Assembly (NCBI GenBank): GCA_002898375.1
Contig: BEIN01000004.1
Location: forward strand, 1-64,000
From: a bacterium HR37
GTDB lineage: Bacteria > Desulfobacterota_D > UBA1144 > Nemesobacterales > CSP1-2
Length of the DNA stretch: 64,000 bases
Direction of reading: 5' to 3'
The notes beneath the pieces are model-generated. The model was not told the origin of the DNA and made no database searches. It saw only the letters and a list, made by a program, of their open reading frames with translations. The first letter of the stretch is position 1. Every line of letters starts with the position of its first letter. Positions 1-64,000 of the stretch are shown piece by piece. Made by a program: the position numbers and the translations under genes.

Positions 1-123
1 GATAATTTCTTTGTCGGTTTTACAGGGCTTAACAGTGGTGGAAGCAGTGTGGGAAGCATGGATCTCTGGTGGGCGGATTCTACCTTTTTGACAACTTTTA
101 ATGGGATTCCTTTAGAACAATAA
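1..123 (+). CDS. C-terminal end of a truncated, unrecognised protein
   Basis: An open frame enters from the left edge and stops with TAA at 121-123, giving about 40 residues rich in Gly, Ser and aromatic residues and ending in GIPLEQ. The next gene starts 38 bases later on the same strand and is a secreted surface protein, so this may belong to the same surface locus. No domain can be recognised from so short a piece; that it is coding is inferred from the open frame and spacing only. Confidence 0.45.
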   Translation, partial: DNFFVGFTGLNSGGSSVGSMDLWWADSTFLTTFNGIPLEQ

Positions 124-161
124 AAATTAAAAAAAATTAAAATAAAGGAGGAGAAGAAATC

Positions 162-1466
162 ATGTTAAAAAGGTTTTTTAAGCTAAAAGTCGTGCTGATG
201 GCAAGCCTTGTGCTTGCTGTCATGGCGTTTGGTTCCTTTGATAGTGCAAGGGGACAGGTAGTTTGTGAAGGAGTTGATTTCCCAACGGGGTGGTTCAATG
301 TGCCTGTTCCTTCAACAGATGATGCAAACTTTATTGCGGGTCTTTTTGGAACTGCTGAGGTGTTTAATGGAAACACTGTTGGAGGGCTTGACTGGCTCTA
401 TCAGGACGATGCATTTCTTAACACCTCTGCAACCGGGAATCAGCTTATAAGCTGGTGGACCCAGAAAAACGGTAGAAACACATACCTCCAGGTAACAAAT
501 ACTGGGCCTGGTGTTGTTGACCTTGATGATGATGGTAATCCAGATGGAGTCTGGGTTCACGTTCAGATACTTATTGGTGACCCAGCAACCGGATGCCCTG
601 AGATAAGAAACTTCTGCGATTTTTATACACCCTTTGACACTCATGTATATGACCTTGGAAATCTTGTGCATAATAGTGATGGCACTCCCATACCTTCATC
701 AAATCTTCAGGGAAACGAGGGGATAATTGTTGTTACACCTGTTGAGGATTGTAGTCTTGGGGCCTTGCCGTTTTTCCCTGCTGTTACATATAACTTCCTT
801 CAGGGAAATGTAAGGATAGTTGATTCAAGGGTTGATGTTGACTACGGAACAAACGTGTTTGCAAGGTTAGTATTTGACTGTGCTATCGGTGACCCTGTTG
901 ATGGTTTTGACTGTTTCTTTGAAGACATACTTCCATTTTCTCTTGCTCACAACTACACAATCCTTGGAGGTCCTGCAGGAGCAGATGTGGTCTTAGTTGC
1001 ACTTAGTGATGATTACAGCAACTCTGATGCTTATTTTGCTATTGGGGCCTCTCCAAGCTACGGTCCGTATAACATATGCGATGATGAAGAGCATTGCTTT
1101 AGCTGCCGTGGAGATGCGGGTTGCTTTGTAAGGATTGGGGTAAACGATGTACTTCCTGTAAGCGAAGAGTTTACACCTGTTCCTCCTTCACCAACTCCAA
1201 CCCCATGTGCAACGGATGAGGATTGCCCAGAAGGACAGGTATGTAATGTGGAGACAGGTGTATGTGAAGAGGTTGTAACACCTACTCCCACTCCAACTCC
1301 AACCCCTGAAGAAGGCGGTGGTGGCGGTGGTGGATGTGCAATTGCAGGTGGGCCAGTTCAGGCTGGAACAGCTATGGCAAATATCCTCCTGCCTCTTATA
1401 CCGGCGTTTGCAGTTGGATTCAGGATGCTAAGAAGAAGGCAGCAGAGAAAGAGCGAGGAGAAGTAA
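162..1466 (+). CDS. Secreted surface protein with C-terminal sorting signal
   Basis: The protein has 434 residues. A GGAGGAG ribosome site lies just upstream of the ATG. The N-terminus is a signal peptide (basic start, hydrophobic run, cleavage expected near residue 30). A Cys-containing beta-type ectodomain follows, then a Cys-rich segment near 350-370 with the pattern DxxCPxGQVCN...GVC, a Thr/Pro linker (PTPTPTP), a run of seven Gly followed by Cys (GGGCAIA), one hydrophobic segment and an Arg-rich tail (RMLRRRQQRK). Gly-rich/Cys/TM/Arg tail is the layout of MYXO-CTERM- or GlyGly-CTERM-like sorting signals, which are processed by membrane proteases and anchor proteins at the surface. The ectodomain itself I do not recognise. 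Two hairpin terminators follow the gene. Confidence 0.75.
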   Translation: MLKRFFKLKVVLMASLVLAVMAFGSFDSARGQVVCEGVDFPTGWFNVPVPSTDDANFIAGLFGTAEVFNGNTVGGLDWLYQDDAFLNTSATGNQLISWWTQKNGRNTYLQVTNTGPGVVDLDDDGNPDGVWVHVQILIGDPATGCPEIRNFCDFYTPFDTHVYDLGNLVHNSDGTPIPSSNLQGNEGIIVVTPVEDCSLGALPFFPAVTYNFLQGNVRIVDSRVDVDYGTNVFARLVFDCAIGDPVDGFDCFFEDILPFSLAHNYTILGGPAGADVVLVALSDDYSNSDAYFAIGASPSYGPYNICDDEEHCFSCRGDAGCFVRIGVNDVLPVSEEFTPVPPSPTPTPCATDEDCPEGQVCNVETGVCEEVVTPTPTPTPTPEEGGGGGGGCAIAGGPVQAGTAMANILLPLIPAFAVGFRMLRRRQQRKSEEK

Positions 1467-1484
1467 CTGCCTGAGTGAAAGAAA

Positions 1485-1518
1485 GCAGTAGAGGGTTAAA
1501 CCAAAAACCCTCTACTGC
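1485..1518 (+). terminator. Strong hairpin after the surface-protein gene
   Basis: A perfect 13-bp stem (GCAGTAGAGGGTT pairing with its complement) surrounds an 8-base loop, 18 bases after the stop codon. It lacks a long T run of its own, but a second hairpin follows directly. Confidence 0.6.
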
Positions 1519-1541
1519 ATCTGGTTAAGAAATAAGAAAGC

Positions 1542-1577
1542 AAAAAGCCAGAGGGGTTTTATCTCTCTGGCTTTTTT
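1542..1577. terminator. Bidirectional intrinsic terminator
   Basis: The stem AAAAAGCCAGAG / CTCTGGCTTTTT has A-rich and T-rich flanks, so it can terminate both the plus-strand surface gene and the converging minus-strand HEPN/MNT transcript ending at 1608. Confidence 0.8.
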
Positions 1578-1607
1578 ATTTGTTGGGAAGCAGGTTTTTA
1601 GAGGGAG

Positions 1608-1934
1608 CTAGACTCTTACAATTGCCCCTTTTGCCATCTTTTTATAAAACGGAAGTTTTTCAGGTGTTATTAAATGAAACTCAAAAGGTATATCTAAGAA
1701 AAGAAGCCTTAGCTGTGCGTGCGTTTCTATTCTTTTTTTTATGTTTTTAAATTCCCTGGATACTATAAGCACATCTATATCGCTTGTTGGGTGGGTATTT
1801 CCTCTAACAACTGAGCCAAATACGTAAACCTCAGCGTCTGGTAAAACCTTTAAAACCTCTGATTTTAACCTGTTTGAGTAATCCCTCCAGTTTTTTCTAT
1901 AGTACTCGTATTCTTTAACAGTTTTTATGTTCAT
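1608..1934 (-). CDS. MNT-type nucleotidyltransferase (HEPN/MNT module 1)
   Basis: The product has 108 residues and is a minimal polymerase-beta-fold nucleotidyltransferase. The signature is visible as FGSVVRGNTHPTSDIDVLI (GS...R...SDxD), with the two metal-binding Asp residues in SDID and a later acidic strand position (FEFHL). Proteins of this kind work with a HEPN partner; in characterised MntA/HepT pairs the MNT protein AMPylates the HEPN toxin. The upstream HEPN gene overlaps it by 20 bases in the same operon. The order here (HEPN first) is opposite to the island pair at 53.1-53.8 kb. Confidence 0.8.
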   Translation of the reverse strand: MNIKTVKEYEYYRKNWRDYSNRLKSEVLKVLPDAEVYVFGSVVRGNTHPTSDIDVLIVSREFKNIKKRIETHAQLRLLFLDIPFEFHLITPEKLPFYKKMAKGAIVRV

Positions 1935-2307
1935 AGGATGTTAGTTCTTTAAAGATGTTAAGAAAACTTTCCCCAAACCTTATAACCTCTTCAGCTATTT
2001 CCCTGTCAAATTCTATGTCTAAGTACCTTGCTCCTATGTATGCTTCTTCAAGAGCAGTGATCGTTGATATATTTTGCTTATAAAAATCCATAACTTTTTC
2101 CCCGTAAATGTTTGCTACTTCTTTAAAGAGTTTTGAAAGAGAGTGAGTGCGTGGAAAGTCATCAAGCCTGATTGCTATAAGGTATTTAAGCATTAGTTGT
2201 AACATCTGTTCTGTATGAAAAAGGCAAAAATCAAAGTATTCTTTTCTCAGGTCTTCTTTAGCTTCTTCGAAAAAGCGTATTCCCCTTTCTTTAAGAAATT
2301 CAAACAC
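1915..2307 (-). CDS. HEPN-domain protein (HEPN/MNT module 1)
   Basis: This 130-residue, mostly helical protein contains the HEPN-like segment FPRTHSLSKLF (around residues 50-60) and a conserved-looking late helix (EEAYIGARY). The RNase motif R-X4-6-H typical of HepT toxins is not evident, so it resembles the PF05168-type HEPN that accompanies nucleotidyltransferases without clear RNase chemistry. It overlaps the downstream MNT gene by 20 bases, suggesting translational coupling. Such pairs are most common in thermophiles. Whether it is a toxin cannot be told from sequence. Confidence 0.75.
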   Translation of the reverse strand: MFEFLKERGIRFFEEAKEDLRKEYFDFCLFHTEQMLQLMLKYLIAIRLDDFPRTHSLSKLFKEVANIYGEKVMDFYKQNISTITALEEAYIGARYLDIEFDREIAEEVIRFGESFLNIFKELTSYEHKNC

Positions 2308-2334
2308 CTTTTTACTTTAACACAGTTTAGCAAT

Positions 2335-2721
2335 TTAAGAAAGATCAGCTAAAAGCTTTCTTGTTTTGTCCTCAAACGGCCTTATCATGGTTCTTCTATC
2401 CCATATAGCAAACCCTATTGTTACGGCAACGATCCCACCAAACACACTTGCAATTATCCACATGAATGTTGTTATCTGGTCAAATCGTTTATTCATATCC
2501 ATTCTTAATTCTTCAAGTCTCTTATCTACCTGCTCGAATCTTTTATCAATCTCCTCAAATCTTTGCTCAATTCTCTTTTCTATCTCTTCAAGTTTTACTC
2601 CAACTTTTATAAGCCCTTCTCTGTCTTCCTGGGTAAATGCAACTTCCTGTGCGGAGATTGTATAAGAGGAAAAAAAGAGAAGAAAAAGAAGTATTGCTTT
2701 TATTAAGCTACTTATTTTCAT
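2335..2721 (-). CDS. Signal-peptide protein with coiled coil and C-terminal membrane anchor
   Basis: The 128-residue product has an N-terminal signal peptide (cleavage expected after SAQ near residue 25) and a heptad-rich helix (KRIEQRFEEIDKRFEQVDKR, about residues 45-80). A transmembrane segment (MWIIASVFGGIVAVTIGFAI, about 87-106) and a short basic tail follow. This architecture is common in small bacterial envelope proteins with DUF-type coiled coils and has no assigned chemistry. It sits between the HEPN gene and the PPIC lipoprotein gene on the same strand, with gaps of 27 and 125 bases. Confidence 0.65.
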   Translation of the reverse strand: MKISSLIKAILLFLLFFSSYTISAQEVAFTQEDREGLIKVGVKLEEIEKRIEQRFEEIDKRFEQVDKRLEELRMDMNKRFDQITTFMWIIASVFGGIVAVTIGFAIWDRRTMIRPFEDKTRKLLADLS

Positions 2722-2846
2722 AGCTCTTTAAATGATAACCCAATTTTAGCGGCGAAGAAAACCACACAATAACTGTTAAAAAGGTAAGGAAGGTTTCAAC
2801 TATCCTTTCTTGTTGTTTTTTTTAGGGTTGTAGCTGTAAAAGTATC

Positions 2847-3662
2847 TTAATTCCCTAGAATTTCAACTTTTATGTTGTTTTCCTTCTTTAGTTTTTCTAT
2901 GTAGTCATGAAGTGCTTTTCCTCTTTTCTGTGCAGCTATTGTAGCCCTTATAGCAGGCTTTACCCTTTGAAGTTCTAATTGCCTTACATCTGTTACCTTG
3001 AGAATAACAAACCTGTTTCCTTCCTGAATGATGTTGCTTACAGAGCCAATGTCATTTCCTTTAAAAAGGTCATTATACTTTCTTGTAAAGCCAAGCTCCC
3101 TCAGTGTTACTTCTTTACCTGATTTGGAGTAATCGGAGACTATTTTTTCAAAGTCTTCTCCTTTAAGGGCTCTTTTGTGTATTTCCTCAGCAATTTCCCT
3201 GTCATTTGTTACGATTGCTTTAAAACTAAGGTATCTGTATCTGTTTTCGTTTTCCCTGTAGTATTTCTCTATTTCCTCATCGCTTACTTTTGACTCTTCT
3301 TTCCCAATATTGTTAAAAATCTCAGCTCTTACAGCGTTTATAATGAGCCTTTTCTTGTATCTTTCAACCTGTTCTTCAAGTTTTTTGTTTTTATCAAGCC
3401 CTTGTTTAAGACCTATTTCGTAGAGTATTTCTTCATCAATTACCCTTTGAAGAGGTTCATCTCCGATCTCTTCTTTGTATATTGGTCTTCCGTTGATGCG
3501 GGCAACCACAGTTTTTGAATCCTTGTCCTGCAAGGTGGATTGTTCCTGACTTAATACGGTTTTATTCTCCTCTTTTGTAATCTCTTTCTTCTGTTGTTCT
3601 GCCTTGCATCCTGCAAAAAGAATAAGAGCAGATGTTGATATTAACATTACAAACCTTCTCAT
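2847..3662 (-). CDS. PPIC-type peptidyl-prolyl isomerase-like lipoprotein (paralogue A)
   Basis: The product has 271 residues. The lipobox LFAGC puts the lipidated Cys near residue 19. A charged low-complexity linker follows, then the segment VARINGRPIYKEEIGDEPLQ, which is the start of the SurA_N/PrsA-like fold, and a parvulin-like domain (about residues 130-240; the pattern DYSKSGKEVTLRELGF and a downstream VILKV strand). Such proteins are periplasmic foldases for exported proteins. It is a paralogue of the product of 4236-5036, and the two bracket the Tat small-subunit gene, suggesting they assist that exported oxidoreductase. Isomerase activity is not assured because parvulin active-site residues are only partly recognisable. 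Confidence 0.75.
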   Translation of the reverse strand: MRRFVMLISTSALILFAGCKAEQQKKEITKEENKTVLSQEQSTLQDKDSKTVVARINGRPIYKEEIGDEPLQRVIDEEILYEIGLKQGLDKNKKLEEQVERYKKRLIINAVRAEIFNNIGKEESKVSDEEIEKYYRENENRYRYLSFKAIVTNDREIAEEIHKRALKGEDFEKIVSDYSKSGKEVTLRELGFTRKYNDLFKGNDIGSVSNIIQEGNRFVILKVTDVRQLELQRVKPAIRATIAAQKRGKALHDYIEKLKKENNIKVEILGN

Positions 3663-3699
3663 CTTTAATCTCCTTTGAACCCGTGGTTTTTTCTAAACA

Positions 3700-4239
3700 T
3701 TACTGTTTAGATACAGGGGGTAATGAGTAGTCCATAAATCCCCTTGGCTGTGGTGGCCCGTTATACGAGAGCTTTTTCCACACTTCTGGGTTTGAGTAGT
3801 AGAGCTTTATAACCGTTTCACGAAACCCATCAAAAAAAGTCTTATTTTTTACAGATATATGTTTTACTATCTTCTCTTTTTCTTCCTTGTTTTCAAGTTG
3901 ATAAAATGGTTTTTTAAACTGTGCCCTTGATACGGCGTCAAGGTTCCATAGTCCCGCATCAAAAAAAGATGCAATTCCCGGTTTATCTGATACATAGTTC
4001 ATAAGCAGTTCCTTTATCCCTATTTTCTTGGATCCCGGAACAAGAGTTTCTGCAAGTGCTTCCATGTTCCTCTGGGCTTCGCTGTTAAGCACTACAAAGC
4101 CCTTCTGTATTTCTATACCATTACTGTTTTTGTTAACCTCTGCAAAAGAATTTATATTTAGAGGAAGTTCATGGAGTAGCCCACTTCCGATAACCCCAAA
4201 TGCAAGCGTCTTTATAAATCCTCTTCTTGTTGCTTTCAT
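3700..4239 (-). CDS. Tat-exported gluconate 2-dehydrogenase subunit 3-like protein
   Basis: The product has 179 residues with a twin-arginine signal at the very start (TRRGFIKTLAFG) and then a small helical domain of the gluconate 2-dehydrogenase subunit 3 family (LAETLVPGSKKIG, and FFDGFRETVIKLYYSNPEVW near the end). In known enzymes (FAD-glucose, gluconate and fructose dehydrogenases) this small subunit carries the Tat signal and takes the folded flavin subunit across the membrane with it. The matching flavin subunit is the GMC protein at 5337-6986, divergently transcribed. Its start overlaps the stop of the upstream PPIC gene by four bases (ATGA), so the two are translationally coupled. 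Confidence 0.8.
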   Translation of the reverse strand: MKATRRGFIKTLAFGVIGSGLLHELPLNINSFAEVNKNSNGIEIQKGFVVLNSEAQRNMEALAETLVPGSKKIGIKELLMNYVSDKPGIASFFDAGLWNLDAVSRAQFKKPFYQLENKEEKEKIVKHISVKNKTFFDGFRETVIKLYYSNPEVWKKLSYNGPPQPRGFMDYSLPPVSKQ

Positions 4240-5036
4240 TTTGAACCCTCTATAATCTCAACCTGAATGTTGTTTTCCTTCTTTAGTTTCTCAGCATATT
4301 CCTTAACTGCGTTTTTTCTCTTCTCCGCAATTAGCTCCCTTATTATTGTTTGCCTTACCTGGTCAATGGGAACTTCTTTTTGATCCATTAGCTTTATAAC
4401 GATAAATCTGTTGTGCTGTTCAATAACATCGCTTACCGCACCTACTCCTTTTCCCTCAAAAAGCTTATTGTATCTATTTGTCCATCTGTAATCTCTTAAA
4501 ATAACCTCTTTCCCAGATTTGGAGTAGTCCGATGCTATTTGTTCAGGTTCCTCACCTTCAAGGAGTCTTTTCCTTATTTCCTCAGCAAGGCTTTTGTCAG
4601 ATGTCATAATCCCTTTTAATTGCATGAGTCTAAATTTATCCCTGTTTTTTTCATAGTAGCTTTTAATCTCTTCCTCACTTATCTTGTAGTCTTCAGACAG
4701 GTCTTTAAGGATTTCCCTTTTTAACTCATCCACTATAAGTTTCCTTTTAAAGTTCTCTATCCTTTTTTCAAATTGTTTATCAAGTCCGCGTCTTAGTCCC
4801 TCTTGATATAGTATTTCCTCGTCAATAACCTCTTCGAGTGGTCTTCCATGTAATTCTTCTTCATATATTGGCTTTCCATTTACACGTGCAACAACTTTCA
4901 TTCCACTTGTTTCTTCCGTAGATGTGGTGTGCCTTTCCATTGAGGTTTTTTTCTCTTGTTCCTTTTTTGTTTCACATCCAATTATTGCTATGATTGAAAT
5001 AAATATGACAACCAGTGATGTAATCCTCTTTTTCAT
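4236..5036 (-). CDS. PPIC-type peptidyl-prolyl isomerase-like lipoprotein (paralogue B)
   Basis: I place the start at the ATG at 5036, just after GGAGAGAAAAC, which gives 266 residues beginning MKKRITSLVV; an in-frame extension upstream (24 residues from 5108) would bury the signal peptide. The lipobox IIGC places the lipidated Cys near residue 21. The rest parallels paralogue A: a charged linker, VARVNGKPIYEEELHGRPLE, then a parvulin-like domain with DYSKSGKEVILRDY. It is probably an outer-membrane- or inner-membrane-tethered periplasmic foldase. It is first in the minus-strand operon and overlaps the Tat small-subunit gene by four bases. Confidence 0.75.
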   Translation of the reverse strand: MKKRITSLVVIFISIIAIIGCETKKEQEKKTSMERHTTSTEETSGMKVVARVNGKPIYEEELHGRPLEEVIDEEILYQEGLRRGLDKQFEKRIENFKRKLIVDELKREILKDLSEDYKISEEEIKSYYEKNRDKFRLMQLKGIMTSDKSLAEEIRKRLLEGEEPEQIASDYSKSGKEVILRDYRWTNRYNKLFEGKGVGAVSDVIEQHNRFIVIKLMDQKEVPIDQVRQTIIRELIAEKRKNAVKEYAEKLKKENNIQVEIIEGSK

Positions 5037-5229
5037 TGTTTTCTCTCCTAGGAAAATCATGATAGTGGATTTATATACGAAAGGAAAATTTAACCTATGA
5101 ATTTGCATAAAGCAATAGCGATTTTACTTGTAAACTAGGTTCTTAATGTTGCCTTATGTTTTTTTAATTTTGTTTTTGCTAGGGATAAAACAACCAATTA
5201 CTGGGCTGATGGTATAGTTTAAAATCTTC

Positions 5230-5268
5230 TTGGGTTAAGAAAAAACTAAACAAACCCGATTAACCCAA
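5230..5268. promoter_or_regulatory. Inverted repeat in the divergent promoter region (possible operator)
   Basis: Perfect 9-bp arms TTGGGTTAA (5230-5238) and TTAACCCAA (5260-5268) are separated by 21 bases and lie immediately upstream of the -35 element at 5275. The position between the divergent PPIC/Tat operon and the GMC gene suits a regulator-binding site controlling both. No regulator gene is adjacent. Confidence 0.4.
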
Positions 5269-5274
5269 AAACCA

Positions 5275-5303
5275 TTGACACATAGAGGTGGATTGCTTAT
5301 CCT
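5275..5303 (+). promoter_or_regulatory. Sigma-70-type promoter for the GMC gene
   Basis: A consensus -35 TTGACA (5275-5280), a 17-base spacer and TATCCT (5298-5303) fit a housekeeping promoter with transcription starting near 5310. An identical -35/spacer/-10 combination precedes gyrA. It rules out the TTG at 5304 as a translation start. Confidence 0.65.
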
Positions 5304-5336
5304 TTGCTCAATTTAGTTAGTGTGTCGGGAGAAAAG

Positions 5337-6986
5337 ATGGCTAAAGAGAAAAAATACGACTGCATTGTTATTGGCTCTGGCCCTGGAGGAGCTCCTTTTG
5401 CATGGAGGCTTGCATCAAAGGGGATGAATGTTCTTGTGCTTGAAGCTGGCCCGAGGTATAACCCCTATACAGATTACCCGCTTAACAAAAACAACTGGGA
5501 GCTTGAGGGCTTTCCCCACAGAAGAAAGCTAAAGCACGTATTTGGCAAAAGGCAGAAGCTTGATGAGGGGAAAAAAGAGCTTAGGTCATGGAACAGGGCA
5601 TCTGGGAGGCTAAACCCTTCAAATGAAAGGATGTACCTTGCCTACCACCACGTTGTTGGGGTTGGGGGATCAACCCTTCACTTTCAGGGAGAGGCTCACC
5701 GGCTTCACCCAAGTGCGTTTCGAATGAAGAGCCTCTTTGGGGTAGCTGAGGACTGGCCTATAGATTACAGAGAACTTGAGCCATACTATACGGAGGTTGA
5801 AAGAATAGTTGGCGTTGCAGGGCCAGAGGGTGTTCCATCAAGGCCAAGAAGCTCTCCCTATCCGCTTCCCCCACATAAGCTTAGCTTTGCAAGCCAGGTA
5901 ATTGAGAAGGCATGTAAAAAGCTTGGCCTTGAGCTTATCCCAAATACCGTTGCAATACTCTCACGTCCCTATCGCGATACACCACCCTGTAACTACTGTA
6001 ATGGGTGTCAGTGGGGATGCCCGAGGAAGGATAAGGGAAGCGTTGATGTTACCTTTATACCGCTTGCTGAAAAAACAGGAAGGTGCACCATAGTAACCGA
6101 TGCCTTTGCGGGCAGAATAGAGGTTGAGAAAAAAGATGGGGTAAAAAGGGCACGTGGGGTGGTTTACTACGATAGAGATGGCAAAGAGCACTTTGTAGAG
6201 GGAAGTTATGTTGCTTGTGCGTGTGGTGCTGTTGAGACCCCAAGGCTTCTTATAAACTCCGGTATAAACGAAAACGGGCTTGTTGGAAAGAACTTTATGG
6301 AAACCGTTTTTTACCTTGTGGTTGCCTTTCACCCTAAGAGGCTTGACTCATACAGGGGAATCCCCATAGACAGCGTTATATGGAAGTGGAATGAGCCAAA
6401 TCCTGAGCTTGGTTTTAAGGGTGGGTTTAGGCTCTACCCAACGGCAGGAAGTGCGGTGGGTCCTGTAAGCTACGCACTTCGCTTCCACAATGGGTGGGGA
6501 GAGAAGTTTGTAAAGGAGGTTGAGAGGTGGTTTGGACATGCAATAGCCATAGGGGGGATTGGAGAGTTTCTGCCCAATGAGGAAACCTTTGTTACCGTAA
6601 AGGAAGACACAAAGGATGAGTTTGGCCTGCCCGTTGCTCTCATTCAGTCAACGCTTGGTGAATCCGAGATAAGAATGCTTGAGTTTATGTCAAAAAGGGC
6701 AAAGGAGATACTTGAGGCTTCAGGGGCAGAGGAAGTAGTTGAGGAGTTTTCCTCCTATGATTTTTTCAGTGCAACGCATGTGTTTGGAACGTGTAGAATG
6801 GGCAAAGACCCTGAAACCTCTGTGGTTGGAGCTGATTTAAGGAGCCATGAGGTTCGGAATCTCCTTATAACGGATGCAAGCGTTTTTCCTTCATCCGGTG
6901 GAGGGGATGCCCCTTCCCTTACGATTGAGGCCCTTAGCTTAAGGGCAGCAGACCTTCTTTTAAAGAGCCTAAAAAAGGAAGGTTAG
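5337..6986 (+). CDS. GMC-family FAD dehydrogenase with four-Cys (Fe-S type) motif
   Basis: The product has 549 residues from the ATG at 5337 (after CGGGAG); an in-frame TTG at 5304 lies in the promoter. The N-terminus has the FAD dinucleotide fold (VIGSGPGGAPFAWRLASKG, acidic end LEAG). The C-terminal GMC domain has HVFGTCRMG and ITDASVFPSS. At about residues 218-228 there is C-X2-C-X2-C-X3-C (CNYCNGCQWGC), located like the Cys cluster that holds an Fe-S centre in bacterial FAD-glucose dehydrogenases. It has no signal peptide, consistent with piggy-back Tat export with the small subunit encoded at 3700-4239. It probably oxidises a sugar, sugar acid or alcohol. No cytochrome c subunit gene is nearby, so the electron acceptor is unknown. 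Confidence 0.85.
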   Translation: MAKEKKYDCIVIGSGPGGAPFAWRLASKGMNVLVLEAGPRYNPYTDYPLNKNNWELEGFPHRRKLKHVFGKRQKLDEGKKELRSWNRASGRLNPSNERMYLAYHHVVGVGGSTLHFQGEAHRLHPSAFRMKSLFGVAEDWPIDYRELEPYYTEVERIVGVAGPEGVPSRPRSSPYPLPPHKLSFASQVIEKACKKLGLELIPNTVAILSRPYRDTPPCNYCNGCQWGCPRKDKGSVDVTFIPLAEKTGRCTIVTDAFAGRIEVEKKDGVKRARGVVYYDRDGKEHFVEGSYVACACGAVETPRLLINSGINENGLVGKNFMETVFYLVVAFHPKRLDSYRGIPIDSVIWKWNEPNPELGFKGGFRLYPTAGSAVGPVSYALRFHNGWGEKFVKEVERWFGHAIAIGGIGEFLPNEETFVTVKEDTKDEFGLPVALIQSTLGESEIRMLEFMSKRAKEILEASGAEEVVEEFSSYDFFSATHVFGTCRMGKDPETSVVGADLRSHEVRNLLITDASVFPSSGGGDAPSLTIEALSLRAADLLLKSLKKEG

Positions 6987-6990
6987 GGTC

Positions 6991-8490
6991 TTGAGAAACT
7001 ATTTGTTTATCGGGCTTTTTTCTTCATTTCTCGTTGCTTTCTTTGCTTCCTGTCCAGGAGGCTCTGGAGGCTCCGATGATGTGGTTCCTTCTTTTTCAGA
7101 TGTTACATCTGCTTCTGGCATAGGAAACGTTGGTGGGCTTGGGCAGAGTGCTTCATGGGTGGATTTTGATGGCGATGGATGGCTTGATCTTATAACTGGA
7201 AACACCGATATAGGGACCTCAAAAAATGTCTTTCTCTTTAGAAATAACGGTAACGGCACATTCAGCGATGTGGTAGCAGGCTCTGGAATAGAAGAGAGCA
7301 GGCGTTTAAGAAGCGTTTCCTGGGGGGATTTTGATAATGACGGCTTACCTGATCTTGCCGCAGGCACGATAGCCTCCGGTGCACCTCCCCTGCTTTACAA
7401 AAACCTCGGGGAGGGCTTTTTCCTTGAGGTTTCTTCTGACGCGGGTATAACAAGGGGAGGGGGAACAGCCGGGCATGTGCTCTGGGTTGACTACGATGTG
7501 GATGGGTTTTTGGATCTCTTTCAGGCAAACATAAACTCAAATGCACCCTCTTTTCTCTACCGTAACAGAGGGGATGGAACCTTTGAGGATGTATCTGATG
7601 ATGCAGGGCTTGGGGTATCGGATGTAACGAACTCAGCGGTCTGGTTTGATGCAAATAACGATGGGTTTCCCGACCTCTTTCTTGCAAATGAGGGGGAAAA
7701 CAGGTTTTACGTTAACAGAGGGGATGGAACCTTCCTGGATAGAACGGTTCAAAGTGGGCTTGGAGGGGACCTTCTTTGGGACTCTGTTTCTGCATGTGCA
7801 GGTGATTTTAATAACGATGGTTTTTTGGACCTCTACGTTGTAAACATCTCTTCCCCAAGAAACGCACTTTACAGAAACAACGGAGATGGAACATTTACCG
7901 ATATAACCCTTTCTGCAGGGGTTTGGGATGTAGGGGATGGAAGAACCTGCGCGTGGGTTGACTTTGACGGGGATGGGCTTTTGGATTTATTTACAACAAA
8001 CCACACAAGCCCGAGCAGGCTTTTTAGGAACCTTGGAAATGGGAAGTTTGAGGATGTGGCAGTTGATACAGGCATTGACCTCCCAATAGATGTTTTTTCC
8101 GCTACATGGGGGGACTTTAACCGTGATGGTTTTATGGATGTTTTCCTTACCGGACATCTGGGAAGTGCGCTTATGCAAAACGATGGAGGGATGAATAACT
8201 TTCTTATCCTCTGGCTCTTTGGAAACGGGGTTTCCACAAACACCTCTGCCATAGGAACACGTGTCTGGGTTTTTGACACGGAAGGGCTTCAGGTAAGAGA
8301 GGTTTCAGGTGGGAGAGGGTGCTGTGAGCAGGATATGCTTCCGGTTCATTTCGGGCTTGGAGGGGAAAGAGAGGTTGATGTGGTTGTTGACTGGACGGAT
8401 GGAAGCAGCTGTGTCTTTAACTCGGTGAATGTTCAGGGCGGGAGAATGTTTTTTGTGTTTCAGGATGGGTGCAGGCTTGAGGTTTTTTAG
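6991..8490 (+). CDS. FG-GAP/VCBS-repeat lipoprotein with ASPIC/UnbV C-terminal domain
   Basis: The product has 499 residues starting at TTG four bases after the GMC stop codon, so the two are probably co-transcribed. A signal peptide with a lipobox (FFASC, Cys near 21) is followed by about seven FG-GAP/VCBS blades with the calcium-loop pattern DxDxDGxxD (for example DFDGDGWLDL, DANNDGFPDL, DFNNDGFLDL), predicting a beta-propeller. The end (about 410-499) is an ASPIC/UnbV module (GTRVWVFDTEG, REVSGGRG, HFGLGGEREVDVVVDW). Such proteins are cell-surface binding propellers of unknown ligand. It may anchor or partner the upstream exported dehydrogenase. Confidence 0.85.
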   Translation: MRNYLFIGLFSSFLVAFFASCPGGSGGSDDVVPSFSDVTSASGIGNVGGLGQSASWVDFDGDGWLDLITGNTDIGTSKNVFLFRNNGNGTFSDVVAGSGIEESRRLRSVSWGDFDNDGLPDLAAGTIASGAPPLLYKNLGEGFFLEVSSDAGITRGGGTAGHVLWVDYDVDGFLDLFQANINSNAPSFLYRNRGDGTFEDVSDDAGLGVSDVTNSAVWFDANNDGFPDLFLANEGENRFYVNRGDGTFLDRTVQSGLGGDLLWDSVSACAGDFNNDGFLDLYVVNISSPRNALYRNNGDGTFTDITLSAGVWDVGDGRTCAWVDFDGDGLLDLFTTNHTSPSRLFRNLGNGKFEDVAVDTGIDLPIDVFSATWGDFNRDGFMDVFLTGHLGSALMQNDGGMNNFLILWLFGNGVSTNTSAIGTRVWVFDTEGLQVREVSGGRGCCEQDMLPVHFGLGGEREVDVVVDWTDGSSCVFNSVNVQGGRMFFVFQDGCRLEVF

Positions 8491-8644
8491 GGTCTCCTTG
8501 GTGGCAATTTTTTGCCCACCTTGACAAAAAACGTCAGCTTTTCTCTTAAAAACCGTATTTTTTCTTGGTATTTTAAAACGGTATGTAAATTGCATTAGGA
8601 AATAACAAGCTATTATGTCTTTCTGAAAATAGGGAGATGTAAAA

Positions 8645-10210
8645 ATGAGAGAAAGGTGTAACCTAAAAGGCTTTTTAAATGCATTTTTTTTGCTTTCGTT
8701 TTTATCCGTATTCCTTTATGCCTCTTATGCGGTTTCCCTTCCACGTAAGGCGGATTTTGTAGAGGGTGAGCTTGTAATAAAGCTAAAACACTCAAGGGAA
8801 AACAGGGTACTTGAGGGTATACTCTCAAGGCATGGGCTTTCACTTGAGGAGTCCCTTCCTGGGCGTGGGATTGCCCTTGTAAGGATTCCAAGGGGTTTTT
8901 TAACCGATACCTTTAAAGAGATTCTCTCAAGGGATCCGGATATAGAGTATGTTGAGAAAAACTACATATACAGGGCACTTAAAACCCCAAATGATACCTA
9001 CTACTTCCTTCAGTACCATCACCCAAGGATAGAGGACCCCCAGGCATGGGATATATCAACCGGAGACCCCTCTGTGGTTATTGCCGTTCTGGACACAGGT
9101 GTAGAGTCAACGCATCCTGATTTGAGTGGAAAGGTTCTACAGGGAAGAAGCTTCGTTGGTTACTTCTCAAGCACAAATACAGCTGATGGCAACGGACACG
9201 GAACAGGTGTTGCAGGAACCGCTGCTGCAAAGACAGATAACGCACGTGGGGTTGCAGGGGTTTGCTGGGACTGTCTTATTCTGCCGGTAAAGGTTTTAGG
9301 TAGCAATGGGAGTGGAACCCTCTTTGATGTTATAGAGGGGATGGATTTTGTTGCAAACTATGCTGCTCAGAATCCCGACAAAAAGGTTATAATGAACCTT
9401 AGCTTTGGTGCTCCCTGTAGCAATAGCTCTATTGAGCAGGATGCAATTGATAACGCTTGGAGTAAGGGTGTTTTGATTGTAGCTGCTGCTGGTAATGACG
9501 GAAGCAGTGAACCCATATGTCCTGCTGCAAGAAACCACGTTCTTGCGGTCTCAGCAACGGATGAAGACGATAACCTTGCCTCCTTTTCAAACTTTGGGAG
9601 TTTTGTTGATCTCTCCGCCCCGGGGGTAAATATTGTAACCACATGGAACCGTTCAAGATACGTTTATGCAAGTGGAACGTCTTTTTCCTCCCCAATTGTT
9701 GCAGGTGTTGCAGGACTTATATGGTCTCTAAACCCGAATCTTACAAACGATGAGGTTGCCCAGCTCCTTAAAGACACAAGCGATGACCTTGGCTCCCCAG
9801 GATACGATATATACTTTGGCTCTGGAAGGGTTAACTCTAACACTGCTCTTCAGGCTGCTCAGTCCGGGGCTGTACCCGAGCCAACCCCCGAACCAACTCC
9901 AACCCCGACACCAACCCCTCCTCCCTCTGAGGACACCGTTCCACCTGAGGTGAGCATTACAAGCCCAAGGGATAGATCCGCTGTGTTTAGCAGGGTTACA
10001 ATCAGTGCTTCTGCATCGGATAATGTGTCAGTATCGGATGTTAAGTTCTATGTTGACGGTACCCTTTTAGCAACCGATAGTACCCCTCCCTACTCTGCTG
10101 TCTGGGACACAAGGGGATACTCAAGGGGGTGGCACTCAATAGAGGCCGTTGCAACGGATACCTCAGGAAACACAGCCTCAGATGAGATTAGTGTCTTTAA
10201 GTTCCGGTGA
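8645..10210 (+). CDS. Secreted subtilisin-like serine protease (S8) with C-terminal Ig-like domain
   Basis: The product has 521 residues. The signal peptide is followed by an inhibitor-type propeptide (about 35-110, KADFVEGELVIKLK), then the S8 catalytic domain with all three catalytic blocks: Asp in VLDTGVESTHPDL, His in GNGHGTGVAGT and Ser in GTSFSSPIVAGVAG, plus the oxyanion Asn in AAAGNDGS. A Thr/Pro linker (PTPTPTPTPP) leads to a Big/Ig-like domain of about 90 residues (PPEVSITSPRD, YSAVWDTRGYSRGWHSIEA). Such domains usually bind surface glycans or proteins. It is expressed alone, 154 bases after the FG-GAP gene. It may process neighbouring exported proteins, but that is inference. Confidence 0.92.
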   Translation: MRERCNLKGFLNAFFLLSFLSVFLYASYAVSLPRKADFVEGELVIKLKHSRENRVLEGILSRHGLSLEESLPGRGIALVRIPRGFLTDTFKEILSRDPDIEYVEKNYIYRALKTPNDTYYFLQYHHPRIEDPQAWDISTGDPSVVIAVLDTGVESTHPDLSGKVLQGRSFVGYFSSTNTADGNGHGTGVAGTAAAKTDNARGVAGVCWDCLILPVKVLGSNGSGTLFDVIEGMDFVANYAAQNPDKKVIMNLSFGAPCSNSSIEQDAIDNAWSKGVLIVAAAGNDGSSEPICPAARNHVLAVSATDEDDNLASFSNFGSFVDLSAPGVNIVTTWNRSRYVYASGTSFSSPIVAGVAGLIWSLNPNLTNDEVAQLLKDTSDDLGSPGYDIYFGSGRVNSNTALQAAQSGAVPEPTPEPTPTPTPTPPPSEDTVPPEVSITSPRDRSAVFSRVTISASASDNVSVSDVKFYVDGTLLATDSTPPYSAVWDTRGYSRGWHSIEAVATDTSGNTASDEISVFKFR

Positions 10211-10235
10211 TTGTGTTTATGCACGCAAACACAAT
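10210..10235. repeat. Short perfect hairpin between protease and glycosyltransferase genes
   Basis: ATTGTGTTT and AAACACAAT form a 9-bp stem around an 8-base loop, starting at the last base of the protease stop codon. There is no T run, so it is a weak terminator candidate or an mRNA 3'-end stabiliser. Confidence 0.35.
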
Positions 10236-10263
10236 GATTGCGGTTATGGTAAAATGATAGGGA

Positions 10264-10968
10264 ATGAAAAAGGACTTCTCCCTTTCGGTAGTTTTTCCCG
10301 CATACAACGAGGAAGCAAACATCGAAAGAACGGTGCTTCTTTCAATTCCCTACCTTGAGAAAACGTTTAAGGACTATGAGGTAATAGTTGTAAACGATGG
10401 CTCTTCAGACAGAACAGGTGAGATAGTAGAGAGGCTTTCTCTTTCTAATCCACATATAGTTCTTTTAAACCATCCAAAAAACCTTGGATACGGAGCTGCT
10501 GTTCGCTCGGGTCTTGATAGGGCTTCACTTGACTACATCTTCTTTATGGACAGCGATGGTCAGTTTGATATAAGCGATATGGACAGACTCCTTCCGTTTG
10601 TTGATAGGTACGATGTTGTTATAGGGTACAGGGAAAAAAGGGTTGACCCCTTTATCCGCTCCGTAAATGCCTGGCTCTATCATCAGTTTATAGGCCTTCT
10701 CTTTGGCCTTAGGGTAAGGGATATTGATTGCGCGTTTAAGCTCTTTCCAAGAAGGGTGTATGAGGCTGTAAAGCCCATAAAGTCTGGAGGTGCTCTTTTT
10801 AGTGCCGAGCTTCTTATCAAGATGAAAAGAAATGGCTTTACGATAAAAGAGGTTCCAGTAAGGCACTTCCCGCGCAGGTTTGGGAAGCAGACAGGTGCTA
10901 ACCTGCGGGTTATACTGAGGATGTTTAAGGAGTGCTGGAAGCTAAGGGACGAGCTTAGAGGGAATTGA
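10264..10968 (+). CDS. GT2 glycosyltransferase, polyprenyl-phosphate sugar synthase type
   Basis: The product has 234 residues. The GT-A fold is clear: SVVFPAYNEEANIERTV at the start, VVNDGSSDRTGE, and the metal-binding FMDSDGQFD (DxD) near residue 98. The family includes dolichol-phosphate mannose synthase and other enzymes that load one sugar onto a lipid carrier on the cytoplasmic face. It has no membrane domain and resembles DPM1. The next genes are GT-C enzymes that use such lipid-linked sugars. Its stop codon overlaps the next start (TGATG), so translation is coupled. Confidence 0.88.
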   Translation: MKKDFSLSVVFPAYNEEANIERTVLLSIPYLEKTFKDYEVIVVNDGSSDRTGEIVERLSLSNPHIVLLNHPKNLGYGAAVRSGLDRASLDYIFFMDSDGQFDISDMDRLLPFVDRYDVVIGYREKRVDPFIRSVNAWLYHQFIGLLFGLRVRDIDCAFKLFPRRVYEAVKPIKSGGALFSAELLIKMKRNGFTIKEVPVRHFPRRFGKQTGANLRVILRMFKECWKLRDELRGN

Positions 10969-12314
10969 TGAAGGGAGAAAAAACAGGCCTCATCTACCCG
11001 GTTTTTATTCTGGTTCTTGTTTTGGGTTTTGTTCTTAGGATACTGCTCTCCCCTTATCTCACATATGAGGGGGACTTTAAAACCTGGATGGCATGGGCTT
11101 ACGGCATATACCAGGTTGGGTTTTCTGAGTTCTATAACAGGTACTGGTGTGATTACATGCCGGGGTATCTCTACGTACTCTGGGCACTTGAGCACATACA
11201 CAGGGCATTCCCCGGTATCCCGGAGAGTGTCCTCTTTAAGTTGCCTGCAAACGTTTCAGACCTTGGAATAGCGATTTTAGTTTTTTGTTTTTTAAGGGGT
11301 ATTTCGGGTGTTAGGTATGCTGCTATCTCTTCTTTAGCTTATTTTCTGAATCCTGCCTCCCTTTCAAACTCTACCTTCTGGGGGCAGGTTGACTCGGTTC
11401 ACGCCCTCCCTCTTCTTCTCTCCGTTTTACTCTGTCTTAACAGGAGGTTTTTTCTCTCCGGGGTGTCTGCATCTTTTGCCTTTATGATAAAACCCCAGAG
11501 CGTTGTTATGTTTCCCATACTCGGGTTCCTTGTGGTAAAGGGTTTTTTAGAAAACGTAAGGGGAAAAAGATTTGGGTTTTCTTCTTTTTCCCCTCTTCTT
11601 TTTTTTACCTTTGCCTTCCTTGCTACCTCCATTCTCGTTACTGTTCCCTTTATCTCCTGGGATATATCAACCAGGGGTCTGGGTGTTGTTTTAGAGCCAC
11701 TCTACTTCATAGAAGAGCGGTTTAGGCGTGCATATACACAGTATGCCTTTGCCTCGCTTAATGCGTTTAACTTCTGGGGTGCCTTTGCCATGTGGAAAAG
11801 CGATCAGAAAACGTTTTTGGGAATTACATATCAGAGGTGGGGAACAGTTGTTTTTGGCCTCATCTATGCTCTCATACTCTCGGGGTTGCTTCATCTCTGG
11901 TTCTCAGGGTGGAAAAAAGGGCTATCGGGTGCTTACGATAGGTTTTTTAAGATTCAAAGCCTCCAGGCATCCTTTCTTGTACTCTTTGCCCTTTTTCTCT
12001 TTGTTACCCGTGTTCATGAAAGGCATCTTCTCCCTGCAATTGTTTTCTTTACCCTTGTTGCGTTTTGCTCTCTCAGGTTCTGGTTTTTCTACGGGATTTT
12101 GTCTTCTGTGTATGTGTTTAATCTCCTTTACGCATATACAGAGCTTGTACCACGTGTATCCGGAAATGCAGGCTCTTACTTTCTGCTCCCTGCATCTTCA
12201 ATAAAGCCATTTATCCCTGGAATAGCTACTTTGCTGGTTTCTGTGTTTATACTTGTTCTTGTGGATTTCCTAAAGGGCTCAAAGAGTACTTTTGAGGTTA
12301 AGGACACAGGGTAG
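10968..12314 (+). CDS. Multi-membrane GT-C glycosyltransferase
   Basis: The product has 448 residues from the ATG at 10968, which shares a base with the stop of the preceding gene. It is a polytopic membrane protein (about ten hydrophobic segments). The first periplasmic loop carries acidic residues (TYEGDFKTW and NRYWCDYMPGY), and the GT-C/DUF2029-type signature STFWGQVDSVH lies near residue 140. Such enzymes transfer sugars from polyprenyl-phosphate donors at the outer face. Donor and acceptor cannot be read. It sits in a run with the GT2 donor synthase and the PMT-type enzyme. Confidence 0.75.
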   Translation: MKGEKTGLIYPVFILVLVLGFVLRILLSPYLTYEGDFKTWMAWAYGIYQVGFSEFYNRYWCDYMPGYLYVLWALEHIHRAFPGIPESVLFKLPANVSDLGIAILVFCFLRGISGVRYAAISSLAYFLNPASLSNSTFWGQVDSVHALPLLLSVLLCLNRRFFLSGVSASFAFMIKPQSVVMFPILGFLVVKGFLENVRGKRFGFSSFSPLLFFTFAFLATSILVTVPFISWDISTRGLGVVLEPLYFIEERFRRAYTQYAFASLNAFNFWGAFAMWKSDQKTFLGITYQRWGTVVFGLIYALILSGLLHLWFSGWKKGLSGAYDRFFKIQSLQASFLVLFALFLFVTRVHERHLLPAIVFFTLVAFCSLRFWFFYGILSSVYVFNLLYAYTELVPRVSGNAGSYFLLPASSIKPFIPGIATLLVSVFILVLVDFLKGSKSTFEVKDTG

Positions 12315-12321
12315 TTCTTTA

Positions 12322-13617
12322 ATGAAGCTTGTAAGGGAAAAGAAAGTAGAGATTGCAGTTTTTTTTCTTCTTTTATTTAGCATCGGTATAAAGCTCTACC
12401 GCCTTGATAACCCCGATAGCTACTACTTTGACGAGATATACTTTGTATTTACAGCCCAGGAGATGGCAAGGGGAAATCCCGCTGGATGGGAGTTGGGCCA
12501 CAGGGCTCCAAAGGGGTTTGCCTATGAGTGGACCCATCCTCCGCTTGGAAAGGAACTGAGTGCGCTTGGGATTCTGGTCTTTGGTGATAATCCCTTTGGA
12601 TGGCGTTTCTTTCAGGCCATATTTGGTGGGCTTGGAACCCTGATTATCTACCTTCTGGGGAAAGAGCTATTTGAGAGTAAGGGTGCAGGTTTTATAGCTT
12701 CTTTTCTCTTTACCTTTGAGTCCTTTGTTTTTGTCCTTAGCAGGATTGCAATGGTTGATGTCTTCCTTATGAGCTTTATACTCGTTGCCTCCCTTTTTCT
12801 TGTAAAGTACGTAAAAACCGGTAAAACGGTTTTTCTCCTTCTTTCTGGGGTTTTTTCCGGTGCTTCCATGTCTGTAAAGTGGAGCGGGGTTTATGCAACG
12901 GAGTTTCTTGGATGTGTTTCCTTCCTGGTTATGTTCTACAGAAACATATACACCTCTGGAACCAGGGAAAAAAGATTACCCGTTCTCTTAAAGATAGTTT
13001 TAAAAGTGGCCCTTTTCTTTGTCTTTATCCCTGCAGTTGTTTACATCCTAACCTATATTCCTTTCTTTTTGCATGGAAACTCCCTGGGTGATTTTGTAAG
13101 GCTTCAGGAGTCAATGTATGGGTACCACAGGGGGGTTAATCAAACTCATCCCTATCAGTCCTCATGGTGGCAGTGGCCTCTTCTTCTTCGACCCGTTTAC
13201 CTGTATCTAAAGAGATACGGAAACGAGTATGCACATATATACGCAATCGGAAACCCATTTATATGGTGGACAGGGTGTTTGTTTTTAATACTCGGTGTTA
13301 TTACGCTCATAAGAAAAGAAGCTCCCTCTCTTGCCTTTTCGGTGCTAAGTGTGGTTGCCTACTGGCTTCCCTGGGCACTTTCTCCAAGAAAGCTTACCTT
13401 CCTCTACCACTTCCTTCCTGCTCTTCCCTTTATGCTTCTTATAAGCGCTTACTTTCTTTATTTGCTCTGGAAGAGGGGCAGGTATGGAAAAGCTCTGGTT
13501 ATAGTGTATCTTATTACTGCCTGTGCGGTGTTTTTTTTCTTCTATCCCATACTTGCTGCTGTTCCGGTTTCAAATGATTCTCTTAGGTGGTTTTTCTGGT
13601 TAAAGGGATGGAGATAA
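12322..13617 (+). CDS. PMT-family (GT39-like) protein O-mannosyltransferase
   Basis: The product has 431 residues from the ATG at 12322, eight bases after the previous stop; an in-frame ATG at 12292 would overlap that gene. It is a polytopic membrane protein. The first external loop has the catalytic Asp-Glu of the family (YYFDEIYFVFTA) followed by EWTHPPLGKEL, both hallmarks of dolichyl-phosphate-mannose-protein mannosyltransferases; later loops have QSSWWQWPLL and NPFIWWTG, also PMT-like. It would transfer a sugar from a polyprenyl phosphate to Ser/Thr of exported proteins. Secreted proteins with Thr/Pro linkers encoded nearby are plausible acceptors (inference). Confidence 0.85.
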   Translation: MKLVREKKVEIAVFFLLLFSIGIKLYRLDNPDSYYFDEIYFVFTAQEMARGNPAGWELGHRAPKGFAYEWTHPPLGKELSALGILVFGDNPFGWRFFQAIFGGLGTLIIYLLGKELFESKGAGFIASFLFTFESFVFVLSRIAMVDVFLMSFILVASLFLVKYVKTGKTVFLLLSGVFSGASMSVKWSGVYATEFLGCVSFLVMFYRNIYTSGTREKRLPVLLKIVLKVALFFVFIPAVVYILTYIPFFLHGNSLGDFVRLQESMYGYHRGVNQTHPYQSSWWQWPLLLRPVYLYLKRYGNEYAHIYAIGNPFIWWTGCLFLILGVITLIRKEAPSLAFSVLSVVAYWLPWALSPRKLTFLYHFLPALPFMLLISAYFLYLLWKRGRYGKALVIVYLITACAVFFFFYPILAAVPVSNDSLRWFFWLKGWR

Positions 13618-13626
13618 GGAGATTTA

Positions 13627-14271
13627 ATGCAGGATATTTTTGAGAACCAAAGGAAGTATAAAAAGTACGACTTCATAAACGGTGTTATTCTTGGAGAGAT
13701 AATTGCTTTCTTTGCGCTTGCTGTCCTTAAGAACCTTGAGCGGGAGATTCCGGGACTTCATATCCTCGTAAAGTTTAGCTGGTTTATCTTCCTTATTACC
13801 CCTGTTCTCCTTACGCTCTGGATTTACCTTTTTTACGTACTTGGCAGAAAGAAGCCCAGCCTGTTTCAGTTTGGAAAGTTTATCTCAATAGGTGTTTCCA
13901 ACACCGCTATAGATTTTGGTGTGTTAAACCTTCTTATGTTCGTTACGAATGTGCAGAAGGGGCTTCTCTACTCGGTTTTTAAATCCTTCTCCTTTCTGGT
14001 TGCAATTGTAAACAGCTATCTCTGGAACAAGTTCTGGGCGTTTGAGAGCTTTGAGACAGAGCGTATGGGAAGGCAGTTCTTTCACTTTGCGGTTATAAGC
14101 GCTGTTGGTTTTGTGATAAATGTGGCACTTGCTTCCCTTGTTGTAAACTTTGTTCACCCAGTGGGTGGGCTTTCCCAGAAGCTGTGGGCAAATGTTGGGG
14201 CCTTTGTTGCCGTTTCAGTTTCGGTTTTCTGGAACTTTACGGGGTATAAGTTCCTCGTTTTTAAGAGGTAG
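13627..14271 (+). CDS. GtrA-like membrane protein
   Basis: The product has 214 residues. The first 75 hold two hydrophobic segments. The rest is a GtrA domain of four membrane segments with the usual pattern FGKFISIGVSNTAIDFGVLN and, later, NSYLWNKFWAF and a final WNFTGYKFLVF. GtrA proteins are thought to help flip polyprenyl-phosphate-linked sugars across the membrane, which would supply the GT-C enzymes next door. The gene starts nine bases after the PMT gene and converges with the gene at 14278, leaving six bases between stop codons. Confidence 0.82.
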   Translation: MQDIFENQRKYKKYDFINGVILGEIIAFFALAVLKNLEREIPGLHILVKFSWFIFLITPVLLTLWIYLFYVLGRKKPSLFQFGKFISIGVSNTAIDFGVLNLLMFVTNVQKGLLYSVFKSFSFLVAIVNSYLWNKFWAFESFETERMGRQFFHFAVISAVGFVINVALASLVVNFVHPVGGLSQKLWANVGAFVAVSVSVFWNFTGYKFLVFKR

Positions 14272-14277
14272 GAAAAC

Positions 14278-15381
14278 CTAAAATGCCCATCTTCCCTGAA
14301 CGAAAAGGGACATAAATAGGGTAAAGAGGGTAAGTGAGAGAAAAACTATAAGATAGCCTGCTTCTTTTCTCTCTCCGATCAGGGAAAGAACAATGAATAT
14401 GGGAAAAGCAGATAGCATGTATCTTGGGAGGCTAAGCCAGTAGGAAGTTGAGGTTACAATAACCCATGTAAGAAGAAGGTATGCTGCGTAGGAGAGGCGA
14501 ATCCTTAAGAAGGCAATAAGTGTAAGGATGTATCCAAGGATTCCTGATACAAGCTCGGCCCATCCAACAAGCACCCTCTCGTTTGGTTGACGCCACAGGG
14601 TGCTACTCCAGGCTCCGGTAAGCCCTTTCCATGGGGGGATAAGCGTTTTAAACCAGTGTTCTTTCTGAAACTCAAGGAACTTAAATGGGGAGCCAAAGGT
14701 AATGTAGTTTATGGCAAGGTAGGAGAAAAGCCCAAGTGGGATAAGAAAAAGCCAGATAATGTTTTTCCCTATGGCCCTTACCTTAAAGTCCCTCTGAAGC
14801 ATGTATTCAAAAAGTAGGGCTGGTAGAAGAACCACACCCGTTATTCTGGTTGCTGAGGCAAACATACCCGTAATACCTGAAAGCCACCACCTTCCTTTTC
14901 TTGCGTAGTAGAAGCTTGAGACCGTAAGTGCAAGGTAGAGGCTTTCTGTGTATCCTGCATGGAGGAAGTATGCGGTGGGGAATACAGACAGGTAAAAGGC
15001 TGCCCTAACTGCTGTTTTCTCTTCGTAGTCCAGTAAAACCAGTTTGTAAAGGTAGAGTATGCAGAGGACATAGGATACGTTTGATACAAGGAGGGCAGAA
15101 AGCATATGGTTTCTTAAAACAAGTGAAACTGCCTTTACAAGGGCCGGATACAGTGGAAAAAATACAATGCGAAGGTGTCTTTCACCCTCAGTTGTGCTTG
15201 AATACCAGTTCCTTGCAATGTCAAGATAGTGTATGGTATCCCAGCGATTCCATAGGGTAAGGAGGGAGTGGACGGTTTTATTCTCAAGAACCATGTAGGA
15301 TACATACGAGAGAAAAAAGGTTCCCAGGGTTGTTACAAAAACGATTGCTACAAGCTCTCTTTTTGCTCTTTGGGCTTTCAT
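14278..15381 (-). CDS. PIG-V-like membrane mannosyltransferase
   Basis: The product has 367 residues from the ATG at 15381 (AGG eight bases upstream); an alternative ATG at 15405 adds eight residues. It is a polytopic GT-C protein with the PIG-V/GT76 pattern: TLWNRWDTIHYLDIARNWY in the first loop, FFPLYPALV next, and HAGYTESLYL near residue 130. Eukaryotic PIG-V adds mannose to GPI precursors; bacterial relatives are uncharacterised lipid-linked mannosyltransferases. It is transcribed towards the GT2-PMT-GtrA run and probably contributes to the same glycan. Confidence 0.78.
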   Translation of the reverse strand: MKAQRAKRELVAIVFVTTLGTFFLSYVSYMVLENKTVHSLLTLWNRWDTIHYLDIARNWYSSTTEGERHLRIVFFPLYPALVKAVSLVLRNHMLSALLVSNVSYVLCILYLYKLVLLDYEEKTAVRAAFYLSVFPTAYFLHAGYTESLYLALTVSSFYYARKGRWWLSGITGMFASATRITGVVLLPALLFEYMLQRDFKVRAIGKNIIWLFLIPLGLFSYLAINYITFGSPFKFLEFQKEHWFKTLIPPWKGLTGAWSSTLWRQPNERVLVGWAELVSGILGYILTLIAFLRIRLSYAAYLLLTWVIVTSTSYWLSLPRYMLSAFPIFIVLSLIGERKEAGYLIVFLSLTLFTLFMSLFVQGRWAF

Positions 15382-15504
15382 TGTAAAACCTAGATAATCT
15401 ATCATCTAATACTGAAACTCTCTACTATTGATTCTTCTCGTTTTAATGAATATTTTATATTTTGTTAGAGCCAGGTTTGGTTGCAGTGGTATTAGTGAAG
15501 GGCC

Positions 15505-16632
15505 ATGGTGACTCTGGTGGTAACCACCGGAAATGGCTCTATGGATCTTTATGGTCAAAGGTTAAGTCAAAATCTAGATGTCCCTTTAGTTCAGCTGAGT
15601 TTCCCAGAGCCTTTTGGATCCGGATTCTTTAGTCTAAGAGCATCTAGGTTCCTTCTTCACAGTTTTGGGGTTTATAGGACACTTAGTTCGTATAAGGTAC
15701 TTCACTTAACCAACCATCACCTTGCCCGTTTCATAGTTTTCTTACGAAAAAGCATCTGTATACTTACCGTTCATGATCTAATAAAGCAGTTTGATCGCAT
15801 GGGAATTTCAACTTACATTCATCGCCCAAACCTACGTGATAAGCTGGATCTGTGGTTGGACTGGCAGGGGATAAGAAAGGCACACCATATTATAGCTATT
15901 TCCCATAACACTAAAAGGGATTTAATAAAGTACGCTAACATACCTGAGGAACGGATAAGCGTCATCTACCATGGTATTGACCATAGCGTTTTCTATCCAC
16001 GTTATGGAGAAAGACCGTTTCCTTTCCCCTACATACTTTTTGTAGGTAGTGAACATCCAAGGAAGAACCTTGAAACCTTGCTTAAGGCCTTCTATGAGCT
16101 TAAACAGGATGTTGGTTTTAAGGCTCTAAAGTTAGTCAAGGTGGGGAAGGCCGGTGGAAGGGAAGATGATTTTCGCGCCAGAACTCTAAGTCTGGTAAAG
16201 AGCTTGGGTTTAGAGGAGGAGGTTGTATTTACCGGTTTTGTCTCAGAGGAAGAATTGGCACGTATTTACTCAAATGCCGAGTGCCTTGTTTTCCCATCTT
16301 TTTACGAGGGTTTTGGTTGGCCACCTCTAGAGGCTATGGCTTGTGGGTGTCCTGTAATAACTTCCAATACCTCTTCACTGCCTGAGGTTGTGGGTGATTG
16401 TGGGATCATGGTTGATCCTAAAGATATCGGTGGTCTGGTAAAGGCTCTAAGGCTGCTTTTAACGTCCCGTGAGCTTAGGGAAAGGATGAGGTTTAGAGGA
16501 ATGAAGCGAGCAGGTATGTTTACATGGGAAAAAACGGCTAGAGAGACCTTAGCTGTGTATAGGTTAGTTCAGGAATCCTTGGTACAGAATCATTATTTTT
16601 CTTATTGTAACTTAGAAACAAAGAGTAGCTGA
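15505..16632 (+). CDS. GT4 glycosyltransferase
   Basis: The product has 375 residues with the GT-B fold. The C-terminal half carries the GT4 signature [19 protein letters not shown] with both glutamates, followed by [11 protein letters not shown]. The N-terminal half has [10 protein letters not shown] and the linker [15 protein letters not shown]. Such enzymes use nucleotide sugars (often GDP-mannose or UDP-sugars) to build lipid-linked or surface polysaccharide. It is divergent from the PIG-V-like gene. Its codon use is less AGG/AGA-biased than its neighbours', a possible hint of acquisition. Confidence 0.88.
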
Positions 16633-16750
16633 GAACCTCTGCTGCATAAAGCTTTTCATCTTATCGGGCTCTTACAGGGTTTGTTTCCTTCCATCCCGTG
16701 CTTTAATTTTTGGCTATTTTAAATCCTGATTTTTGTTGCATAATTTCTTG

Positions 16751-17338
16751 ATGCGTATGATTATCCAAAGGAACCATGTGCTCCCAATATGCGTTTATGT
16801 AGTTGTTATCTTCGTTATAACGATTATGGTTAGAGTTTTTCCTGCAGGTGTTTTATTTCCTGTGTCTGCAGGGATTATGTTTCTCTCCCCCTTTATTGCT
16901 GGAAGCAGGGTGGATGGGCTTAGGTGGAATACAAGGGGTGTGGTTGTTGGGCTTGTTTTATCATCTTTTATACTTGCTGGTTACCTTCTTTTGGTTAGCA
17001 AACCCTTTAACTTAAAAGCGGTTTCTCTCTCGGTGGTTGTTTTTCATCTCTTTTTTGTCTCTATCCCTGAAGAGGTTTTCTTCAGGGGTTACCTTCAGGA
17101 GAAGCTGGGAAACAACCTGAGAGGGGTTTTGTTTGTAAGTTTTCTCTTTGCCCTCGGACATGTGGCCACAAGGTGTATAGGAAGGGGATGCAGTGGATAC
17201 GGCTATCTGGAAGCCCTTCTTACCTTTTTCCCATCCATTGCAATGGGTTATATGTACATTATCTCAAGGACACTCTGGGCAAATATCCTGTTTCATTTCC
17301 TTGCAAACATCGTGTATACATCAACAGGAGGACTTTAG
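16751..17338 (+). CDS. CPBP-family intramembrane metalloprotease
   Basis: The product has 195 residues from the ATG at 16751; a TTG at 16733 would add six. There are about six membrane segments. The three family motifs are present: SIPEEVFFRGYL (EExxxR), FALGHVA, and the late HFLANIVY. These are the metal-binding residues of the CAAX-protease/bacteriocin-processing (Abi) family. Substrates are unknown. The gene stands alone between the glycosyltransferase and nadE, with no clear ribosome site. Confidence 0.82.
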   Translation: MRMIIQRNHVLPICVYVVVIFVITIMVRVFPAGVLFPVSAGIMFLSPFIAGSRVDGLRWNTRGVVVGLVLSSFILAGYLLLVSKPFNLKAVSLSVVVFHLFFVSIPEEVFFRGYLQEKLGNNLRGVLFVSFLFALGHVATRCIGRGCSGYGYLEALLTFFPSIAMGYMYIISRTLWANILFHFLANIVYTSTGGL

Positions 17339-17380
17339 CCGCATTGAAACGTTTTTTCAGGGTGTTATACTAGCAGGAAA

Positions 17381-19114
17381 ATGGATAGTGTAAGGATAGC
17401 TCTTGGGCAAGTTGATGTATGCGTTGGTGACCTTGAGGGAAACGTAAAGAAGATCCTTGATTACATATCCCTTGCAAAAGAGCTTGGGGTTGACATCCTT
17501 TGCTTCCCTGAGCTTTCCGTAACCGGTTATCCTCCAGAAGACCTCCTTTTAAAGCCAAGCTTTATAGAGGACAACCTGGGTGCACTTGATAGGATAAGGG
17601 AGGCCTCTGAATCAATTACGGTGGTTGTGGGGTTTGCAGATAGAGATGATGATATATACAACGCCGCTGCCATAATCCACGATAGAAGGCTTGTTGATAT
17701 ATACCACAAGCGCTACCTTCCAAACTACGGGGTTTTTGACGAGAACAGGTACTTTCAGTCAGGGCTTCGTGCCCCTGTTTACAGGATTGGTGAGCTTGTT
17801 TTTGGTGTAAACATATGTGAGGACATATGGTATCCCGGCGACCCTACAAGGGAGCAGGCCTTACTTGGAAATGCGCAGCTTATCATAAACATCTCCTCCT
17901 CTCCCTATCACGTTTCAAAGGTAAGGTTAAGGGAGCAGATGTTAAGGGTTAGGGCACTTGATTACTCTGTTATACTTGCCTTTTGCAATCTTGTGGGGGG
18001 ACAGGATGAGCTTGTTTTCGATGGCCACAGCGTGGTTATAAACGAGCGTGGGGATGTGGTAGCAAGGGCTGGGGGTTTTAGGGAAGAGATGCTTGTGGTT
18101 GATATAAACATAAACAGGGTCTTTCGCTCACGCCTTCATGACCCGAGAAGGAGAAAGGAGAAATACGCCCTTGAGCTTGAGTCCAGAAGGGCAGAGGTAG
18201 TAGAGGTAGGTGGGTTTAAAGACAAAGAAAAGCCCCCAATTACCACAGGTGTAGCTGATTTTCTTGAGCTGGAAGAGGAGGTATTTAGGGCTCTTGTTCT
18301 TGGAACAAGAGACTACGTTACAAAAAACGGTTTTAAGAAGGTTGTGATAGGGCTCAGTGGGGGTATAGATTCGTCTCTTGTTGCGGCAATAGCTACCGAG
18401 GCACTGGGGAAGGAAAACGTTATCGGGGTTTCGATGCCTTCAAGGTATAGCTCTGAGAGCAGCATAACCGATGCCCAGCTCCTTTCAAAAAACCTTGGTA
18501 TAGAGCTTCTTTCCATACCTATAGAGAAGGCTTTTAGTGCCTATCTGGATACCCTCTCGGATGTGTTTCGTGGAAAAGAGCAGGATGTTACAGAAGAGAA
18601 CATACAGGCAAGGATTCGTGGCAATATCCTTATGGCCCTTTCCAACAAGTTTGGCTGGCTTGTTCTTACCACTGGAAACAAGAGTGAGATGAGCGTTGGA
18701 TACTGCACACTTTACGGGGACATGGTGGGAGGATTTGCCGTTTTAAAGGACGTTCCAAAGACCTTTGTTTACAGGCTCTCTGAGTTTTATAACAGGTGGA
18801 AGGGAAGGGAAGTGATTCCAAAATCCGTTCTCGAAAAACCCCCTTCAGCGGAGCTTAGACCCGGACAAAAGGATACGGATACACTCCCTCCCTATGAGGT
18901 TCTTGACCCCATTCTTAAAGCCTATGTGGAGGAGGATCTTAGCATTGAGGAGATAGCTGCCCTTGGATTTGATGAGGGGCTTGTAAGGCGGGTTGTAAGG
19001 ATGGTTGATTTAAACGAGTACAAAAGAAGGCAGGCCCCACCCGGTATAAAGATAACCCCTAGGGCTTTCGGAAAAGACCGTCGTTTCCCAATAACCAACC
19101 TCTACAGGGAGTAG
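17381..19114 (+). CDS. nadE: Glutamine-dependent NAD+ synthetase
   Basis: The 577-residue two-domain enzyme converts nicotinic acid adenine dinucleotide to NAD+ using glutamine nitrogen and ATP. The N-terminal nitrilase-like glutaminase has its triad as Glu in [11 protein letters not shown], Lys in [10 protein letters not shown] and Cys in [10 protein letters not shown]. The C-terminal synthetase has the P-loop [13 protein letters not shown] and the later [18 protein letters not shown]. The length suits the compact glutaminase-fused form found in many bacteria. It stands alone, cytoplasmic, 42 bases after the CPBP gene. Confidence 0.96.
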
Positions 19115-19136
19115 TATTGCTTTTTCCGTGACAGAT

Positions 19137-19164
19137 TTGACTTAAAAATCGGGTATTTTATATT
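19137..19164 (+). promoter_or_regulatory. Sigma-70-type promoter for tyrS
   Basis: TTGACT (19137-19142), a 16-base spacer and TATATT (19159-19164) precede tyrS, predicting a leader of under 30 bases. So short a leader leaves no room for a T-box. Confidence 0.55.
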
Positions 19165-19198
19165 TAGTTCTCTTAAAATTCCTGGGTAAGGGGTTTTT

Positions 19199-20404
19199 AT
19201 GGATTTTCTGGAGCCTGAAAAACAGCTTGAGATTATAAAACGGGGAACCGAGGAGATAATTACCGAGGAAGAGCTTCTTTACAAGCTAAAGAGGTCAAGA
19301 AGTGAAGGAAGGCCTCTAAGGGTTAAAGCAGGATTTGACCCAACTGCCCCGGACCTCCACCTTGGACATTGCGTTCTTCTTAAGAAGCTAAGGGATTTTC
19401 AGGATCTTGGACACACGGTCATATTCCTTATCGGAGACTTTACCGCTATGATTGGAGACCCTTCGGGAAGGATTGAAACCAGACCGGCTTTAAGTGAGCA
19501 GGAGGTTTCTGAGAACGCAAAAACCTATGAAAGGCAGGTCTTTAAGATACTTAGAAGGGATAGAACGGAGGTTGTTTTTAACTCTACATGGCTTGGGAAG
19601 ATGAGTGCAAGGGAACTCCTTGAGCTTGCTTCCCTTGAAAACGTGGCAAGGATGCTTGAGAGAGAGGACTTCCGTAAGCGCTACACTATGGGTGCTCCGA
19701 TAACCCTTAAAGAATTCCTCTATCCCCTTATTCAGGCCTATGATTCGGTTAGCCTTAAGTCAGATGTTGAGCTTGGGGGTACTGATCAGAAGTTCAACAT
19801 ACTTCTTGGACGGGATATACAGAGACACTTTAATCAGGAACCCCAGGTTGCGGTTTTTGTCCCGATACTTGAGGGGCTGGATGGTGTAAGAAAGATGTCA
19901 AAGTCTCTTGGGAACTACATAGCCATAGAGGATCCCCCGGAGGAGATATTCGGAAAGGTTATGTCAATTTCAGACACCCTTATGTGGAGGTACTATGAGC
20001 TTCTAAGCAGGCGCTCGCATGAGGAAATAGAGGAGATGAGGTTAAAGTGGCATCCAATGGATGCCAAAAAGGCTCTTGCCTTTGAGATTACCGCTTGGTT
20101 TCACGGGGAAGAAGAGGCCATTAAGGCACAGAGGGACTTTGAGAAGAAGTTTTCCGAACGGGTTTTTCCTGAGGATGCAAGGGAGGTTGTTCTTCAGAGA
20201 AAAGATGGGATCACAGTTCTTGACCTCGTTTTGCTCTCCTCCCAGAGGGTAAGGAGCCGTGGTGAGGCAAAGAGACTTATTGAACAGGGAGGGGTTAGCA
20301 TAGACGGGGAGAAGGTAACCGACACAAAGGCTCTGGTTCCATATAGGGACCAGCTAAAACTAAAGATTGGAAAAAGGGAGTTTGTAAAGGTCAGGTTTAC
20401 TTAA
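19199..20404 (+). CDS. tyrS: Tyrosyl-tRNA synthetase
   Basis: The product has 401 residues. It charges tRNA-Tyr with tyrosine. The class I signatures are LHLGH (HIGH equivalent, near residue 53) and KMSKSLGNY near 232. The C-terminus (about 340-401) is an S4 RNA-binding domain ([21 protein letters not shown]). This long form with the KMSKS-type motif corresponds to the TyrRS type found in many thermophiles and Proteobacteria. An AAGGGG ribosome site precedes the ATG. The gene converges on rnpB with eight bases between them. Confidence 0.96.
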
Positions 20405-20411
20405 AAAAAAA

Positions 20412-20803
20412 GAAGCGAGTGGGTCTGTAAGCCGAATTCTGTCGAGAGCGATCATTTATCTGGGACACCCATTGCTGGGTGCCTCTTGCGACCTACCCGG
20501 AAGCATCAGACGGGCCATCTGCCCACCCCTTAGGGTGGATGCTTCCCTACTTGGTCTTTCTCCGAGCGGGGTTTGCCGTGCCACAGGGTGTCGCCACCCT
20601 GTGCGGTAGTCTCTTACACTACCTTTTCACCCTTGCCTGTTTTCCCGCATAAACGGGAAAACTTCGGCGGTCTGTTTTCTGTGGCACTTTCCGTTGCCTC
20701 ACGGCACCTGGGGGTTACCCAGCGCTCTGCCCTCTGGAGTTCGGACTTTCCTCCCATCTTTTCCATGCGGAAAAGACAGGCGATCGCTCGACCCACTCGC
20801 TTC
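20412..20803 (-). ncRNA. rnpB: RNase P RNA (bacterial class A)
   Basis: About 392 nt. The ends pair as a 14-bp P1 helix (GAAGCGAGTGGGTC at 5', its complement at 3'). The universal core is visible: GAGGAAAGTCC-type segment (GGGAGGAAAGTCCGAACTCC), the central ACAGAAAACAGACCGCC, and the 3' core GGGTAGGTCGCAAGAGG and ATAAATGATCGC...GACAGAATTCGGCTTACAGACC. It is the catalytic subunit that removes tRNA 5' leaders. P1 is followed immediately by a run of about nine T on this strand, giving an intrinsic terminator. It begins only four bases after the rnhA stop codon, so it is probably processed from a longer transcript. Confidence 0.97.
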
Positions 20804-20807
20804 ACTA

Positions 20808-21245
20808 TTAAGCATATTCATCTATTGCTTCGTTTGCAAGTCTGTCGGCTTCCCTGTTTAGTTCCCTGGGTATGTGCCTTACCTCTACCTGTTTAAACTC
20901 TCCAAGAAGCTTTTTTGCCTTCTCGTAGAGGGGCTTTATGTTTGGGCTTTCAACCTGCCATATCCCGTTTATCTGGTTGGCAAGAAGAAGGGAGTCTGTA
21001 TAGATTGTTACGGAGTCTTTCTTTAGCTTTCTTGCAAATTCAAGAGCTGTTATAAACGCACTGTACTCGGCCTGGTTGTTTGTTAGAATGCCAAGGTATT
21101 TTTTTATTCTGTGGTCTTTGTTTTTATCCTTTATGAGGATACCAAGTCCTGAGTTTCCCGGGTTTCCTCTTGAAGCCCCATCTATGTATATCTCGGTTGG
21201 TATGCCGTTTTTGTCCTTTGTTAATCTAGGCTGTCTGGGCTTCAC
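20808..21245 (-). CDS. rnhA: Ribonuclease HI family protein
   Basis: The product has 145 residues. It cleaves RNA in RNA-DNA hybrids. The four catalytic acids are visible: Asp in IYIDGASRGNPG, Glu in NNQAEYSAF, Asp in IYTDSLLLANQ and Asp near the end in READRLANEAID. The start overlaps the zinc-ribbon gene by 20 bases, and the stop is four bases before rnpB. Zinc-ribbon protein, RNase H and RNase P RNA thus form one co-oriented unit for RNA metabolism. It lacks the basic handle region of the E. coli enzyme and belongs to the shorter RNase HI subgroup. Confidence 0.92.
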   Translation of the reverse strand: MKPRQPRLTKDKNGIPTEIYIDGASRGNPGNSGLGILIKDKNKDHRIKKYLGILTNNQAEYSAFITALEFARKLKKDSVTIYTDSLLLANQINGIWQVESPNIKPLYEKAKKLLGEFKQVEVRHIPRELNREADRLANEAIDEYA

Positions 21246-21957
21246 GATGGATTATTTCTTCTTCAACGTAGAGGATTCTGTGGCAGTTTGGACACTGGAT
21301 CACTTTTGTAAGTGTAAGGACCTCGTTAAAGAGCTGAGGAGGGATGTTCATATTGCATCCCATACACACTTCGTTCCTTGCCGGGACAACAGCAAGGCCG
21401 TTTCTCTTTCTTATTCTCTCATAGACTGAAAGAACACTCGGGTTTATAAGAGAGGCTACCTTGTTTCTTTCCTGTTTCTTTGCCTCATATGTTACCTTTA
21501 ACTCCTCTATCTTCTTTGTGTACTCGTTTATCTTCTTTTCATACTCTTTCTCCTTATGAGAAAACCCCTGTTCTTTCTCCTTTATGAGAGCCTCCAGGCT
21601 CTCTATATTTTCCATCTCTTTTAGAATCTCTTCCTCAAGCTCGGCATTTGATTTTTTTATCTCTGCAATCTCTTTCTGAAGAGCCTCGTATTCTTTGTAT
21701 GTCTTTATCTCAAATAGCTTCTTCTCAGCCTTTTTTATCGAGCTCTGGTTGTGGCTGAGCTTTGATTCAAGCTCGTTTTTGTGCTTTTTTATCTGATTAA
21801 GCTCTTCTTTTAGTTTTTCTATGCTTTCTTTTTCGTTTTTTAGTTCTTCTTTAAGGCGGGATATTTCTTTGGGATAGTTTTCAAGATTCCTTTCCAACTC
21901 TCTCAGCACCAGGTCTATGCCCTGAAGTGCTGAGAGAGCAGTAATCTGGTCTTTCAT
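21226..21957 (-). CDS. Coiled-coil protein with C-terminal C4 zinc ribbon (COG1579 type)
   Basis: The product has 243 residues. A long antiparallel coiled coil fills about 10-170 (heptad-rich, many Glu/Lys). A short linker (GLAVVPARNEVCMGC) leads into a zinc ribbon with two CxxC knuckles, CMGCNM and CPNCHRIL, near residues 198-226. The family (zf-RING_7/DUF164) is thought to act in nucleic-acid or translation-related processes, but no biochemical role is settled. It is downstream of the tRNA gene and upstream of rnhA/rnpB on the same strand. GGAGG precedes its ATG. Confidence 0.88.
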   Translation of the reverse strand: MKDQITALSALQGIDLVLRELERNLENYPKEISRLKEELKNEKESIEKLKEELNQIKKHKNELESKLSHNQSSIKKAEKKLFEIKTYKEYEALQKEIAEIKKSNAELEEEILKEMENIESLEALIKEKEQGFSHKEKEYEKKINEYTKKIEELKVTYEAKKQERNKVASLINPSVLSVYERIRKRNGLAVVPARNEVCMGCNMNIPPQLFNEVLTLTKVIQCPNCHRILYVEEEIIHREAQTA

Positions 21958-22075
21958 TTTTTCCTCCTTTTTTAAAAATTTTCTTATTATTAAAAGTAAG
22001 ATACCAAGAGGGATAAAAACGCAGATAATAAGGTGAACAGCTGTCTTTTTCCATAACCTAGAACCTGTATAGCTT

Positions 22076-22152
22076 TGGTGGGCCCACCCGGATTCGAACC
22101 AGGGACCAACGGATTATGAGTCCGCCGCTCTGACCAGCTGAGCTATGGGCCC
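22076..22152 (-). tRNA. tRNA with CAU anticodon (Met, or Ile2 after lysidine modification)
   Basis: A 77-nt cloverleaf with acceptor stem GGGCCCA/TGGGCCC, D arm TAGCTCAGCTGGTCAGAGC, anticodon arm GCGGA-CTCATAA-TCCGT (anticodon CAT) and T arm GGTTCGAATCC; the discriminator is A and CCA is encoded. It is not the initiator (acceptor position 1-72 is a full pair and the D arm differs). The CTCATAATC loop context is common in both elongator Met and Ile2 tRNAs. Which one it is depends on modification by TilS and cannot be decided here. Confidence 0.93.
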
Positions 22153-22283
22153 AACTACTGCTACCAAACAGATTAGTTTAGGCAAATAATCCGGTTTTGT
22201 CAAATGAGGTTTTCTTTAGCCAAATGTATATTAGAATTATAGACGAAAAGAGGTTTTTGTAAAACTTGTTAAAGGAGGGATTT

Positions 22284-23078
22284 ATGAGCGTTTTAAACGG
22301 TGAGTTAATAAAGAGGCTTCTTAATACCGAAGCACTTGGAAGGACTATATACTCTTTTACCGAGGTAGGCTCTACAAACGAGGTTGCCTTTGAGCTTGCA
22401 AGAAACGGGGCTCCTCACGGAACGGTTGTGATAGCCGATTCCCAGACTAGAGGTAAGGGGAGACTCGATAGAAAGTGGATTTCTCCTCCGGGGGTAAATC
22501 TCTACATGTCGGCTGTATTTCGTCCTGAGATTCCTGCCAGGGAAGCTCCTATAATTACCCTTGTCTCTTCCATTGCGGTTTTAGAGGCTGTAAAGGCAGA
22601 AGGGGTAGAGGGGGTAATAAAGTGGCCAAACGATGTGATTGTTGACGGGAAGAAGGTAGCAGGGGTACTTATGGAGATGCAGCCCTCTGGGGATAAGGTA
22701 GATTTCATAGTTATGGGCATTGGTGTCAACATAAACATGACAAGGCAGATGATGGAAGCCGAGATGAAAGAGGTTGCAAAGATTGCAACATCCCTTAAAG
22801 AGGTAACCGGTCGGGACATAGACAGGGTAAAGTTCAGTGCAGGTTTGATTAACCTGCTTGAGCTCTGGTACAAGAGGTTTCTTAAAGAAGGTAAGAATGC
22901 AATTATAAGGGAGTGGATGGAAAGGTGGGGAGCAAAGAACAGGAGGGTTGAGGTAAGCTTTAACGGAAGGGGATTTACAGGGGTTGCAATTGGTGTTGAT
23001 GAAAACGGCTACCTTATAGTTAGAAAAGATGACGGAACGGTTGAGAAGGTTATAGCGGGAGATGTAAATCTTATCTAG
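22284..23078 (+). CDS. birA: Biotin-[acetyl-CoA carboxylase] ligase (monofunctional)
   Basis: The product has 264 residues from the ATG at 22284, six bases after GGAGG; an in-frame TTG at 22266 is less likely. It attaches biotin to the carrier domain of biotin-dependent carboxylases via biotinyl-AMP. The ATP/biotin loop is TRGKGRLDRKWISPPG near residue 60; the biotin site includes KWPNDVIVDGKKVAGVL and MGIGVNIN. There is a small C-terminal SH3-like domain (RRVEVSFNGRGFTGVAIGV). The N-terminal DNA-binding helix-turn-helix of E. coli BirA is missing, so it should not repress transcription. It overlaps the converging gene at 23071 by eight bases. Confidence 0.94.
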   Translation: MSVLNGELIKRLLNTEALGRTIYSFTEVGSTNEVAFELARNGAPHGTVVIADSQTRGKGRLDRKWISPPGVNLYMSAVFRPEIPAREAPIITLVSSIAVLEAVKAEGVEGVIKWPNDVIVDGKKVAGVLMEMQPSGDKVDFIVMGIGVNINMTRQMMEAEMKEVAKIATSLKEVTGRDIDRVKFSAGLINLLELWYKRFLKEGKNAIIREWMERWGAKNRRVEVSFNGRGFTGVAIGVDENGYLIVRKDDGTVEKVIAGDVNLI

Positions 23079-23748
23079 GTTTAAAGCTTTCCATCGTATC
23101 CCAGAACATAAGCTCGTAATAAAGAGCGAGTTTGGCTGAGGTCTTCATCTCCTTTTTGCTCTCTTCCTTTCGGGTGTATCCCTGAACTATCTCTTCTATT
23201 CCTCTGTAGAACTCAGGGGCTATCGGGTAGAACCCATCCAGAAAAAGGGTGTCTTCGTCTTTAAGCCCGTAGTGTTTTTTTAGTCCCGTGCTTATACGCC
23301 TGCAGTTTTCACCCCATACTTCAAAGTCTATTACGATGGCCGATGCAATGTCTCCTGGTGTTCCATAGACTCCAAGACGTGTAAAGTAGTTTGTAAAGGA
23401 AAGCGCTCCAGGGTGTGGCTCGCTCTCTGTAAGTTCCTTTTCTCCTAGACCAAGTGCCTTTGCGAGCTTAAAGAGGTTGCTAAGTGCCTTTCTTTCTCCC
23501 TCTATGAGGCTTAAGAAAAAGTCTCTTTCCCTTTGCTCTTTAGAGAGGGCTATGTAGAGTGCAAGGTTTCTAAAGTCTCCACTTACTATGTGAAACTGCT
23601 GTTCTGCAAAAAACCTGAGCTTCTCTAAAGGAACCTTTCCCCTTTCTACGCTCTTTGGGAAGGGGTGGTTTAGTATCTTCTTCCTTATAGGTTGAAGCTC
23701 TTCCCTTAAGAGTTCTATAAATTTCTTTCCAGCTAGCCTTACACCCAA
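23071..23748 (-). CDS. TenA/PqqC-like (haem-oxygenase fold) protein
   Basis: The 225-residue all-helical protein resembles the TenA/PqqC superfamily: LNHPFPKSVERGKVPLEKLR, then FAEQQFHIVSGDFRNLALYI near residue 50 and FEVWGENCRRIS near 140. The superfamily covers thiaminases, PqqC and a newer group of di-iron oxygenases, so substrate cannot be assigned. I see candidate metal ligands (E/H in FAEQQFHIV, H in SEPHPG, E in VIDFEVW and H in KKHYG) but do not claim a metal site. The start is a TTG and there is no good ATG. It converges with birA. Confidence 0.7.
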   Translation of the reverse strand: MGVRLAGKKFIELLREELQPIRKKILNHPFPKSVERGKVPLEKLRFFAEQQFHIVSGDFRNLALYIALSKEQRERDFFLSLIEGERKALSNLFKLAKALGLGEKELTESEPHPGALSFTNYFTRLGVYGTPGDIASAIVIDFEVWGENCRRISTGLKKHYGLKDEDTLFLDGFYPIAPEFYRGIEEIVQGYTRKEESKKEMKTSAKLALYYELMFWDTMESFKPR

Positions 23749-23768
23749 TTCTTAAAATCCCCTGGCAT

Positions 23769-24110
23769 CTATTTTATCACACCCTTTGCAAGGTTTAACA
23801 TCTCTTCGTGAATGCTGTGCATAAGCTCTGTCCAGCTTCTAATAACTGAGAGGTCATTTGTTGGAAGCCTCTTTTTTATAACTATCCCTGAATCCAGACT
23901 CTCCACCGTCCAGTCTCTGTATCTTTCTACCACCATGGCTCCAAATCTCTTAAGTATATCAACCGCCTCTGGTTCTTCTGCCTCAAATCTGGAAAGGAGT
24001 ACAACCTCTTCATCAAACCCCTTAAAGACTATGTTCCATAGGCTTGCATTGGATTCGAGGGAAAATGAAAGGTTTATTATTTGCTTTTTCCTGCCTTCCT
24101 CTTTGCTCAC
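23769..24110 (-). CDS. Small hypothetical protein
   Basis: The product has 113 residues and no recognised family. It has no signal peptide or membrane segment. It begins with a basic stretch, has alternating beta-like and helical segments and a Trp near the middle (YRDWTVESLDSG), and ends in a helix (SWTELMHSIHEEMLNLAKG). Its start overlaps the stop of the upstream TPR gene by four bases (ATGA), so it is coupled to that gene. Confidence 0.6.
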   Translation of the reverse strand: MSKEEGRKKQIINLSFSLESNASLWNIVFKGFDEEVVLLSRFEAEEPEAVDILKRFGAMVVERYRDWTVESLDSGIVIKKRLPTNDLSVIRSWTELMHSIHEEMLNLAKGVIK

Positions 24111-25150
24111 CTTTTGCTCCCACCAAGCCTCACTATGCTTTCCTTTGCACTTGCCACGTATCCTGCGTACCTGTCGTACTTGCCAGCAAGCTCAATAAAG
24201 GTTTCGTAGTGTTTTATTGCCTCTTTTGGGTTGTTTGTCTTTTCATAGGCACGACCAAGGTAGTAGTAGGCATCGGGGTAATTTGGGTTAAGCAAAAGGG
24301 CCTTTTTCTGATAAGAGATTGAGTCCTCAAATCTGTTTAGGAAAAACAGGGTAATCCCGAGGTTCATGTATGCTGGTGCAAAGTTTGGGTCAAGCTCTAT
24401 TGCCCTTTTATACTCCGTTACTGCCTGATGTAGGTACCCCTGTGTTCTTAGAGCTGTTCCCAGGTAGTTGTGGAGCTGTGGGGAGGCTGCAAGCTCAAGG
24501 GCTTTTCTGTAGTGTTCTGTAGCCTTCTTGTAGTCTCCTTTCTTAAAGAAATAAGCCGTTGCAAGTCCAACGTGGGCTAAAACGAGGTTGGGGTTTAGCT
24601 CAAGTGCCTTCTTTATGTATGGACTCTCCGGGTTCTGACCCGTTGCAGCCCAGAGTATGTAGTAGCTTTCTGCATCGTCCGGGTATTTCTCTATAACCTC
24701 TCTTGCCACAGCCTCAGCATCCTTTAACCTTCTCAGGTGAAGGTAGTTTAGAGCAAGTGCCCTCTTACACTCCCTGGAGTTTCCATCAAGCGAAAGTGCT
24801 TTAAGTATGTTTGTGTATGCTCTGTTAAAATAGTCTTCGTAATCTTCCCTTACCTCGTACTTATAGTATCCGATTGATGAGTAAACCTCTCCAAGCCCTG
24901 CGTATGCCGGGGCAAATTTAGGGTCTATCTCTATTGCCTTACTATAGTACTCTATTGCCTCTTTAAAACCGTTTGGGGTAAAGAGAAGGTATGCCTTTCT
25001 TCCCTTAAGGTAGTTATCAAGTGCCTTTGAGTTTGCCTGCTGGTTTTCTGTGCCTTTTTTCTTTGCGTACGCACTCTTTTGATCAGCAAGAAAAGATATA
25101 ACTAAGGTAAGTGAGAAAAACGCAAGAAAAAAACTTTTACCCCTTATCAT
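24107..25150 (-). CDS. Secreted TPR-repeat protein
   Basis: The product has 347 residues. A signal peptide (hydrophobic run FFLAFFSLTLVISFLA, cleavage after AYA near 30) precedes eight or nine tetratricopeptide repeats, recognisable by AIEYYSKAIEIDPKFAPAYA, AVTEYKRAIELDPNFAPAYM and SISYQKKALLLNPNYPDAYY. TPR arrays in the periplasm act as protein-interaction scaffolds, for example in pilus or outer-membrane assembly. It lies between the lipoprotein gene at 25164 and the small hypothetical gene, all on the minus strand and divergent from the pilin cluster. Confidence 0.85.
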   Translation of the reverse strand: MIRGKSFFLAFFSLTLVISFLADQKSAYAKKKGTENQQANSKALDNYLKGRKAYLLFTPNGFKEAIEYYSKAIEIDPKFAPAYAGLGEVYSSIGYYKYEVREDYEDYFNRAYTNILKALSLDGNSRECKRALALNYLHLRRLKDAEAVAREVIEKYPDDAESYYILWAATGQNPESPYIKKALELNPNLVLAHVGLATAYFFKKGDYKKATEHYRKALELAASPQLHNYLGTALRTQGYLHQAVTEYKRAIELDPNFAPAYMNLGITLFFLNRFEDSISYQKKALLLNPNYPDAYYYLGRAYEKTNNPKEAIKHYETFIELAGKYDRYAGYVASAKESIVRLGGSKR

Positions 25151-25163
25151 ATCTTCTTTCCTC

Positions 25164-25694
25164 CTACTTATAGTTTTGGGTTATAAGCTTTACTATCTCT
25201 TCTGCCAGGTTTTTGTATAGCTCCTTTGCAACTATACCGCTTCTAAAGAACCCGAGGGAGCTAAAGCCGTTTACCTGCCCGCTTGCAATCTCTTCTCCGC
25301 TTTCCTTATCAACGAGTGCAATCTGAACCGTTATTGAGGACTCACCAAACTTTACCGCTCCCTCTTCAAACTTTATATCCCTTCCGGATTCGTAATCAAC
25401 AATCTCACCGAGTAGAACAACTGTGTTGGCAGCCGGTATATCCTCAATTGGTTCACGGCTTACCCTCTGAAATCTGGTTTTTCTGGACTTAAGGGTATTT
25501 GCGATTTCATCCGGAAGGCGTTTAAGAAGCTCTTCTGGAACATCGGGCAGGTCAGTTTCAAAATCGTAAATCTCTATCGCCCTGTATCTTCCGGTTTCTT
25601 TCCCCGGTGGCTGGTTGAGATAAGATGATACCTTAAGGTCTCCGCACGCTGTAAAAAAAGCTACTACAATAATTAAACCTATAGCCTTTTTCAA
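25164..25694 (-). CDS. Lipoprotein of DUF4410-like type
   Basis: The product has 176 residues with a signal peptide and lipobox FFTAC (Cys near 17). The mature domain resembles DUF4410 proteins: YRAIEIYDFETDLP, a central region ending VVLLGEIVDYESG, and VQIALVDKESGEEIASGQVN near 125. Function is unknown; the fold is related to CsgG/TolB-N-like periplasmic modules in my recollection, not tested. It heads the minus-strand group with the TPR protein, 14 bases apart. Confidence 0.7.
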   Translation of the reverse strand: MKKAIGLIIVVAFFTACGDLKVSSYLNQPPGKETGRYRAIEIYDFETDLPDVPEELLKRLPDEIANTLKSRKTRFQRVSREPIEDIPAANTVVLLGEIVDYESGRDIKFEEGAVKFGESSITVQIALVDKESGEEIASGQVNGFSSLGFFRSGIVAKELYKNLAEEIVKLITQNYK

Positions 25695-25926
25695 CTCTTA
25701 CTCTCCCTGAGATGGTTTTGGTTCTTTTATATTGATACATAAATCTTAATTTTGCAAGAGAGTACTTTCTTTTCCCAAAAGTTGACAATTTTTGTCACAA
25801 ACCATCTTTTGGTTGCAAAAAAAGTCACACTTTGTCCTTATAAAAAGCCCCGTGCAAAGGGGGATTTAAGTATTGGGTTTTTACTTTTTTTAATGATTTT
25901 AAGATTTTAAACCTAAAGACCTGTGC

Positions 25927-25942
25927 TGGCATATATATTGCA
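25927..25942 (+). promoter_or_regulatory. Sigma-54 promoter of the pilin cluster
   Basis: TGGCAT-ATATA-TTGCA places GG and GC with exactly the spacing of the -24/-12 consensus (TGGCAC-N5-TTGC). Transcription would start near 25953, giving a 30-base leader to the pilin ATG at 25984. Pilin genes of Pseudomonas, Myxococcus and Geobacter are known to use RpoN with PilR. Confidence 0.75.
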
Positions 25943-25983
25943 ATTTAGCATCATAAAAACCAGAGTAAAGGAGGTATTTAAAG

Positions 25984-26622
25984 ATGTTTAAGTCAGGGAG
26001 TAAGAGGAAAAAGCGAGAGAAGGGTTTTACCCTGATTGAGCTTCTTGTTGTTGCTGCCATTATCGGCATACTCCTTGCCCTTGCGATTCCAAACCTGATT
26101 AAGGCAAGGATATCCGCAAACGAGGCAAACGCACGAAAGATGATGCAGACCCTAAGAGACGCAGAGGGCGAGTACTTCGAGCAGGATCTGGATGAGGATG
26201 GAACAAGGGATTTTACGAATTTGATAGGAGATCTTACTACCGGTAGTTCTTTAAGATGCCCTCCACAAGATGGTAATTGTGATAATGAAGAAGATTCTCT
26301 CATAGATTCTAGTTTTGAGGATGCAGTTATGTCTGATGGGACAAATGTATTTGGACAGACAGTAGATACAACTGTTTGTACTGCTCCCAAGGCTGGATAC
26401 TGCGTTGGATGGAATTGGAATGAGCAGAATGATGGAACTGAACCAACGCAGAATCCATTTCAGGATTTTGGATGGGGGGCAGCTCCTGTAAGTGTAAATA
26501 AAACCGGAAGAAAGGTTTTTGCAGTATATGGAGACGGGGTTATAAGGTGTGTTGCCTCTACTGGTAGTTCTGGAAGCGAAGGAACCTTTGAAGCTGATAG
26601 AGGTTCTCCGGGTTGTGATTAG
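25984..26622 (+). CDS. Type IV pilin-like protein 1
   Basis: The product has 212 residues with a 14-residue basic leader ending KREKG, cleavage before FTLIELLVVAAIIGILLALA with Glu at mature position 5, the class III prepilin signature. The hydrophobic alpha-1 helix continues into KARISANEANARKMMQTL and then a Cys-containing globular domain (CPPQDGNC, CTAPKAGYCVGW, a C-terminal Cys). Conserved FEDAV and GRKVFAVYGDGVIRC resemble delta-type pseudopilin/pilin heads. It has GGAGG upstream and a sigma-54 promoter. It is closely similar to pilin 2 over the first 60 residues. Confidence 0.93.
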   Translation: MFKSGSKRKKREKGFTLIELLVVAAIIGILLALAIPNLIKARISANEANARKMMQTLRDAEGEYFEQDLDEDGTRDFTNLIGDLTTGSSLRCPPQDGNCDNEEDSLIDSSFEDAVMSDGTNVFGQTVDTTVCTAPKAGYCVGWNWNEQNDGTEPTQNPFQDFGWGAAPVSVNKTGRKVFAVYGDGVIRCVASTGSSGSEGTFEADRGSPGCD

Positions 26623-26660
26623 TTTTTTTATTCTTGTTTTGTGTTTAAGGCTTTTATTAA

Positions 26661-26697
26661 AAAGAGAGGAGGAGCTTAAGGGGTTTCTCCTCTCTTT
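26661..26697 (+). terminator. Hairpin between the two pilin genes
   Basis: AAAGAGAGGAG (26661-26671) pairs perfectly with CTCCTCTCTTT (26687-26697) around a 15-base loop. There is no T run after it, so it probably acts as a partial terminator or mRNA-end stabiliser that sets a higher level of pilin 1 than pilin 2. Confidence 0.5.
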
Positions 26698-26725
26698 AAG
26701 GCTCACTCTCTTAGGGGATCTTAAA

Positions 26726-27325
26726 ATGGCAGCAAGGGAGCAAAAGAAAACGGAAGGTGGCTTTACCCTGATTGAGCTTCTTGTTGTTGCAACGATTATC
26801 GGAATCCTTACCGCGCTTGTTGTTCCAAACCTTTTAAAGGCTAGGATCTCTTCAAACGAGGCAAACGCAAGGAAGCTTCTTCAGACACTTAGGGATGCAG
26901 AGTATGAGTACTTCGAGCAGGATTTAAACGGTAACGGTGTAAGGGACTTTACAAACCTTATAGGAAGCTCCGGGGTAGAAGACAGCCTCCGTGACCCAAG
27001 GGGGACGGGTGATGAAGAGGATGCTCTAATTGACAGCACGTTTGAAGACGCAGTTGTTAACGATGGGGATACCGCTAATGAGGCAAATTGCCCTGCTCCC
27101 AAGGCCGGCTACTGTGTGGGGTGGAGTGGTGATGTCGGTTCAGACCCTCTTTCCCTTCAGGGGGATTTCGGGTGGGAGGCATCAATGATCAGTGCTCATA
27201 CCGTTGGGAGAAAGGACTTTTCCATATTTGCCGATAAGGTTATAAAGTGCACAGTTACTTCCCAGCCATCGGGAAGCCCGGGCCAGTTTGAATCCACAAG
27301 AAGTGACCCTGACTGTGGTGGGTAA
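26726..27325 (+). CDS. Type IV pilin-like protein 2
   Basis: The product has 199 residues from the ATG at 26726 (AGGGGAT upstream); the frame is open further back but that would place the prepilin leader inside the protein. The leader ends TEGG, cleavage before FTLIELLVVATIIGILTALV with Glu at position 5. The helix continues as KARISSNEANARKLLQTL. The head domain shares TNLIG, FEDAVV, CPAPKAGYCVGW and GRKDFSIFADKVIKC with pilin 1, so the pair arose by duplication. Two paralogous pilins may be major/minor subunits of one filament. Confidence 0.92.
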   Translation: MAAREQKKTEGGFTLIELLVVATIIGILTALVVPNLLKARISSNEANARKLLQTLRDAEYEYFEQDLNGNGVRDFTNLIGSSGVEDSLRDPRGTGDEEDALIDSTFEDAVVNDGDTANEANCPAPKAGYCVGWSGDVGSDPLSLQGDFGWEASMISAHTVGRKDFSIFADKVIKCTVTSQPSGSPGQFESTRSDPDCGG

Positions 27326-27343
27326 CGGTTCCTATAACAGACG

Positions 27344-28285
27344 ATGATAGTGCTTAAGGTAGATAATCTCATAAAGGACTACCCTACGGGTTTTCTTAGA
27401 AAGAAGGTTCGAGTTTTAAAGGGTGTAAGCTTTTTTGTTAACAGGGGAGAGATTTTCGGTTTTGTTGGTCCAAACGGTGCGGGAAAAACAACCACATTTA
27501 AAGCGGTTCTTGGCTTTGTTGGGATTACGGGTGGAAGCGTAAGCATAATGGGAAGACCTGCCGGGGATGTATCGGTTAAAAAACACATAGGATACCTTCC
27601 CGAAAACCCTTATTTTTACGACTACCTTACGGGAGAAGAGCTTCTTCGTTATATGGGACAACTCCACGGCATTAACGGTAAGGCTCTTCTAAAGAGAATA
27701 GATGAGCTCCTTGAGAAGGTAAATATGACCCATGCAAGGAAGGTTCAGCTCAGAAAGTACTCAAAGGGCATGCTTCAGAGAATAGGGATCGCTCAGGCAC
27801 TTATAAACGATCCCGAGTTTCTCATACTTGATGAGCCGATGTCTGGGCTTGACCCGATAGGGCAGAGGGAGATAAGAGAGCTTATACTTGAGGAGAGAAA
27901 GAAGGGGAAAACCATTATTCTTAGCTCCCATATACTCTCGGATGTGGAGACGATGTGTGATAGGGTGGGGGTTATTATAGGCGGAAGGGTTGTAAGAACA
28001 GGGGAGCTTGGAGAGCTCCTTGAAGACATTCATACCGACTACGAGATGCTCCTCAGGGATACCGACCTTGAGGTAGTGGACAGGCTTGGGGACCTTAAGG
28101 TGAAGGTTGAAAAAAGAGCCGGGTTTATAGTTCTTAGATTCGATGAGGATATAAAATCCAGGGTTATAGAGGTTGTATCCAGCCTGGGTGCAGACATTGT
28201 TTCCCTTTACCCTCTTAGAAAGTCACTTGAAGGGCTTTTTGTTAAGGAGATGGGTCAGAATAGCGGTGGAGAGCAGAAGCGATGA
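27344..28285 (+). CDS. ABC transporter ATP-binding protein (PilH-like)
   Basis: The product has 313 residues. Walker A GPNGAGKTTTFKAVL, Q-loop region, signature YSKGMLQRIGIAQAL, Walker B FLILDEPMSGLDP and the switch His in ILSSHILSD are all present; an extra C-terminal domain of about 90 residues follows. With the permease overlapping it by four bases, it makes an ABC-2-type exporter. Next to pilin genes it matches the placement of PilH in the Myxococcus pilGHI genes, which are needed for pilus assembly. What it moves is unknown. Confidence 0.88.
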   Translation: MIVLKVDNLIKDYPTGFLRKKVRVLKGVSFFVNRGEIFGFVGPNGAGKTTTFKAVLGFVGITGGSVSIMGRPAGDVSVKKHIGYLPENPYFYDYLTGEELLRYMGQLHGINGKALLKRIDELLEKVNMTHARKVQLRKYSKGMLQRIGIAQALINDPEFLILDEPMSGLDPIGQREIRELILEERKKGKTIILSSHILSDVETMCDRVGVIIGGRVVRTGELGELLEDIHTDYEMLLRDTDLEVVDRLGDLKVKVEKRAGFIVLRFDEDIKSRVIEVVSSLGADIVSLYPLRKSLEGLFVKEMGQNSGGEQKR

Positions 28286-29085
28286 AAACGATTCTTGCCG
28301 TAGCCTATAACACCTTCGTTGAGGCAAAAAGAGACAGGGTGTTATACAGCCTCCTTCTTTTTGCCTTCTTGATGATACTTAGCTCCCTTATTTTTGCAAG
28401 TATATCAGCAGAGCAGTACAACAAGATTGTAAAAGACCTTGGGCTTACAGCAATATCCCTTATCGGGATTGTGATCTCGGTGTTTCTTGGAACCGGGCTT
28501 GTCCACAAAGAGATCGATAAAAAGACGGTGTATAACATATTTTCAAAACCGGTGCGCAGATACGAGTTTGTGGTTGGAAAGTATCTTGGCCTTTCCTTTA
28601 CACTGCTTGTAAATACAGTTGCCATGGGCTTTATACTGTTTTTAATAGTGCTTTATACGGAGCTAAGGCACGGGGATTTTATAAGGTTTTACTACGGCGG
28701 AAACTATTTTATGGAGTTTTTTAAGGCAATCTACTTTGAGTATCTTGAGTTTTTGATAGTTATAGGGATTGCACTTGTTTTTTCAAGCTTTACAACACCC
28801 ATTATGAGCCTCCTTTTTACCTTCTTTCTTTTTGTAATAGGAAGGTTTTCCGGTGACATACTTATATTTGCAGAAGGGGTAAAGAATAGGGTATTAAGGG
28901 GCTTGCTTGAGGTTATATACAGAGTCGTTCCTCATCTTGAGAAGTTCGATGTAAGAAGGGAGGCAGTTTACGGAGGAAGTATAAACCCTGAGCTTATACT
29001 CTACACCACAGCTTATGCTGTTATCTACGCATCGGTGCTTGTTTTTCTCTCAATTATCATATTTGAGAAGAGGGAGTTTAGGTAA
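28282..29085 (+). CDS. ABC-2-type permease (PilI-like)
   Basis: The product has 267 residues with six predicted membrane segments and the ABC-2 permease style: a basic start, GTGLVHKEIDKKTVYNIFSKP in the first cytoplasmic loop, and a last segment followed by FEKREFR. It overlaps the ATPase gene by four bases. It forms the transport channel with the upstream ATPase; in position it matches PilI of pilus clusters. Confidence 0.85.
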   Translation: MKTILAVAYNTFVEAKRDRVLYSLLLFAFLMILSSLIFASISAEQYNKIVKDLGLTAISLIGIVISVFLGTGLVHKEIDKKTVYNIFSKPVRRYEFVVGKYLGLSFTLLVNTVAMGFILFLIVLYTELRHGDFIRFYYGGNYFMEFFKAIYFEYLEFLIVIGIALVFSSFTTPIMSLLFTFFLFVIGRFSGDILIFAEGVKNRVLRGLLEVIYRVVPHLEKFDVRREAVYGGSINPELILYTTAYAVIYASVLVFLSIIIFEKREFR

Positions 29086-29094
29086 CTTGGTGTA

Positions 29095-30153
29095 ATGTTT
29101 GAGTCTGTTGTAAGGAGTCCTTACAGGGGGCTTTTAGTTATAGCTTTTCTTCTTGTTGTCTCGATCCCTTTTCAGAAAAGGGTAGAAGGGATGCGTGGGA
29201 AGTTCAGGGTGGTTGAAGAGAGCCTCTATTTTTCATCAGCTTCACTGAAGAGGTTATCTCTGGGTTATGAGGAACTGCTTGCGGACATATACTGGCTTAG
29301 GGCAATTCAGTACTTTGGTGGAAGAAGTGTGGAGGAGAGAGACCCTGAGCTTCTATACCACTACTTTGATATAATCACTGATCTTGACCCAAAGTTTGTA
29401 AACGCATACCGCTACGGAGGAACCTTTCTTGCAGAGCCTCCTCCCTTGGGTCTTGGGGATATTGAAAGGGGGATAAAGCTATTTGATAAGGGAAGAAAGA
29501 ATAACCCTGAAAACTTCCGTCTTCCCCTTGAAGAGGCATTCATATACTACCTATATGTTAAAGATTACAAAAGGGCTGCAGAGTTGTTTAAAGAGGCTTC
29601 TGAAAAACCCGGTCTTTCAGAGTTTCGCCGTGCCTCGCTTAGGGGAATGGCAGCTTCTTCTCTTTCCAAAGGTGGTAGCAGAGAGCTTGCAAGAAGGATA
29701 TGGGAGGAGATCTACAGAACAACCACAATTGAGGGACGAAAGGAGTTTGCTCTAAGAAACCTTAAGGAGCTTGATGCAATGGATATGGAAGACCTCCTTA
29801 CACAGGCTTTAAGGAGGTATATAGGGATTTATGGGCATGGCCCTTCAGCTCTTTCCGAGTTAAAAAGAAAAGGTCTTGTAAAAGAGATCCCAAAAGAACC
29901 TTTTGGCAGAGGGTTTGTGATAGTTTACAAACTAGATAAGGTAAGGAGTAAAACCCTTTTAGAGCAGGAACTTAAATATAACACGGCTTATCTCTCCGGG
30001 GCTTCCCGCAGGTTTAAGAGGTCTTTTGGAAGGTATCCCAGAGACCTAGAGGAGCTAAAAGATTTTATAAGGGAAAACGGGTGGGATTTCCCCGAGCACC
30101 CTCTTGGAAAGGAATACAGCTATAACCCGGAAACGGGAACGGTTGGTGAGTAG
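29095..30153 (+). CDS. Membrane-anchored TPR-like protein of the pilin/ABC cluster
   Basis: The product has 352 residues. A single N-terminal membrane segment (YRGLLVIAFLLVVSIPF) is followed by a helical repeat region (DLDPKFVNAYRYGG, AAELFKEASEKPG) and a C-terminal part with two short segments that look like pilus-assembly or secretion-associated repeats (YPRDLEELKDFIRENGW and EYSYNPETGTVGE). The last motif is reminiscent of the C-terminal portion of type II pseudopilins. It starts nine bases after the permease gene. Placement suggests a PilG-like accessory protein; sequence identity with PilG is not established. Confidence 0.7.
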   Translation: MFESVVRSPYRGLLVIAFLLVVSIPFQKRVEGMRGKFRVVEESLYFSSASLKRLSLGYEELLADIYWLRAIQYFGGRSVEERDPELLYHYFDIITDLDPKFVNAYRYGGTFLAEPPPLGLGDIERGIKLFDKGRKNNPENFRLPLEEAFIYYLYVKDYKRAAELFKEASEKPGLSEFRRASLRGMAASSLSKGGSRELARRIWEEIYRTTTIEGRKEFALRNLKELDAMDMEDLLTQALRRYIGIYGHGPSALSELKRKGLVKEIPKEPFGRGFVIVYKLDKVRSKTLLEQELKYNTAYLSGASRRFKRSFGRYPRDLEELKDFIRENGWDFPEHPLGKEYSYNPETGTVGE

Positions 30154-30204
30154 GTTGTTTCTGGATTCTTTGTGTTTCGGATTGTGATATCCTAAAGCAG
30201 TAAA

Positions 30205-31344
30205 ATGGGTTTTAAAACAGAGGTGTTAAAAAAGCTTGACTCTTTGGTTGGGAGGGGTGCATCCCATATTTCCCGCTTTCTTTTTACCCCCCGGAAGGAG
30301 CCAGATCTGGTTTGCAAAAAGATTCTTGTTATTCGTCCTGGTGGTATAGGTGATGCTGTGCTTCTCTATCCCGCTTTAAGCTCTCTTAGAGCAAGCTTTA
30401 AAGATTCAAGAATTGATGTTCTTGCTGAGAGGAGAAACGCTGGGATTCTTAAGGGTTGTCCGTATGTGGATAGGGTTTTTCAGTACGATGTTAACCCCCC
30501 TTTTGAGCTCCTTAAGGTTATAAGGACAGACTACGATATGGTAATTGATACGGAGCAGTGGCACCGCCTGAGTGCCGTAACCGCTTACCTAACGGGTGCT
30601 CCTGTCAGGGTGGGTTTTGATACAAACAGGGAGAGAAAAAAGCTCCTTACCCACCCGGTTTCATACAGTCAGGATGAATACGAGGTCTATAGCTTTTTAA
30701 AACTCGTCTCTAAAGTTACAGGTATTGAGTACGGATTTGATAAAGAAAGCCCCTTTTTACCGGTTGGTAAGGATTTGGTGGTCAGGTTTGGTAGAACGAT
30801 AGATGATTTCAGGAAAAGATGGGATGCTTTAGCTGGTGTATTCAGTGGAGCAACGGTTAGGGAGAGAAGGTGGGGGATTGAGAGGTTTTCCATGCTTTCA
30901 AAAGAGCTTTCAAAGGAGGGAATAGGAACGGTTCTTGTTGGCGGTAGGGAGGATGTGGGTGATGCAAAGAGGTTTAAAGAGGCCTTATCGGGTATAGAGT
31001 TTCTTAACTTTGTTGGAAAAACAACCCTTTTAGAGACCGCTGCTATAATATCACAGCTGGATCTTTTTATCTCTTCTGACACGGGACTTATGCATATAGC
31101 CTACGGGGTTGGAACACCAACCGTTTCTTTATTTGGTGCAGGGATTCAGAGAAAATGGGCACCTCCTGGAAGAAACCACGTGGTTATAAACAAGGGTCTT
31201 CCCTGCAGCCCCTGTACAAAATTTGGATACACCCCGGGGTGTCCCTACGGTGTAAGGTGTCTTGGTGAGATAACGGTTGGGGAGGTAAAGGAAAGGGTAG
31301 TTGAGTTGCTATCAAAGATAAGAATGGCCCGGCAAGGTCATTAG
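30205..31344 (+). CDS. GT9 family (ADP-heptosyltransferase-like) glycosyltransferase
   Basis: The product has 379 residues with the GT9 GT-B fold: ILVIRPGGIGDAVLLYPAL near residue 46 and, in the C-terminal half, DLFISSDTGLMHIAYGVGTPTVSLFGA with the donor-binding Asp. The end carries a Cys-rich patch (CSPCTKFG, CPYGVRCLG) typical of some GT9 proteins. It would add heptose or another sugar to lipopolysaccharide core in the cytoplasm, supporting a Gram-negative envelope. It follows the pilin cluster and is terminated by a strong hairpin shared with the converging nitroreductase gene. Confidence 0.85.
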   Translation: MGFKTEVLKKLDSLVGRGASHISRFLFTPRKEPDLVCKKILVIRPGGIGDAVLLYPALSSLRASFKDSRIDVLAERRNAGILKGCPYVDRVFQYDVNPPFELLKVIRTDYDMVIDTEQWHRLSAVTAYLTGAPVRVGFDTNRERKKLLTHPVSYSQDEYEVYSFLKLVSKVTGIEYGFDKESPFLPVGKDLVVRFGRTIDDFRKRWDALAGVFSGATVRERRWGIERFSMLSKELSKEGIGTVLVGGREDVGDAKRFKEALSGIEFLNFVGKTTLLETAAIISQLDLFISSDTGLMHIAYGVGTPTVSLFGAGIQRKWAPPGRNHVVINKGLPCSPCTKFGYTPGCPYGVRCLGEITVGEVKERVVELLSKIRMARQGH

Positions 31345-31367
31345 GGTAGGGGCTTAAACCCCTACCC
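31344..31367. terminator. Bidirectional hairpin between converging genes
   Basis: GGGTAGGGG and CCCCTACCC form a perfect 9-bp GC-rich stem around a 6-base loop, directly after the GT9 stop and 14 bases from the nitroreductase stop. T tracts are weak on both sides. Confidence 0.6.
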
Positions 31368-31380
31368 ACTTCTTATCTAC

Positions 31381-32274
31381 CTATCCTTCAACCCCTCTTG
31401 CCAGAAGTACCTCTTCTGGAGGAAGCTCACCGTAGTAAGGGGATGATTCAGAATAGAGTGCCTTTATATGGGATTTTGGCATATCTGGAAGGTCTTCTGG
31501 AAGCCCAAACATCCTGCATATGTATTTAAGCTCTTCATCTCTCCATGGGAGCGGGTCCATTGGTTGAATCATCTTTCTCTTCTTTAGCTCTTCTTTTACC
31601 TGTGGGTCTTCTTTGAGGGGGTTACCGTATTCGTTGTAGTGAAAGAGCCTGTCAAAGCGTTTTCTCGGTCTCTGTCCGGGAGATTCTGCCGGATAGCCTA
31701 CCGCCATAAGCCATATTGGAACTATGTTGTCTGGAACTCCCAAGACCTTTGGAAACTCTGAAGGCTTTCTTCCCGTAGCAAGGAGGCAGCACCCAAGGCC
31801 AAGCTCCGTTGCAACAAGCATGGCGTGTGCTATGGCCTGTCCCGCCTCTATCCTAAGCAGCCCTTCCGTTCTTTCCCTTGGAAAGCTCATAAGACGGGGA
31901 TATGTTACCTCCGTAAGGAGTTTGTATGTCCATCCGTGTGCTGCGGTTACCGCTCTTGCCGGAAAGAGAACCGCAAAGGATTGCACAAGCTCCTTATACC
32001 ACGAATCCAGGTTTATAAGCCATGCTATCACTATAGGGGCCTGACGAAGGTGGAGCTCGTTAAACGGGGAAGCACACTCTATTATCTTCTCAAACTTCTC
32101 CTTTGGATACGTTCTCTTATCTATAACTATTGCCTCAGTTGAGTTACAGTTTCCCTGGCATGATGCGTATCTTGCTGCCTGAAGCATCATCTGTATCTTC
32201 CAGTCCTCTACCGGTTTCCAGGGTTTAAAAAACCTTATGCTTCTTCTTGAGCCTATTGCTTCAAAAAGCTCCAT
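31381..32274 (-). CDS. Nitroreductase-family FMN protein
   Basis: The product has 297 residues. The N-terminus has the FMN-phosphate-binding SRRSIRFFKPWKPV and, later, GLGCCLLATGRKPSE and LMAVGYPAESPG, the flavin-domain signatures. About 90 extra C-terminal residues (KEDPQVKEELKKRK... onward) extend beyond the usual 200-residue core. The family reduces nitro groups, quinones or enones with NAD(P)H, but also includes dehalogenases and other specialised enzymes. It has GGAGG upstream and is monocistronic. Confidence 0.85.
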   Translation of the reverse strand: MELFEAIGSRRSIRFFKPWKPVEDWKIQMMLQAARYASCQGNCNSTEAIVIDKRTYPKEKFEKIIECASPFNELHLRQAPIVIAWLINLDSWYKELVQSFAVLFPARAVTAAHGWTYKLLTEVTYPRLMSFPRERTEGLLRIEAGQAIAHAMLVATELGLGCCLLATGRKPSEFPKVLGVPDNIVPIWLMAVGYPAESPGQRPRKRFDRLFHYNEYGNPLKEDPQVKEELKKRKMIQPMDPLPWRDEELKYICRMFGLPEDLPDMPKSHIKALYSESSPYYGELPPEEVLLARGVEG

Positions 32275-32388
32275 TTCATTCCCTCCTTCTTTTCTTTCTT
32301 CTCATTAAATCAATCTTTGGTTTGTGTGTCAAGACTCTTAAACCCAGGGTTTTAAATTTCTTATATTCCTGTATATTTATACTCATAC

Positions 32389-33012
32389 ATGAGGTTTTTT
32401 ATCTTTTCTCTAACGTGTGTGTTTCTTATCCTCATTTCATGTACCTCTTATGTTGGAAAACCGGAGGATTCCAGAAAGAAAGCGCTTGAGATAAAAAGGG
32501 TTTTGGTTTTACCTTTTAATCCAGCAAAGGAAAACCTAAGCGAAGAAAAGGGGATATTTGTTGCCTCCCTTTTCCACAATGAGCTTACCCTGAGGAGAGA
32601 GAGCCTTTATGTGCTTCCTTTTGGGGTATCGAGTGAGGAGTTTTTTAAGGTAAGAAGGGAAAACCCAGAGCTTTCTTACAGGGAAGCAGCTATTGTAACC
32701 GGGAAGAATCTGGGCGTTCAGGGCGTTTTTGCGGGAGCCTTAGTTGAGTATCGTGAGAGGGTGGGTGGTGAACTCGGGGTTGAATCTCCCGCATCGGTTG
32801 CCTTTAGTGTGGAGCTTATAGAAACCCCAAAAGGGGAGACTCTCTGGCAAACCTACTTTGCCGAAACGCAGAGGCCGCTTCTTGAAAACATTGCAGAGCT
32901 TGGAAAGTTTATAAGGAGAAGGGGTAAGTGGATCAGTGCAGATCAGCTTGCAAGGGAAGGGGTTAGAGAGGTTGTGGATGAGTTCTTAAAATTCCTGGAG
33001 AGTGGTAAGTAG
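32389..33012 (+). CDS. Lipoprotein, GNA1162/DUF799-like
   Basis: The product has 207 residues. The signal peptide ends in lipobox LISC (Cys near 18). The domain begins KRVLVLPFNPAKENLSEEKG and contains the TolB-N/CsgG-like layout: a beta strand, then NELTLRRESLYVLPFG, an AAIVTGKNLGVQGVFAGALVEY block, and SVELIETPKGETLWQTYF. This matches GNA1162-type outer-membrane lipoproteins of unknown role. The stop codon is directly followed by the hisA ATG with no gap, so it heads the his/mqn operon. Confidence 0.7.
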   Translation: MRFFIFSLTCVFLILISCTSYVGKPEDSRKKALEIKRVLVLPFNPAKENLSEEKGIFVASLFHNELTLRRESLYVLPFGVSSEEFFKVRRENPELSYREAAIVTGKNLGVQGVFAGALVEYRERVGGELGVESPASVAFSVELIETPKGETLWQTYFAETQRPLLENIAELGKFIRRRGKWISADQLAREGVREVVDEFLKFLESGK

Positions 33013-33735
33013 ATGCTTGTTATCCCTGCCATTGATTTAAAGGGTGGAAAGTGTGTAAGGCTCTTAAAGGGAGAAGAGGGAACGGAGGTGGTGTTTTCTG
33101 AGGACCCGGTTGAGACTGCAAAAAAGTGGGAGAGATGCGGGGCAGAGCTTATACATGTTGTTGACCTTGATGGAGCCTTCTTGGGAGAGCCTCGAAACCT
33201 GGATACTATAAGGGACATAAGGGATTCCGTCTCCGTTGATATACAGGTAGGAGGGGGTATAAGGAGCATTGAAACCGTAAGGAGATATTTTGACATCGGC
33301 ATAAACAGGGTGATTATAGGGACTGCGGCCTTTAAGGACCCTCAGTTTCTTTCCAGGGTTTGCAGGGAGTTTCCGGGCAGGGTGGCTGTGGGGGTTGATA
33401 CAAAAGGGGGAAAACTTGCCCTGTATGGGTGGAAAGCGGTTGCGGATTTTGATCTGGAGGTTGTTCTAAAGGGGCTTTTTGAACTCGGGGTTTCCCTTCT
33501 TATACACACCGATGTTGATAGAGACGGAACCATGGAGGGTATAAATACGGATTCTATTAAGAGGTTTCTGTCTCTTTCCCCTATACCGGTTATAGCCTCG
33601 GGTGGCATAGCATCAATTAGGGACCTTGAGTTGCTTTCCGCTCTGGAGGATTTGGGCCTGATTGGGGTTATCCTTGGTAAGTCCATTTACACCGGTAGAA
33701 TAGATTTAAAAGAGGCAATAGATAGATTCTCTTAA
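33013..33735 (+). CDS. hisA: ProFAR isomerase (HisA)
   Basis: The 240-residue (beta-alpha)8 barrel opens the aminoaldose ring of ProFAR in histidine synthesis. The catalytic bases are Asp in [14 protein letters not shown] (residue 7-8) and Asp in [12 protein letters not shown] near 169; the two phosphate loops are [11 protein letters not shown] and [11 protein letters not shown]. It starts one base after the lipoprotein stop. Other his genes except hisF are not in the window. Confidence 0.95.
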
Positions 33736-33754
33736 GAGAGGAGAGCTCAATAGG

Positions 33755-34513
33755 GTGCTGGCAAAAAGGATAATACCCTGTCTGGATGTTAAAGACGGAA
33801 GGGTTGTAAAAGGGGTCAGGTTTCTTAACCTGAGGGATGCAGGGGACCCTGTAGAGATTGCAAAGCGCTACAGTGAGGAGGGGGCCGATGAGATTACCTT
33901 TCTTGATATCACGGCTTCCTATGAGGAAAGAAGAACTATGATAGAGGTTGTTGACAGAACCGCTGGTGAGGTTTTTGTCCCCCTTACTGTTGGTGGGGGT
34001 ATAAGAAGCATTGAGGACATAAGGGATCTCCTCCTTGCCGGTGCCGATAAGGTCTCTATAAACACCGCTGCTGTAAAGGACCCGGAGTTTGTAAAAAGAG
34101 CGGCTGACAGGTTTGGAAGTCAGTGTATAGTTGTTGCAATAGATGCAAAAAGGGTTTCAGACGGTAGATGGGAGGTGTTTACCCACGGTGGAAGGAACCC
34201 AACAGGTATTGATGCGGTTTACTGGGCAAGGAAAATGGAGGAGTTTGGAGCCGGGGAGATTCTTCTTACAAGCATGGACAGGGACGGAACAAAAGAAGGG
34301 TACGATATTGAGCTTACAAGGGCTGTATCCGAATCAGTTGGTATTCCGGTTATTGCATCAGGTGGTGCGGGAAGGCTTGAGCATCTCTATGAGGGGCTTG
34401 TTTACGGGAGGGCTGATGCGGTTTTGGTGGCTTCTATATTTCACTACGGTGAGTACTCTATAAAGGAGGCAAAGGAGTTTTTAAGGGAAAAAGGGGTGCT
34501 AATTAGACCTTGA
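33755..34513 (+). CDS. hisF: Imidazole glycerol phosphate synthase, cyclase subunit
   Basis: The product has 252 residues and starts at GTG with AGAGGAGAG upstream. It uses ammonia from HisH to form the imidazole ring and AICAR. The catalytic pair is Asp in [14 protein letters not shown] and Asp in VVAIDAKRV near 130; phosphate loops are [11 protein letters not shown] and [11 protein letters not shown]. It follows hisA by 19 bases. HisH is not next to it. Confidence 0.96.
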
Positions 34514-34531
34514 CCCTCTGGAGGTTTTGAC

Positions 34532-35581
34532 GTGACAATAAGGGAAGAGCTTGAGGAGATAGAAAAAAAGGTACTTTCCCCTCTGGCTACATTAAGCTCT
34601 CAGAGTAAGGGAAGGGTTCGACCAGAGCCTCCGTGTCCTATCCGGACCGAGTTTCAAAGGGATAGGGACAGAATCGTTCATTCAAAGGCGTTTCGCAGGT
34701 TAAAGCACAAAACCCAGGTTTTTCTATCCCCTACGGGGGATCACTACAGAACCAGGCTTACACATGTGATAGAGGTTGCCCAGATTGCAAGAACGATTTC
34801 AAAGGCTCTAAGGCTAAATGAAGACCTTACAGAGGCAATAGCACTGGGGCACGACCTTGGCCACACACCGTTTGGTCATGCCGGTGAGGCCGTGCTAAAC
34901 GAGATATTCCCGGGTGGTTTTAAGCACGTAGCCCACAGCTTAAGGGTTGTGGATGTCCTTGAGAAGGATGGACGCGGGCTTAACCTGACATACGAGGTAA
35001 GAGACGGTATATCGAAACACTCAAAGGGTATGGGACCTCTTGACAACCCGCTTTACCGCCCCGAGACAATGGAGGGGCAGGTGGTTAGGGTTTCAGACCT
35101 TATAGCCTATGCAAATCATGACCTTGATGACGCAATAAGGGCCGGTATCATTACAATCGAGGACGTTCCAAAGGAGTGTATAAAGGTTCTTGGTAAAACA
35201 AACTCGGAGCGGATAAACAGGATGGTTACAGATATCATATTTGAAACCAGACGGCTCGGGGAGAAAAGGGTAGTTATGAGCAAGGAGGTTGAAGAGGCTG
35301 TTCTTGAGCTTAGAAGCTATCTCTTTGAAAATGTGTATATGAATGAGAAGATAAGGTCAAATTTTGTTAAGGCTTCAAAGATAATAAAAGAGCTTTATGA
35401 GTACTTCTGCAGCAATCCCGATGAGTTCTCTAGGTTCTATGGCAGAGGTCCCCGGGAGGGTGAACCACTTGAGCGGGCTGTATGTGATTTTATAGCGGGC
35501 ATGACGGACTCATATGCAATCTCTGTTTACGAAAGGATCTTTTTACCAAGAAGATGGCAGGGAGACCTTGGCTCTTTGTAG
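34532..35581 (+). CDS. dgt: Deoxyguanosinetriphosphate triphosphohydrolase-like protein
   Basis: The product has 349 residues with a GTG start nine bases after GGAGG. The HD phosphohydrolase motif is H in [14 protein letters not shown] in [13 protein letters not shown], and the final Asp in [14 protein letters not shown]. The family hydrolyses dNTPs to deoxynucleosides and triphosphate. The N-terminal [18 protein letters not shown] is diagnostic for the Dgt type-2 group. It lies in the hisF-mqnA operon. Homologues also act in phage defence, but the operon context here is metabolic. Confidence 0.92.
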
Positions 35582-35598
35582 GTATACGGGAGGTGTAG

Positions 35599-36423
35599 TT
35601 GATTAAGCTTGGTTCCGTTCCCTTTCTAAACGTAAGGCCTCTTATCTTTCCGCTTGAAGCTGCCCTGGTTGAGCACGATTTTGAGATCTCCTATTTTCCC
35701 CCTTCTACGCTTTCAAGAAGGCTTTTTGAAAGAAAGGTGGATCTGGGGCTTATTCCGGTTTTTGAGCTCCTTCAGCGGGACTACACCGTGGTTTCAGATA
35801 TATCAATTTCCTCGTATGGAGAGGTAGACAGTGTTGTTCTCCTATCCAGGATGCCCATAAGGGCAATTAAAACCGTTGCCGTTGATTCAAGGTCACAGAG
35901 CTCAGCCTCTTTGCTTAAGATAATACTTGAGGTCTTTAACGGGGTTTTCCCCACATACGTTGTAAGGGAGCCCGATAGTAGGTTCCTAGATGGTGTGGAT
36001 GGGGGTATGTTTATAGGTGATACCGGGCTCAAGCTAAAGTATTTCCCGCCTTCAGGCTACAGGGTTTTTGACCTTGGTGAGATATGGACAAAGGAAACGG
36101 GTCTGCCCTTTGTTTATGCGGTTTACGCCGTAAACAGGGGGGTTTTACTCGGAAGGAATTTAAGTGCGCTTAAAACCGCAAAGTCCATAGGGCTAAACAG
36201 CGTAAGGGAAATAGCACGTATTGAGGCAAAGAAGTTAAATCTCAGCGAGGATATATGTCTTACGTATCTTACTGAGAGGATAAGGTACAATCTTAGGGAA
36301 AAAGAGATTGAGGGTATCATGGTGTATAGGGAGCTTCTCCATAAGCTGTTTAAAGCCGAGGACCGGGGTTCTGTCTTTAGGTTAAATACCATCATAAGCA
36401 CCTACCCCGAGAGGGAAACTTAA
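35599..36423 (+). CDS. mqnA: Chorismate dehydratase (futalosine pathway)
   Basis: The product has 274 residues and starts at TTG behind GGGAGGTG. MqnA dehydrates chorismate to 3-enolpyruvylbenzoate, the first committed step of the futalosine menaquinone route. It has the periplasmic-binding-protein-like fold and the family start IKLGSVPFLNVRPLIFPLE, DLGLIPVFELLQ near 60 and FIGDTGLKLK near 140. It precedes mqnD by 13 bases. Menaquinone would serve anaerobic or microaerobic respiration. Confidence 0.92.
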   Translation: MIKLGSVPFLNVRPLIFPLEAALVEHDFEISYFPPSTLSRRLFERKVDLGLIPVFELLQRDYTVVSDISISSYGEVDSVVLLSRMPIRAIKTVAVDSRSQSSASLLKIILEVFNGVFPTYVVREPDSRFLDGVDGGMFIGDTGLKLKYFPPSGYRVFDLGEIWTKETGLPFVYAVYAVNRGVLLGRNLSALKTAKSIGLNSVREIARIEAKKLNLSEDICLTYLTERIRYNLREKEIEGIMVYRELLHKLFKAEDRGSVFRLNTIISTYPERET

Positions 36424-36436
36424 AAGGAGGAAAGCC

Positions 36437-37270
36437 TTGGAAAAGACCGTTATGCGACTTGGACATAGCCCTGATGCGGATGATGCGTTTATGTTTTATG
36501 CAATAGCAAATAACAGGGTTGTATCCGATAGGATCGATTTTGTGCATGTTATAGAGGAGATACAGAGCCTTAATAGAAGGGCGCTTGAAGGGCAGCTTGA
36601 GGTTACGGCCATCTCTGCCCATGCCTACACATACGTGGCGGACAGATACAGGATACTTTCCTGTGGCGCAAGTATGGGGGAAGGGTATGGACCTATTGTT
36701 GTAGCCAGAAGGGATATTAGGGATTTAAGTGGAAAGAGAGTAGGGATTCCAGGGAAGCTTACAACTGCGTTTTTGCTACTCAGTATATATGCAAGCGGTT
36801 TTATCCCGGTTGAGATGCCTTTTGACAGGGTAATGTCTGCCGTTATGGATGAAGAGGTTGATGCTGGTCTCATCATACACGAGGGACAGCTTACCTACAG
36901 GGACCTTGGGTTAAGGGTTGTTTTTGACCTTGGTGGTATGTGGGCAAGTGATACATCACTTCCTCTGCCCCTTGGAATAAACGTTGTTAGAAGAGACATT
37001 GAGGAAGAGCTTCAGAAGGAGGTTCTTAGGGTTCATAGGGAGAGCATAGACTACGGGTTATCTCATAAGGATGAGGCACTTGAGTATGCACTGAGGTTTG
37101 GAAGAGGTATAAGTGGGGAGCTTGGTGAGAGGTTTGTGCTTATGTATGTAAACGAGTACACAAGGGATATGGGAGAGAGAGGGAAAAGGGCTCTTGAGGT
37201 TCTTTTTAAAAAGGCTTCTAAAAAGGGAATATTAAAAAAAGACGTTCCGCTTGACGTTTTAGAGGGCTAG
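36437..37270 (+). CDS. mqnD: 1,4-dihydroxy-6-naphthoate synthase
   Basis: The product has 277 residues with a TTG start seven bases after GGAGG. MqnD converts cyclic dehypoxanthine futalosine to 1,4-dihydroxy-6-naphthoate. The family start RLGHSPDADDAFMFYAIAN is present, as are TAISAHAYTYVAD and GIPGKLTTAFLLLS; the catalytic His is expected in LIIHEGQLTY. It overlaps the converging gene at 37267 by four bases. mqnB, mqnC and mqnE are not in the window. Confidence 0.93.
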   Translation: MEKTVMRLGHSPDADDAFMFYAIANNRVVSDRIDFVHVIEEIQSLNRRALEGQLEVTAISAHAYTYVADRYRILSCGASMGEGYGPIVVARRDIRDLSGKRVGIPGKLTTAFLLLSIYASGFIPVEMPFDRVMSAVMDEEVDAGLIIHEGQLTYRDLGLRVVFDLGGMWASDTSLPLPLGINVVRRDIEEELQKEVLRVHRESIDYGLSHKDEALEYALRFGRGISGELGERFVLMYVNEYTRDMGERGKRALEVLFKKASKKGILKKDVPLDVLEG

Positions 37271-38319
37271 AGTGTTTCCTGAATGGATCTTATGTACTTT
37301 AGGAGTGCCTCTATTAGGTTTTTAAACCCGCTGGGGTTTTCCTGAGGGTTTCTTAACTCCCTGTTTATCTCGAGCTGCATTGCAGGGATTTTTAGGTTCT
37401 GGGAAACGAATTTTGTAACGGTCATCTGACGGGAAGCCGAAAACACATGAAGCCCTCCCAGTGTGAGACCATATGCCTTTGTGGATTCTTCTAGGAGAGA
37501 AAAGTATTTTTCATTGCCAAGCAAAAACTCTCCCCTTTTTCCGATCCCGGGGTAGATGTCGTTGTTTGTCTGGGTTCTTGTACCGTGAAGGTCTATAACG
37601 AATCTTATCCCGAACTCTTCTACAATTTCCCTTATCCTCTCCTTAAAAGGGGTATGCTCATAGAAGTTTGGATCAGTTTTTAACGCACAATTTGTGTACA
37701 GTGTGTGTGACCCCGTAAGTATGTGAAGAACAACAGAGATTGCCCCTGTGTACTCTTCTTCATACTTTAGCTTGTTCATTCGTAGATGTGAGGTTGCATG
37801 AGGAGCGGTAATCAGAACCGGAATATCCCCCTTTAGGAAAATAAGCTCATTTGAGCTGCTGCAGGAAAAATCCCTGTAACTCCTTTTTTGATGTCTTTCA
37901 AAAGAGATTGAAAACCCTGCTGGGTCTTTAAACGCAACTGAGCCATACCTTCTCCAGTTTCCGGAGGCTATATTTTTTAAAAGCCTATCCTTTAGCAGAT
38001 AAGATGCCTCATATGTGTAAAGGGAAAGCCCGTTGTGTAGAAGCACCCTTCTCCTGTAGAGTCCGCTCTCTACCCCTTCTACTTGATCCAGGAGCTTTAG
38101 TTTCTTCTCCGGGTTTTCCCCAAGTAGATATACCTCTCCTATAACTTTTCCCTTAACAGGGTTTCCAAATATGGCGGCCGGATATCCCTTCCCTGTATCG
38201 TAGAGCCTTCCTGGAACCTCTTCTATACCAAGGAGCTTACAATCGTGAATAAGGTGGTTCCTTGGTTCTCCTTTTAGCAAGGTGCCATATACAAAGAGCT
38301 TGTCAATCTTTGCTTTCAT
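37267..38319 (-). CDS. Fusion: gamma-glutamylcyclotransferase-like + N-formylglutamate amidohydrolase-like
   Basis: The product has 350 residues from the ATG at 38319, which overlaps the stop of the upstream deaminase gene (ATGA); a longer frame from 38379 would run inside that gene. Residues 1 to about 120 are a GGCT/AIG2-like domain (LFVYGTLLKGEPRNHLI, GEVYLL, LDQVEGVESGLYRR). Residues about 165-345 resemble N-formylglutamate amidohydrolase: PVLITAPHATSHLR, FVIDLHGTRT and MQLEINRELRNP, which include the expected metal-binding His and Glu. Both domains act on gamma-glutamyl or N-acyl-glutamate bonds, so the fusion may remove or recycle a glutamyl-type product. Its place downstream of mqnX and dapF gives no clear substrate. 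Confidence 0.75.
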   Translation of the reverse strand: MKAKIDKLFVYGTLLKGEPRNHLIHDCKLLGIEEVPGRLYDTGKGYPAAIFGNPVKGKVIGEVYLLGENPEKKLKLLDQVEGVESGLYRRRVLLHNGLSLYTYEASYLLKDRLLKNIASGNWRRYGSVAFKDPAGFSISFERHQKRSYRDFSCSSSNELIFLKGDIPVLITAPHATSHLRMNKLKYEEEYTGAISVVLHILTGSHTLYTNCALKTDPNFYEHTPFKERIREIVEEFGIRFVIDLHGTRTQTNNDIYPGIGKRGEFLLGNEKYFSLLEESTKAYGLTLGGLHVFSASRQMTVTKFVSQNLKIPAMQLEINRELRNPQENPSGFKNLIEALLKYIRSIQETL

Positions 38320-39548
38320 CTGGGTTTTGAGTGTATTTCTCTTCCCCTTACCATAACAAGTTTTAAGTCCTCTTTGCAAGATGAGATAACGGAAAGATAG
38401 GGGTCAGAAAAGGTGTGCCTGGGTTTTAAAAAAATAAGGTCTGCCTCCTTTCCCTTCTCTATACTTCCTATCCTGTCTTCCAGGAAAAGGGACTTTGCTC
38501 CACCAAGGGTTGCAAGGTAGACCGTAAGGAAAGAGGCCCTTTGCCCGAGCCTCTTTGAAAACAAAAGGTAGAAGAACCTTAGCTCCTCAAAGATATTTAG
38601 GTTAAGATTGCTTGAGAGCCCATCCGTTCCAATTCCTATCCTTTGGTATCCTCTGTATTTTAGAACGGGTGGAAGGCCAACTCCTAAGAAGAGGTTACTT
38701 CGCGGGCACATAACCACCCCTATGCTGTAGTCCGGTATCTCACTTGCCTCTTCCCTTGATATGTGAACCATGTGAACGGTAGTAACCTTTGTTTCGTTAA
38801 AAAAACCAAGGGCCTTTAAGTACTGAAACGGTGAGGGGGCCTTAATTCTTTGAAAAACCTCTCTTCCCACCATCGGGAATATCTTTGCTTCAAACACGTT
38901 TTTTTTCCCCTGTATAAACTTTACCTCCTCTTTGCTTTCTGCAAGGTGTATTCCAATCGGTATGTGGTTTTTTCTGGAGAAGTCTATAACCGTTTTTAAG
39001 AATTCGGGGGAGCAGGAATAGGGAGCATGAGGAAAAGGCCTTTCTTCAAACACCTCGTTTTTCTCAAAGCTAAGCTGATTCCAGAAGTCCTTATGTCTGT
39101 CAAAAAGCTCAACGAATAGAACAGCTCTTAATCCGCTTTCCTTAAGAGGATATCTATCCAGTCCGAAGGAGGAAATCTCCCCAACCGTTGTTACACCGCT
39201 TTCAATGAGCTCATTTATTCCATCCCTAACCGAGGCTTCAATCTCTTCTTCTGTTCTTTCTTCTCTAAGAGCCTTAATCACCTGCCCAAGCCATGAGCCA
39301 AACCCACCGGATCTCTTTATCTTTTTTGTTATCCAGCCAAGTTCTAGGTGCACATGGGCATTTATAAATCCGGGAAGAAGAATACCTCTTCCCAGCTCTA
39401 TTCTCTTTACTTCTCTGTATTTTCTTAGAAGTTCTTCTGTGCTTCCTACATCCTCTATCTTACCTTTATCTACAAATACAGAGCCTTTTATTATAGGTGG
39501 GGAAGAGATGGGTAGGACTGTTTCGGAACTTATTATAAATCTTTCCAT
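38316..39548 (-). CDS. mqnX: Amidohydrolase, probable aminodeoxyfutalosine deaminase
   Basis: The product has 410 residues of the ATZ/TRZ-type amidohydrolase family. Metal ligands: His-x-His in GFINAHVHLELG, His in IGIHLAESKEE, His in VTTVHMVH and Asp in GIGTDGLSSN. Family members deaminate purine-type or triazine rings. Because mqnA and mqnD converge on it, the likeliest role is deamination of aminodeoxyfutalosine to futalosine, as MqnX does in some bacteria. Chlorohydrolase or S-adenosylhomocysteine deaminase activity remains possible. The gene is 12 bases downstream of dapF. Confidence 0.72.
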   Translation of the reverse strand: MERFIISSETVLPISSPPIIKGSVFVDKGKIEDVGSTEELLRKYREVKRIELGRGILLPGFINAHVHLELGWITKKIKRSGGFGSWLGQVIKALREERTEEEIEASVRDGINELIESGVTTVGEISSFGLDRYPLKESGLRAVLFVELFDRHKDFWNQLSFEKNEVFEERPFPHAPYSCSPEFLKTVIDFSRKNHIPIGIHLAESKEEVKFIQGKKNVFEAKIFPMVGREVFQRIKAPSPFQYLKALGFFNETKVTTVHMVHISREEASEIPDYSIGVVMCPRSNLFLGVGLPPVLKYRGYQRIGIGTDGLSSNLNLNIFEELRFFYLLFSKRLGQRASFLTVYLATLGGAKSLFLEDRIGSIEKGKEADLIFLKPRHTFSDPYLSVISSCKEDLKLVMVRGREIHSKPR

Positions 39549-39560
39549 AAAAGCTATATT

Positions 39561-40436
39561 TTAGACTCCAAGAGAGGAGAGTTTGTTAATCTTCTCAAGC
39601 ATATCTCTGCTTATCTCCCCTGTGCATATCTCCTCTACGGGCCCCCGCATTCTTATTGACCAGTCTTCTCCAACCTCTATCTGAAGCTCACCCCCTGGCA
39701 TGGATACCGTTACCTTTCTGTCTGTAAAACCGTTTTTTACACATGCTGCAGCAACAGCACATGAGCTGCTTCCCGAGGCAAGTGTGTATCCGGCTCCGCG
39801 TTCCCATATAAGTATCTCCACCCTATTCCTTGAAACGACCCTTGCAAACTGAACGTTTGTCCTCTTTGGAAACATCCTGTGGTTTTCAATTAAGGGACCC
39901 ACTTTCCTTACATAACCTTCATTTAGCTCATCAACGAATACAACGCAGTGGGGGTTTCCAACAGAGACTGCTGTAAACTTAAGTATCTCACCATTTACTC
40001 TGATCTCTTCCCCTACAACCTCTCTTTCCTCTCCCTCAACCGGTATTAGGCTGCTCTGGAATGTGGCCTTTCCCATATCAACTGTAACGTGGGAAACCCT
40101 TTTTTCTGTTGCCTCAAGCTCAACCCATACAACCCCTCCCGGTGTGTCAATGCTGAAGGAGGTTTTATCTGTGTATCCGTGTTCGTAGAGAAACTTTGCA
40201 AATATCCTTAACCCGTTTCCACTCTTTTCTGCCTCGCTACCGTCGGGGTTAAATATGAGAAGACCAAAGTCAGCTCTGGTTGATGGAACAAGAAGCAGTA
40301 TGCCGTCCGAACCGATTCCGTAGTTTCTGTTGCAGATAAGCTTTACAACCTCCGGGGTGGTTTCAAAAGAGAGGTTTGATTTGTCAAGGACTATGTAGTC
40401 ATTCCCCAGTCCGTGGGATTTTACGAATCTATTCAT
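39561..40436 (-). CDS. dapF: DapF-like diaminopimelate epimerase with Ser in place of first catalytic Cys
   Basis: The product has 291 residues. DapF normally interconverts LL- and meso-diaminopimelate for lysine and peptidoglycan. The start FVKSHGLGNDYIVLD, GIGSDGILLL and the closing GAGYTLASGSSSCAVAAA are family hallmarks. The second catalytic Cys is present (Cys226), but the first motif reads EAEKSGNGLRIF, with Ser72 where characterised enzymes have Cys (CGNG). It is the first gene of a minus-strand operon with mqnX and the GGCT fusion, behind an AAGGAG site and a structured leader. It may be a genuine epimerase variant or act on another amino acid. Confidence 0.85.
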   Translation of the reverse strand: MNRFVKSHGLGNDYIVLDKSNLSFETTPEVVKLICNRNYGIGSDGILLLVPSTRADFGLLIFNPDGSEAEKSGNGLRIFAKFLYEHGYTDKTSFSIDTPGGVVWVELEATEKRVSHVTVDMGKATFQSSLIPVEGEEREVVGEEIRVNGEILKFTAVSVGNPHCVVFVDELNEGYVRKVGPLIENHRMFPKRTNVQFARVVSRNRVEILIWERGAGYTLASGSSSCAVAAACVKNGFTDRKVTVSMPGGELQIEVGEDWSIRMRGPVEEICTGEISRDMLEKINKLSSLGV

Positions 40437-40451
40437 TGCTCCTTGATTGCA

Positions 40452-40567
40452 AAAACCACATCAGGAATCACCAATGTGGTTTTGTGCTGGGCTACTTTTT
40501 ATCCCGCCTGACTCTGGATACCCATCCAAACCCAGCAGGCGGTATTTGGGTATCCATAGACCACATT
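40452..40567 (-). promoter_or_regulatory. Structured leader of the dapF operon with possible pseudoknot and switchable hairpin
   Basis: On the minus strand, within the 230-base gap upstream of dapF, three perfect pairings occur. TGGATACCCA (40547-40556) pairs with TGGGTATCCA (40515-40524). CCGCCTG (40536-40542) pairs with CAGGCGG (40504-40510). Their order interleaves, as in an H-type pseudoknot. Nearer the gene, AAAACCACAT/ATGTGGTTTT (40474-40483 with 40452-40461) makes a hairpin ending in five T just before the ribosome site. AATGTGGT (40560-40567) can pair instead with ACCACATT (40473-40480), breaking that hairpin. This is the layout of a riboswitch or attenuator. I recognise no known class; a decayed repeat element is the alternative. 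Confidence 0.45.
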
Positions 40568-40666
40568 CCAGTAAGCAAGAAACATAGTTTATTTTATTCG
40601 TTGGGGGGAATCAACAGTTTTAGCCGACCTTTATAGAGAAACTGGTAGTTCTTTTATGGATTTAAG

Positions 40667-41068
40667 CTATATTACCTCTTCCTGATAGCCTTCGGCTCCT
40701 CTAAATATGACCTTAAACAGATCACTTACGGAGATAATACCCACAAGTTTTCTCCCTTCCATAACCGGAAGATAGCGTATGTTTTCCTCATACATTATCC
40801 TTGCTATATCCTCAATGCTGTCATCAGCCTGTACGCACTGTACGCTCTCGGTCATAACGTCCCGTATTTTGGTTTTTTCCGGGTCTCTTCCCTCCGCAAC
40901 CACCCTTGTTAGAAGGTCGTTTTGGGTAAATATGCCAAACGTTGGTTTTGGAGTCTGAACTATAAGTGCCCCTATCTGATTCTTTGCCATTATATCCACC
41001 GCTTCCTTAACGGATATGTTCTCATCAACAGAGAGTACATCTTTTGTCATTATATCGCGTGCCTTCAT
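40667..41068 (-). CDS. Two-CBS-domain protein
   Basis: The 133-residue protein consists of a tandem pair of CBS domains: MKARDIMTKDVLSVDENIS... for the first and IRDVMTESVQCVQADDSIED for the second, each ending in a GI(I/F) strand (PTFGIFTQNDLL; KLVGIISVSDLF). Such stand-alone pairs bind adenosine nucleotides and regulate partners that cannot be named here. It is divergent from gyrA and 230 bases upstream of dapF. Confidence 0.9.
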   Translation of the reverse strand: MKARDIMTKDVLSVDENISVKEAVDIMAKNQIGALIVQTPKPTFGIFTQNDLLTRVVAEGRDPEKTKIRDVMTESVQCVQADDSIEDIARIMYEENIRYLPVMEGRKLVGIISVSDLFKVIFRGAEGYQEEVI

Positions 41069-41161
41069 GTTTTCACTCCTTATTTAGGTTAACCCCTCTA
41101 GAGAAGTTATAAATAAATACGGGTATATTGTCAACCGTTTAGATGCCAAGGAGCGTTTTCG

Positions 41162-41190
41162 TTGACACTCTTGTGTGCGTTCTTTATCCT
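41162..41190 (+). promoter_or_regulatory. Sigma-70-type promoter for gyrA
   Basis: TTGACA (41162-41167), a 17-base spacer and TATCCT (41185-41190) predict transcription from about 41197, 34 bases before the gyrA ATG. The hexamers and spacing equal those of the promoter at 5275. Confidence 0.65.
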
Positions 41191-41230
41191 ATTTATTCAG
41201 TATCTTTTTATTTTTAGGAGGACTCTATTT

Positions 41231-43675
41231 ATGTCAACAGCTTCCCAGATAGTGCCCGTAAATATAGAAGATGAGATGAAGGAGTCTTATCTTAGCTACT
41301 CAATGAGTGTTATAGTTGGACGGGCTCTACCTGATGTAAGAGATGGTCTAAAACCCGTTCATAGAAGAATTCTCTATGGCATGTATGAGCTGGGAAACGA
41401 GTGGAATAAACCTTATAAGAAGTCTGCAAGGATTGTTGGGGATGTAATGGGTAAGTACCATCCCCACGGTGATGCAGCCATATACGATGCCCTTGTCAGA
41501 ATGGCTCAGGATTTCTCAATGAGATACCCTCTGATAGACGGGCAGGGCAATTTTGGCTCTATAGATGGAGACCCTCCTGCTGCAATGCGTTATACAGAGG
41601 TAAGGCTTGCAAGGATAGCGGGGGAGATGCTTGCCGATATAGATAAAGAAACTGTGGATTTTGTTCCCAACTACGATGGAAGTGCATCTGAGCCAACCGT
41701 TCTTCCCGCAAGGATCCCAAACCTCCTTTTAAACGGTGCATCGGGTATTGCAGTAGGTATGTCAACAAACATTCCCCCTCATAATCTGGGTGAGCTTGTT
41801 GATGCTATAGTTGCGCAGATTAGAAACCCTCAGATATCAGTTGATGAGCTTATGAACTACATTCCCGGACCAGATTTCCCCACCGGTGGTTTTATATGTG
41901 GCAGGGATGCTATAAGAGAGGCTTATGCTACAGGAAGGGGTGTTATAAAGATAAGGGCTAGGGCAAGGATTGAGAAACAGAAGAAGGGGGAGAGGGAGTC
42001 TATAATAATTACCGAGATTCCCTACCAGGTTAACAAGGCAAAGTTAATAGAGCGTATAGCTGATCTCGTAAAGAGTGAGAAGATACAGGGTATCTCAGAT
42101 ATAAGAGATGAATCCGATAGGGAGGGCATAAGGATCGTTTTAGAGCTTAAGCGTGGTGAGAACCCAAAGGTTATACTAAACCAGCTCTACAAGCACACAC
42201 CAATGGATACTTCCTTTGGGATCATAATGCTTGCCCTTGTAAGGAATCAGCCAAGAATCCTCTCCCTTAAGGAGCTTATAAACCAGTTTATAGAGCACAG
42301 AAAGGAGATTGTAACAAGGCGTACGGAGTTTGAGCTTCGCAAGGCTGAGGAGAGACTTCACATACTTGAGGGTATAAAGGTTGCGCTTGACCACATAGAC
42401 GAGGTTATATCGTTGATCCGAAGTTCCTCAAATCCTTCAGAGGCAAAGGAGCAGTTAGTCTCAAGGCTCTCCCTTTCTGAGGTGCAGGCTCAGGCAATAC
42501 TTGATATGCGACTGCAAAGGCTTACTGCGCTTGAACGTGAGAAGATAGTGGAAGAAAGGGATGCACTTAAAGAAACCATAAGAAACCTCAAAGGTATACT
42601 GGAGAGTGAGGAGCTACTTCTTGACATTATAGTTGGTGAGCTTGAAGACATAAAAAAGCGATACGGTGATGAGAGGAGAACCGAGATACTGGACAATGTA
42701 GAGGAGCTTTCCATTGAGGATCTTATAGCCGATGAGAATATGGTTGTAACAATAACCCACGAAGGTTACATAAAAACCACCCCACTTAGTGTTTACAGGA
42801 GTCAGAGGAGAGGGGGAAAGGGGAAAACGGGCATAACAACGAAGGAGGAAGACTTTGTTGAGGCGGTGTTTGTTGCCTCAACCCATAGCTACCTTCTCTT
42901 CTTTACCAACCTTGGAAGGTGTTACTGGTTAAAGGTTCATGAGATACCTGAAGCAGGCCCGACCGCAAGGGGAAAGGCTATAGTAAACCTTCTTAACCTA
43001 TCCTCTGAGGAAAGCATTGCTGCCGTTCTTCCCGTTCGAGAGTTTAAGGAAAACCAGTTTGTAATTATGGCAACCAAGAAGGGAATGGTAAAAAAGACTG
43101 ATCTTATGGCTTACTCAAATCCACGTGCAGGTGGAATAATAGCTGTAAATGTAAGGGAAGGAGATGAGCTAATCGGGGCAAAGATAAGCAGCGGGGATGA
43201 TGAGGTTCTGCTTACAACCCGTATGGGGCAGGCTATAAGGTTTCATGAGAAAGAGGTAAGGGATATGGGAAGGACTGCCACAGGGGCTGTGGGTATTAAG
43301 CTGGGCAGGGGAGATGAGGTTGTAAGCCTTGAGGTTATACATAATAAAGATGCCCAGATCCTTACCGTTACCGAGATGGGATACGGGAAGAGAACCCCTG
43401 TTTCTGAGTACAGGGTAACAGGACGTGGTGGAAAAGGGGTTATAACAATTAAAACAACGGAGAAAAACGGGCCTGTTGTGGGTGCTTTTCAGGTAACCGA
43501 TGATAACCAGATCATACTGATTACAACCCATGGAAAGATTATAAGAATGGAGGCATCTGAAATAAAAGTATACGGAAGGGGAACTCAGGGTTTAAAGCTA
43601 ATCGGCCTTGAACCAGGGGAGAAGGTTGCAGCCGTAGCCAAGGTTGTAGAAGACGGTAAATCAATTGAGCTTTAA
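41231..43675 (+). CDS. gyrA: DNA gyrase subunit A
   Basis: The product has 814 residues from the ATG at 41231, nine bases after AGGAGG; upstream in-frame codons lie inside the promoter. With GyrB it introduces negative supercoils. It has the catalytic Tyr in [21 protein letters not shown], and the winged-helix region [20 protein letters not shown]. The C-terminal beta-pinwheel starts with the GyrA box [10 protein letters not shown], which separates gyrase from ParC. The residue matching E. coli Ser83 is Ala, so intrinsic reduced quinolone binding is possible. gyrB is not in the window. Confidence 0.97.
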
Positions 43676-43687
43676 AACTGTGTAATT

Positions 43688-44182
43688 ATGGTTAGGGAGA
43701 TAGAAAACGTTTTTCTGGATTTTCCAGGATATAGGTGTTTTGCCTGTGATCCGGGTAACGATTTGGGGCTTAGGTTAAGGTTCTTTGCCGATGATGAAAA
43801 AGGGGAGGTCTTTACACGTATAAGACCTAAGGAACACTTCTCAGGGTTTCCGGGCATCCTCCATGGTGGGATTCAGTGTGCTCTTGTTGATGAGGTTGCT
43901 TTCTGGACGATGTTTGATAAGCTGAAGAGGATAGGGGTTACGGTTAGAGTGGAGATGGATTTTTTAAGCCCGGTAAGGGTATCTTCCTTTGTTGAGATAA
44001 GGGGTAAGCTTGAAAAGGTTGTTGGGAAAAGGGTTTTTGTTGATGTTAACGTGCTAAACGGGGGTAAGGAGGTCTGTACCAGAAGCAAGGTTATATACTA
44101 TCTTCCCCGAAAAGAGGTGCTCTTTAGCATTATGGGAAGGGAGAGGTTTACGGAAAAATTCTTAAAGTACGTGGGAGATTGA
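43688..44182 (+). CDS. Hotdog-fold (PaaI/4HBT) thioesterase
   Basis: The product has 164 residues. A Cys-bearing start CFACDPGNDLGLRLRF precedes the hotdog core with the active-site segment GILHGGIQCALVDEVAFW near residue 60 and MDFLSPVRVSSFVEIRG. Such enzymes hydrolyse acyl-CoA thioesters in the cytoplasm. It starts 12 bases after gyrA and ends in an overlap with the GST ribosome site, so it forms a small operon gyrA-thioesterase-GST. Confidence 0.82.
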   Translation: MVREIENVFLDFPGYRCFACDPGNDLGLRLRFFADDEKGEVFTRIRPKEHFSGFPGILHGGIQCALVDEVAFWTMFDKLKRIGVTVRVEMDFLSPVRVSSFVEIRGKLEKVVGKRVFVDVNVLNGGKEVCTRSKVIYYLPRKEVLFSIMGRERFTEKFLKYVGD

Positions 44183-44184
44183 AG

Positions 44185-44787
44185 ATGATAAGACTATATG
44201 ACCATCCCCTTTCTGGAAACTGCTATAAAGTAAGACTTGCCTTGAACCAACTTGGGGTGGAGTATGAAAAGGTTACAGTTGATATTTTTAAAGGGGAGCA
44301 GAATAGTCCAGAGTTTGTTGCCCTAAATCCCAATAGAAAGATTCCTGTCCTGGTTGATAATGGCTTTGTTATCTGGGAGTCAAATGCCATACTGCTTTAT
44401 CTCGGAAAGAGGTTTTCTCCAAACCGTATCTATTCGGATGAACCAAAAACCTTTGGAAGGATATGCCAGTGGCTGCTTTTCGGAAAGACAACGCTTGACC
44501 CGGCTCTTGCAAGAGCACGTTTTATGACAAGGTTTGTCCCAGAAGAAGCCAGAGACCCAAAGGAGCTGGAGGCACTTCGCGAATCAGGCAGGGTAGCTTT
44601 AGGGGTTTTAAATGAGCATCTAAAGGAAAACGAGTTTCTTGCAGGCTCTTATTCTATAGCAGATATTGGTTGCTTTGCCTATGTGAGCACAGCCGAGGAA
44701 GGCGGGGTTAGCCTTTCAGACTTTCCGGCGGTTAAGAGATGGTGTGAAAGGGTTTGTTCCCAACCGGGATACATACCTATATACTGA
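44185..44787 (+). CDS. Glutathione S-transferase family protein
   Basis: The product has 200 residues from the ATG at 44185, behind GGGAG; an in-frame TTG at 44179 is less likely. The N-terminal thioredoxin-like domain has IRLYDHPLSGNCYKVRLAL, the cis-Pro segment NPNRKIPVLVDNG and ESNAILLYL. The C-terminal helical domain has YSIADIGCFAYV. It resembles beta-class/YfcG-like GSTs; the substrate and thiol are unknown. It starts three bases after the thioesterase stop. Confidence 0.88.
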   Translation: MIRLYDHPLSGNCYKVRLALNQLGVEYEKVTVDIFKGEQNSPEFVALNPNRKIPVLVDNGFVIWESNAILLYLGKRFSPNRIYSDEPKTFGRICQWLLFGKTTLDPALARARFMTRFVPEEARDPKELEALRESGRVALGVLNEHLKENEFLAGSYSIADIGCFAYVSTAEEGGVSLSDFPAVKRWCERVCSQPGYIPIY

Positions 44788-44906
44788 TTGGCTTTTTCTG
44801 CTCGTACAGATAACTGTTTAAATCCATAGTTTGGTGTAGGTGGATTCGTTTATCCCTTTGGTTTTTGTGGTAAAATTGTAGAAGAAACTAAGTAGTTTGT
44901 CTTTTT

Positions 44907-47900
44907 ATGGCTTTAGAAGGTATTTTATCCAGCTTTAAAAAATGCCTTGAGCACTTGCCTGTCCCTGCCTTCAAATTTGATTTCCAAGGAATAATAAGGT
45001 TCTGTAACAGCAGGTTTGAGGCACTGTTTGGATATAATCCCCAGGAGGTTATCGGTAAGCATGTATCAAGCTTTGGTATCCGTCTGGATAATGCAGACGA
45101 TATAAGTAAGCTATTTACGGGTCTTAATTTACGGTACTTTCCCGGTGAGTTTGTAACAAAGGATGGAAAAGCCCTTATATGTGAGTGCCTTTGTATTCCT
45201 GTTTTAGATGATGAGGGAAAGAGCGTGGGTATATTATCACTGGTAAGGGAGATAGACCCACAGCAGAAAGTATTGGATAGGGAAGCAAGGCAGCTTGAGC
45301 TATTTAAGAAGGCTCTTGAGTATGCGGGTGAGGCTCTCTTTATTACCGATGTCTATGGCTCTATTGAGTGGGTTAATCCAGCATTTACCTCAATTACAGG
45401 TTACACGTTTGAGGAGGCGGTAGGGCAGAATCCAAGGATTTTAAAATCCGGGGTTCACCCACGGGAGTTCTATGAGCGGTTCTGGAATCACATACTTTCC
45501 GGAAATGTGTGGAAAGGGGTTTTTGTAAACAGGCGAAAAAACGGTGAGATATACTATGACGAGCGTACCATTGCCCCTGTATTTGATACGAAGGGACGTA
45601 TAACCCACTTTGTTGCTATAGGGGAAGATATTACCAGAAGGATTCAGGCAGAAGAATCCCTAAGGGCGTACTCTGCACATCTGGAGGTTAGGAACCGCAT
45701 CCTTAGCTTTCTTCTTGAAAAAAGGGATTTAAATGAGTTGCTTGTTTGTATACTGGAGGAGGCTTTAACCCTTACCGGGGTTGAGTTTGGAGGAATTCAC
45801 TTTGTAGAAGATGGAAAGGTGGTTCTAAAGGTGTGGAGGGGTATTTCCGATGAATTCCGCTCCCACGTGCTCTTTTATCCTGTTGGTGATATTCCTTTCT
45901 GGATGAAAGAGGAGCGGGTAGTTCATGAGAGGTTAAGTGAGGATGGGGTTACTCCTGAATTTGCCAAACAAGAGGGCATTCAGTCATGGGCGTGTATACC
46001 TTTTGTCCTGCCCACCGGTGAGTTTGTAGGGGCACTTATGTTGGGAAGCCGTAAGTATGGGGTGTTTGATGAGGAGAAGGTAGATGTTCTTAGGGGGGTA
46101 AAGCCGTTACTTTCTCATGCTATCTGGCATGCCAAGGTATATAGTGAATCCCAAAAGCGTCTGTTAAGGCTGGAGGTTCTGCGAAACATTGATCGAGCCA
46201 TAATTCAGCATCTTGATTTAAAAGATGTGGTTAACGTGGTTTTAAGTGGTGTTCCTAGGGATTTAGGAGCGGATGCAGTTGCTTTAAGCCTTTTTGATAA
46301 GACGGAGACGCAACTCTACACTTTTTCCATGCGTCTTCCTAACGGTACCGTTATAGATAAAGAGGCCTTTAGGTTATCAGAGGGGTTACTTTACTGGCTC
46401 GTGGAGGAGAAAAAGCCTGTTATCATCTATGACCTTAGCACCGACCCACGTATGCAGATGTATAGGGAAATAATACACAGGTGGAAACTCGTTTCTTATC
46501 TGGGTGTTCCCCTTGTTTCCAAAAACAGGACAATCGGGGTTCTTCACCTTTTTACGGTTCGCCCGAAGGTTTTTGAGAGCGAGGATATAGAGTTCTTTAC
46601 GACCCTTGCGGGCCAAGCAGCAATTGCTTTTGAAAACGTCAGGATGTATCAAGAGATTTACAGAAAATCGAGGGTTTTAGAAGAGCTACTAAACGTTCAA
46701 TCCACCTTCTCAACGGTCCCTGTTAGAGATCTACCTCAGGTTATTTTAAATACCGCCAGGACAAGCCTTCAGGTTGAGAAAGCCGATTTCTATATTTACG
46801 ATAAATCGACAAACACACTTAGGCTCGCTGCATGTAGTGGGTTTTCCACAAATCGCTTAGAGGCATGTCTCTTAGAACCGGCAAGTATCGTTAAGCTGGG
46901 GGAGGGAATTATAGGTAGAGCAGCTCTTGAACGCAGGGCAACCTACATCGGGGATATTGAGTCTGAACCCGGATGGAGAGGGTTTTCACTAGATTCTTTA
47001 GAGTCCATACGTTCGGCATACATCTTGCCTCTTGAGGTATTTGAAGAGCTTATGGGTGTGGTTGTTCTTTTCTCTTCTAAGGTAAACGGTTTTTCTGAGT
47101 TTGAGATGGAGCTTGCTAATTTGTTTTCCCATTACATGGCAGTAGGTATGAGAATGGCACTTTTGATTGATGAGTTAAGGGAAACAAACAAGTTGCTTAG
47201 ACAGGCTCAGGAGACCCTTATTGGGCAGGAACGCTTAAAGGCTTTGGGACAGATGGCAAGCGGTATTGTTCATGACATAAACAACGCTTTGGTTCCTGTT
47301 ATGCTATCTGCTGATATACTTGCAAAGTATACAGATGAAAGCATAAAGAAGGTAGCCAGTGGCTTAAAGCGTACGGCTGAGGATATGGCAAGAACCGTGG
47401 AGCGACTACGCTTTTTTTATGCTCCCAGGTTAAAGGAGGAAAATATAGAGTCTTTAGATTTAAACGAAACTGTGCATGAGGTTCTTGAGTCAACAAGGCC
47501 ACGCTGGTATGACATCCCTCAAAGAGAGGGTATTACCATAGAGACCGTTTTGGAATTGGATGATACTCTCCCTGTTATATCTGGTATCGGTTCAGAAATA
47601 AGGGAGGCTTTGATAAACATCTTATTTAATGCTGTGGATGCGATTACCTATAAGGGAGAGAAAAAGGGTATTATAACCATTAAAACTTATAAGACCCAGA
47701 GTGGATTGGTTCTTGAGGTTACGGATAGTGGGATTGGTATGGATGAGGAAACAAAGCGCAGGGTTTTTGAGCCCTTCTTTACAACAAAGGGAAAGCATGG
47801 TTCGGGACTCGGGTTGTCAATGGTCTACGGTATCATGAAACGCCATGATGGTACAGTGGAGATTGAGAGTGAGCCTGGCAGGGGAACAACTGTAAGACTC

Positions 47901-48344
47901 ATTTTTCCTTTAAAACTACCCATCAATGCGGAGGTAAAAAGAAAAGAACCCAAGTCCATTATTGTTATCCCACCCCTTAGGGTGCTTCTTGTGGATGATG
48001 ACATTGGTGTGCGCTCAGTTATTAGAGAGACTCTTAAGGGGTTTGGACACAGCATAGAGGAGGCATCCAGCGGTGAAGAAGCACTGGAGAAATTTAGAGA
48101 AGCTCTCATACAAGGTAGCCCTTATCAACTTGTTATTACTGACCTGGGTATGCCGGGGGTTGGAGGATTCGAAGTGGTAAGGCAGGTAAAGAGTATAGAG
48201 CCTGCTATACCCGTTATAGTTTTAACAGGATGGGGTGGTGATATAGAGGTAGAATACGCAGACCGTGTTTTGGAGAAGCCCGTTGATCTGCAGAAGCTTA
48301 TAGATACCATTGCTCTGGTTATAAGCTTAAAATCGGGAAAGTAA
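44907..48344 (+). CDS. Hybrid sensor histidine kinase (PAS-PAS-GAF-GAF-GAF-HisKA-HATPase-REC)
   Basis: The 1145-residue cytoplasmic protein lacks membrane segments. Order: PAS about 10-115 (FKFDFQGIIRFCNSRFEALF), PAS/PAC about 135-245 (FITDVYGSIEWVNPAF), three GAF domains (about 265-405, 420-575, 590-745), HisKA with phospho-acceptor His789 (ASGIVHDINNALV), HATPase with the N box at about 908 (NILFNAVDAI), DSGIGMDEETKRRVFEPFF and GSGLGLSMVYG. A receiver follows with acidic pair VDDD, phospho-acceptor Asp1079 (ITDLGMPG) and Lys in EKPVD. PAS and GAF modules sense redox, light or small molecules. No cognate regulator is adjacent; nhaA lies 124 bases downstream. Confidence 0.93.
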   Translation: MALEGILSSFKKCLEHLPVPAFKFDFQGIIRFCNSRFEALFGYNPQEVIGKHVSSFGIRLDNADDISKLFTGLNLRYFPGEFVTKDGKALICECLCIPVLDDEGKSVGILSLVREIDPQQKVLDREARQLELFKKALEYAGEALFITDVYGSIEWVNPAFTSITGYTFEEAVGQNPRILKSGVHPREFYERFWNHILSGNVWKGVFVNRRKNGEIYYDERTIAPVFDTKGRITHFVAIGEDITRRIQAEESLRAYSAHLEVRNRILSFLLEKRDLNELLVCILEEALTLTGVEFGGIHFVEDGKVVLKVWRGISDEFRSHVLFYPVGDIPFWMKEERVVHERLSEDGVTPEFAKQEGIQSWACIPFVLPTGEFVGALMLGSRKYGVFDEEKVDVLRGVKPLLSHAIWHAKVYSESQKRLLRLEVLRNIDRAIIQHLDLKDVVNVVLSGVPRDLGADAVALSLFDKTETQLYTFSMRLPNGTVIDKEAFRLSEGLLYWLVEEKKPVIIYDLSTDPRMQMYREIIHRWKLVSYLGVPLVSKNRTIGVLHLFTVRPKVFESEDIEFFTTLAGQAAIAFENVRMYQEIYRKSRVLEELLNVQSTFSTVPVRDLPQVILNTARTSLQVEKADFYIYDKSTNTLRLAACSGFSTNRLEACLLEPASIVKLGEGIIGRAALERRATYIGDIESEPGWRGFSLDSLESIRSAYILPLEVFEELMGVVVLFSSKVNGFSEFEMELANLFSHYMAVGMRMALLIDELRETNKLLRQAQETLIGQERLKALGQMASGIVHDINNALVPVMLSADILAKYTDESIKKVASGLKRTAEDMARTVERLRFFYAPRLKEENIESLDLNETVHEVLESTRPRWYDIPQREGITIETVLELDDTLPVISGIGSEIREALINILFNAVDAITYKGEKKGIITIKTYKTQSGLVLEVTDSGIGMDEETKRRVFEPFFTTKGKHGSGLGLSMVYGIMKRHDGTVEIESEPGRGTTVRLIFPLKLPINAEVKRKEPKSIIVIPPLRVLLVDDDIGVRSVIRETLKGFGHSIEEASSGEEALEKFREALIQGSPYQLVITDLGMPGVGGFEVVRQVKSIEPAIPVIVLTGWGGDIEVEYADRVLEKPVDLQKLIDTIALVISLKSGK

Positions 48345-48468
48345 ATTAGCTATTTCTTAAATCCACAACAACCAGTGCATCCTGCTTTCTTTTCTTATTT
48401 CCTGCTGTTAAAATGATTACCTTCCTAAGAAAAACAGGTATCTGGTAGAGGGGAGAGTTTAAGTAAAT

Positions 48469-49782
48469 ATGATAGGGGAAAAAACGTTGTCCATGGAACG
48501 GGTAATGCGTCCTTTTCAGGAGTTTATAAGGTTAGAGGCATCAGGAGGTATACTTCTTCTACTTTGCACCTTAATAGCACTTATATGGGCCAATTCACCT
48601 TGGTCTGAAGCCTACTTCAGCCTCTGGCAGACCAAACTAAAGATCGGTATAGGTAGTTTTGTTATAGATAAGCCCCTAATCCTTTGGATTAACGATGGGC
48701 TTATGGCAATGTTCTTTTTTGTTATTGGTCTTGAGATAAAACGTGAGTTGTTAGTTGGAGAACTTGCTTCTTTAAGGAATGCTGCTCTTCCTATCGTTGC
48801 AGCTTTAGGCGGTATGCTGGTTCCTGCACTGCTTTATACATCCCTTAATTTAAGGGAAGCAGGGGCCTCTGGCTGGGGAATTCCTATGGCTACAGATATT
48901 GCTTTTGTACTTGGCATTCTGGCTTTACTGGGCAAGAGGGTACCCATTGCTCTAAAAGTGTTTATAACCTCCATTGCAATCGTAGATGATATTGGGGCTG
49001 TTTTGGTTATCGCTTTCTTCTATACCTCTCAGATCTACTGGTCTAACCTTATTGTTGGTGCTTTGTTTCTATTAGCTCTTATTGCAGCTAACAGGATGGG
49101 GGTTAGGCATCCTCTGGTATACGCTGTTTTAGGTGTAGGTGGGCTTTGGCTTGCTTTCCTTATGTCAGGGGTTCACGCTACTATAGCGGGGGTGCTTTCA
49201 GCAATGACGATTCCGGCTAGCCCAAGAATTGGAAGAGAGGAATTCCTTGAGAAAACCCGCTACCTCATAGAGAGGGTTGAGAGTGCAGGTGCCAACGAAG
49301 AAAACATCCTTCTAAGTAAGGAACAGCAAAAGACAATGGAGGCACTTGAAAAAGCCAGCAAGCTAAGACAAACACCTCTACAGAGGCTGGAACACCTTTT
49401 GCATCCGTGGGTAACGTTTTTAGTGATGCCACTTTTTGCCCTTGCAAACGCAGGTGTTTCTATAGGTGGAGATATATTGGAGACTTTTAGGAGTCCGTTA
49501 ACCCTTGGAATAGTGCTTGGTTTGGTTCTTGGTAAGCAGATAGGGATTACCCTTTTTTCCTGGATTGCTGTTAGAACGAACCTTGTCACTTTACCTTCTG
49601 GGGTAAACTGGCGACAGATCTATGGAGTTGGGTGGCTGGCAGGGATTGGTTTTACCATGTCTCTTTTTATAGCTGGTCTTGCCTTTGAGGATAGTACGCT
49701 TGTTGATAAGGCAAAGCTTGGAATTCTTGCCGGATCCCTAATTTCAGGAATTGGAGGCTGGATTATCCTCAAAAAAACATGA
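48469..49782 (+). CDS. nhaA: Na+/H+ antiporter NhaA
   Basis: The product has 437 residues with 12 predicted membrane segments. It exchanges internal Na+ for H+ and handles alkaline or salt stress. Family hallmarks: FFFVIGLEIKRELLVGEL near 80, the ion-binding Asp in MATDIAFVLGIL and the Asp pair in SIAIVDDIGAVLVIAFFY, and late GIGFTMSLFIAGLAF. The cytoplasmic linker near 265-300 is longer than in E. coli. GGGGAG lies upstream. It is the last core gene before the island; the tRNA-like fragment begins 12 bases after its stop. Confidence 0.95.
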   Translation: MIGEKTLSMERVMRPFQEFIRLEASGGILLLLCTLIALIWANSPWSEAYFSLWQTKLKIGIGSFVIDKPLILWINDGLMAMFFFVIGLEIKRELLVGELASLRNAALPIVAALGGMLVPALLYTSLNLREAGASGWGIPMATDIAFVLGILALLGKRVPIALKVFITSIAIVDDIGAVLVIAFFYTSQIYWSNLIVGALFLLALIAANRMGVRHPLVYAVLGVGGLWLAFLMSGVHATIAGVLSAMTIPASPRIGREEFLEKTRYLIERVESAGANEENILLSKEQQKTMEALEKASKLRQTPLQRLEHLLHPWVTFLVMPLFALANAGVSIGGDILETFRSPLTLGIVLGLVLGKQIGITLFSWIAVRTNLVTLPSGVNWRQIYGVGWLAGIGFTMSLFIAGLAFEDSTLVDKAKLGILAGSLISGIGGWIILKKT

Positions 49783-49794
49783 TGTTAATTTACT

Positions 49795-49822
49795 TGGGGC
49801 GGTAAACAGGGTTTGAACCCGT
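49795..49822 (-). repeat. tRNA 3'-end fragment, candidate left attachment site of the island
   Basis: On the minus strand these 28 bases form a paired T arm (ACGGG-TTCAAAC-CCTGT), the acceptor 3' strand TTACCGC, a discriminator C and CCA. They match 22 of 28 positions of the tRNA-Gly 3' end at 60326-60353 in the same orientation; weaker similarity runs to about 49831. No D or anticodon arm is present. It fits an attL-like direct repeat left by tRNA-targeted integration, but the divergence also allows a pseudogene of another tRNA. Confidence 0.6.
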
Positions 49823-49866
49823 AGCCTTTCCGGTTCTGGATACTTAACTTACGATATAGTTTGTAG

Positions 49867-50070
49867 TTGCTAAGCGGAGAGAAAGAATTTAAGGAAAGGG
49901 CAATCTGGAATGCCTGTTCTGCATATTACGGTTTAAGCTATACTATGGTTAGGATACTTAAGGAAGAAAATAGATATCTGGTAATAAAGAATATCAATAG
50001 AGAATATAATCCAACAAAAAGAATAAAGTATATAAAAAAAGATTGCAAATTATCGGAAAATGGAATATAA
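49867..50070 (+). CDS. Small AT-rich ORF, doubtful
   Basis: This 67-codon frame starts at TTG with no clear ribosome site and is rich in Lys, Tyr and Ile. No family is recognised. Its base composition is much more AT-rich than the chromosome, like other island DNA, so it may be a fragment. The remaining DNA between the tRNA fragment and the DUF2703 gene (about 49823-49866 and 50071-50144) shows nothing I can name. Confidence 0.25.
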   Translation: MLSGEKEFKERAIWNACSAYYGLSYTMVRILKEENRYLVIKNINREYNPTKRIKYIKKDCKLSENGI

Positions 50071-50144
50071 TGAAGCAACCATGTATCGCTTTTCATATAT
50101 CTTCTTGATCCGATGTATTAACGGGTCTGGCAAGTGGTTTCTAA

Positions 50145-50599
50145 TTGACTTTAAAAGGGTTTTATAAATTGGAGAGGAAGAAAAAAATACTGAAAATTAA
50201 ATGGCAACGCTTGGTTCCTGAGGGAGAAACATGTCCAAGATGCGGATCAACAGAGAAGGAACTTGATAAAGCAATTCTCATTCTCAAGAAATCCCTTGCT
50301 CCGTTGGGTATTGAAGTAGAGCTGGAAAAAGAAGAGCTTTCTCTTTCAGAGTTTAAAAAGGATCCTTTACGATCAATCGAATTTGGATTAACAACCTTTC
50401 AATAGAAGATTACATTGGAGGAAAGGTTGGCCAAAATCCTTGTTGTGGTGTTTGCTGGCCCCACGAGTGTAGAAGTGTTGAAATGGAGGGAAGGACATAC
50501 GAAACAATTCCATCGGAGGTAATAGTAAAAGCAGGGCTTTTTGCTGCTTTACAACTGGTTGATGCAAGAGGAGGATGTTTTGGAGGCAATAGGAATTAA
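50145..50599 (+). pseudogene. DUF2703 family protein, frameshifted
   Basis: The first frame (from TTG 50145 or 50169) encodes a DUF2703-like start with KIKWQRLVPEGETCPRCGST, SLAPLGIEVELEKEELSLSE and FKKDPLRS. It then leaves the family pattern at about 50375. The next frame continues it: RIWINNLSIEDYIGGKVGQN, PCCGVC...HECRSVEMEGRTYETI, VIVKAGLFAALQLV, ending TAA at 50597-50599. A missing A in the CAAT at 50374-50377 (ancestral CAAAT, coding SNRIW) explains it. Family proteins are small Cys-rich (CPRC, CCxVC) proteins of unknown, probably redox or metal, function. It could be a real mutation or a sequencing error. Confidence 0.75.
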
Positions 50600-50691
50600 A
50601 ACATGCTCTTTAGTAACTCTTCTTAGAAAACCTGGCGGAGATTTCGCAGGCTGTGTCAAAAATGTAAAATATGCTACATGGAGGTGAAATC

Positions 50692-52881
50692 ATGAAGGAT
50701 GAAAAACTTAAACCAAGAAAGAGGTGGATAACCGATTGGTGGCCAAATAGGCTGAATTTGAAGATTCTAAGACAGAACTGTCCAGACTCAAATCCTTATG
50801 GAAAAGATTACGATTACATCAAGGAGGTTCGGGAACTTGATGTTGATGCTGTTATAAAGGACTTAAAGGAGTTGATGAGAAATTCGCAGGACTGGTGGCC
50901 TGCTGATTATGGGCATTATGGCCCGCTTTTTATCCGCCTTGCATGGCATAGTGCTGGAAGCTACAGAATCCATGATGGCAGAGGAGGAGCCAGAGATGGT
51001 AGCATTCGCTTTGCACCGAGAATAAACTGGCCTGACAACATAGCACTTGATAAGGCTATAAGATTACTGTGGCCGATAAAGAAGAAATACGGCAGAAAGT
51101 TATCGTGGGCTGATCTGATAATTTTATCTGGCACGGTGGCGTTTGAGGATATGGGGGTAAAAATCCTTGGTTTTTCCCTAGGCAGGGAGGATATCTTTGA
51201 GCCTGATGAAAGCCCAGACTGGGGACCTGAGGAAGAGATGCTTACAGCAAAACGAGGGGAAAAGACAGATATTGAAAGGCCGCTAGCTGCTACGGAAATG
51301 GGGCTGATTTATGTCAATCCAGAGGGACCAGGGGGGAATCCTGACCCGGTTGAGTCTGCAAAGGAGATAAGAGAAATCTTTGCCAGAATGGGAATGAATG
51401 ATGAGGATACGGTTGCTTTGATTGCTGGAGGGCATTCCTTTGGAAAGTGCCACGGTGCTGGCCCAATAGACTACCTTGGCCCAGACCCGAGTTCCTCACC
51501 GATAGAGCAGCAGGGATTGGGATGGAAATATAACTACCGCAGTGGAAAGGGTCCAGATACCTTTACATCAGGCTTTGAGCTTACCTGGAGTCCCACCCCC
51601 ACTAAGTTTGGCCTTCACTATCTCAGAATGCTTTTCCAGTACGAGTGGGAGCTTGAGAAGAGTCCCGCTGGTAAATATCAGTGGGTTGCAAAGGATGCTC
51701 CTGAAATCATCCCGGATGCACATGATCATACGAAGAAGCACAAACCAGGGATGCTCACCGCAGATATGGCTTTGAGATTTGATCCAATTTATGCAGAGAT
51801 ATGCAAAAGATTCCTTGAAGATCCCCAAGAGTTCGAGAGGGCTTTTGCAAGGGCCTGGTTTAAACTAACTCACAGGGACATGGGGCCAAAAAGCTGCTAT
51901 ATCGGTCCTTACGTTCCAGAGGAGGAATTTATTTGGCAGGATCCCCTTCCAAAACAAGATTACGGGTTAATTGATGAGAGTGATATCGAGGTGCTTAAAA
52001 AAAGGATTCTTGAATCCGGACTAAGAATCTCCCAGCAGGTTTACACTGCCTGGTCTTCAGCTTCCACTTACAGAGATGCTGATAGAAGAGGTGGGGCAAA
52101 CGGAGCAAGAATAAGACTTTCCCCTATGAATCAGTGGGAGGTAAATCATCCTGAGGATTTAAAGAAGGTAGTTGGTGTGTATGAGAGGATCCAGAAAGAG
52201 TTTAACGAGGAACAAAAGAATAGAGGCAGCAATAAAAGAGTTTCCATCGCTGATCTTATAGTTCTGGGTGGCTGTGCTGCAATAGAGGCTGCTGCCAGGA
52301 AAGCAGGATTCAATGTAAAGGTTCCCTTTATCCCCGGAAGAGTGGATGCAACGCAGGATATGGTTGAAGAGGAGTTTTACAAGGAGATAGAACCTTTTGC
52401 CGATGGCTTTAGAAACTACTTCAAACATGTTGACAGAATCGATGAGAGAAGTGTTTACACAACTCCAGAGTATTTCCTTGTGGATAAAGCACAGCTTATG
52501 AAACTCACGGTGCCCGAGATGGTTGTACTTACAGGTGGTCTTAGGGTACTTGGGGCTGTTTACAGATACGAAAGACACGGTGTTTTAACGGATACCCCTG
52601 AAACTCTTACCAACGATTTCTTTGTAAACCTCCTTGATATGGGAATAGAGTGGAGACCGGCAGATGGAAATCGCTACCTATTTGAGGGATACAACAGAAA
52701 AACCGGTAAGCTAACGTGGAGTGCAACAAGGGTTGACCTTATCTTTGGGCATCACGAAGAATTAAGAACTGTTGCTGAGGTTTACGCATCTGATGATGCC
52801 AGGGAGAAGTTCGTTCAGGACTTTATAACAGCGTGGGATAAGGTCATGAACCTTGACAGGTTCGATATAAAATTAGCCTGA
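50692..52881 (+). CDS. katG: Catalase-peroxidase
   Basis: The product has 729 residues from the ATG at 50692, six bases after GGAGGTG; an in-frame ATG at 50671 lies before that site. It dismutates H2O2 and has peroxidase activity with haem b. Distal residues Arg82, Trp85 and His86 ([10 protein letters not shown]), proximal His248 (GGHSFGK) and the cross-linked trio Trp85, Tyr207 (LIYVNPEG) and Met233 (ARMGMND), spaced as in M. tuberculosis KatG, are present. The C-terminal half is the usual duplicated inactive domain. No signal peptide. It lies alone in the island, so it was probably gained by transfer and implies exposure to oxygen or H2O2. Confidence 0.96.
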
Positions 52882-53124
52882 ATCCGTGTGGCGTTTGGGA
52901 CTCTTAGCCCTTTGGGTTGTCTAACAGGTGGTATGTAGCTAGTGGCTGTTGCTTGCCCGAGTTTTCATCGTTTACGTTCTATAACGTTAGGCGGGATAGC
53001 CATGGTGTAGGAAACGAACGATAAACGCTTTCTTGGACACCTATTTTATGAAACCAAGTTTCCAGCTAAGTAACGATTTTTTTAAAATTGGCTTGCAAAG
53101 GTAGAAATAGAATGACTCTTTTCT

Positions 53125-53481
53125 TTAAAACTCGTAGCTCCATCCTTCTTTTTCCAGTATCCGTTTTACACTTTCCTCAAGTTTAGGAATCTCTTTTTCA
53201 ATAATAGTCCAAACAATCTCAAGACTTATACCAAAATAAAAGTGAATAAGTTTGTCTCTCATTCCAGCTATCTTTTTCCAATCAACCTCTGGGTGCTTGT
53301 TCCTTAGGTTATAAGAGACATGCTTTACTGCTTCACCAATAACCTCTATGTTTCTTATAACCGCATCCTGCTTCTCTTCACTTCTCAAAAATGCTTCATA
53401 ACTCAAACCTCTAGTGTAGTTCTTTATCCTTCTACATGCTTCAAGAATATCCATAAGGAACTCCCTATCACCTCTACGCAT
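53125..53481 (-). CDS. hepT: HepT-like HEPN RNase toxin (DUF86)
   Basis: The product has 118 residues. The DUF86/HepT signature is clear: the start [21 protein letters not shown] and, near residue 80, [13 protein letters not shown], with the RNase motif R-X4-H-X-Y/F. HepT cleaves or blocks tRNA until neutralised. The antitoxin-type nucleotidyltransferase gene is immediately upstream and overlaps by eight bases. It is part of the accessory island and could stabilise it. Confidence 0.88.
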
Positions 53482-53782
53482 AAATCACGCTTCTTTTTAT
53501 CTCCTCTTTTATATGGGGAATCCTTATTGTTTCAACGCCATCTTTTGTAACAAGATCTATTTTCCTGCCAAAAAGTTTTTCAAGATATTCAATAAGCCCA
53601 AGATACCTTTCATAGGTTAGAGATTCCATATCAAACTCCACATATATATCTATATCACTTTCAGAGGTTTGCTCTCCCCTTGCATAGGATCCATAAACAC
53701 CTATTTTCTTTACAGAAAAGCATCTGATAAGTTCTTCTTTATGCTCCTTTAGTTTTCTCAATATAGTTTCCATGTCTTTCAT
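53474..53782 (-). CDS. mntA: MntA-like nucleotidyltransferase antitoxin
   Basis: The product has 102 residues with the MNT signature [20 protein letters not shown] (GSYARG...SDxD) and a third acid in VEFDME/KIDLVT. In characterised MntA-HepT pairs, MntA AMPylates the toxin next to its RNase motif and so inactivates it. The order here, antitoxin then toxin, is the standard one, unlike module 1 at 1.6-2.3 kb. Confidence 0.88.
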
Positions 53783-53949
53783 AGTTTCAATCCCAATTAA
53801 TTCCTTCAGTTTTACAAATCAAATTGCCTTTTTAAGTAACCCCTTTTATCCACCCGTTAGGTCAGATATCTATAATTCCTAATTATATAGATTATATAGC
53901 AATAACGTAACTTTTTATAGTGGAACTAATATTTACCATACAGGGTTAA

Positions 53950-54933
53950 TTACAGATACTTGCTTTGTTGCAAACATCTTTTTTTTAGGGAGAGAAAAAA
54001 AAATCTATTTTCCCCTCTACCTCTTACAATCACATGTATGTTATAAACTACAGCCATAAGGGATACAATTTTCTTCTTGTTCTTCCACTTCCTCTCCCTT
54101 ATACTATCCCCAAACTTCCTTTTTATAACTGAAATCACTGTCTCACATATCCATCTCTTTCCATAAATACCACTCCATCTGGAAATCATATAAACCATAT
54201 ATGCTAAGATTCTATCTAGACTCCTTATACTCCCACCCCTTCTTATAGGTGGGATGACCCTTATAGGGAACCCAAGCCTAAAATTCCCCTTTCCATCAAA
54301 CCCCCTGTCCATAACTTCTATTAAAGCCATCAGAGATGATTCCTTCTCTAACTTAGCCAAACCCCCTGCATCCCCACTTGGCCCTCTTCCAACAACCTCA
54401 GATACTAAAACCTGTGTCCTTGTATCCAATAAATACCAAACCTTTATCCACCTCTTCCTCCTCTTCCCACTCCTTAGGGCATAATAAAATCCTGCTACAT
54501 CCTCCTTAAACCCAGTTGAATCACAAGCAAATACCAATGCTAAGCTACCCCCAGGAATAACTATCTCCAAAACCTTCCCAAAAAGCCTCTTTATCTCTTT
54601 ACCACTTACCCTACTTAATGCCCTACAAAACGTTGAATAATTTGGAACCCACCTTAAACCCAATACCCTCCTTGTATCACTTGAGGATAATAAAAACTCC
54701 TCTAAATCCCTATAAGACATATTCCTTATGTATATCTTTAAAAGTACACATGAAATTAACTGAGGAAGACTATATATATGTGGACTCTTCTTATGTGAAT
54801 ACATTGCAAGTGATTGTCTTGCTACAAAATACGCCATCCTTAAAAACCTCTTGTATCTACCTTCCTTTTTATTCCTTTTCATATTAAAACTACTACTAAA
54901 TCTCTTTTGCCTCCTTAGGGTATACTCAATCAT
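53950..54933 (-). CDS. IS5-like DDE transposase
   Basis: The product has 327 residues. The DDE triad is Asp in FACDSTGF, Asp in EVMDRGFDGKG and Glu in the R-x3-E-x6-K motif RWICETVISVIKRK, typical of the IS4/IS5 superfamily. The middle carries NYSTFCRALSRV. The N-terminus is basic. The frame appears intact, so the copy may be active. Its stop codon lies about eight bases outside the terminal repeat, in flanking DNA. The mRNA start lies in the loop of a hairpin (54909-54957). Confidence 0.9.
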   Translation of the reverse strand: MIEYTLRRQKRFSSSFNMKRNKKEGRYKRFLRMAYFVARQSLAMYSHKKSPHIYSLPQLISCVLLKIYIRNMSYRDLEEFLLSSSDTRRVLGLRWVPNYSTFCRALSRVSGKEIKRLFGKVLEIVIPGGSLALVFACDSTGFKEDVAGFYYALRSGKRRKRWIKVWYLLDTRTQVLVSEVVGRGPSGDAGGLAKLEKESSLMALIEVMDRGFDGKGNFRLGFPIRVIPPIRRGGSIRSLDRILAYMVYMISRWSGIYGKRWICETVISVIKRKFGDSIRERKWKNKKKIVSLMAVVYNIHVIVRGRGENRFFFLSLKKRCLQQSKYL

Positions 54934-54997
54934 ATCTAATTTATACCTTAAGGAGGCTTCTTATCTATATCTTTTCTATATCTTTGCAACAGAGCAA
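53960..54997 (-). mobile_element. Insertion sequence, IS5-like, about 1.04 kb
   Basis: The ends are imperfect inverted repeats: TTGCTTTGTTGCAAA at 53960-53974 and TTGCTCTGTTGCAAA read from 54997 leftwards (14 of 15 identical). One transposase gene fills the element. I could not identify a target-site duplication. A decayed copy of the right end occurs at 58321-58447. Confidence 0.8.
54909..54957 (-). promoter_or_regulatory. Hairpin around the transposase start codon
   Basis: GCCTCCTTAAGGTATA (54957-54942) pairs with TATACCCTAAGGAGGC (54924-54909), 15 of 16 positions, and the ATG at 54933 lies in the 17-base loop. The 5' arm contains CCTCC, an anti-Shine-Dalgarno. Such structures limit transposase translation from read-through mRNA in other ISs. 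Confidence 0.5.
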
Positions 54998-55257
54998 TTA
55001 CCAAGTGGTATAGTTATAAGGCTACAGAACTGATAAAAACTTATACTCATGTTAGCACAAAGGATCTTTAGAGCGATAAAAAGCTTCTCCAATGATCTCT
55101 TAACAGTAAGTAAAATATGATTAAAAACCAATGGTTGACCGGAGGATATATATGGGAACAATCGCATATCTTTCGTATTTTGTAGCATATCCGGGCTACT
55201 CGGATATGAACAATTTAGATGAAATTTAAACCAGTAATTGGTAAACAGGAGGCAATT

Positions 55258-57879
55258 ATGGGGTTAGATAATTACTTTCAGTCCAAAAAATGGAGCATTG
55301 TAGATGTTTTAACAATGCCGTCACGCAAAGCTGAATACTATGGATATGCTGATATTGGTCTTTCAAACCAATCTAGAAAGTATATAAAAGATTCCTTACC
55401 AAAGGGAATTTACCACCACCAGAAAGAAGCTATTAAAGATTTTCTTGCTAAGAAAAATATTTGTTTGACTACAGGAACAGCTTCAGGTAAAAGCTTAGTT
55501 TTTTATGTAGCAGCAATAGAACAGTTTGTAAGACATCCAGATTCTAAAATTATTGCTATTTATCCTCTAAAAGCACTGGGTAGAGAACAAGAAGAACGTT
55601 GGATTGAATCACTACGAAATGCAGATCTTAGTGTCAAGGTAGGGAGAATAGATGGACAGATTCCAGTGCATGCACGACTTGGAATATTAAAAAATAGCCA
55701 AGTACTGATACTAACCCCTGATATTATTCATTCTTGGTTTATGTATAATATAAGTAACAAGGCGGTAATAAACTTTCTTGCTAAGCTTTCCCTAATAGTC
55801 GTTGACGAAGTTCATAATTATACAGGTGTATTTGGAAGTAACTCTGGTTTTCTCTTTAGAAGAATGCAGCACATAATGAACTTGCTTGGTTCTTCTCCTC
55901 AATATATTGCTGCTTCAGCTACTATTTCTGAACCAGAGTTACATTTAAAAAAATTGTTAGGAGTAGAATTTAAGATAATTGGTTCAGACTTAGATACTTC
56001 TCCTAGGCAAGAGGTTACAATTGAACTTGTTGAACCTCCAAGCATAAAAGATTTATTAACTACTTTATCGGAATTTATGGAGTTTATTGCTAGGAATACA
56101 GATTATAAGTTTATAACTTTTGTAGATAGCAGGAAACAAACCGAATATATTACCTCGATCATCTCTCGTTCTCAAATAAGAGAGGATGATGAAATGTCTT
56201 TAGATTACGACCACTTGCAAAAGCTCAATGTTCTACCATATCGAGCCGGATACGAAGAGGAAGACAGAAATGTAATTCAAGAAAGACTTAGTAAGGGGAA
56301 ACTAAATGGAGTTGTAAGTACAAGTGCTCTTGAACTTGGAATTGACATTCCATTTTTGGATCTAGGTATTTTAGTAGGAGTTCCAAATTCTGCTACAAGT
56401 TTTTATCAACGAATTGGACGTATCGGACGACGTTCTAAGGGAAAAGTTATAGTGATCAATACAGGTGATATTTATAGTGAAAGCATTTTTAGAAATCCAA
56501 AACAATTATTAAATATGCCTTTGTCAGAGGGAGCGTTATACTTGGAGAATCCACGTATTCAATATATTCATGCACTGTGTTTAGCAAGACATGGAGGAGA
56601 ACATGATCAAGTGTGCTCTATCCTTAATATAGAGGAATCAACATCAGATTTCAAAAGCTCTATTAGCTGGCCGGAAGGCTTCTTAGAACTTTGCAAGTCT
56701 GAGCGTATCGGTGTGATTCCTCCTGAGCTCCAAAATATAAAAGCACAAGCAGGTGATGATCCGAATCATACATATCCACTAAGGGATGTAGATATACAGT
56801 TTCGAGTTAAACACAAAAAGGGGCCTATAGAAGAATCTCTTGGTTCATTATCATATGGTCAATTAATGCGCGAGGCATATCCTGGAGCTGTATATTATTA
56901 TACTACAAAACCGTATAGGGTGTATCGTGTTAAAGTTTATTCGAAGCTTATTGAGGTAAGGACTGAAAAGAGATATACTACAAAACCGTTGATGTTACCT
57001 ACTTTGGTATTTCCTAACTTTACTTCAGGAAATGTGTATTTGGCTCGAAAATATGGTGATCTAATTGCTGTGGAATGTAACTTGCAAATAAGAGAAATTA
57101 TTGTTGGATTTAAAGAACGGCGTGGACCTAACGAGTTTACAGTTAATTATCCTCTTGATCCTTCATTAAATTTGTACTTTGACCAATCCCGATTTACGCG
57201 AAATTATTTTACTACAGGAGTAGTTTTTACCCATCCAATTTTTAATCAACCTAAGATCCGATGCGACATCATTGCTAATCTTTTATTCGAGGCTTTTTTG
57301 ATGGTTATTCCATTTGAAAGACGGGATATTTATTTCGCTAATGATAAACATAGAGTAAAAAGTGGATCAATCAACGAAGGGGATAAATTTGTTTGTATAT
57401 ATGATCAAACTTATGGAAGTTTGAGATTGTCAAGTCGTATTTTAGAGGAATATATCTTGAAACAGGTTGTGGAAAAAACAGTTGAATTAGCTCAACATGA
57501 TGAGAGTCTAGATATAGATCACGAAACAATAAAAGCATTAGAGGAGATATTAGCTTCCTTATCTAAAGTACCCATTGAAATTTCTTTTGACTCGGAGAAG
57601 GAGCTCCCATCTGAAACTAATCGCTTCGTGAGAGTAATAATGCCTGGTTCGAAGGGCCTGAATGTTAAAGAGAATAATGAAGAATTTTTTGTTGAGGGTG
57701 TATTTTTCAGTCCTTATTTTAACGGATTGGCCTATAGAGGTAAACATTTATCTCAACAGGGACCAAAATACAAAAGCGTAACGATCTCAATTGCTGTTGA
57801 TTCATTAAAAGAAATACCTGGTGAAAGTAAGTTTGGTTTGTATGACCTTGAAACGGGAGAGTTAAAAGAACTCGAGTAA
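55258..57879 (+). CDS. YprA/MrfA-like superfamily 2 helicase
   Basis: The product has 873 residues from the ATG at 55258, five bases after AGGAGG; an in-frame ATG at 55219 is unsupported. Helicase motifs: Walker A LTTGTASGKSLVFY, Ia YPLKALGREQ, Walker B VVDEVHNYTG (DEVH), III SATI, V STSALELGIDI and VI QRIGRIGRRSKG. The C-terminal third (NLLFEAFLMVIPFERRDIYF, FVCIYDQTYGSLRL) resembles DUF1998 but lacks its usual Cys cluster. MrfA unwinds DNA in crosslink repair, and related helicases occur in defence systems such as DISARM. It is markedly AT-rich with codons unlike the core genes, so horizontally gained. Confidence 0.82.
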   Translation: MGLDNYFQSKKWSIVDVLTMPSRKAEYYGYADIGLSNQSRKYIKDSLPKGIYHHQKEAIKDFLAKKNICLTTGTASGKSLVFYVAAIEQFVRHPDSKIIAIYPLKALGREQEERWIESLRNADLSVKVGRIDGQIPVHARLGILKNSQVLILTPDIIHSWFMYNISNKAVINFLAKLSLIVVDEVHNYTGVFGSNSGFLFRRMQHIMNLLGSSPQYIAASATISEPELHLKKLLGVEFKIIGSDLDTSPRQEVTIELVEPPSIKDLLTTLSEFMEFIARNTDYKFITFVDSRKQTEYITSIISRSQIREDDEMSLDYDHLQKLNVLPYRAGYEEEDRNVIQERLSKGKLNGVVSTSALELGIDIPFLDLGILVGVPNSATSFYQRIGRIGRRSKGKVIVINTGDIYSESIFRNPKQLLNMPLSEGALYLENPRIQYIHALCLARHGGEHDQVCSILNIEESTSDFKSSISWPEGFLELCKSERIGVIPPELQNIKAQAGDDPNHTYPLRDVDIQFRVKHKKGPIEESLGSLSYGQLMREAYPGAVYYYTTKPYRVYRVKVYSKLIEVRTEKRYTTKPLMLPTLVFPNFTSGNVYLARKYGDLIAVECNLQIREIIVGFKERRGPNEFTVNYPLDPSLNLYFDQSRFTRNYFTTGVVFTHPIFNQPKIRCDIIANLLFEAFLMVIPFERRDIYFANDKHRVKSGSINEGDKFVCIYDQTYGSLRLSSRILEEYILKQVVEKTVELAQHDESLDIDHETIKALEEILASLSKVPIEISFDSEKELPSETNRFVRVIMPGSKGLNVKENNEEFFVEGVFFSPYFNGLAYRGKHLSQQGPKYKSVTISIAVDSLKEIPGESKFGLYDLETGELKELE

Positions 57880-58139
57880 GTAAATATATGTTAATGCAGT
57901 GTGTTATTCGTTATCTAAGTTTTACTAGAGACTATTGATGAAATAAACTTAATTGCTGAATGAAATACATAGCTGTCTGCGTTAAGGGAACCCAGAAAAT
58001 TGTGTTGAGTTGTATATGAGGAAAAAGAAATGAGTATTTATTGCTATAACAAATTGCTATGCTTAACATCGCTACCGCTCAACAGATGAGCTTAGTCGTT
58101 GAGCTGTTTTATATAAAACCTGGTTAAGACTAATTTTAT
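57880..58139. other. Intergenic DNA without recognised gene
   Basis: AT-rich DNA between the helicase stop and the restriction-domain remnant. I see no intact frame of convincing length, no tRNA and no clear promoter. A short inverted repeat AACGACTAAG-type signal around 58080-58110 (CTCAACAGATGAGC, GTTGAGCTG) could fold weakly. Confidence 0.4.
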
Positions 58140-58320
58140 ATGAAGTCGTCAGAGCTGCTGGTTGTAGGTAAGCTATACACAAGGAAAGATTTGTGAAAGC
58201 AATTTGGAATTGCAGATGCTACTATCAGCACTGGTGTCTTTAAACCCAAAGGATTTAATTCAATTTGGTTGTTTGTAACAGAACACAAAACACCTAAATG
58301 CCACAATACAGAGATTTCCT
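58140..58320 (+). pseudogene. Fragment of a restriction/helicase-associated domain (DUF3427-like)
   Basis: From ATG 58140 one frame reads MKSSELLVVGKLYTRKDL, a TGA at 58194, then KQFGIADATISTGVFKPKGF and NSIWLFVTEHKTP. The pattern LYTRKDL..QFGI.DATI..GVF.PKG..SIWLFVTE.KTPD is one I recall from DUF3427-type or McrA-like restriction proteins. It has an in-frame stop, no ribosome site and breaks off where the IS remnant begins, so it is a dead gene piece. The family assignment is from memory and should be tested. Confidence 0.5.
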
Positions 58321-58447
58321 TCTTCCCTTTTATTCCGTTTAAGATTACAATTATTCCTAAATCTGTTTTGCCTCCTTAAGTAATACTTAAATATACCCAA
58401 TTTATACCTTAAGGAGGTTTTTTATCCCTATCTTTGTAACAGAGCAA
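58321..58447 (-). mobile_element. Decayed right end of a second IS5-like element
   Basis: These 127 bases align along their length with the right end of the intact IS (54870-54997): shared blocks include TTTTGCCTCCTTA, AATTTATACCTTAAGGAGG, ATCTTTG.AACAGAGCAA. It includes the start of the transposase gene and the hairpin arms CCTCCTTAAG / CTTAAGGAGG, but not the remainder. It interrupts the restriction-domain fragment and ends 47 bases before the next gene. Confidence 0.8.
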
Positions 58448-58493
58448 CCTAATGTTATAATTGCTTCTAAGTCTCTTTTTTGGAGGCAGTGGT

Positions 58494-59474
58494 ATGGGGA
58501 AGTTAACTGTAAATTTTAAAAGAGTTCGAAGTTACTTTCGTGATAAGCTAGATTGGGCTTGGCAGTCTGACAACGTAGTTGAGCTTGACCGGATCTGGAA
58601 CAGATTAAGAGATCGGCTTACAACAACAAAGGCTCAGGGAAAAGACATAGTTAGTGTTGTTCTTGCATTTCTTCAGGAGCCAGATTTGCTAAGATGGACT
58701 AAAAGTTTAACAGAGGGTGCAACAACTGTTTATGATAAGGCAATGGATGCATTTATAAGAGAGGGCATTGGTGGACAAGAACATCGTTTATTTGATGGTG
58801 GTCATACTATTAGTGGTTCTTGGGAGGCAGTAAGAGAAGCTCTTCCAGGTGATACCAGATTTGAGGAGATTACAGGTTGGGTTGAGGCTTACTTTAAGGA
58901 TCTGACAACCCCTAGGGGAATGCCATTTGTAACAATTGATAAGGCAGACTTTGACAATTGGGTTGAAACGATAGCTGAAAATATTCCAGGTATTGACAGA
59001 AGATACCTATACGATTTACTGACCTTTGATGCTATGGAAATCTTTGTTGCTGGTCTTAGTGTTGTAGGCGTTTTCTTTGCCTTTAGCAAAGAGGACAAAG
59101 AGAATGTAGCTAGGATACTTGGGTCAATGGGTATATCTTCCATAATAGCAGCTAATCCGATTTTGGGTATTACAACAATTGCGTTAACAGCTTACTCGTA
59201 CTGGAAGCATGGACCAATTGATACTGCGTCTGCTGTTAAGGGTGGTGGGCTTACAGCTATTTCGGCGTTTTTGTTTTGGATTATGTCGTTGCCAATACTT
59301 GTTGAGCTAGTTATAGTTGTTACCTTGACCGTACTATTCAGAAAACAGGTACTTGACAACAGGGAATTTGCAAGCTGGTTAAAACAAAAGGTGCAGGACT
59401 CTTTAGTTGGACCGAAAGAGCTTATTAATCTCGACAGACTTGAAAATTTAGTCTCGGTATTGGGTACCCGCTAA
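58494..59474 (+). CDS. Unrecognised island membrane protein with HRLFDGGHT motif
   Basis: The product has 326 residues from the ATG at 58494, seven bases after GGAGG. About the first 190 residues are soluble and charged with a striking block QEHRLFDGGHTISGSWEAV near residue 103-121 and KDLTTPRGMPFVTIDK. From about 195 there are three or four hydrophobic segments (FVAGLSVVGVFFAF, SSIIAANPILGITTIALTAY, GGLTAISAFLFWIMSLPILV, LVIVVTLTVLF), then an amphipathic C-terminal tail. No family or enzyme motif is certain. I have an impression of related hypothetical proteins in accessory regions, but cannot name them. A 55-codon acidic ORF follows 96 bases later. Confidence 0.75.
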   Translation: MGKLTVNFKRVRSYFRDKLDWAWQSDNVVELDRIWNRLRDRLTTTKAQGKDIVSVVLAFLQEPDLLRWTKSLTEGATTVYDKAMDAFIREGIGGQEHRLFDGGHTISGSWEAVREALPGDTRFEEITGWVEAYFKDLTTPRGMPFVTIDKADFDNWVETIAENIPGIDRRYLYDLLTFDAMEIFVAGLSVVGVFFAFSKEDKENVARILGSMGISSIIAANPILGITTIALTAYSYWKHGPIDTASAVKGGGLTAISAFLFWIMSLPILVELVIVVTLTVLFRKQVLDNREFASWLKQKVQDSLVGPKELINLDRLENLVSVLGTR

Positions 59475-59570
59475 TATAAAGCTTTAATCTAGGCTATAAT
59501 GAAGTCACAAGTTGAATATCCCAGGGAAAAGCAATTGCGAAAAAAGTAATCTAAAGCGAGAATAAAAGAG

Positions 59571-59738
59571 ATGAAAAAATCTTTTAAATGGCCTATTTCA
59601 AAACTGGTTGAGGATCTTTTAGGAAATATCCCGGATAAATCTGTAGAAACACTGCTTGAGGAGCTAGAGAAAGTATTGCCAGAAAACGAAGAAGCAGATG
59701 ATAAGGATAAAGCAAATAAACAGGATGTAGAAAAATAA
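59571..59738 (+). CDS. Tiny acidic ORF downstream of the island membrane protein
   Basis: A 55-codon frame, ATG 59571 to TAA 59738, below the usual ORF cut-off. The product starts basic and aromatic (MKKSFKWPISKLVEDLLG), then a helix (TLLEELEKVL) and a very acidic/lysine tail (PENEEADDKDKANKQDVEK). AAAGAG precedes the ATG weakly. Size and place suggest a partner, for example an immunity or regulatory peptide, but no homology is known to me. Confidence 0.5.
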   Translation: MKKSFKWPISKLVEDLLGNIPDKSVETLLEELEKVLPENEEADDKDKANKQDVEK

Positions 59739-59879
59739 ATGTTTTTAGAAGCTCCTAGCTAGAACCTGCTTTTTTGAAGTAAATCAGCTTGTAAAAATTA
59801 TGTAACCTTCGTGCAACCTTTCCAGCTTTTATAAGAAAAAAGTTGCCTAATACCAGCAGTAGCACTAAACAAAAGAAAT
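59739..59879. other. Intergenic DNA, no recognised gene
   Basis: AT-rich DNA between the tiny ORF and the inverted repeat. A frame opens at 59843 and runs into the recombinase fragment, but its first 50 codons are low-complexity Ser/Lys/Gln and look non-coding. Confidence 0.4.
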
Positions 59880-59955
59880 GCCAACAGGCTCTGATCTCTT
59901 CGTCCTCCTATAAGAAATCTATAGCTATCTCCTCCTCTCAACAGAACCTGTTGGC
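59880..59955. repeat. Inverted repeat upstream of the recombinase fragment
   Basis: GCCAACAGG (59880-59888) and CCTGTTGGC (59947-59955) are perfect complements; an extra CTG/CAG pair after a 2-base mismatch extends the stem. The right arm also forms a small hairpin CAACAG-AAC-CTGTTG. It may be a recombinase-binding site or the relic of an element end. Confidence 0.45.
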
Positions 59956-59963
59956 TAGATCAA

Positions 59964-59999
59964 GTTTTAATTCCCTACGGGAATTAGAGGTATTTCTAC
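59964..59999 (+). repeat. Solitary CRISPR-repeat-like 36-mer
   Basis: This 36-base segment begins GTTTTAATTCCC and ends GGTATTTCTAC, with a perfect 7-bp hairpin (AATTCCC-TAC-GGGAATT) inside. Length, GTTT start, internal palindrome and AC end are those of many CRISPR repeats. No second copy lies at spacer distance either side and no cas gene is in the window, so it is at most a relic. The recombinase fragment starts directly after it. Confidence 0.35.
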
Positions 60000-60004
60000 T
60001 TTAT

Positions 60005-60319
60005 TCTGATGCATGGAAGAGAGCTTGGAAGACAGCTCTTAAGAAATCAGGAATAGCATATTGCAGGTTTCATGATCTTAGACATACCTTTGTATCAAAT
60101 CTTGTTGTGGGGGAGAAAGAAGATTTAACAACTGTTATGGAGCTTAGTGGACACAAGGATATCCGGATGCTTAAGCGTTACAGCCACACAGGAGAAGAGG
60201 CAAAGAGAACAGCTATAGGAAAGCTTGAAGAACGCTTAAACAGAGCGGTTATAGACACCTCTTTGGACACCTCTAGCAGTATATATGAATATGAAGAAGA
60301 ATTAAATGTAAGTCCTTGA
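60005..60319 (+). pseudogene. C-terminal fragment of a tyrosine recombinase (integrase)
   Basis: About 104 residues of the phage-integrase catalytic domain remain: AWKRAWKTALKKSGIAYCRF, box II HDLRHTFVSNL (His and Arg), LSGHKDIRMLKRYSH with the second His and the nucleophile Tyr, then an acidic tail. The N-terminal SAM-like domain and the first catalytic Arg/Lys part are missing; the in-frame sequence upstream (from 59843) is not recombinase-like. It ends seven bases before the 3' end of tRNA-Gly, the normal position for an integrase that targets the tRNA. It is the truncated driver of the island. Confidence 0.85.
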
Positions 60320-60325
60320 AATCAT

Positions 60326-60402
60326 TGGAGCGGGAAACGGGATTCGAACCCGCGACCTTCTCCTTGGCAAGGAGACGCTCTAACCAACTGAGCTATTCCC
60401 GC
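60326..60402 (-). tRNA. tRNA-Gly(GCC), right boundary of the island
   Basis: A 77-nt cloverleaf with acceptor GCGGGAA/TTCCCGC, D arm TAGCTCAGTTGGTTAGAGC, anticodon arm TCTCC-TTGCCAA-GGAGA (anticodon GCC), T arm GGTTCGAATCC, discriminator T and encoded CCA. The 3' end faces the island and the recombinase fragment. It is intact and presumably functional; its 3' end is repeated in diverged form at 49795-49822. Confidence 0.96.
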
Positions 60403-60507
60403 TTTGTATTTTAAAGCATAGCCAGACACGTATGTGTTGTCAAGGAAGGGTAAGGTCTTTTATGGTTTACTTACCAAACTGGTATTATATTCTATCTATA
60501 GTTAACT

Positions 60508-61656
60508 ATGGAAAGAGTGGATAGAGCATCTCTAATAAAGCGTGTAAGAAGGGTGGTTGTAAAGGTTGGAAGCAGCGTTCTTACCAACGAGTACGGGGAG
60601 ATCTCAGAAACCATGTTTGATGAGATTGCAAGAGAGGTTTCAGGGATTAAGTCCAAGGGAGTGGATGTGGTTCTGGTTTCTTCAGGTGCAATAGCTGCAG
60701 GTATGAAAAAACTTAAACTAAAGGAAAAGCCTCAGGAGATTTCTATGAAACAGGCTATAGCTGCATGTGGTCAGAGCACGCTTATGTGGTACTATGAGAT
60801 GGCTTTTTCCTTGTTTGGAGAAAAGGTTGCTCAGATACTCCTTACCCATGATGGGTTCTCTTCAAGAAAGAGATTTCTAAATGCCAGAAAAACCCTTCTT
60901 ACCCTCCTTAAGATGAACGTAATCCCGATAGTTAACGAAAACGATAGTGTGGCAGTTGAAGAGATCATGCTTGGTGATAACGACAATCTTGCTGCACTTG
61001 TTACAACCCTTGTAGAGGCAGATTTGCTTGTACTTCTTACGGATATCGATGGACTCTACAGTAAGGACCCAAGGCTCTATGCTGATGCCACTTTAATCTC
61101 AACGATAGAGGAGATAGATGAGTGTGTTAAGGAGATAGCCGGGGATACAATCGGAAGAACTACTACCGGGGGAATGAAAACCAAGATTGAGGCTGCAAGG
61201 ACTGTTGCGGCCTTTGGAGTTCCAACCATCATTGCAAATGGTAAGAAAAAGTCTACACTCCGCAATATATTTGCCGGGAAACAGGTGGGGACGCTTTTTC
61301 TTCCCGCAAAGGAGAGGCTAAGGGGAAGAAAGCACTGGATAGCGTTTACGCTTAAGCCTGTTGGAGAAATAGTTATCGATGAGGGAGCAAAGAATGCAAT
61401 CTCCCTATACGGAAAGAGCCTTCTTCCTTCCGGTGTGAAGGAGGTAAGAGGGGATTTTGATATAGGGGACCCTGTTAGATGCGTTGATGAAAGTGGGGTT
61501 GAGGTCGCAAGGGGGCTGGTCTCTTATAGCTCGGATGAGATAAGAAAGATAATAGGGGTTAAAACCTCTGATATAGAGGGTATTCTTGGATATAAGTACG
61601 GAGATGAGGTAATACATAGAGATGATCTGGTGGTTGTTTTTAAAGCCAAGTCCTAA
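60508..61656 (+). CDS. proB: Glutamate 5-kinase
   Basis: The product has 382 residues. It phosphorylates glutamate as the first step of proline synthesis. The amino-acid-kinase domain shows VVVKVGSSVLTNEYGEI, VSSGAIAAGMKKL, PIVNENDSVAVEEI, LGDNDNLAALV and TTGGMKTKIEAA. The C-terminal PUA domain (about 275-370, LYGKSLLPSGVKEVRGDFDI) is present, as in E. coli. proA is not adjacent; mltG follows after 14 bases. It lies just outside the island. Confidence 0.96.
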   Translation: MERVDRASLIKRVRRVVVKVGSSVLTNEYGEISETMFDEIAREVSGIKSKGVDVVLVSSGAIAAGMKKLKLKEKPQEISMKQAIAACGQSTLMWYYEMAFSLFGEKVAQILLTHDGFSSRKRFLNARKTLLTLLKMNVIPIVNENDSVAVEEIMLGDNDNLAALVTTLVEADLLVLLTDIDGLYSKDPRLYADATLISTIEEIDECVKEIAGDTIGRTTTGGMKTKIEAARTVAAFGVPTIIANGKKKSTLRNIFAGKQVGTLFLPAKERLRGRKHWIAFTLKPVGEIVIDEGAKNAISLYGKSLLPSGVKEVRGDFDIGDPVRCVDESGVEVARGLVSYSSDEIRKIIGVKTSDIEGILGYKYGDEVIHRDDLVVVFKAKS

Positions 61657-61670
61657 CAAGAGGTTGGGAA

Positions 61671-62693
61671 TTGAGGCTTTTTAGAAAACGTGTTTTTTAT
61701 ATAGGTACTGGGGTTATAGTTGCTTTTTTGGTCTTGGTTTTTTTCTGGTTTACCTACCTTGTTTACTTTTACCAGTCAGGAAAGGAAAAGGAGGTTTACA
61801 TCCCCAAGGGAACTGGACTAAAAGGCATAGCCCATATACTTAGGGAATCAGGGGTTATAAAAGACGAAAGACTGTTTATTGCTTATGTATTCCTCAGGGG
61901 TAAACACGGAGGGTTAAGGGCTGGGGAATACAGGTTTCTTGCTACCGATTCTATGGCCAAGGTCGTTGAAAAGCTTGTAAGGGGAGAGGTTATCATACGA
62001 AAGATTACCATACCTGAGGGATTAAACATGTACGAGATAGGTGAGCTACTGGAGAGAAAAGGGGTTCTATCAGGTAAAGAGTTTGTAAGAAAGGCCAGGG
62101 ACAGAGAGCTTGTTAAGGACCTTTTAGGAGACCCCTCTATAGATAGCCTTGAGGGGTATTTGTTTCCGGATACGTATTTTTATACAAAGGGAATAACCCC
62201 TGAGGAGTTTATTCGCATGATGGTTTCAAGGTTTAAGCAGGTTTATACTTCCTTAAAATCGAGCTCTAAGGCTGTTGAGCTTGGTGATAGGGAGATTGTA
62301 GTACTTGCCTCAATTATCGAAAAAGAAACAGCAATTGATTCGGAGCGTCCCTTAATTTCAGCGGTTTTTTATAACCGTTTAAGGCGTGGTATGAAGCTCC
62401 AAAGCGATCCCACCGTTATATATGCACTGGGGGATAGGTTTGATGGAAACCTAAAAAAAGAGCATCTGCAAATCAAAAACAGCTATAACACATATGTGGT
62501 TTCAGGTCTTCCTCCAGGCCCTATAGCAAACCCTGGGAGGGAATCTCTAAAGGCTGCTCTAAACCCTGCGGATGTTGATTATCTCTACTTTGTTGCAGAC
62601 GGAAGCGGTGCCCATCATTTCTCTTCTAACTACAAGGATCACCTAAAGGCTGTAAATCGGTATCAGAAACAACCCAGCCAAGCCGTTGACTAA
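61671..62693 (+). CDS. mltG: Endolytic peptidoglycan transglycosylase MltG
   Basis: The product has 340 residues and begins at TTG. One N-terminal membrane segment is followed by a LysM-like region (YIPKGTGLKGIAHILRESGV) and the YceG/MltG catalytic domain: SLEGYLFPDTYFY, VVLASIIEKETAI with the catalytic Glu, NRLRRGMKLQSDPTVIYALG and NSYNTYVVSGLPPGPIANPG. It cuts nascent glycan strands in the periplasm. It adjoins the converging VWA gene with no spacer. Confidence 0.95.
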   Translation: MRLFRKRVFYIGTGVIVAFLVLVFFWFTYLVYFYQSGKEKEVYIPKGTGLKGIAHILRESGVIKDERLFIAYVFLRGKHGGLRAGEYRFLATDSMAKVVEKLVRGEVIIRKITIPEGLNMYEIGELLERKGVLSGKEFVRKARDRELVKDLLGDPSIDSLEGYLFPDTYFYTKGITPEEFIRMMVSRFKQVYTSLKSSSKAVELGDREIVVLASIIEKETAIDSERPLISAVFYNRLRRGMKLQSDPTVIYALGDRFDGNLKKEHLQIKNSYNTYVVSGLPPGPIANPGRESLKAALNPADVDYLYFVADGSGAHHFSSNYKDHLKAVNRYQKQPSQAVD

Positions 62694-63965
62694 TTACTTG
62701 GAGAAAACATTGCTAAATGGGTCAACCCTGGGTTTGCTCACAGAGGAATTATTTTCGTTAAAGAGCTTTTTCTCCCTTCTTTCTATCCTGATTACCCCAT
62801 CTTTCCCGCGGGATGCTATAAACTGTGCACCACAGGTTTCTTCCGATATCTTTTGAAGGATCTTTGGATAGTTCTTAGAACCTATAAATATAGAGTGGAT
62901 ACAGACACCAAGCTTTCTTGCTCTTATTCTTTCGTTTATAACCTCACACTCTCCGGAGGTAGGGATTCCATCCGTAATAAACAGAATGTGCTTGTTTCTC
63001 TGACCTCTTCCTTTAAACTCTGAGAGGGCATCCTTAAGAGCATCCTCATAGTTTGTGTTTCCAGAGCACTCCGTTCTAGATGCAAGCTCAAGAATCCAGG
63101 CATAGTCTCGGGTAAAGAACTTTCCGTTTCGTTTGTATTTGTAAGAGCGGTGGTTAAATTCTATATACCCAACCTTCATTTTCTTTGCTCTTGCAAGCTC
63201 TACAACTCCCCGTACAACTGAAGAGGACCACTCACTGTATACTCCCATCATGGATGTACTTACATCCCTGAGGATAGCAATCTCTCCACCCATTGTTTCT
63301 TTTTCCCGCTTGTGGACTCGGGGGAGGTTAGGTGTTGTGTGCTGTGCCCATATTACACCTTCGAGTGGATCTACATCCTCAATTTCAGAGAAGTAATTCA
63401 TCCTCTTCCATCTCCTTGGTTGTCCTCCAGGATGTGGGGCATCAAAGGCTATATTTCTCTGTATATTACCCTCAAGAACCTTCATTATTATCTTTACGTT
63501 CTCTGCTGCCTCTAGGTTTTTCTTCCCTCCGATCCAGTAGTCTTCTTCAGCTCCTGCATAGGGAGATTTGCTGGCATATACCTTCTGAGATGGCTTATCC
63601 TTTTTATCTCCCTGATGTTGTCCTTCTTCCTTGGCCTGGCCATTTGCAGGGTCCCTTAGCTTCTGGTCAACGTTAAGGCTCATGCTTCCGTTGGTTTCCT
63701 TGGCAAGGTTGTCCTTAAGCTCTTTTAAGGCCTGGAAAAAGGTCTTTCTTGCTTCTGAGAGTTGATCCTGGTTAGAGGAATCCTCTCTACCTTCCTGTCC
63801 GAGGTTCTGGTTTTGCTGTTCCCGTGGTACGTTTCGGTCAAACTCAGATGTCTGCGGCTCTATAGTGCTCTTTGAGTCTCGAAGGGCTTTTTTTTTAGAG
63901 ACCGCATCTTCTATGATCTCGTCAATCTTGAGAAAGATCTCCTCAGGAATACGAAAAGCTGTCAT
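62694..63965 (-). CDS. VWA-domain protein (MoxR-partner type), start uncertain at window edge
   Basis: The product has at least 423 residues. The N-terminal 140 residues are charged, helical and low-complexity (Gln/Glu/Lys rich). The von Willebrand A domain fills about 225-400 with MIDAS residues: DVSTSM (DxSxS), a Thr in CSGNTNYEDAL and Asp in ITDGIPTSG. The architecture resembles CobT/NorD-like VWA partners of MoxR AAA+ ATPases, used in cofactor insertion or metal handling. The frame stays open upstream of the ATG at 63965 to the window edge (TVEDLQALKY precedes it), so the true start may lie outside. Confidence 0.78.
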   Translation of the reverse strand: MTAFRIPEEIFLKIDEIIEDAVSKKKALRDSKSTIEPQTSEFDRNVPREQQNQNLGQEGREDSSNQDQLSEARKTFFQALKELKDNLAKETNGSMSLNVDQKLRDPANGQAKEEGQHQGDKKDKPSQKVYASKSPYAGAEEDYWIGGKKNLEAAENVKIIMKVLEGNIQRNIAFDAPHPGGQPRRWKRMNYFSEIEDVDPLEGVIWAQHTTPNLPRVHKREKETMGGEIAILRDVSTSMMGVYSEWSSSVVRGVVELARAKKMKVGYIEFNHRSYKYKRNGKFFTRDYAWILELASRTECSGNTNYEDALKDALSEFKGRGQRNKHILFITDGIPTSGECEVINERIRARKLGVCIHSIFIGSKNYPKILQKISEETCGAQFIASRGKDGVIRIERREKKLFNENNSSVSKPRVDPFSNVFSK

Positions 63966-64000
63966 GTATTTTAGAGCCTGTAGGTCTTCTACTGTGCAAC

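Follow-up and report, generated by a model that had tools for sequence, protein, structure and literature searches.

Superinfection-exclusion morons such as SieA of phage P22 (PMC10883804) are single membrane proteins carried as cargo. In this they resemble P0001, the 326-residue protein described here, one phage-borne relative of which (L066) lies on the other strand from the tail genes around it. They differ in that no sequence relation was found (no PHROG match) and in that most members of the P0001 family are chromosomal, outside phages. Membrane-anchored abortive-infection effectors of the PADLOC type likewise combine a conserved domain with membrane helices on a mobile island, but the P0001 family has no PADLOC match and no conserved partner, and lies mostly outside defence contexts. 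An LDGGH motif is typical of RseP-like enzymes, and site-2 proteases (RseP, Peptidase_M50) share with P0001 a DGGH tetrapeptide and membrane helices. The P0001 family differs from these in lacking HExxH, in carrying its motif outside a membrane helix and in giving no profile or fold match. Finally, the alanine-rich amphipathic N-terminal repeats seen in many relatives from sponge symbionts recall LEA/phasin/perilipin-like proteins, whereas the family as a whole has a conserved His/Asp core and a hydrophobic helical bundle, and its compact members, the phage copies among them, are without repeats. P0001 is of a known kind as a mobile stand-alone membrane cargo protein; at the level of family or fold nothing known was found.

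The window, the whole 64,000-nucleotide stretch that was analyzed, contains P0001 as an ATG open reading frame at 58494-59474 (+). A ribosome-binding site, GGAGG, was read directly from the sequence at 58482-58486 (+), 7 nt before the ATG. Read from an in-frame TTG at 58461, the protein would have 337 residues; the ATG at 58494, which has the ribosome site, is preferred as the start. Promoter- and terminator-like sites around the gene were found at no more than chance level. The HRLFDGGHT block occupies residues 97-105 (58782-58808, +). Hydropathy places four hydrophobic segments (residues 180-198, 208-226, 248-266 and 263-281) within residues 180-281 (59031-59336, +), and these are helices in the structure models of P0001 and of a compact relative, L047. 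The initial annotation had described a 326-residue protein with a good ribosome site, this block in its N-terminal half and a membrane C-terminal half, and all of these features were recovered. Judged by sequence comparison, P0001 is a genuine gene rather than a chance reading frame, because relatives occur in four other genomes of its order, at 52 further loci and in three viral contigs.

Relatives were sought at several depths. A search of 100 related genomes gave matches in four more genomes of the order, at 31-35% identity; one of these copies (G038) carries an internal stop. A profile built from four sequences was then used to search genome contigs and viral contigs, and matched 52 loci in the former and three in the latter. 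A single-sequence pattern search of the genome contigs gave no match, where the alignment-based search gave the 52 loci. Identity to P0001 is mostly 29-46%, and further divergent members were found by whole-genome searches. The family is present in 5/44 genomes of the window's order (its own included), in 4/289 and 3/296 genomes of the classes to which the L049 and L024 genomes belong, and in 2/248 of the phylum of the L044 genome; incidence is about 1% in the larger groups sampled. There is usually one copy per genome and sometimes two. In an alignment of 40 members the residues D85, H97, R98, D101, H104, D136, T139, G142, P144, N221 and P222 (P0001 numbering) are invariant, and P0001 keeps 11 of 11; the HRLFDGGHT block thus contributes H97, R98, D101 and H104. 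When more divergent members are included (55 rows), D85, H97, H104, D136, P144 and P222 are still invariant. These six residues and a hydrophobic C-terminal half, the features that define the family, are all present in P0001.

That no known domain is visible in the protein, as initially remarked, agrees with the library searches. P0001 had no convincing match (curated cut-off or significant E-value) in Pfam, NCBIfam, PHROGs or PADLOC, no Pfam family matched more than two of 40 family members, and the best hit of the family profile among PDB sequences, at E 0.13, is not meaningful. Pfam matches to DUF6336 and gp37_trimer were rejected as weak and not shared, each being confined to one or two of the 40 members. 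Searches by tblastn of 50,697 phage records (queries P0001, L064, L066 and L049) and of 72,556 plasmid records (queries P0001, L066 and L109) gave no match, and no paper containing the family's motif strings was found in the literature searched. From the reading frame, its relatives and the two family alignments, P0001 is very probably a divergent member of a membrane protein family that is undescribed and patchy in its distribution.

The structure prediction initially proposed for the N-terminal half was performed for P0001 and L047. The P0001 model is fair (pLDDT 72; residues 31-250 mostly 73-95). L047, modelled from an alignment with 54 other members, gave a confident model (pLDDT 90.6, pTM 0.74) that is nearly all helical. 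With a threshold of E ≤0.001, neither model had a Foldseek match in the PDB better than E 0.5, and the P0001 model had no match to viral structures better than E 0.05; for the L047 model nothing in the PDB came below E 1. The family is notable in that it is absent from every curated library searched and in that its confident L047 model matches no solved fold.

P0001 lies in a stretch from 53.0 to 60.3 kb with a GC content of about 34-38%, compared with about 43% outside. The same stretch holds a HepT-like/nucleotidyltransferase (MntA) pair identified by profile match 5 kb upstream of P0001 (53125-53782, −), a DDE transposase (53950-54933, −) and an 886-residue DEAD-box helicase (55219-57879, +). 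The helicase matches TIGR03817 over the first half of that profile, well below the cut-off, while its C-terminal half is without assignment; it is possibly island cargo in its own right. Just upstream of P0001, a 114-nt repeat (58322-58435, +) shares 82% identity with 54861-54974, where the transposase gene starts, so that the two copies flank the helicase gene. Because the genome contains eight matches to this repeat, the query itself included, 58322-58435 is probably a leftover insertion-sequence end. Downstream, an integrase remnant (59843-60319, +) matches PF00589 (E 5e-12) over profile positions 107-168 of 172, the C-terminal part only, and abuts a tRNA-Gly(GCC) (60326-60402, −) that forms the island border. 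No further copy of the tRNA-Gly end that could be the far attachment site was found within the window. The island setting with a toxin-antitoxin pair claimed at the outset is thereby upheld. P0001 is mobile cargo, given the low-GC tRNA-Gly island, the integrase remnant, its occurrence in 5/44 genomes of the order and its phage-borne relatives.

The initial annotation had also joined P0001 to the reading frame behind it in a two-gene unit. This 55-residue acidic frame, P0002 (59571-59738, +), taken from the list of open reading frames as a candidate gene only, does exist; it has 15 acidic and 10 basic residues and starts 96 nt after the P0001 stop. Neither the surroundings of the P0001 homologues nor 100 other genomes gave a credible match to it (best E 0.04 in the latter). 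In shuffled sequence, a frame of at least 55 codons was obtained in 3.7% (ATG only) or 6.7% (any start) of cases on one strand, and in 21% on both strands. P0002 may be a gene, but by these comparisons it forms no conserved unit with P0001, and the two-gene proposal was abandoned.

Several relatives are found on mobile DNA. In the phage fragment L066, a tape measure gene lies two genes from the homologue in one direction, and in the other direction there is a minor-tail gene. Note that the arrangement of an accessory gene in its own orientation among structural genes holds for L066, whereas P0001 itself is on an island with an integrase remnant only. The L064 homologue is in a 203-kb viral contig and adjoins an exonuclease V/RecD-like helicase. 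In G380 an integrase gene lies upstream at a contig end, three genes away from the homologue, together with a NERD/UvrD helicase. In the tree, P0001 falls in a set of five rows with proteins of the 203-kb phage and two proteins of its order (support 98/99), although several long branches meet there. Elsewhere in the tree, the Gemmatimonadota member L032 nests inside Gammaproteobacteria with L025 and L028 (support 100/97), which fits transfer between phyla; one common N-terminal domain is fused to the family core in all three.

To survey neighbors, all reading frames around the homologues were clustered; they had been called by a simple greedy method, which in GC-rich genomes may choose antisense frames. 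No conserved neighbor was found; the only recurring families were small ones from synteny of related genomes or common metabolic genes. Most homologues stand alone amid genes of metabolism, and their hosts are mainly sponge symbionts from several phyla; the surroundings include trpB/trpA-like genes (L027), dTDP-sugar genes (L035, L047) and an HpcH/HpaI aldolase (several Acidimicrobiia). PADLOC matches among 115 neighbors were scattered and nearly all in single neighbors, the clearest being AbiEi and AbiEii. A defence-island layout was therefore not seen as a general property of the family. HEPN/nucleotidyltransferase or AbiE-like pairs do occur near three members of the window's order: besides the pair in the window, G042 has a nucleotidyltransferase and a substrate-binding (HEPN) partner 2.7-3.5 kb from the homologue, and an AbiE-like pair, assigned from sequence and position, adjoins the broken G038 copy (L010). 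HepT-like genes are uncommon in these genomes (0-4 each), and the association, counted without a matched control, should be considered suggestive. Homologues scattered with no link to mobile DNA, the finding that the initial annotation regarded as contrary to its proposal, are the rule in the sponge group; in the window's own clade, by contrast, several members are on mobile DNA. In one genome, from the phylum of the L044 genome, a protein with an N-terminal hydrophobic segment (L113:2735-3469) is encoded directly upstream of the homologue on the same strand; it has a weak PADLOC match to LeoBC (E 3e-6) and is possibly a local partner.

In an uncontrolled count by isolate-name prefix, about 43 of the 52 loci come from MAGs of sponges, with p16x, SB06xx, bin34 and bin16 assigned on name alone. 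A paper on MAGs from Ircinia sponges (PMC9531527) contains the prefix jk18x, and the prefixes CAR, RHO, IRC and APA agree, by inference, with the host species of PMC8163846. These members belong to Actinomycetota, Chloroflexota, Gemmatimonadota, Pseudomonadota and others, and no phage link was seen for this majority. An incidence of about 1%, the presence in a large phage contig and the occurrence mainly in sponge symbionts suggest an accessory rather than a housekeeping function, one of ecological interest. Long N-terminal extensions rich in alanine are common among the sponge members. Of 42 members tested, 24 have a significantly amphipathic extension, whose helical hydrophobic moment exceeds that of shuffles by more than 2 SD; the best period is often 7, 11, 18, 22 or 33. 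Such extensions fit membrane-surface binding. Compact members with no extension also exist, both phage forms included.

We consider the best explanation, with a probability of roughly 35%, to be that P0001 is an enzyme-like protein, probably dependent on a metal, that acts by itself at the envelope while anchored in the membrane, and that phages and islands have spread it. The first half of the protein is a conserved helical domain with the invariant residues D85, H97, R98, D101, H104 and D136, and the second half consists of hydrophobic helices. The invariant His/Asp set would form a putative metal-binding or active site next to the membrane, and the protein would act alone on a lipid, a lipid-linked or a membrane-protein substrate of the cell envelope. 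For the mobile clade, this activity may benefit the carrier at the level of the envelope, most likely in the form of superinfection exclusion; in sponge symbionts the same activity may be kept as an ordinary cellular function. Against this reading, the sponge-symbiont majority shows no phage link, the phage and plasmid records gave no match, and the invariant residues could be structural rather than catalytic. The His/Asp set makes function directly testable with a handful of point mutants. A more far-reaching version is doubtful: that the family represents a fold not seen before, an enzyme embedded in the membrane and probably dependent on a metal, which phages and islands carry and which bacteria of unrelated phyla living in marine sponges have kept or exchanged as a common accessory function.

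The other readings were weighed on the same evidence. Somewhat less probable than an envelope enzyme, though still a tenable minority view, is a structural protein of the membrane surface, in which the core and its amphipathic repeat extensions coat or stabilize membranes, much as LEA, phasin or perilipin proteins do, are favored in sponge symbionts, and reached the window as a transferred offshoot that lacks the repeats. The raised helical moment and periodicity of the alanine-rich extensions and the predominance of sponge MAGs favor it; against it, the invariant His, Asp and Arg residues have the look of a site for reaction or binding more than of a coat, and there are compact members without the extension, both phage forms among them. 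That P0001 is neutral or decaying cargo, persisting by hitchhiking and doing nothing for its host, is unlikely. The neighboring integrase is a remnant, the homologues in G038 and L059 are both broken, and the family is rare in all groups sampled, but P0001 is full-length, with its ribosome site and all invariant residues intact.

A little more improbable still is that P0001 serves an abortive-infection system as its membrane effector and has the 55-residue frame or another neighbor as partner. This would draw on the HEPN/nucleotidyltransferase pairs that the window and G042 have close to the gene, on the AbiE-like pair beside the broken G038 copy and on the phage-borne relatives; it conflicts with a small frame that is not conserved, with the lack of any conserved partner gene, with the lack of a PADLOC match for P0001 and with the scatter of defence matches among the 115 neighbors. 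Of the effector-like layout claimed initially, the non-membrane domain joined to a membrane half and the mobile DNA stand, and the partner does not; a part in conflict with phages is weakly suggested, and an abortive-infection role in particular is a minor possibility that is not favored here. A site-2-type intramembrane protease, suggested by FDGGH within HRLFDGGHT, has next to no likelihood. The short motif is the whole of the resemblance: it is in the non-membrane half, no Peptidase_M50 profile match was obtained for 40 members against Pfam, no fold match was found, and HExxH is absent from 55 of 55 members, by which this identity was ruled out.

Compared with this stand-alone form of the putative envelope enzyme, some members are joined to other domains. 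By Pfam, the core continues in frame from a luciferase-like monooxygenase domain at L046:13345-15831 and stands in frame behind a PIN domain at L055:7371-9086 and behind a helix-turn-helix domain at L060:505-2070. Homologues at L013:998-2857, L014:4746-6614 and L016:6948-8837 are joined to a conserved N-terminal domain (VIAIDPAPGK..., VEIHPG...) that has no Pfam match and resembles DUF429 by eye only. The homologues L060:505-2070 and L061:3291-4889 are very similar and have the same N-terminal domain, yet come from bins labelled Acidobacteriota and Binatota, respectively; this likeness reflects either recent transfer or mis-binning.
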